A DNA stretch of 13,199 nt, from contig BLFN01000945.1 of assembly GCA_014634225.1 (NCBI GenBank), forward strand, positions 6,462 through 19,660, in the 5' to 3' direction. A program made the translations under genes and the position numbers. The stretch comes from Acropora yongei (taxonomy: Eukaryota > Cnidaria > Anthozoa > Scleractinia > Acroporidae). Shown in pieces: positions 1-13,199 of the stretch (within the stretch, counting starts at the first letter, position 1; the number at the start of each line of letters is the position of its first letter). Below the pieces are notes generated by a model. It ran no database searches, had not been told where the DNA came from, and saw only the letters and a program-made list of their open reading frames with translations.

Positions 1-100
1 AACTTCAAAGCCTGTTGTGGAGGCAAGATTGCCTTGACTAGTGCCAGGTACTTGGCAGGTGGGCAAAGGAGATTCGTCCTTTAAATGCCATGCTAAGAAA
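1..100 (-). CDS. Exon 4 of the DUF6589-like gene, partial at window edge
   Basis: After an acceptor ending in ACAAG (AG at 102-101), the minus strand stays open to the window edge. It starts with one base that completes the split codon of exon 3 and continues FLAWHLKDESPLPTCQ. This phase match is the main support. Intron 3 would be 121 bases. The rest of the gene lies outside the window. Confidence 0.5.
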
Positions 101-221
101 CTTGTAATTAAGGTTATAATAATAATGATAAGAATGAAGACAATGTTATGATAATATTTCAAATTATTTCTGAGTTATTAACTACTAATGCGAATTTTTG
201 AAAAAAAAGAAAGATATTCAC

Positions 222-436
222 CAATGAAAGTCTGTGTTAGGATTGTCTTTCCTTTGGTCTCTCTTCTTTATGGATGTGTCAATGTTATCACCAACTATTC
301 TAACCAGATGTTTGTCTTGAGGACTTTCAATCCACTTCTTTACATCTGCATCAAAGTTTTCTGCCATGAGAGCATTATATCTCATGGTACATGTGTGGGA
401 TAGGTACAGTTCAAGTTTGTTTAACCTGGAAAATCC
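222..436 (-). CDS. Exon 3 with GDNID motif (DUF6589-like)
   Basis: The acceptor is a good polypyrimidine tract ending in TAG at 438-437. From there the minus strand reads GFSRLNKLELYLSHTCTM, then a hydrophilic helix-like stretch and VRIVGDNIDTSIKKRDQRKD, ending NTDFH plus two bases before a GTGAAT donor at 221-216. The exon is 215 bases, enters in phase 0 as exon 2 requires and leaves with two spare bases. The GDN[IL]D followed by R..R and an H[W/C] pair is the feature I associate with cnidarian DUF6589-like proteins. If unspliced, the frame closes at a TGA at 220-218. The plus-strand 71-residue ORF over 188-403 is its shadow. Confidence 0.6.
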
Positions 437-987
437 CTACAAGAGGAAATATTCTGCATATTATGATCTATGAATACGTGAGATACTCATTTTGTACAGT
501 GCAAAGTAAATTTACATGGTTCTGAGAAATCATCAAGATTCTCATTGAGGAGGGAGAGAGGAAGAAGGTGAGGGATCTGATGAACTTCTTTCTTCAAGAA
601 GTAAATAATATCAAGGAGAAGGGATTTGTAGAAGGATGACATTAAATTTGCTTGCTCATTATTATTACTGACTTAGTTTAGTAACATTGTCTATGTGTGT
701 GGAGTTGTGCATAAGTTAGTTCAGTCTTTGACATGAAGTCTTATGAACTTAACCCAAGCCCCATAATCAACAAGCGATTTCCAATAACCCATCAGTACAT
801 GTATTTCCTATAGTATCACTTGGGAGAATTTGTTTAAGATCAAGATGACTTTTTTTCAATAATCACTTCCTATCAACTTTTTCATTACTACTATATTGTC
901 AGGATAAACTAACAACTGGCACTAAAAGGGCTAAAGATAAATATATACTTTGAACCACCAATCTTTTTCTTGCCGCCATGTTCTTAC
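437..987 (-). other. Intron 2 of the DUF6589-like gene
   Basis: This 551-base stretch has no supported coding frame. It starts with GTAAGA on the minus strand (987-982) and ends with a TTTCCTCTTGTAG-type acceptor. It is AT-rich. I see no repeat, RNA gene or missing exon in it; the exons on either side already join in phase. Confidence 0.5.
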
Positions 988-1301
988 CATTTCAGACAAG
1001 CCCCCATTGTGGAGTATCAGTGATGTCACCACTTGGGCCAAACTCATATGCTTTATATTTCGTGCTTTCATAAGAATTCCAGCAGCCATGGCAATTCCCA
1101 GAATCTTCTTTTCAGGTGTTTTCACTGTATTTCGGGATGCACCGGGAGGACAAGCCACGGCAAACAAAAACTGGTGGAAAAGACTAGCGCGTTCTTTCAA
1201 CTCTTTGTTTACAAAGTCGGCAAATTTGAACTTTACAATTTGGCTTTCAGCTTTACATCTCAACATTGATGGATCATTCACACTACATAGCTGAGAGCAT
1301 T
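988..1301 (-). CDS. Exon 2 of the DUF6589-like gene
   Basis: This 314-base minus-strand exon lies between an acceptor (AATACAG, AG at 1303-1302) and a strong donor (ATG followed by GTAAGA at 987-982). It encodes about 104 residues including CSQLCSVNDPSMLR, an amphipathic helix-like stretch (FADFVNKELKERASLFHQFL) and a MAAGILMKARN segment. An apparent Met codon near 1281 is in fact GTG, so the reading frame should be taken as an exon and not as an independent small gene. The segment after the donor (VRTWRQEKDWW...) reads as intron. It ends in phase 0, matching exon 3. The plus-strand ORFs over the same bases are shadows. Confidence 0.6.
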
Positions 1302-1397
1302 CTGTATTCAGTCAAAACATTTGCAACGCACGATTTTTTTGAGTGTTTCATTTTCCATCATCGTCAACTGTCGCCGTAGGTAATGTTAGACCAACAC

Positions 1398-2093
1398 TTT
1401 GCCGAGACGCAGGTATTTGTTTCTTTTCGATAAGTCCGGTATTGTACTCTATCAATAGCGACAAAGTTTTAACAACCGGCCGGGAGAAATTCACGATAGG
1501 TACTACTGTCAGCGAGGGCTGAAAGATACTGTAAAATGGAAATAATTGTCGAGGTAGTGGCGGCCCATTCCATTGACTGAATTGTTTATTTATGGAGGGG
1601 ATTGAGTTTTCTTGCAGATTGACGTTTCTTAGCTCGGTTGTCGGATTGTGTTTCACTTTCTCCTCCACGGCATTGATGTTCCTGGTTACAATTTCGCCCC
1701 TTGATGCTGCGAACACTAGCCCTCGTTTGGCAACAGGCGGGGATTGCTCAGAGTCCTTATTTACACGAACCCTTTTTTGCAAGTGGGGACTCGCCCGTTG
1801 GTAGATGAAGACGTTTCACTTTCTCTTTACTAGTTTTGTAAAACAACTCTCTCTCATTTCGAGGATTTTCTTGACTATTGTTTGCAATTTCGGCAACAAT
1901 AGGCTGACCCTTCCTTTTCCTCGCCCACATCGATACTGCAATGCGCTTGGAAAATTTTTCCGAGATTAGTTTTCCCTGCGGGATTGGAAATAACTGCTCT
2001 CGCATTTATCTGAGTGGTAATTCCACAGACTTTACAATTCTCTAAGCTCGGTTTGACATGTTTTTTCGGTGTCGTAACTTTGTTCGCCGACAT
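1398..2093 (-). CDS. Exon 1: ZAD-like zinc finger plus basic linker, two frame breaks
   Basis: The ATG at 2091-2093 is preferred over an in-frame start further upstream at 2201 because it follows the promoter-like CCAAT/NRF1 cluster and has A at -3. Residues C20, C23, C67 and C70 form a CxxC-x43-CxxC pattern like a ZAD-type zinc-binding domain. The frame then ends in a stop at 1875-1877, but a coding-like Ser/Lys/Arg-rich linker continues in the next frame to 1757 and, after a T6 run at 1773-1778, in a third frame (KRVRVNKDSEQ...). The 3' end is tentative: a weak GT donor at 1397-1396 gives the phase exon 2 needs; without it the frame stops at 1348. A one-base indel at each break would explain the pattern, the second one in a homopolymer where sequencing errors are common. 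Confidence 0.55.
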
Positions 2094-2172
2094 TTTTCCC
2101 TGCAGCGTGCATTCTCGCGCCAGTTTTTGGGTTTCGCGGTGAAACAAACATGTTGACGTAATATGCGCTACG

Positions 2173-2196
2173 ATTGGTTTAGCGCGAGCATGCGCA
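2173..2196 (-). promoter_or_regulatory. CCAAT box and NRF1-like site upstream of the zinc-finger gene
   Basis: On the minus strand, CCAAT lies at 2177-2173, about 80 bases before the ATG at 2093. TGCGCATGC at 2196-2188 matches most of the NRF1 palindrome. This is typical of TATA-less metazoan promoters. No TATA box is seen at the expected distance. The role is inferred from motif and spacing only. Confidence 0.45.
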
Positions 2197-2207
2197 GACA
2201 AATGATC

Positions 2208-2253
2208 CTGGACCCTCTCTCCCCGGCGTTGTGTGACAGGAGAGGGGGTCCAG
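2208..2253. repeat. Strong hairpin, 15-bp arms
   Basis: CTGGACCCTCTCTCC at 2208-2222 and GGAGAGGGGGTCCAG at 2239-2253 pair over 15 bases with one mismatch around a 16-base loop. It lies just outside the promoter-like cluster of the zinc-finger gene and may be the end of a foldback element; no target duplication was recognised. Confidence 0.6.
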
Positions 2254-2540
2254 AACTGGACTAGTACTGCCCAGGAATGCGAAAAGGTTACAACACCTCC
2301 GTATTATTATCTGCTTACGGGAAGTTACAAAAAATTGCTTATAAGAGATGCTCGCTTACGAGAGATTCCCAAATATAGTTATTTGACTTCGAAACTTTCG
2401 GTATTTAGGAAAACTTGTCACTGAGGAGATGTTTTCGTTGAGGAGAGGTGGTTGATCACGAGAGGTGGTCACAACTGGAGGTTCGACTGTAGTTTTCTTT
2501 TAGCATTTCTATCACTCAAACAACTATAGCTTTGATACAA
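2254..2540. repeat. Degenerate short-repeat stretch
   Basis: The stretch contains recurring, diverged units around GCTTACGAGAGAT and GAGAGGTGGT (two clear copies of the latter between 2443 and 2467). It resembles decayed interspersed repeats common in coral genomes, judged from memory. It contains no supported gene; the 63-residue ORF at 2233-2424 begins in the hairpin and has no coding features. Confidence 0.4.
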
Positions 2541-2542
2541 TT

Positions 2543-2548
2543 TTTAAT
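2543..2548 (-). terminator. Candidate polyadenylation signal ATTAAA for MACPF copy A
   Basis: The minus strand reads ATTAAA about 240 bases after the stop codon at 2789-2787. It is a common variant of AATAAA; I saw no canonical AATAAA on the minus strand between it and the stop. The 2549-2786 stretch is then 3' UTR, with no other feature seen; the plus-strand 75-residue ORF there has no support. Confidence 0.35.
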
Positions 2549-2786
2549 TTGATTGTTGAAAGCCGGTGTCACATGCAAGTAAACTTAGCCATAAAACTTA
2601 TTTTACTTGCTAAACTTTGCCATCAAACTCAGCCAGCACTGATAAATGGAAATTACCAATGTAGGCGATATTCATTCTTAAACTCTACAGATGTTGATCT
2701 TGTCTTGGCCATAGTCTTAACTGATACCTACGTTACAATATTTCTGTGCTCACTTGGAGTGCAATCATTGATATGAGTACGGAAGA

Positions 2787-4241
2787 TTACAGTCGTTCTT
2801 CTTTTCCTGTGGGTTTTCCGTGACCGGAATCCTTTGCCTTGCGGCGAGCGCCATGGTGAGCTACTGATTTACGTGTGGCGTAATCCTTGCTGGGTAAGGA
2901 CCACACAACTTTCCGCCAATCACGATGTTCGTTATAGCAATCACACCAAGACCCAGCGATTTTCCAGTCGCAACCTTGCCATCCCCAGTCTTCCCCAGTG
3001 TTAGCGTATGCACTTTCCTTAGATGCTCCTGTATCTAGTTCCTCGGTCTTGTAGTAAACACAAGTTGGGCCTCGACAGGAACACCAAGTAGGTTTATAAT
3101 GGCAGTCTTCGTTGCTGTGGCAACCCTCTTTAGCGAGAGAACACTCGAATTCTGGATACTTGTCGTTGGACCTCTCCGTGTAGTCGAATTTCTGTATTTG
3201 AATTTCCTTCTTTTCATTTCCACCTTTTACGTATGGACAACCATAATTCAAGAAGCCGAGGTAGTAGTACTGCAGGTTTAGACCGCGGACGTAGTTGGGT
3301 GATCCTGATGGGAAACGGCTTTGTAAAACTTTCCAAATGGCTCTGAAGGTGTGCTGGACAGATGAATCTGTGTCTGCGGCTTCATTCATAAGCTGTTGAA
3401 TCAGTTCCTTAGACCTGTCATGCAACAGCTGGCTACGGGTTTCCCTGCTTCCTCCTCTAATGAACAGTTTATCAGTCGTGCTCATATCGCTTGCTTTAGA
3501 TGATTCACTTTTACTTATATTAGCGCATGCAGAGACACCGACCTTTCCAACGGATGTGGGGCCTGCGAAAGAGACGCAGCTTTTCACCTGGAAATCTCTT
3601 TCACTGTAAGATTTAGAGCTTCGCGAGAATGACATTTGCTTAATTCTTACTCCACGCATAACAGAAGTGACAACGTGGGAACCGTAATCGTCCAAGAAAT
3701 CATTATATGACCTCCACGAATTTTTCTCCCAGGGTTCATCAATCTTCAACGGCAATCGTTCCAACTTGTCCATAAAGCTTTGCTTCAACCTGTAGCTTTC
3801 GTCATTTAAACAGTCTTTGTTTAGATGGATCTTTTCTGTTAATGCCTCGACGATTAAGGAAATTCCACTCACCTTCGATTCGCTTGAACTTGTGCTCTGT
3901 GTTACACTATTGAGCGAAGTGCTAAGAGAATAAGCTGACTTCAATGAGGCATCTAATCCAGCTTGGTTTGCCAATTTAGTGTAGAAGTCCTTAGTGCTCT
4001 GATAATATTCAAAAAGACTTCTTGTGGAGTTTTCTTTTTCTTTTCTGAAGCATTCTGAAGGAAAAGCCTTAAAAATGCTTGTTTCTTTTTCCTTAAAGTC
4101 CTCCAGTAAGTTTGTTTTTCCAAGGTTAATGACTTTTCCAAGCTCTTGTGTTTCGCTGGTCGTCAGAGTGTCTTCGATTCCTCTGGCACTGGGTACAGAT
4201 AGGGCTGTCAGGTGAATGACAAGAATCAAGGGGACAATCAT
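2787..4241 (-). CDS. MACPF/perforin-family secreted pore-forming protein (copy A, intact)
   Basis: This 484-residue protein is encoded in one exon. The ATG at 4241-4239 is chosen: the longer frame begins at a TTG (4280), whereas this ATG has A at -3 and starts a hydrophobic signal peptide (MIVPLILVIHLTALSVPSA, residues 1-19). A Ser/Thr-rich stretch (about 105-123) and residues about 225-260 sit where MACPF proteins keep the two clusters that insert into membranes. YGSH at 186-189 matches the MACPF signature and RGG at 262-264 the conserved glycine bend. Cys 367, 374, 380, 387, 389 and 394 form an EGF-like C-x6-C-x5-C-x6-C-x-C-x4-C module, followed by three more Cys (424, 433, 435) and a basic tail. 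Length and order fit cnidarian MACPF-EGF proteins, which include sea-anemone toxins. It could equally serve immunity, digestion or development. Confidence 0.88.
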   Translation of the reverse strand: MIVPLILVIHLTALSVPSARGIEDTLTTSETQELGKVINLGKTNLLEDFKEKETSIFKAFPSECFRKEKENSTRSLFEYYQSTKDFYTKLANQAGLDASLKSAYSLSTSLNSVTQSTSSSESKVSGISLIVEALTEKIHLNKDCLNDESYRLKQSFMDKLERLPLKIDEPWEKNSWRSYNDFLDDYGSHVVTSVMRGVRIKQMSFSRSSKSYSERDFQVKSCVSFAGPTSVGKVGVSACANISKSESSKASDMSTTDKLFIRGGSRETRSQLLHDRSKELIQQLMNEAADTDSSVQHTFRAIWKVLQSRFPSGSPNYVRGLNLQYYYLGFLNYGCPYVKGGNEKKEIQIQKFDYTERSNDKYPEFECSLAKEGCHSNEDCHYKPTWCSCRGPTCVYYKTEELDTGASKESAYANTGEDWGWQGCDWKIAGSWCDCYNEHRDWRKVVWSLPSKDYATRKSVAHHGARRKAKDSGHGKPTGKEERL

Positions 4242-4296
4242 GGTTCCAGGATGTGCTGTCGGTATGGGCAACACTGTCAATCGAATGACACAACCT
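4242..4296 (-). other. 5' UTR and 3' splice site of MACPF copy A
   Basis: On the minus strand an acceptor (CTTCTCACGCAG, AG at 4296-4295) is followed by a 53-base leader to the ATG. The leader segment TTCGATTGACA and the last 20 bases before the ATG recur upstream of copy B, where a matching acceptor (TTTTTACACAG) precedes them. Sequence upstream of both acceptors does not align, as expected for an intron/exon border. The upstream non-coding exon was not found. Confidence 0.55.
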
Positions 4297-4737
4297 GCGT
4301 GAGAAGATTATATTTAGAGTCAAGTGATTCATTGTGGCTCTTGAATACTTTCGCTTGAAACATGAGTACAACACAGATTGTTGGTTCTGTTGCACTGTTT
4401 AGTTACGTACCCATGCTGTACCTTGATTTCCTGGATTGCCGTACCCACATTCGCTATTAACCAACAGAGGCTTTGTTTACTGTCATGATATCGTGCGGTA
4501 TTAACTTACGGACCTGATATAGTCATATCGTGCTAACTTGGCCGAATTTAGTGGGTACGGTAAATACCGCATCATTGGCTTTTTTTGAGTATACCTTGAT
4601 GCGATACCAGGCTCGTTGGGTGTCGCCATGAATATTTTCCTTGAATACGTCTCGCCGAAATACGAACGATTGAAGCAGAAGAACAATAACCTTTATTGAT
4701 TTTTAGAAAACAGTCCTAAGAAAATACGTGCGCTGAT
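4297..4737. other. Intron or 5' flank of MACPF copy A with crossed inverted repeats
   Basis: No gene is supported here. The stretch holds two short perfect inverted repeats in crossed order: CCGTACCCAC 4439-4448 with GTGGGTACGG 4551-4560, and TGCGGTATT 4494-4502 with AATACCGCA 4563-4571. ATATCGTGC also occurs twice as a direct repeat. It does not align with the equivalent position beside copy B. The small minus-strand ORFs here lack coding features. Confidence 0.45.
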
Positions 4738-4929
4738 AAGCATTAAATATTTCGCTTTTTTCTCATCATTATGTAATCGAATTTTGGCTCAGACTACTAT
4801 GGATGTGTGTCTTTCTTAAGAGGTTAATTCAAGTGAAAAAATAATCATATGAAAGATGTAATCAAAGAAGTGAATGATACTCGAAGCGGCCTACAGAACC
4901 AAAGGTTATAATAGAGCCCAAAAGAAGTT

Positions 4930-5045
4930 TAGGCTTGGAAGAGATTCGAATCCACGACCACTGCGATGCCGGTACGATACTCCACTTAGCTATAGGGAAG
5001 GTGGGACCTGATCACGTTGTGAGCCCGCAATATGCAAGGAAGATG
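4930..5045 (-). mobile_element. Old tRNA-derived SINE head (left arm)
   Basis: On the minus strand an A-box-like TAGCTAAGTGG (4992-4982) is followed about 30 bases later by a B-box GGATTCGAATC (4954-4944), the internal RNA polymerase III promoter layout of a tRNA. No acceptor stem closes, so it is not a functional tRNA gene. The same element occupies the matching place in the right arm, so it was present before the duplication. Confidence 0.65.
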
Positions 5046-5156
5046 GCGTATAATGCAAATAAATTTTATGAAAGATGTTTTTAAGAACTACCCAACAAGA
5101 TTTGACAGAATGATATAAGTTGAGATAAGTAGGAACAAAACGGTGCTATAAATTAT

Positions 5157-6403
5157 CAAATTTTGTTGAATTAAACGCAGTGGTAACTAAAAATCTATAT
5201 TATTCTACAAAATATGGATTTCAAAACACTTTACCTTGAAACCCAGTGCTGTGACCTCAATTTGAGTTGGTCATAATCTAATTATAGCAAACGTTTTTAA
5301 GAGAATCTGAATAATGAAAAATTTTGGGTACGAACGTCGTTAAAAAAGTAATCAATGCGGAAACGTTATCACCCTTTAAACTATATCGACTCTTATACTG
5401 CCGGATACTGAAAATACAAAATAGAAACCAGACGTCGATTTAACGTACAAATATTTCGTACAATTTTCGCTGTTTGTCCATTGCATTATAGCTTAAGATA
5501 GGCTGCTTCACTTTGGCCGTTTTATTGTTTGAACATTTCTTTGAAATATATGTATGGGTAAAAGAAATACAATTCATAGTTTCCGTGAAAGAGTTTCGTC
5601 TTCTACTAATCTGTAAATTTCTGAAGTTTACAGCATCGACTTCTATGTACATGTTATCATTATTTTTAGCAAACGGAGAAAGCTAGAAAACGAGATTTAA
5701 GTCACATAACTCAGTTACCGCTGGACTGGTAATTTTTCCATTAGAGAATGCTGGATTTTTTTTTCAGAACTCTCGTTTCAGTACTAATTCACTGTCTAAA
5801 TTTATATGCAGATGATTTTCGTGACAAAATCGAGAATTTGCACCCGTACATGCAGGTATGGCGAGTTAACCTAAAAGAGGAAATAGTACAGAAACTATCT
5901 AAGGTAGTATTATTTTCTACTAACCTGAGTTACTATCCTTGCAAGGTTTGACTTTTGGTATTGTGTTCCCGGCGCGTGTCAGTATGAACTGAGGAGTGCT
6001 TAATCTTTCTCAAAATATAGACTGTTAATTTAGAATTCTTAACTCATTAAACTGGTTTACCGCAAGGTTCAGTTGATTTAATGTTCTGATAGGTTCTGTT
6101 AAAATTAGTTTTCTAAGATTAAGTAGTCTAATAGAAATAGCATAAAATCCATTGGTCTAATAATGAAAGAATAAATAAATAAATAAAATTCATTAACTTT
6201 CTTTGACTTGTTTAAGTGATTATACTTGTACCCGCATTATGTCCTAGTCATTACATCATCCTACGGACTATACCTTTCATTTTATCAGACAAAAGCCTTG
6301 ACAAATAATTGGTCTGAGATTGAATAATTAAAAACCGTAAAGAAACCATTGTTATTAACCTACTGGGCTTTTAGATAAACTAATTAGTTTTATTGTGGTG
6401 TTA
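5157..6403. other. Left-arm stretch without gene, mostly absent from the right arm
   Basis: This AT-rich stretch has no recognisable gene, RNA or terminal repeat. It contains an ATAA microsatellite at about 6171-6187. Only a short block around 5377-5411 is matched in the right arm. The ORFs at 5440-5652 (minus) and 5748-5951 (plus) are short, of mixed composition and not recognised. With no inverted ends or target duplication at 5412 and 6403, loss from the right arm is more likely than insertion here. Confidence 0.5.
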
Positions 6404-6553
6404 TAAAGTTTCTTTTCTTTTAAAATATATCAGTACACGATATGCCACACTTCAAAAGCACACTTAAGTCCTGTACAGGGTCATGCAGTGAGCAGTCCAG
6501 TAAGAAGATTGTCAGAATATCGGCTTCTATCCAGCATTACTTATTCTTGTTGA

Positions 6554-7760
6554 CCTTCGGATCTATCGGTGGATAGTGTCTAAGGAAAATTTAAAAGTCC
6601 AGCGAATGTCTATTAGCGATCGCAATACCGTCTGGACGCAGTATTTTCAGTTTTTTTCAGCAAATATCATAACTAATGAAGCTGTTGATGCCCTCTCTTT
6701 TCTTTTTCCCGCCGAATCATCAAATGGCACATGTTTACAGGTATCAAACGTGTACGTTCAAAAAGTAATCTTTATCTATTTTGGCTTTTTGAAAGAACTT
6801 TCTCTGCCTTTCTTAACTACTACGTCAACTCATAAGCGCAAGGGTTGATTGTAACCAGGGTAGTTTGAATATAATTCTTAACTACTTGTCGTATTGAAGA
6901 ACAACTTCTAATGTTGTGGGCGAGTGGAAGGAACGTTTGATTATCAAGCATGTTGCACATACACGTACATATAAGGTGCCACTATAACAGTAATGGCAGA
7001 AACCGTAAGCAAATCAGTTAGCATAATAAATGAAGGCAAGGTGCTCTTTCGTCTAAAGTGCGTTTTGATTCAGTTACGATTTGGGGGTGCGAGAACTAAA
7101 TAAAGTGAGAATCTATTGTTAGGATGACAAATATCTGACCGCAACATCGGCCCCGAGCGTTTATCGGCGTAAATTAATTTTCTTAGAATCAGCTGCTTTT
7201 TCTCCTGTTGAAAGTGTTTGGATTGGATTGTGTTGTGTTGTATGTATTGTATTGGAAAAGGAAAGTTTTTAAAGGGGCGTCTTTTATGCATTAAACGCCT
7301 TATAGGCAAATTGCAATTGCATCAGTTCAGGATTCAGTTTCTGGCTGACAGAAAGATATTTTAGCAAGGATTCACTTTATGTAAAACGTTAGATATTTCC
7401 ATTACAGTTTTAGTCGTATTTCGTGCTTTTAGACTCGCCCAAGCATTAGAGAGGTTAAGCATGACGTTGCCGGTAAACGGGAAAAATGAAACTTTTGCCG
7501 TCTGTCTTCAGCTCTCTGTGTAGTAGAATCAAAAAAATTTATTTGCAGTGAATAGTCAATAGTAAAAGACACTTTTCTATTTTTGTATGATTTATTTAAG
7601 GATTACAAGACAACAATAGAAAATCAGAGGTAATCTTTGCCGTTTGCCGTCTGCAGTAAACTTCATGCTTAAACTCTATTGTTTAAGAAATATCGAAAAT
7701 TGGTCTTGTTCAAATTTCTTTTCAAATGGATGTTTTTTAAATGGGTGTAAGAAGTAAATA
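6554..7760. other. Unique spacer of the inverted duplication, no gene seen
   Basis: Nothing is supported as a gene. An open frame at 6576-6848 begins with GTG and looks like chance. TG-rich low-complexity sequence lies at about 7218-7255. Related GCCG-rich motifs (TTTTGCCGTCTGTCTTCAG near 7493 and TTTGCCGTTTGCCGTCTGCAG-like near 7636) suggest a decayed interspersed repeat between about 7430 and 7680. Confidence 0.4.
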
Positions 7761-7770
7761 TAACCATGCT

Positions 7771-7831
7771 TTATCAGCATATACGTTTTATCAGCATATA
7801 CGCTTTTATATGCTTTATCAGCATTTATATG
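7771..7831 (+). repeat. Short tandem repeat, 17-base unit
   Basis: TTATCAGCATATACG occurs at 7771-7785 and 7788-7802 with a third, shortened copy (TTATCAGCAT) at 7815-7824. The copies directly border the repeat element that begins near 7834. Confidence 0.7.
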
Positions 7832-7833
7832 GC

Positions 7834-8122
7834 CTATACGGCGAGGCTCCGCCCGAAAGGGGTACCTTTTTCAGGCTTCAGGTATGTAAAAGGGTAGGGA
7901 AATCTTTATTATAATATTTCGAATGGACGCCCCTTACAGCTGTATCAGCTTATTCATTAAGCACTACATGAAAATGACAACAAGACGTCCTAAAGCAGGT
8001 ATGTGAAAGGGGTACCTTTTTTCATTAAAAAGTATGTAAAAGGGATACATTTTCTACCAAAATGGTATACAAAAGGGTAAGGGGTTGGACCTCAGGGCGT
8101 TCCCCGTATTAAACTTTGTTAA
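7834..8122. repeat. Interspersed repeat with inverted ends and internal AAAGGGGTACC units
   Basis: The left end reads TATACGGCGAGGCTCCGCCC and the right end, on the opposite strand, reads ATACGGGGAACGCCC, so the ends are diverged inverted repeats. Inside are imperfect copies of a unit like GTATGTAAAAGGGTACCTTT. This fits a non-autonomous element or short satellite frequently seen in coral DNA (from memory). No transposase frame is present. Confidence 0.5.
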
Positions 8123-8194
8123 GTACCGCTCCCTTCCCTTCCCAGGTTCCTAGTTAAGTGCGAGTTGGTTTCATATTGGTGAACGTGTTGACAG

Positions 8195-8412
8195 ATGAAA
8201 TAGGAACACATGGAAATTGGCGGGCGTTATGTGAAAGTTCCTGGTCTAAGAAAACGCGTTACTTCGCTTTCTTCTATGCGTTTTTCGCCGCTCCAAACCC
8301 GTCTTTTATGCAAACTTCATTTCTGGTTACCTATGCCATCGAGTTCACCGCCGGCTTCATCATCAGTCTGTCAACAGGAATAAGTAATGCTGGGTGGAAG
8401 CCGATATACTGA
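8195..8412 (+). pseudogene. Coding-like 3' exon remnant of an unrecognised membrane-type protein
   Basis: The frame 8158-8412 starts at GTG directly after a TAA, so it is not a gene start; an acceptor-like GTGTTGACAG ends at 8194, making an exon from 8195 plausible. The encoded residues hold two hydrophobic stretches (YFAFFYAFFA and FLVTYAIEFTAGFIISL) and end GWKPIY. Third positions are pyrimidine-rich, as in real coding sequence. I do not recognise the family. The inverted-duplication border cuts through it at 8361: only the last 17 codons or so are duplicated, and in the left arm (about 6510-6553) the Trp of GWKP is a TAG stop. It may be a stranded last exon. Confidence 0.35.
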
Positions 8413-8520
8413 CAATCTTCTTACTGGACTGCTCACTGCAGGACCCTGTACAGGTCTTAAGTGTACTTTTGAAGTGTGGCATATCGTGTACTGATATATT
8501 TTAAAAGAAAAGAAACTTTA

Positions 8521-8600
8521 AGTGAGCTATGATCATCGCAGTGATGAACGCAATTTAAGCAACTGCGTAAAGAAGCCTGAAAAAGTCAGGACTTCAACGG

Positions 8601-8685
<85 letters not shown>

Positions 8686-8715
8686 GTGAGTTCTAATGAG
8701 CCCGTGAAGAATGGA
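8521..8715 (-). mobile_element. tRNA-derived SINE (right arm only)
   Basis: On the minus strand TAGCTCAGTTGGTTAGAGCG (8654-8635) is a near-perfect tRNA A box and GGTTCAAACCC (8610-8600) a B box, followed by a tRNA-unrelated body ending TGATCATAGCTCACT. The 5' flank CGGGCTCATTAGAACTC resembles the flank of the older arm SINEs, so they are probably one family. No acceptor stem closes, which excludes a working tRNA. It sits precisely where about 990 bases of the left arm are missing. The repeat is very common in coral genomes as I recall it. Confidence 0.8.
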
Positions 8716-8879
8716 TCAGTATCCGGCAGTATAAGTAGTTTAATAACATAATAATTTAGCAACATTTTGTTCTTACTTATCTCAACTTATATCAATCTTT
8801 CAAATCTTGTTTGGTAGATCTTATAAAACATCATTCATAAAATTTACTTGCATTATACACCATCTTCCTTGTATATTAC

Positions 8880-8990
8880 AAGCTCGCAACGTGACCAGGT
8901 CCCACCTTCCCTATAGCTAAGTGGAGTATCGTACCGGCTTCGCAGTGGTCGTGGATTCGAATCTCTTCCAAGCCTAAATTTCTTTTGGGC
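8880..8990 (+). mobile_element. Old tRNA-derived SINE head (right arm)
   Basis: This is the inverted partner of the left-arm copy at 4930-5045. A-box-like TAGCTAAGTGG lies at 8914-8924 and B-box GGATTCGAATC at 8953-8963. The two copies differ by only a few bases over this part. It is interrupted downstream by the MITE-like insertion at 8996-9098. Confidence 0.65.
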
Positions 8991-8995
8991 TCTAT

Positions 8996-9007
8996 CCCCT
9001 TCCCGTT

Positions 9008-9081
<74 letters not shown>

Positions 9082-9098
9082 TCTTGGACGGGAAAGGG
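8996..9098. mobile_element. 103-bp MITE-like insertion
   Basis: The left arm reads straight through this site, whereas the right arm carries 103 extra bases. The ends are inverted repeats: CCCCTTCCCGT at the left and ACGGGAAAGGG at the right. CTAT occurs on both sides as a likely short target duplication. The interior includes TAACGCCAGACGATTTTACT, a sequence I recall as widely repeated in corals. It is too short to encode a transposase, so it would depend on one supplied elsewhere. Confidence 0.7.
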
Positions 9099-9400
9099 CT
9101 ATTATGTAACCTTTGGTTCTGTAGGCCGCTTCGAGTATCATTTACGTGTTCAATTACATCTTCTCATATGATTATTTTTCACTTGGATTAACCTCTTAAG
9201 AAAGTCACACATCCAGAGTAGTCTGAGCCAAAATTCGATTACATAATGATGAGAAAAAAGCGAAATATTTAATGCTTGGTTGAGAATTTTCATTAAAAAA
9301 TAAAGAGAATTGGGGCAAAGGAGCGATTCATTACATTCACTCTCTGACAGTGTTATGCAGTGATATGAACAAGTAATTTCTGTGAAGCTGCTGAACGCTA

Positions 9401-9470
9401 AGCCAGCCCGAGTGGCCTAAGGCCAGGGGAAAATATCTGAAAGCTATAGCCTTTGTGGGTTCTAGCAACT
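9401..9470 (+). mobile_element. Degenerate tRNA-like (Ser/Leu-type) SINE remnant
   Basis: GCCCGAGTGGCCTAAGGC near 9407-9424 resembles the A-box region of a class II tRNA, and GGGTTCTAGCA (9457-9467) a decayed B box. Acceptor and anticodon stems do not form. The surrounding 9278-9499 stretch holds nothing else that I recognise. Confidence 0.35.
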
Positions 9471-9499
9471 TAAACATATTGAATAATTATTCCTTAGCT

Positions 9500-9638
9500 C
9501 ATATTAACTGAGCAGGAGGTCTGTATGGGAGAATCTTGACCGAGGTCGTACGTAGGTACAGACCAAACGCAGTGAGGTCTGTACACACCACCGATGTCAA
9601 GATTCTCCCATACTGACCGACTTAGCTCGGTTAATAAG
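9500..9638. mobile_element. Foldback MITE-like element
   Basis: GTATGGGAGAATCTTGAC (9523-9540) and its exact reverse complement (9596-9613) form 18-bp perfect arms. Outer ends CATATTAACTGAGC (9500-9513) and GCTCGGTTAATAAG (9625-9638) extend the inverted ends imperfectly. Inside, GGTACAGACC and GGTCTGTACA pair as well, so most of the element could fold into one hairpin. It has no coding capacity. It is absent from the matching place in the left arm, so it arrived after the duplication or was lost there. Confidence 0.7.
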
Positions 9639-10000
9639 ATGTATATTATATGAAAAAAACAATAACCGAATTTAATTGCTCGTCCTCTTTACTTTTTTCT
9701 CTCATCAGCTTTTTGGCACTAACAGAAGTAAATATTGTTAGATGAAAACAGTCAATGATTCTGCATTTTAGTTTGCAACTATTTCACTTCAATACATTAC
9801 CGGTCCAGATGCCGGTCTAGATTGGAAAATTTAGGCTGCGGTCAATATCGATTTCAGCCAATCAAAATTATGAATTAATTTGGTAGTTCCCAGTCCTTGC
9901 CACTGTACCACTGTATCGGTATGCAATTTAACAATACAACATAACCGACCTATAACTAATAGATACAGATACAGAACTACAAAGCTGTCTTTTTACACAG
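9639..10000. other. Upstream flank or intron of MACPF copy B, no gene seen
   Basis: This AT-rich stretch does not align with the flank of copy A. It ends in a pyrimidine tract and acceptor (TTTTTACACAG, AG at 9999-10000) directly before the conserved leader of copy B. No promoter element or repeat was identified with confidence. Confidence 0.4.
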
Positions 10001-11512
10001 GGTGCTTGATTCGATTGACACATTTCAGTCCGTGTAGGCAGCACACCCTGGAACCATGATTGTCCCCTTGATGCTTGTCATCAGTACCTAACAACCATAG
10101 CTATACCCAGTGCTAGAGGAACGAAGAAACCGAAGGAACTTCTAAGATCAGCGAAACAGCAGAGCTCGGAAAAGCCATTAACCTCGCAAAAACTAACCTA
10201 CTGGAGGACTTCAAGGAACGCGAAGCAAGCATTTTTGAGGCTTTCCCTTCAAAATGCTTCAAAAAGGAAAAGCTTAACTCCACAAAAAGTCGCTTTGAAT
10301 ATTATGCAAGTACTAAGGCCTTCTACTCACCTAACTCTAAATTGGCAACCCAAGCTGGATTAGATGCCTCGTTGCAGTCAGCTTATTCTCTGAGTGCTAC
10401 ACTCGATAGTGTTACAGAGAGCACAAGCTCAAGCAATTCGAAGGGTGAGTGGAATTTCCTTAATCGTCGAGTCACTGACAGAAAAGATTCATCTAGGCAA
10501 AGACTGTTTAAATGACGAAGGCTTCAAGTTCAGGCAAAACTTTATAGACAAGTTGGAACGATTGCCTTTGAGGATTGATGAACCCTGGGAAAGGAATTCG
10601 TGGAGGCCATACAGTGATTTCTTGGACACTTACGGTTCCCATGTTGTCATTTCTGTTATTCGTGGAGCAAGAATTAAGCAAATGTCATTCTCACGGAGCT
10701 CTGATTCCTACAGTCAAAGAGAATTTCAGGTAAAAATCTGTGTCTCTTTCGCAGGCCCCACATCCATTGGAAAGGTTGGTGTCTCTGCGTGTGCAAATGT
10801 GAGTAAGAGTGAATCAGAACATTCTAAAGACATGAACACGGTTGATAGAGTATTCATCAGAGGAGGAAGAATGAAAACCCGTAACAAGCTGAGACATGAC
10901 AGGTCAAATGAACTTATTCAACAACCTATGGACGAAGCCGCAGACACACATTCAGCTGCCCAGCAAAACTTCAGAGCCGTTTGGAAAGTTCTACAAAGCC
11001 GTTTCCCATCAGGATCACCCAACTACGTCCGCGGTCTAAACCTGCAGTACTACTACCTCGGCTTCTTGAATTATGGTTGTCCATACGTAAAAGGTGGAAA
11101 TGAAAAGAAGGAAATTCAAATACAGAAATTCGACTACACGGAGAGGTCCAACGACAAGTATCCAGAATTCGAGTGTTCTCTCGCTAAAGAGGGTTGCCAC
11201 AGCAACGACGACTGCCATTATAAACCCATTTGGTGTTCCTGTCGAGGCCCAACTTGTGTCCACTACAGGACCGAGGAACTAGATACAGGAGCATCTAAGG
11301 AAAGTGCATACGCTAACACTCGGGAAGACTGGGGATGGCAAGGTTACGATTGGAAAATCTATGGGTCGTGTTGCGCTTGCTATAACAAACATCTTGATTG
11401 GAGGAAAGTTGTCACAATAAGGTGGTCATTGTCCATTTCAAAAGGTTGTCATTATCCATTTCCACTCAGCAGAGTAAACAGCGAGTTTAATCAAGAGTTT
11501 TCACTGGTTTAG
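10001..11512 (+). pseudogene. MACPF/perforin-family copy B, broken
   Basis: This is the inverted paralogue of the gene at 2787-4241. The leader and ATG (10056) are conserved, but a TAA at 10089-10091 ends the signal peptide after 11 codons. The frame changes between there and 10150, runs open to about 10442, then changes again at one extra G (10443-10445). The long frame from 10394 opens at a GTG and is not a true start. It keeps YGSH near 10632 and the RGG bend, but in the C-terminal part one Cys is lost (to Tyr) and nearby Trp/Asp codons are altered. A 9-base in-frame insertion lies near 10330 and another at 11413-11421, after which the tail differs from copy A. The breaks imply no functional pore-forming product unless the assembly is wrong or a later start is used. 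Confidence 0.75.
11422..11471 (+). repeat. Short direct repeat in the tail of MACPF copy B
   Basis: GGTCATTGTCCATTTC and GGTTGTCATTATCCATTTC occur about 24 bases apart, forming a two-copy direct repeat at the position where the copy B tail departs from copy A. It may mark the sequence joined at the outer border of the duplication. Confidence 0.5.
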
Positions 11513-11650
11513 CCATCGTGGCATTGAGCATTATACCATGCTCTACAAATAGGTAAGCGGGCGTATTTTTTTTTTGGTGGAAGGGGGGGGGGCGATTTAA
11601 TATTTACTTTTAATTTTAGTTTAGTTTTCTATCTTTTGAATTACGTTACA
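11513..11650. other. Low-complexity stretch after MACPF copy B
   Basis: A T-run (11566-11575) and a G-run (11583-11592) lie here, both prone to length error. A consensus splice donor AG/GTAAGC occurs at 11551-11557 shortly after the copy B stop codon. No gene was found. Confidence 0.5.
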
Positions 11651-11654
11651 ATGG

Positions 11655-11905
11655 TTATAACCTGACTTGGCGCACACGCCTGCGTTGGCTATCTATCATG
11701 TCATATCCAACACGCGCCCTTAGAATAATTGTGAAATATCTCAATTAACCAAGTGCGAGGGCCATACTAGGAGCGGAATATCGGCCCAAGTTCTTGACAG
11801 TACGGACCGTGAGCGGCGACGTCCGTTCAAAAACATCGGAGGGCCGATGTTCTCACAGTATGGTCCCGAGCAAGCTAGTTCAATATGAGATTTATTATCC
11901 TACTG
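11655..11905. mobile_element. Foldback interspersed element
   Basis: AACCAAGTGCGAGGGCCATACT from 11747 and AGTATGGTCCCGAGCAAGC (ending in TAGTT at 11880) are diverged inverted ends. Weaker pairing continues outward (ATATCTCAATT against its partner near 11885). Inner GGGCCGAT-type pairs add to the foldback shape. The stretch from 11655 (TGGCGCACACGCCTGCG...) appears to belong to the same repeat as I recall it from coral DNA. It has no coding frame. Confidence 0.55.
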
Positions 11906-12425
11906 AAAATGTTAAAAAACACAAGCGTTTACAGACTAAGAAAATAGGGCTATTTTGATTGGGAGCGGACTAGGCGTATACTAACGTCTGATGTTTAACA
12001 AACCAGTAGCGAAAGAGGGTTGGAAGAAAACGAGAAGGAACCTTTTATGCCTAACTTCATAAGCTTAAGTAATCTGGGAGTCAAAAGGTTTCACTACACG
12101 ACCGACCCTAATCCGGTAAATAACTTTTCGATTACTTCCTCTTACGCAAATCAAACAAGGACAAAAATTCATGAAAGCGTTACCGTGATGGGGTCACAGT
12201 TAGGAAAATCAGGACCGCGTTAAGAACCAATGTTAACAGTCCGATTACGGGACTTATTACCACACCCCGTTGGAAAAAAATAATATCTGAATAAACTATG
12301 ACTGGTATCCTGTTAGAGCTAGACACGTTAGCACTTTATCGAAGGATGAAAGCAGTATAAGTAAGCGAAACTAAATTTCCTAGTTCTTCAATTGAACAAA
12401 TTATGCATTCAGACTCTGTCTTCCT
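11906..12425. other. No gene or clear repeat seen
   Basis: The 67-residue frame at 12020-12223 begins with TTG and shows no motif or coding bias. I see no RNA gene or inverted ends here. Confidence 0.45.
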
Positions 12426-12680
12426 TTGCTAGCTCCGTGAGCAGGCAGGATGAACCGAGTCCTGCGCTATGATTGGCTACGAGATCGGGTAAGATAGCCC
12501 TATCCTGCCCACTCCGGATTACTCGCTGTATCTTGAAAGAAAATAGTGTTCTATTTCCATAAAATAAGTCATTTATTGACCATGCAAGCTTGTTCGGTCA
12601 AGATGGTTGGATATTGGCCTTGTGATTTTATAGACCTTGACTTCGTCTCAGTCCATGAACACGCAAAAAAAATACACTAA
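12426..12680. mobile_element. Interspersed repeat (CTAGCTCCGTGAGC ... CTTGTTCGGTCAAG family)
   Basis: The segment holds GCTAGCTCCGTGAGCAGGC, a GATTGGCTACGAG stretch, a near-palindrome (CGGGTAAGATAG with CTATCCTGCCC, near 12486-12511) and TTGTTCGGTCAAGATGG near 12590. I recall these blocks together as a very abundant repeat in stony corals. The assignment rests on memory and should be read as a family resemblance. No transposase frame is present. Confidence 0.5.
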
Positions 12681-12940
12681 TTTTGGTTTCAGTGGAATGC
12701 CGGATTGGAACTGACGTTTAACAACCCCGAGGTTCGGCTCATGTAAAATACGGCCTTTGACGCGGGCCTAAGAGTTTCTAGTCTGCTAAACCATGCGTCT
12801 CTAGCGCGTTCCATCCGGCGTGCGACGTACATTTCTCGTACGCTCCACGATGCACTGTCCATTAAAAGATTCGCGACTTGTTTCATTCCAGTCAGACGTA
12901 AACCTCACTCGCACACGTTTGTCCGCGCTTTGCGTTAGCT
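12681..12940. repeat. Second interspersed repeat fragment
   Basis: The sequence from TGGAATGCCGGATTGG to TTGTCCGCGCTTTGCG is higher in GC than its surroundings and matches my memory of another dispersed coral repeat. The minus-strand frame 12886-12689 inside it is open by composition and shows no domain. The remaining 12941-13199 is AT-rich with nothing recognised. Confidence 0.4.
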
Positions 12941-13199
12941 ACATGTATTCAGTTCAAGTTTTAGTTGGTTCATTGAATTGCCTATGTAATAATAGCTATA
13001 GTTATTGCATTGGTTTTAATTTTACGATACCCCTTATTAAAAACTGCTCTAAGGTAACCAATCAGAACAAATTAAACAATATAACGAAACAACGGGGACT
13101 CGCATTCGTTGTCCATATTAACCTAGTGCTGCAACAGCGGGAAACTGCATGCAATCGTTCGTGATCATGGAACTTTGTTTAAGCACTTTGTCGACCATA

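What the first reader, a model, noticed from the sequence alone, without database searches (positions are those of the whole stretch)
3109..3325. 217-base identical tract between diverged MACPF copies: gene conversion
3109-3325 is the exact reverse complement of 10992-11208. In the first 105 bases after the copy B frame break I count 13 mismatches (about 12 percent), so roughly 25 would be expected in this tract, yet none is seen, including at synonymous sites. The tract covers the start of the Cys-rich module. The inverted arrangement favours such exchange.
Basis: partly seen in the sequence, partly recalled or inferred. Interest (0 to 1): 0.75.

Follow-up and report, generated by a model that had tools for sequence, protein, structure and literature searches.

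The report
Pseudogene patch copied into coral gene
In a stony coral of the Acropora kind, a short stretch of a pore-forming-protein gene appears to have been overwritten by the matching stretch of a broken neighbouring copy lying in the opposite direction, a well-marked case of gene conversion in a group where conversion has been called very rare.

Summary
Mismatches are 85/548 before, 0/217 inside and 18/204 after; Ks is 0.32, 0 and 0.17. Gene conversion is supported, and relatives give a direction. At 65 residues where copy B and copy A's Acropora digitifera relative differ, A sides with the relative at 39/47 before and 8/10 after, but with B at 8/8 inside. Only six adjacent residues (342-347) are specific to the B lineage; B-lineage proteins P0031 and P0121 carry them, A's near relatives P0001, P0002 and P0007 do not. 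So frame-broken copy B was most likely the donor and intact copy A the recipient. Two B relatives share B's shifted frame, so the donor was probably already a pseudogene. P0008 and P0124 also switch type within residues 303-342; assembly chimeras are not excluded. Caveats: no reads; a 19,660-base contig, partly withheld; neither flank alone rejects A beside the whole B clade (AU p 0.09, 0.13). Mechanism known; a new member, against a report that coral gene conversion is very rare.

The parts
2787..4280 (-). Copy A: intact open frame without intron, 497 aa from TTG or 484 aa from the ATG at which P0001 starts; MACPF protein of the DELTA-thalatoxin/alicitoxin-like kind; recipient
3109..3325 (-). 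Converted tract in copy A: at most 217 bases; 144 bases between residues 312 and 359, the outermost tract residues that side with B against P0001; only residues 342-347 are specific to the B lineage among the rows aligned
10039..11412 (+). Copy B region homologous to A; open frame 10394-11512 begins inside the gene; frame broken near 10.44 kb; MACPF match; donor
10992..11208 (+). Donor tract in copy B
11209..11345 (+). Adjacent stretch of low divergence from A (7/137), possible trace of an older or longer exchange
10794..10893 (+). Most divergent stretch of the pair (28/100 mismatches; Ka 0.34, Ks 0.45 in the overlapping 90-base bin from 10805)
4738..5156 (.). Inner noncoding arm, collinear and inverted with 8751-9277; 26/420 mismatches
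8751..9277 (.). Partner inner arm, with a 103-base stretch (8996-9098) that its partner lacks
6404..6554 (.). Innermost arm, partner 8370-8520, 7/151 mismatches; the genome search found only these two copies (a lower bound)
8370..8520 (.). Partner of the innermost arm

Best explanation
The window holds two divergently transcribed MACPF genes of a stony coral in a collinear inverted repeat with noncoding inner arms. A short non-reciprocal exchange (interlocus gene conversion) copied up to 217 bases from the frame-broken copy B into the intact copy A. Likely steps: a break or nick in A, strand invasion into B anchored in the conserved block at residues 310-329, short synthesis, and return to A (synthesis-dependent strand annealing or the like). 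Supported by data here: the mosaic and its direction. Inferred: the repair steps, the anchor and the timing. The transfer changed A's protein, above all six residues (342-347) at a hairpin turn, which now have the B type. Because two relatives of B share its frame state, the donor lineage was probably already a pseudogene.
For: Exact 217-base run, reached in 0 of 20,000 shuffles. Ks 0.32 / 0 / 0.17 across the tract. Of 65 residues where B and the A. digitifera protein P0001 differ, A sides with P0001 at 39/47 before the tract and 8/10 after, and with B at 8/8 inside (Fisher 1.9e-6 with the 3 'neither' columns dropped; adjacent columns are not independent). A against P0007: 5/183 before, 9/71 inside; against B: 46/183 and 0/71. 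Tract tree without B and P0031: A with P0001+P0002 rejected, AU p 0.004; A with P0007, p 7e-7. 5' flank: A with B+P0031 rejected, p 6e-8. Direction: P0031 (1/183 from B) and P0121 (9/183 from B), in the same shifted frame as B, carry residues 342-347 as in the tract; P0001, P0002 and P0007 do not. Genome searches found no third close copy (lower bounds).
Against: No reads. The contig is only 19,660 bases and 1-6461 reads N. Residues 342-347 are one contiguous block; the other tract residues that side with B (312, 359 against P0001; 337, 356, 377 against P0007) are also found in some non-B relatives, so the protein evidence rests mostly on one block. Neither flank alone rejects A beside the whole B clade: 5' with P0124 included, p 0.09; 3' with P0031 and P0008, p 0.13. 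The B-lineage group in the tract tree has weak support (64/0). At the 5.8% rate of the noncoding arms, zero synonymous change in 42.3 sites is unremarkable (p 0.08). Orthologue comparison is at protein level only.
Confidence: 0.85

Rival explanations
1. Assembly artefact: consensus, polishing or a chimeric read wrote copy B's tract into copy A.
For: The contig is small (19,660 bases) in an assembly of 365 contigs and 405 Mb, ends at the window's end, and holds an inverted repeat.
Against: The flanks differ by 15% and 9% and mismatch right at the tract ends, which should keep reads apart. The left flank has no second long copy among the matches found, so this is not an obvious redundant haplotype. 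A different record (P0008) has B-type residues after an A-type 5' part, though it may itself be a chimera.
Confidence: 0.07
2. Copy A was once wholly B-type (recent inverted duplication) and both flanks were later overwritten by A-type sequence from another paralogue; the tract is the remnant.
For: Noncoding inner arms are only 5.8% diverged (33/571), as a recent duplication would be, while the gene's 5' part has Ks 0.32. Proteins with one switch are on record (P0008, P0124).
Against: Needs at least two exchanges and an A-type donor, of which the searches found no copy in this genome (lower bounds).
Confidence: 0.06
3. No exchange: the tract is merely under strong purifying selection or low mutation.
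For: Residues 310-329 of the tract are among the most conserved of the region compared (0.91-0.96).
Against: The tract also holds the second least conserved ten-residue bin (340-349, mean pairwise identity 0.57), differs by 7 residues and one gap between A and P0001, and has 0 changes at 42.3 synonymous sites where the upstream rate predicts about 11.
Confidence: 0.02

Closest known systems
Interlocus gene conversion between adjacent paralogues, inverted or direct (C. elegans hsp16, hsp70, fog-2/ftr-1), reviewed in PMC3966223 (passages seen)
   Same: Short tracts of identity between diverged linked copies, in either orientation, non-reciprocal
   Different: Here the donor is a frame-broken copy and the recipient a coral toxin-like gene; the identical tract (217 bases) is longer than the fog-2/ftr-1 tracts quoted there (minimum 9 and 3 bp, maximum 102 and 93 bp)
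Concerted evolution of sea anemone toxin genes (Nv1, Av2; 'concerted-like' in Actinia tenebrosa MACPF), PMC6802032 (passages seen)
   Same: Cnidarian toxin families, MACPF among them, with paralogues more alike than expected
   Different: There whole paralogues cluster, and whether by lineage-specific duplication or concerted evolution 'remains elusive'; here a bounded tract with donor and recipient points to conversion at one locus
Pseudogene-to-gene conversion (human disease genes, chicken immunoglobulin genes; recalled; PMC3966225 seen only in a search listing)
   Same: A broken copy donates sequence to an intact one and changes its protein
   Different: One event supported here; no evidence of programmed or somatic conversion
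Palindrome arm conversion on sex chromosomes (search listing only)
   Same: Inverted arms with patchy homogenisation
   Different: Arms here are short, gapped and 5-15% diverged

Membership tests
Interlocus gene conversion | Bounded tract of identity with a sharp step at both ends | tested here: met
   left edge sharp, right edge followed by 137 bases at 5%
Interlocus gene conversion | Identity includes synonymous sites | tested here: met
   0 changes at 42.3 synonymous sites, 29.75 at 115 upstream
Interlocus gene conversion | Tract and flanks of the recipient have different nearest relatives | tested here: met
   8/8 tract columns B-type, 47/57 flank columns P0001-type; AU tests of the tract and of A with B+P0031 in the 5' flank
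Interlocus gene conversion | Each flank on its own rejects the recipient beside the donor's whole clade | tested here: inconclusive
   5' p 0.09, 3' p 0.13; best 3' tree puts A with P0001+P0002, support 90/75
Interlocus gene conversion | Non-reciprocal: donor keeps its own type | tested here: met
   B, P0031 and P0121 share residues 342-347
Interlocus gene conversion | Tract confirmed in single reads or clones | not testable with these tools
   no reads held
MACPF superfamily | Pfam PF01823 above its curated cut-off | tested here: met
   44.1 (A) and 42.9 bits (B piece) against 21.5
MACPF superfamily | MACPF fold | tested here: met
   copy A only: model mean pLDDT 80.4; best Foldseek match perforin 3nsj, E 5e-13, prob 1.00, but TM-score only 0.44 over the whole chain
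MACPF superfamily | Pore formation | not testable with these tools
   none

The most novel reading that the evidence does not exclude
A broken copy acts as a standing sequence reservoir: conversion anchored in the conserved block at residues 310-329 repeatedly swaps the variable hairpin and Cys-rich module between members of a coral MACPF toxin-like family. Three different junctions (copy A, P0008, P0124) fall within residues 303-342.
Probability: 0.22. Interest if true: 0.75.

Novelty: new member of a known kind. Interest (0 to 1): 0.5.

Why it matters
A survey of coral genomes says that gene conversion in corals does not appear common and is very rare (PMC10236652, passages), and a sea anemone study could not tell concerted evolution from lineage-specific duplication in MACPF and other toxin families (PMC6802032, passages). 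The survey's stated argument, conserved exon/intron structure and mutations in introns of linked genes, would not register a short tract like this one. A bounded, polarised tract from a probable pseudogene into an intact gene makes the question testable at one locus, and warns that trees of whole coral MACPF proteins may mix histories.

Tried and rejected
Purifying selection alone: rejected by synonymous identity and by the 7 residues plus one gap between A's tract and P0001's. Direction A to B: disfavoured because B-lineage proteins from other records carry residues 342-347 and A's near relatives do not. A third paralogue as donor: none found (lower bounds). A DNA secondary structure as a break hotspot: 10960-11240 folds worse than its shuffles (z +1.59; 193 of 200 shuffles fold at least as well). 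DNA of relatives in viral contigs: 3 stretches matched a pattern, none encodes a relative. PDB by sequence: one match, E 0.067, to a Disks large-like protein. A first AU test of the 5' flank (p 3e-6) left P0124 outside the B clade and so was too easy; with it, p is 0.09. The 3' flank tests with p 0.045 and 0.044 likewise left out B relatives; with P0031 and P0008 in, p is 0.13.

Full report
WHAT IS THERE. The window is the last 13,199 bases of a 19,660-base contig in a 405-Mb assembly of 365 contigs. Two MACPF genes are divergently transcribed: A at 2787-4280 on the minus strand, intact, and B at about 10039-11412 on the plus strand, frame-broken. Both match PF01823 above its cut-off. Between them lie collinear inverted noncoding arms: 4738-5156 with 8751-9277, and 6404-6554 with 8370-8520.

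THE TRACT. 3109-3325 is the exact reverse complement of 10992-11208 and the run is maximal. In the gapless 969-base alignment around it mismatches are 85/548, 0/217, 18/204; 0 of 20,000 shuffles reached such a run. Ks is 0.317 before, 0 in, 0.171 after. A change-point scan also finds the step (LLR 36.6 against at most 15.0 in 200 shuffles) but places the right edge at 11345, including 137 bases with 7 mismatches. The noncoding arms differ at 33/571 sites, 5.8%, much less than the gene's 5' part. So arms and gene parts do not share one age, and at this lowest background the synonymous identity alone would be weak evidence (p 0.08).

WHO GAVE TO WHOM. Of 120 listed relatives (of 203 found) I aligned 22 with A and with the open piece of B. 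In the 5' flank A is close to P0007 (5/183) and P0001 (13/183) and far from B (46/183). In the tract A equals B (0/71) but differs from P0001 (7/70 and a gap) and P0007 (9/71). After it A is again nearer P0001 (4/68) than B (11/68). P0031 (1/183 from B in the flank) has the identical tract, and P0121, found with B as query, is 9/183 from B and agrees with the tract at 63 of its 65 aligned residues. At the 65 residues where B and P0001 differ, A takes P0001's state at 39 of 47 before, 0 of 8 inside and 8 of 10 after; it takes B's at 6, 8 and 1, and neither at 2, 0 and 1. Against P0007 the pattern is alike: the tract columns side with B and nearly all 5' columns with P0007, but after the tract sides are mixed. 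Six of the eight tract columns, 342-347, form one block found in this form only in A, B, P0031 and P0121, and with one change in P0008; the states at 312 and 359 are shared with other relatives. Trees of 25 rows (P0033 dropped, P0127 not used; P0121 dropped after the tract, where it has no residues) agree in part: A with P0001 and P0002 is rejected in the tract (p 0.004), and A with B and P0031 is rejected in the 5' flank (p 6e-8). Against this, A beside the whole B clade in the 5' flank (p 0.09) and A beside B, P0031 and P0008 in the 3' flank (p 0.13) are not rejected. The best reading is B to A.

THE DONOR IS BROKEN. B's open frame starts inside the gene, and a genome search with A's protein counts two stops in B. 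P0031 and P0121 begin in the same shifted frame as B's ORF, so the break is hardly an error of this assembly and probably older than the split of these sequences. The donor lineage was thus probably a pseudogene at the time; the conversion itself is not dated.

WHAT CHANGED IN A. In the model of A (mean pLDDT 80.4, 48-row alignment) the tract (320-390 in 497-aa numbering) covers the end of helix 315-322, helix 328-347, the hairpin 351-367 and the start of the Cys-rich module. Among the 25 rows, residues 310-329 (484-aa numbering) are highly conserved (0.91-0.96) and 340-349 is the second least conserved bin (0.57). Residues 342-347 sit at the hairpin turn. What the change does is unknown; no function was tested.

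RECURRENCE. P0008 is mostly A-type up to residue 312 and mostly B-type from 342 on; P0124, which has only 54 of the 183 5'-flank residues, is mostly B-type up to 302 (to 315 against P0009) and mostly other-type from 337 or 342 on (P0124 with P0031 and P0121 in the tract is rejected, p 1e-5). With A's left breakpoint this makes three junctions within residues 303-342. Both proteins come from contigs of 2.4 and 4.0 kb without a named source and may be assembly chimeras, which form most easily in such conserved blocks.

LITERATURE. Searches: gene conversion, MACPF, coral: 6 papers, 5 listed; concerted evolution of anemone toxins: 8; Acropora, MACPF, toxin: 20; at least 4 of 5 conversion and palindrome terms: 44, 15 listed; pseudogene, conversion, venom: 3; Acropora, gene conversion, tandem, gene family: 16, 15 listed; interlocus gene conversion with scleractinian: 0; conversion, pseudogene, cnidaria, paralog: 27, 10 listed. 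In these listings I saw no title or abstract start that reports a bounded conversion tract in a coral MACPF gene; only open-licence papers are held. PMC10236652 says coral gene conversion is very rare (passages). PMC4657232 offers extensive conversion in Acropora fluorescent-protein genes as one of two readings and calls the evidence in monGFP unclear (passages). PMC11090067 reports four MAC copies in A. millepora (passages); my genome search with A's protein found only A and B, a lower bound.

VERDICT. The kind of event is known; the probable pseudogene donor, the changed hairpin and the coral setting make it a moderately interesting new case.

Noticed in passing
4738-5156 / 8751-9277 and 6404-6554 / 8370-8520: Noncoding inner arms of the inverted repeat are less diverged (33/571, 5.8%) than the gene's upstream synonymous sites (26%), so parts of the repeat have different ages or were homogenised at different times.
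   Followed up: partly
8589-8661 (minus): A tRNA-Thr (GGT) gene by ARAGORN, also an Rfam tRNA match, lies in the spacer of the inverted repeat.
   Followed up: no
10794-10893 (B) / 3424-3523 (A): A 100-base stretch with 28 mismatches, the most divergent of the pair, rich in replacement changes; may come from another paralogue or be under diversifying selection.
   Followed up: no
9499-9639: An imperfect inverted repeat of about 140 bases on itself (76% over 145 columns), like a small foldback element.
   Followed up: no
115-2263: Parts of the left flank match two other contigs (C339, C25) at 83-95%, so dispersed repeats probably lie there; ORF 1875-2201 has a sub-threshold zinc-finger-associated match.
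   Followed up: no
P0124, P0008 (database proteins): Natural or assembly chimeras that switch between A-type or other-type and B-type within residues 303-342.
   Followed up: partly
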